Shown piece after piece: positions 1-5,079 of a DNA stretch of 5,079 bases. Numbering within the stretch: position 1 is the first letter of the stretch; every line of letters starts with the position of its first letter. The stretch lies in the NCBI GenBank assembly GCA_017537045.1, contig JAFYLN010000091.1:1-5079 (forward strand), given 5' to 3'. The translations under genes and the position numbers were made by a program. The notes below the pieces were generated by a model. It was not told the origin of the DNA and ran no database searches. It saw only the letters and a list, made by a program, of their open reading frames with translations. This stretch comes from Oscillospiraceae bacterium. GTDB taxonomy: Bacteria; Bacillota_A; Clostridia; Oscillospirales; Oscillospiraceae.

Positions 1-31
1 AAGCGAAGGTTTAACAGCCTTCGCTTTTCTT
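1..31 (+). other. 5' stem-loop of leader RNA (terminator-like)
   Basis: AAGCGAAGG (1-9) pairs perfectly with CCTTCGCTT (18-26) around the 8-nt loop 10-17, and is followed by TTTTCTTAT. In isolation it would be read as a Rho-independent terminator for something upstream. In this position, just ahead of the two guide loops, it corresponds to the 5' stem-loop of an IS110 bridge RNA. Both roles are possible, for example blocking read-through from flanking DNA while forming the RNA 5' end. The T-run is interrupted, so termination may be incomplete. Confidence 0.6.
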
Positions 32-33
32 AT

Positions 34-114
34 ATGATGAAGGAGGTCGGCCTGACGGAATTTCCAATTGGGACACCACGCCCGCAGACAAATGTGTCAG
101 CCATCCTTCATCAT
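34..114 (+). other. Putative target-binding loop of the bridge RNA
   Basis: The basal stem ATGATGAAGGA (34-44) pairs perfectly with TCCTTCATCAT (104-114). An upper stem CTGAC (52-56)/GTCAG (96-100), extended by GG (49-50)/CC (101-102), closes an internal loop with strands 57-69 and 84-95, capped by GGG (70-72)/CCC (81-83) and an 8-nt apical loop. The 3' strand holds AGACAAAT (86-93), the exact reverse complement of ATTTGTCT (1533-1540), the DNA immediately to the right of the element; this is the expected right target guide. The 5' strand (57-69, ending in CCAATT) is the predicted left target guide. Its matching DNA should lie directly left of the element, outside this window. Confidence 0.72.
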
Positions 115-118
115 TCTG

Positions 119-177
119 CATTCGATTTAGCTAGTTGGGACGGCATGCTGCTCCCGTTTAACGCACCAATCTGAATG
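119..177 (+). other. Putative donor-binding loop of the bridge RNA
   Basis: The stem 119-127/168-177 is nine pairs (CATTC then GATT against AATC and GAATG) with T172 bulged. The internal loop has strands 128-136 and 156-167, and the cap is GGGA (137-140)/TCCC (152-155). The 5' side contains TTAGCTAG (127-134), identical to 1525-1532 at the right end of the element, with nine of ten positions matching over 127-136 against 1525-1534. This is the expected left donor guide. The 3' strand 156-167 (GTTTAACGCACC) would be the right donor guide and predicts a left-end sequence resembling its reverse complement, just outside the window. Confidence 0.72.
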
Positions 178-227
178 AATTTTGAAGAGCTGGAACCGAT
201 CAATATCATTCACAGAGGAGGATCATC

Positions 228-1421
228 ATGATTGCTGTTGGAATCGATGTTTCTAAATCCAAGAGCACCGTTGCCATTCTGGATTCCTACGGAACAGTCT
301 TGGCAACACCATTTAACATGGCGCATACCCAACCGGAAATGAATGCTCTTGTGTCCAGGTTAAAGGCCTTTGACGAGCCTGTAACCATCCTTTTGGAGTA
401 TACAGGACACTATCATTATCCTGTTTTGAAAAAGCTCCAGGATGAGGGATTTCCTGTGTGCGTTGTAAATCCGTATCAGATGAAGAAATACGGAGATGTG
501 GAGATTCACAAAGCCAAAACAGATAAGAAGGATGCCCTTCGTATCGCAACCTACGCATTGGAGAAATCCTATAAGCTTGTTCCTTACAGCTTTATGGAAC
601 AGAAATATGAAGATCTGAAATTTCTGTCCAGACAGTACGATCAACGAATTGCTTTCGTTGCTAAACTCAAGGTGCAGCTTATCAATCTGCTGGACCAAAC
701 CATGCCTGGAATTACAAAAATTCTCGCTCTAAAAAGCCGAAATCCGGAGAAAAGCGCTTTAATGCTTTTTATAAAGCGGTATAAATCATTTGACGAGATT
801 CAGCGTATGGGCAAAACTCGCTTTCTCTCTACTTACGCAACACTCATGAAGAAAACAACAGATCGCCACGCTCCGCAGAAGGGTTTGGCGATTTATGAAC
901 TGGCCCGGGACAGTATCACTACCCGTGGAGAAGATCCCTACATTTGGTCTTCCCAGGATCAATGCGTGGATCTTCTGGCTACTGCACAGAATGCTGCCGA
1001 TGAAATTATTACGCAGATGCAGAACATTGCGGAAACCATTCCGGAATACAAAGTACTGCGTGCTATGAACGGTGTCGGTGACCGTCTGGGACCTGTCATC
1101 CTGGCCGAGATTGGCGACATACGGCGCTTTCATAGTGCGAAGGCTCTGAACTCCTTTGCCGGCAATGATGCGCCGCCATACCAGTCTGGACAGTTTGAGA
1201 GCAGAAACCGCCATATCTCCAAACGTGGCAGTTCTGCTCTCCGGAAAGCTTGTTTTGAGGTCGTGCAGGCCCTTAAACTGACAAAACCTCAGGACGACCC
1301 TGTATACCAATTCATTCTGAAAAAGGAACAGGAAGGCAAGCCCTACAACGTAGCCAAAATGGCCGGTGTAAACAAGTTCCTCCGAATCTACTACGCAAGA
1401 GCAATGGAACTCTATCGGTAG
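228..1421 (+). CDS. IS110-family transposase (RNA-guided DEDD recombinase)
   Basis: A 397-aa recombinase with both hallmark domains. The N-terminal RuvC-like DEDD domain shows D7 (GIDVSK), E57 (LLEYTGHYH), and D99 and D102 (KTDKKDA). A central helical region spans about residues 120-270. The C-terminal Transposase_20 domain (about 275-350) begins with a helix-hairpin-helix-like MNGVGDRLGPVILAEIGD (from M280) and continues through the PPYQSG segment, where S320 is the expected catalytic serine, to HISKRGSSALRKA. In this family the Asp cluster and the serine form a composite active site on a dimer or tetramer that exchanges strands at a dinucleotide core, guided by a leader-encoded bridge RNA. 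The start is fixed by the strong Shine-Dalgarno GAGGAGG (215-221), 6 nt before ATG, and by GIDVSK beginning at residue 5. Length is normal for the family and no frameshift is seen. Transcription probably comes from a promoter formed at the circular junction, shared with the leader RNA. Confidence 0.96.
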   Translation: MIAVGIDVSKSKSTVAILDSYGTVLATPFNMAHTQPEMNALVSRLKAFDEPVTILLEYTGHYHYPVLKKLQDEGFPVCVVNPYQMKKYGDVEIHKAKTDKKDALRIATYALEKSYKLVPYSFMEQKYEDLKFLSRQYDQRIAFVAKLKVQLINLLDQTMPGITKILALKSRNPEKSALMLFIKRYKSFDEIQRMGKTRFLSTYATLMKKTTDRHAPQKGLAIYELARDSITTRGEDPYIWSSQDQCVDLLATAQNAADEIITQMQNIAETIPEYKVLRAMNGVGDRLGPVILAEIGDIRRFHSAKALNSFAGNDAPPYQSGQFESRNRHISKRGSSALRKACFEVVQALKLTKPQDDPVYQFILKKEQEGKPYNVAKMAGVNKFLRIYYARAMELYR

Positions 1422-1446
1422 ATCTCTTTCATTATACACGAATTTT

Positions 1447-1471
1447 TTAAGCCCGCAATCTGGTGGGTTAA
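1447..1471 (+). terminator. Hairpin after the transposase gene, weak terminator candidate
   Basis: TTAA (1447-1450) and CCCGC (1452-1456) pair with GTGGG (1463-1467) and TTAA (1468-1471), giving nine pairs with one G-U and a bulged G1451, around the 6-nt loop AATCTG. The nearest T-run (1484-1489) starts 12 nt after the stem, so it is not a classical intrinsic terminator. It lies inside the right end and could stop transposase mRNA or simply be part of the end structure. Confidence 0.35.
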
Positions 1472-1514
1472 TTTCCTGCGCCCTTTTTTAGTAACCACAA
1501 CGCAAAATTTAGGC

Positions 1515-1543
1515 TTGACAAACATTAGCTAGATTTGTCTAAC
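1515..1543 (+). promoter_or_regulatory. Right-end -35 box; hybrid outward promoter
   Basis: TTGACA (1515-1520) is a perfect -35 consensus located 12 bp inside the inferred right end of the IS. In IS110 elements a promoter is assembled when the right end joins the left end in the circular form, and this box is suitably placed, predicting a -10 a few bases inside the left end. In the integrated copy the box is followed after 17 bp by TCTAAC (1538-1543), a 4-of-6 match to the -10 consensus in flanking DNA. It could therefore drive the downstream acetyltransferase gene. The -35 is clear; the -10 and actual use are inferred. Confidence 0.55.
1533..1540 (+). other. Right target flank matching the bridge RNA guide
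   Basis: ATTTGTCT is the exact reverse complement of leader positions 86-93 and begins at the base after the donor-guide match ends (1532). AT at 1533-1534 is the most plausible core dinucleotide, because AT also occurs in the predicted left target guide (67-68) and is complementary to 92-93. One donor-guide base (T135 against A1533) disagrees, so the core is provisional. This is where the host sequence, the former target site, resumes. Confidence 0.6.
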
Positions 1544-1591
1544 TGTTCTACAGATACGATATGGAGCGTGTCGGCGAATTTGACGGGGCGC

Positions 1592-1597
1592 GGGAGG
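1592..1597 (+). promoter_or_regulatory. Ribosome binding site fixing the GNAT start
   Basis: GGGAGG, 8 nt upstream of the ATG at 1606. No comparable site precedes the in-frame ATG at 1561, so the shorter protein is the better call. Confidence 0.75.
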
Positions 1598-1605
1598 TGC
1601 GGTAT

Positions 1606-2079
1606 ATGAGAAACTGGGTGCAATTGGTTCGCGCGGAAGAAAAGGACACGGAGCAGATCCAAGCTATGCAGCAGGAGGCTTTCGCGGAGCTCCTGGAAAG
1701 ATACCAGGATCATGACATGAGTCCGGCCACGGAGTCCTTGGAGAAAATCCGGTGGAAGATCACCCATCCGGGCAGCTTCTATTATTTTATCAGAGCCGGG
1801 GAAGAAACGGTGGGCGGCATCCGGGTGGTGGATTTGGGTGACGGCACCCGAAAGCGGATTTCTCCCATATATATTATGTCAACCTATCGGGGTAAGGGTT
1901 TCGCCCAGGCCGCCATGGTGGAAGCCGAGCGACTCCACGGTAGCCATCATTGGCAGCTGGACACCATTTGGGAGGAAGCGGGCAACTGCTATCTGTACGA
2001 GAAAATGGGCTACCGCCAAACCGGCCACCGGACGGTCATCAAGGAAAATATGACCATCGTGGACTATGAGAAGGATTGA
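1606..2079 (+). CDS. GNAT-family N-acetyltransferase
   Basis: A 157-aa protein with the single-domain acetyltransferase fold, which moves an acetyl group from acetyl-CoA to an amine on a small molecule or protein; the substrate cannot be told. The acetyl-CoA binding motif A is STYRGKGFAQAAM, with R95-G-K-G98 forming the pyrophosphate loop. The C-terminal NCYLYEKMGYRQTGHRTV is the usual last-strand motif carrying the conserved Tyr. The frame is open back to 1561, but GGGAGG (1592-1597) sits 8 nt before the ATG at 1606, and the N-terminus there (RNWVQLVRAEEKDTEQI) begins the first strand as expected, so 1606 is preferred. The 15 extra residues of the longer form resemble nothing. The IS110 element ends about 70 bp upstream and may have replaced or altered its promoter. 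Transcription ends at the hairpin at 2101-2124. Confidence 0.88.
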   Translation: MRNWVQLVRAEEKDTEQIQAMQQEAFAELLERYQDHDMSPATESLEKIRWKITHPGSFYYFIRAGEETVGGIRVVDLGDGTRKRISPIYIMSTYRGKGFAQAAMVEAERLHGSHHWQLDTIWEEAGNCYLYEKMGYRQTGHRTVIKENMTIVDYEKD

Positions 2080-2088
2080 GAATCCAAG

Positions 2089-2137
2089 AAACAGGAAAAA
2101 GTTGCCACCGGATCCGGTGGCAACTTCTGTTTATTTT
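2089..2137. terminator. Bidirectional Rho-independent terminator
   Basis: The arms GTTGCCACCG (2101-2110) and CGGTGGCAAC (2115-2124) form a perfect 10-bp stem with a GATC loop; the loop is itself palindromic, so the whole 24-bp core is a palindrome. AAAAA (2096-2100) precedes it and TTCTGTTTATTTT follows it, giving U-runs on both strands. AAACAG (2089-2094) and CTGTTT (2127-2132) can extend the stem. It lies 21 nt after the GNAT stop and 6 nt from the end of the convergent HAD gene, so it serves both. Confidence 0.9.
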
Positions 2138-2910
2138 GAGGTGGAGCAAAGGCTCAGCAGCAAGGGGGCGAGGGTGTGCCAATCGGTACCCTCGAATTCC
2201 CAATGGCGGCAATCGGCAGGAGCAACATCCAAGCCAAGGGCGGGATCGGCACAGGCCTGTCCCGGCGGGGTGATATTGGCGTGGAGGTATAAGGTAGCCA
2301 TGCCCAACGCTTTCGCACCGGCGATATCCGTGTTGCGGTCGTTGCCGATCATCAGACATTTTGCCGGGTCAAGGGATTGCTCCTCCATCAGCGCCCGGTA
2401 GAACCGGCTATCCGGCTTGCGGCAGCCATGATCTGAGGAAAGATAAATGCCGTCAAAGGCGGTATCCAACTCCAAATGCTGCAATTCATAAGCGGTAAAT
2501 ACTCTCTGGGCATTGCTCAGCAGCCAAAGACGGGATCCCTTGCGCCGCAAGGCATCCAATGCATCCAACACACCGGGGTACAGCTTTATGTATTTGGTTG
2601 ACATAATTCTAAACAATTGGGCGGCCTGTACGCCCAGCGCGTCGGCATTTTCTGCCACGCCCTTTTCCCGGAACAGCTGGGCCATCACCTGCTCGCAGGG
2701 AATGTCCGGGTAGCATTCGTAGCTCTGCCCGGCGGCAGATTCCCGGCTCGCCATGGCGGCGGCGAATGCGGCTTTCAGCGAAGCTCCGGTGTAATTTGCC
2801 CCGTAGTAGCCGAATAACAGGGCGGTCTTCTTCCAGACGGTGGCGCTTTCCACGGTGCGGATGTCCACCAAAGTACCGTAAAGGTCAAAAATCAGATCGG
2901 TGTAACCCAT
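2131..2910 (-). CDS. HAD-superfamily hydrolase
   Basis: A 259-aa cytosolic haloacid-dehalogenase-fold protein, probably a small-molecule phosphatase; the substrate is unknown. Motif I is FDLYGTLVD with nucleophile D9; motif II is LLSN (S132-N133); motif III is RKPD (K165); motif IV is IGNDRNTDIAGAKALG (D191, D195). The alpha-helical cap lies between residues 15 and about 110. The second acidic residue of motif I, usually Asp in phosphatases, is Tyr11, as in the DxYGT form seen in 2-haloacid dehalogenases and some uncharacterised HAD proteins. The frame runs open to 2976, but the start at 2910 is favoured by GGAGGGG (2917-2923) 6 nt before the ATG, by the motif I position, and by a promoter whose -10 lies inside the longer version. 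It is convergent with the GNAT gene and divergent from the ABC gene, so probably monocistronic. Confidence 0.9.
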   Translation of the reverse strand: MGYTDLIFDLYGTLVDIRTVESATVWKKTALLFGYYGANYTGASLKAAFAAAMASRESAAGQSYECYPDIPCEQVMAQLFREKGVAENADALGVQAAQLFRIMSTKYIKLYPGVLDALDALRRKGSRLWLLSNAQRVFTAYELQHLELDTAFDGIYLSSDHGCRKPDSRFYRALMEEQSLDPAKCLMIGNDRNTDIAGAKALGMATLYLHANITPPGQACADPALGLDVAPADCRHWEFEGTDWHTLAPLLLSLCSTSK

Positions 2911-2931
2911 GTGAGTCCCCTCCTTTTCCCC

Positions 2932-2960
2932 ATTATACTCCGAAAGCCGGGGATTGGCAA
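2932..2960 (-). promoter_or_regulatory. SigmaA-type promoter of the HAD gene
   Basis: Read on the minus strand: TTGCCA (2960-2955), a 17-bp spacer, then a perfect TATAAT (2937-2932). Transcription should begin near 2925, leaving a short leader that carries the ribosome binding site. This also rules out the upstream in-frame start at 2976. Confidence 0.8.
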
Positions 2961-2979
2961 AGGGTTTTTGGGGCATTCG

Positions 2980-3008
2980 TTGACAAGCCTGAAAGGCTGT
3001 GGTATCCT
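2980..3008 (+). promoter_or_regulatory. SigmaA-type promoter of the ABC gene, inverted repeat in spacer
   Basis: TTGACA (2980-2985), a 17-bp spacer, then TATCCT (3003-3008). The spacer contains the inverted repeat AGCCT (2986-2990), GAA, AGGCT (2994-2998), which could be a repressor site because it would lie under RNA polymerase. The start would be near 3015, giving a leader of about 35 nt. This promoter and the minus-strand HAD promoter have their -35 boxes only 19 bp apart, so the two units could share regulation. Confidence 0.7.
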
Positions 3009-3049
3009 GTATAAAGGAATGCTATTTCTATAAAATGGGGGTGCTGTGA

Positions 3050-4762
3050 GTGAACGGCCTACTCAAAGCCTTACAACTGGATAACGAAGACCCCCAACAG
3101 ATGAAACGGGAGGCAGCGTGGCTCTGGACCCGGATCAAGCGCAACCGGGGACTGATCCTGGCGGTGTCGGCGCTGAGTCTGATCGGCGCGATCATGGGCT
3201 TGGGCAGCAGCGTGGCCTCCAAGTATTTGATCGACGCGGTCACCGGGTTGGATGGGCGGCGGATCTTGATGGCCGCTTGCTGCATGGGACTTCTGACTTT
3301 GGGCGCCATTGTCCTGCGGGGTGTTTCCTCCCGGATGGGCGCTGCCATTCATATGAAAGTCTACACCCATAACCAGCGCAAGGTGTATAAGCGGATTTTG
3401 CGGGCCGGCTGGGAGGCTCTGGAGCCTTACCGCAGCGGCGACCTGCTCCACCGGCTCAATTCCGATGTGGCCAGTGTGTCCGACGGCGTGATCTCGGCGG
3501 TGCCGAATGCTTTGACGGTGTTTGTCCGGTTTGCCGGCGCTTTCGCTATTATGCTGGTATTTGACCCGGCCATGGCGCTGATTGCTCTGTTGGGTATTCC
3601 CGTGAGTCTGGGCCTTTCCCGGCTGCTGATGGGCCATTTGCGGCGGCATAACAAGCTGGTTAAGGAACTGGGCAGCGAATTGATGTCCTTCCAGGAGGAC
3701 TCCTTCCGCAACCTGACCAGTATCAAGTCCTTTTCCATTACCGATCTGTTTTCGGATAATCTGCGAAAGCTTCAGGGTACATACTCCGAGGCCTATATGT
3801 CCTATAACGCTTCTCAAATTTGGATCACCACGATTCTTTCCTTGATCAGTACTCTGGTCAGCGGCGTATGCTTTGGTTGGGGTGTGTACCGGCTGTGGCA
3901 GGGGACAATGACCTTTGGCAGCCTAACCATGTTTATGATGCTGGCGTCGACGCTTCGCTCTTCTTTCTCCTCTTTGATCAGCTTGATGCAGCAGGCGGCG
4001 TCTTTGATGACCTCTGCCGGGCGGATCATGGCGGTGGAAGAACTGCCGGAGGAAGAGGATGAGATCCCCGAGGGTTTGGAGGACGAGGAAGCGCTGTCCA
4101 TCAGCCTGGAAAAGACCGCGTTCTCTTATCAGGATGGGGCGGCTGTGCTCCAACCCTTTGAGTTTACCGCCGAACCCGGCGATATTATTGCTGTTACCGG
4201 CCCCTCCGGTGAGGGTAAGACCACCCTGTTGCGGCTGCTGCTGGGCTTAGTGCAGCCGGTTGCGGGCGAAGCCAAGCTCCGGGGCAGAAGTGGAAAAACC
4301 TATCCGCTGACCGCCGGAACCCGCAGTATTTTTGCTTATGTGCCCCAGGGGAACAGCATTTTTGCCGGAACAATTGCCGAAAATCTGCGAATGGTTCGTC
4401 CGGAGGCTACGGACGAGGAATTGATTCAGGCGCTGAAAACTGCCTGCGCCTGGGAATTTGTAAAGGAATTTTCCGACGGCTTGGAGCATCGGTTGGGTGC
4501 CGGCGGCCGGGGAATCTCCGAAGGTCAGGCCCAGCGATTAGCGATCGCCCGGGCGCTGCTGCGGGGAGCTCCGGTACTGCTGTTGGATGAAGCCACCTCG
4601 GCCATGGATATGGCGCTGGAACGGAAGCTGCTGGAAAACCTGAAGGCGGGCGGCGCGCTGCGGACCTGCATTCTGGTGACCCATCGGCCTGCCAGTGTGG
4701 CCTACTGTAACCGCGCTTATGAAGTAAGCAACGGTGTGGTTGAGGAGATTTTCCCCGGATAA
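3050..4762 (+). CDS. ABC exporter half-transporter (fused membrane and ATPase domains)
   Basis: A 570-aa type I ABC exporter half. The membrane domain covers about residues 33-310, with hydrophobic segments near 34-56, 70-92, 150-170, 172-192, 258-280 and 290-310. An acidic linker (EELPEEEDEIPEGLEDEEA) joins it to the nucleotide-binding domain (about 350-568): Walker A GPSGEGKTT (G384-T392, K390), Q-loop YVPQGNSIF (Q433), signature ISEGQAQR (I489-R496), Walker B VLLLDEATSAMD (D513, catalytic E514) and H-loop H545. All ATPase motifs are present; the signature is ISEGQ instead of LSGGQ, a variant known in this group. It must dimerise with itself or an unseen partner. The substrate is unknown: a drug, lipid or peptide are all possible. 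The GTG start follows GGGGGTG (3037-3043). A start at an internal ATG (residue 18) is possible but lacks a clear ribosome site. The next gene begins 24 bp after the stop, suggesting an operon. Confidence 0.93.
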   Translation: MNGLLKALQLDNEDPQQMKREAAWLWTRIKRNRGLILAVSALSLIGAIMGLGSSVASKYLIDAVTGLDGRRILMAACCMGLLTLGAIVLRGVSSRMGAAIHMKVYTHNQRKVYKRILRAGWEALEPYRSGDLLHRLNSDVASVSDGVISAVPNALTVFVRFAGAFAIMLVFDPAMALIALLGIPVSLGLSRLLMGHLRRHNKLVKELGSELMSFQEDSFRNLTSIKSFSITDLFSDNLRKLQGTYSEAYMSYNASQIWITTILSLISTLVSGVCFGWGVYRLWQGTMTFGSLTMFMMLASTLRSSFSSLISLMQQAASLMTSAGRIMAVEELPEEEDEIPEGLEDEEALSISLEKTAFSYQDGAAVLQPFEFTAEPGDIIAVTGPSGEGKTTLLRLLLGLVQPVAGEAKLRGRSGKTYPLTAGTRSIFAYVPQGNSIFAGTIAENLRMVRPEATDEELIQALKTACAWEFVKEFSDGLEHRLGAGGRGISEGQAQRLAIARALLRGAPVLLLDEATSAMDMALERKLLENLKAGGALRTCILVTHRPASVAYCNRAYEVSNGVVEEIFPG

Positions 4763-4786
4763 CTTGTGTTTTTGGAGTAGAAAGCC

Positions 4787-5079
4787 ATGATTGACCTGCA
4801 TTGCCATATATTGCCCGGCATGGATGACGGCGCCCGTCATCGGGAGGAAGCGCTGCATATGGCCGCTCTCGCAGTTGAAAGCGGAGTCCGGGCGGTGGTG
4901 GCGACGCCCCACTGTTTGGATGGCGGCGGGGAAGCTGTGGTTTCCGCGGTGCGCCGGCTGCAAGATGATTTGAACGAAACCCAGCTCCCGCTGCAGGTAT
5001 TCCCGGGAATGGAAATCTTCGGCACGACCGATACGGCCCGGCTGCGGGGAGAGGGCGAGCTGTTGACGCTGAACGGCTC
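4787..5079 (+). CDS. CpsB/YwqE-type PHP tyrosine-protein phosphatase, partial (3' end outside window)
   Basis: Ninety-seven codons of an open frame cut by the window end. The N-terminus MIDLHCHILPGMDDGA is the signature of the manganese-dependent PHP-fold phosphatases of capsule and exopolysaccharide loci (CpsB, CapC, YwqE), which dephosphorylate the tyrosine kinase controlling polysaccharide export. Expected metal ligands are visible: H5 and H7 (DLHCH), D13/D14 region, H42 (VVATPH) and E76 (FPGMEIF). Full family members are about 240-260 aa, so over half is missing. The start ATG follows GGAG (4773-4776) by 10 nt. It is 24 bp downstream of the ABC gene with no terminator between, so the two are probably co-transcribed; whether capsule genes follow cannot be seen. 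The PHP family call is firm; the exact substrate is inferred. Confidence 0.85.
   Translation, partial: MIDLHCHILPGMDDGARHREEALHMAALAVESGVRAVVATPHCLDGGGEAVVSAVRRLQDDLNETQLPLQVFPGMEIFGTTDTARLRGEGELLTLNG

Follow-up and report, generated by a model that had tools for sequence, protein, structure and literature searches.

Two guide matches at the right junction of an IS110-group insertion sequence with a predicted bridge RNA

Among the described systems with which this locus can be compared, IS621 offers the fullest parallel. As set out in the available text of the two reports on it, IS621 combines a DEDD/serine recombinase with a bridge RNA that lies in the left end and whose target loop precedes its donor loop (PMC11208160, PMC11208158); there, the 5′ strand of a loop has the sense of the left DNA, the 3′ strand is antisense to the right DNA, and the joined ends bear a sigma-70 promoter. 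The handshake guide of IS621 is described in the same text as base pairing with the donor after strand exchange (PMC11208158), and AT, GT and TT cores are described as functional at lower efficiency (PMC11208160). A further IS110 subgroup, as far as its accessible description goes, has transposases of 395-455 aa, an upstream non-coding region and a circular intermediate whose abutted ends form a promoter (PMC11187229). ISEc21, the tested IS110-family member of that description, differs from the element studied here in its target, a conserved part of IS3-family elements (PMC11187229).

The stretch of DNA analysed here, a window of 5,079 nt from an Oscillospiraceae bacterium, contains an IS110-group insertion sequence adjoining a GNAT acetyltransferase gene, and the record opens inside the element. 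The recombinase type, the position of the predicted bridge RNA, its loop order and its strand senses are shared with IS621, as is, in the sequence of one relative, the promoter of the joined ends; the protein length, the upstream non-coding region and the promoter-forming joined ends also fit the second subgroup. In contrast, the core is TT here and CT in IS621, the protein has 397 aa compared with 328 aa in the solved IS621 chain, and the left donor guide skips the base adjacent to the core. Moreover, the handshake-type bases of this element can both pair with their cognate DNA, a pairing which blocked exchange in IS621 according to the available text (PMC11208158). We hold with high confidence that an IS110 element, guided by a bridge RNA and exchanging strands at a TT core, produced the junction at 1525-1541.

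Family membership and extent of the element

All features described below lie on the forward strand. The open reading frame at 228-1421 encodes an IS110-group DEDD/serine transposase (recombinase) of 397 aa, which scores above cutoff against PF01548 (144.9 bits) and PF02371 (67 bits) and reaches 200.3 bits against NF033542, ‘IS110 family RNA-guided transposase’ (NCBIfam cutoff 140). The only solved structures that it matches are those of the ISCro4 and IS621 transposases. The ISCro4 bridge recombinase (PDB 9t56) is the best of these, with the TD..D and YxSG motifs included, although it is distant (two matched stretches, 55 bits). Motif position and the ISCro4 alignment place the catalytic DEDD and serine residues at D7, E57, D99, D102 and S320, and we take their roles to be those given in the IS621 literature.

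A long non-coding left end with a structured, predicted bridge RNA precedes the gene, as is typical of the IS110 group. The IS1111 group would have its long non-coding region downstream; here 227 nt (plus about 10 missing) lie upstream and 112 nt downstream, and the guides are likewise located upstream of the transposase gene, contrary to the IS1111 layout. The left end occupies positions 1-200, as delineated by an alignment of 33 left ends (A1), its consensus structure and the comparison of left ends. The right end covers 1422-1533, finishing TTGACAAACATTAGCTAGA; it is conserved in relatives, where TT and variable sequence follow. Relatives open with GGTAATATATAAGCG or variants directly after TT, and close with TTGACAAACATTAGC(T/A)(A/G)GA directly before TT. 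Measured against these starts, some 10-12 nt of the element (GGTAATATAT in close relatives) are missing from the window, and as the record begins inside the left end, neither the left target nor the left junction of the window is readable.

Our comparisons draw on a scan of genome contigs that found 98 relatives, of which 80 were kept. Loci L001-L044 (60-98% identity) were used and L045-L080 (36-39%) were set aside; three partial loci on viral contigs were left out. Loci L045-L080 make up a second IS110 subfamily from the same scan. Transposases of the same protein family also occur on plasmids and phages, all below 60% identity: 1,793 plasmid records, with 45.4% the best among the matches listed (a Pseudobutyrivibrio xylanivorans plasmid), and 31 phage records, with 44.0% the best among the matches listed. 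As for the neighbouring gene, the GNAT open reading frame runs from 1561 to 2079 (172 aa), and many of the best 120 of its 544 homologues have 153-158 aa at ∼89-91% coverage; these shorter homologues suggest that its native start may lie near 1606 rather than at 1561.

A predicted bridge RNA and its guides

Alignment A1 comprises 33 of 45 left ends (44 loci plus the window), the remainder being truncated at contig ends, duplicated or missed by the script; L044, which is close to L043, was removed by hand. In the consensus fold, a hairpin at the 5′ end is followed by two stems that contain internal loops, supporting two guide-bearing loops. The 5′ stem-loop (1-26; helix 1) has 9 pairs, 5 of them changed on both sides, with 98.7% of cells paired. 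It is followed by the predicted target-binding loop (34-114; helices 2-4), comprising outer stems, guide strands and an inner GGG/CCC stem, and by the predicted donor-binding loop (119-177; helices 5-8) with an outer stem, guide strands and an inner stem. Helix 6 of the donor loop is doubtful because its predicted pairs use the last letter of the left donor guide.

Over the whole fold, pairing holds in 98.1% of cells, and 87 cells show changes on both sides, values reached in 0/500 shuffles for either measure. Two of the five measures are weaker, namely 13 pairs changed on both sides (7/500) and 37 further pair types (20/500). Helices 1 and 8 have the highest density of compensatory changes. 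Since the structure came from the alignment on which it is assessed, the slid control is biased towards it. The fold of the single sequence is unremarkable (z −1.66), and a search of Rfam returned one sub-threshold match and no bridge RNA family.

Guides were sought by scanning 5-nt RNA windows against every flank or end position in both senses, with 1,000 reshufflings of the partners as control; these shuffles keep the kinship among copies. The left target guide, TTCCAA at 62-67, is followed by the core-pairing TT at 68-69. Across 24 copies, RNA 62-67 in sense orientation was the best window against left target positions −6 to −1, scoring 1.96 compared with a mean shuffled maximum of 0.45 (0/1,000), and the guide equals its own flank at 6/6 letters in 18 of 26 copies; against this, the site of L003 matches its left guide at only 2/6 letters. 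The left donor guide, TTAGCTAG at 127-134, has the same sense as 1525-1532, and positions 128-134 covary with right-end positions −8 to −2 (29 copies; 0/1,000 shuffles). For the right donor guide (165-170: ACC at 165-167, core-pairing AA at 168-169 and a handshake-type T at 170), the scan of 31 copies selected 163-167, antisense to +1 to +5, again with 0/1,000 shuffles as good; the letters read GGT, CTT, CGT or AGT depending on the copy. Its control excluded the RNA 5′ end because this is the same DNA as the partner; with the 5′ end included, self-identity tops the list. Read by these guides, the donor of the window's element would be TTAGCTAGA-TT-GGTAATA and its predicted target TTCCAA-TT-TGTCTA.

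Counts of guide matches omit L009 (joined ends), L015 (duplicated left end), L023 (a duplicate contig) and copies with less than 8 nt of flank, and L008 was counted after removal of one extra T. A held-out set of 12 further stretches contains the right end in 11 and target-loop guides in L160 only; since L160 is the contig of L012 (and L171 is L038), the set supplied no new guide pairs. At positions 19909-19926 of its contig C47, genome G011 has the element-free sequence GACAAATTGGAATTTGTC, which agrees exactly, as a left target, with the guide of L011, a copy from the same genome.

The right target guide (86-93: AGACA at 86-90, core-pairing AA at 91-92 and a handshake-type T at 93) is antisense to 1533-1540. 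Here, the scan of 25 copies gave 85-90 antisense as the top window, yet 393/1,000 shuffles were as good, and matching across the family is loose: letters 1-5 all agree in 5 of 26 copies, and four or more of the five in 13 of 26. TTTGTC might thus reflect a fixed preference of the recombinase, or of sites near promoters, with the right-hand 8-mer agreeing with the RNA through a family consensus and not through guide pairing. The weak covariation would fit this reading, as would a T followed by (G/A)TC, which recurs in targets irrespective of the guide. Outside the main guide match, the target is also fixed as C/T at −10 (23/23), A at −9 (22/23) and A at −8 (23/23). However, the right target window still tops the scan in the right place and sense, a directed permutation test gave 55/20,000, and unusual letters are matched in some copies, as in L019 (TGTATA to TGTATA). 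We consider the fixed preference unlikely and keep to guide pairing. A point against the guide reading on the left side is position −7 of the target, which is A or C and disagrees with the guide letter throughout (equal in 0/23 distinct pairs).

With three guides covarying with their DNA partners, the RNA structure and the family membership, the bridge RNA proposed in the earlier note is upheld. These features, like the end positions, the joined ends of one relative and the element-free sites described below, are read directly from sequence; expression of the RNA, its binding by the protein and catalysis are inferred. In this reading, the bridge RNA is encoded by the left end. Guides 62-67 (left) and 86-92 (right) of its target loop would recognise the landing site, and guides 127-134 (left) and 165-169 (right) of its donor loop the abutted ends of the element itself. 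Strand exchange by the recombinase (228-1421) at the TT core would then yield left donor, TT and right target in this order.

The right junction and its core

The product of such an exchange would be the sequence at 1525-1541, and it was here that the earlier note had reported two abutting 8-nt matches. Both are exact. The left donor match TTAGCTAG at 1525-1532 is identical to 127-134, and these are its only copies in the window; ATTTGTCT is unique at 1533, and its reverse complement AGACAAAT is unique at 86, so that 86-93 faces 1533-1540. Both matches are maximal, extending on neither side, and they abut at 1532/1533. The transposase stop codon ends at 1421 and the first match begins 104 positions later, close to the ∼110 bp given earlier. 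The strand senses, previously said to follow IS110 logic, agree with IS110 biology in the accessible published text (PMC11208160).

Could the two matches be a coincidence? The region is AT rich and short matches are common in it. Nevertheless, abutting sense-then-antisense 8-mers with one partner in 56-175 and the other in 1422-1700 arose in only 13/20,000 first-order Markov shuffles of these two regions, in keeping with the original judgement that chance was improbable, and scans over the other copies chose the same segments. We regard coincidence as next to inconceivable: the two 8-mers are genuine matches, and the place where they meet marks the junction between the right end of an IS110-group element and host DNA. 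The left donor guide would match the element side, while the right target guide and its handshake-type base would match A1533, the core and the target side. The 8-mers abut because the left donor guide ends before A1533, whereas 86-90, AA (91-92) and T93 cover target, core and A1533, respectively.

The split into 8 plus 8 letters is not the biological boundary, as the second 8-mer is made up of a single base from the donor, the core and five bases from the target. While the guide matches did locate the junction as claimed, the right end had been set one base off and the right target half of the evidence is the weaker one. Of the second 8-mer, ATT is element end plus core, leaving four insertion-specific letters, GTCT, as the T after the core is common to 25 of 26 copies. 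The right target reads TGTCTA (1536-1541), letters 1-5 of which pair with 86-90 and letter 6 of which is mismatched.

Comparison of copies bears out the prediction that they share sequence up to about 1532-1534 and then diverge: relatives are conserved to 1533, followed by TT and variable sequence. Identity of copies past 1540 had been named as evidence to the contrary, and the sequence after the core varies between copies. They are partly alike there, with a T and then often GTC or ATC, because the targets share a consensus.

The likely exchange point is the dinucleotide TT at 1534-1535. Donor and target have TT in common, as the shared core of IS110 elements demands, usually preceded by A; CT itself is absent. 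The base after TT is T in 25 of 26 targets, but the left end of the donor has G, C or A there (T in L024, whose left end differs). Right ends were collected with a pattern that itself requires (A/G)TT and that matches 38 of 45 sequences (44 loci plus the window), the other 7 being cut by contig ends or off-pattern; the base before TT is A in 37 of the 38 and G in L039. This base has target identity at the left junction and donor identity at the right junction. In the four readable copies where both guide and left flank are TTCAAG (L004, L008, L010 and L013), the left junction keeps G, whereas the right junction has A in 7/7 copies with this guide (L003, L004, L008, L010, L012, L013 and L015). 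At the left junction, L003 (mismatched site, A on the left) and L015 (damaged left end) are uninformative. Since the left junction keeps G while the right has A, A1533 is most likely donor sequence, the core TT and the end of the element A1533.

The alternative is an AT core at 1533-1534, which the left donor guide would then meet directly. The two loops of the RNA both present AAT opposite ATT, the left donor match stops exactly before A1533, and comparison with the available text on IS621 (PMC11208158) would allow the T that precedes the inner GGG stem to serve as a linker. Furthermore, the left junction of L015 reads G and then AT, albeit in a partly duplicated left end. A base within an exchanged core should go either way, however, and the TTCAAG copies keep G on the left (four copies) and A on the right (7/7), which makes the AT core improbable. 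The tandem duplication in L015 (2725-2790) comprises the first ∼25 bp of the left end.

With TT as the core, one point against the model is that A1533 finds no partner in the left donor guide, whose pairing would end one base short of the core unless that base is bulged. By analogy with IS621, T93 may have a handshake role, pairing with donor base A1533; in L039, G precedes TT and the RNA carries C, as such pairing requires, in a single event. This role is suggested with caution because T93, unlike its IS621 counterpart, can also pair with the usual target A. The empty site of the window would be expected to run TT TGTCTAACTG from 1534.

One relative contributes a natural junction of two element ends. 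In L009, positions 1-420 hold codons 359-397 of one copy, its right end, a single TT and the left end of the next copy, an arrangement that a tandem pair would explain, as would an assembled circle. The junction, CATTAGCAAGA-TT-AGTAATATA, creates the promoter-like sequence TTGACA-17-TAATAT. In the window, the −35-like box TTGACA lies at 1515-1520, and in the joined ends of L009 it stands 17 nt before TAATAT; the rebuilt promoter is thus seen in the sequence of this one relative.

Target sites, their surroundings and guide turnover

No empty site of the window turned up when its right flank was compared with 394 genomes from the order of genome G001; 63 had some match, the longest spanning 635 bases (69% identity) within the HAD region. 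Likewise, a search for the empty site of L033 in 5 genomes of its genus found L033 alone. The flank of L018 was matched in 24 of 60 genomes of its genus, exposing a tyrosine-integrase element but no clean empty site.

Sites of the same class without the element came from the genus of the L036 genome (Pseudobutyrivibrio sp. YE44), where the module found right after the element in L036 occurs in 16 of 29 genomes. Twenty of 31 such places were read: the element's right end stands before TTTGT(C/T)AATTTCA in three (L036, L038, L028) and other sequence in 17. The change-over in these 17 coincides with the core. Its position is fixed only to about two bases, since the query started at the core and A is the last letter both of the element and of 15 of these 17 sequences (13 of them finishing in CGA). 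In 10 of the 17, CAAA and then 6 or 7 further letters stand before the core. For example, L133, which is 99% identical to the flank of L036 over 105 nt, reads GACAAATGTCGA-TT-TGTCAATTTC. The 17 are partly dependent, as L141/L142 and L133/L145 share upstream sequence, and they are same-class sites lacking the element rather than proven pre-insertion alleles. In L013, a ∼290-bp repeat (∼1800-2110 and ∼4306-4600; 95% identical) has one copy at the right target; the second, ∼940 bp leftward, is preceded by GACAACTTCAAG and lacks the element.

The target might instead serve another mobile element, such as a tyrosine-integrase element or a cassette island, for attachment or crossover, and the IS110 element would then merely follow that element. 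L018 and L020 do sit at the integrase-gene end of a tyrosine-recombinase element, L024 has a related integrase 1.4 kb away, and L127 and L124 have that integrase end without the IS. Yet the L018 integrase query matched the flanks of just 4 of 44 loci, L033 weakly and at 0.9 kb, and the remaining listed flank ORFs, which were not annotated gene by gene, are diverse. Nor is GACAAA-N6-TTTGTC enriched genome-wide (15 forward occurrences vs 18 for the reversed control in 24 genomes), a count on which a target consisting of an abundant palindromic repeat of this form was also rejected. We therefore give this explanation very little credence and retain recognition of the landing site by the guides.

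Of the loci at such integrase ends, L018 carries its IS110 copy at 1199-2755, and L124 and L127, two relatives without the IS, read GCAAAT followed by TCCGATTTG or CCTGATTTG at that end, a site of the same class. In the genus of L036, loci L153, L154 and L155-L159 contain a long island of accessory genes, mostly on one strand, beside a gene that we take from its sequence to be PPDK. Several of its genes are common to genomes in differing order, and a promoter-like module of ∼54-105 nt is repeated, ending near CAAA-N6-TTTG before start codons. A reading of this island as an integron-like cassette array was dropped because CAAA-N6-TTTG occurs only twice in its 51 intergenic stretches.

The surroundings of the target recall promoters. 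On the reverse strand, an exact TATAAT lies within +5 to +32 of the right target at 8 of 31 sites compared with 7 of 372 control windows, and on the forward strand at 0 of 31 compared with 2 of 372; three of the eight (L028, L036, L038) are one common module, and since the control windows are partly coding, the contrast is favoured. With one mismatch allowed, the −10 box is enriched on both strands (0.48 reverse and 0.42 forward; controls 0.14), and the signal is thus partly AT-richness. Among neighbouring ORFs of 130 aa or more and no farther than 700 nt away, as given by a crude ORF caller, 26 of 29 on the right face the element; on the left, 17 of 25 face away from it, which is not significant (p 0.11). 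The window is atypical, its right neighbour GNAT pointing away and its best −10 match having 4 of 6 letters.

A tentative and somewhat doubtful interpretation is that this branch evolved to land at host transcript starts in a fixed orientation, where it would form a removable block separating promoter from gene. Guides and a fixed frame would choose a site between −10 box and ribosome-binding site, and the element would sit antisense to the host promoter. If true, antisense landing at promoter starts would be a testable route for switching neighbouring genes. Among the matches listed in the open-licence literature, we found nothing on this IS110 branch or on an antisense preference for promoter starts; print may hold more. 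One paper reportedly treats IS elements in repetitive extragenic palindromes.

The guides themselves change at different rates, as compared in 30 of the 33 copies, with ORFs of equal length. At ORF identities of 90% or more (8 pairs), divergence of the right target guides is 0.225 per site compared with 0.060 for the ORF; left target guides, at 0.042, are not raised. At 80-90% identity (64 pairs), left and right target guides reach 0.339 and 0.369, respectively, compared with 0.142 for the ORF. Donor guides change less than the ORF in every identity class.

The mechanism has been described before, and the present branch, from gut and rumen bacteria, adds a new instance. Guide matches in raw sequence can place the end of such an element, and comparison of copies confirms the placement to within a base. 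With 44 loci plus the window and 33 aligned left ends, the branch is a natural family with a native TT core whose target guides change faster than its donor guides, and as such it may be useful for choosing CT-independent bridge recombinases and for asking how natural retargeting happens.
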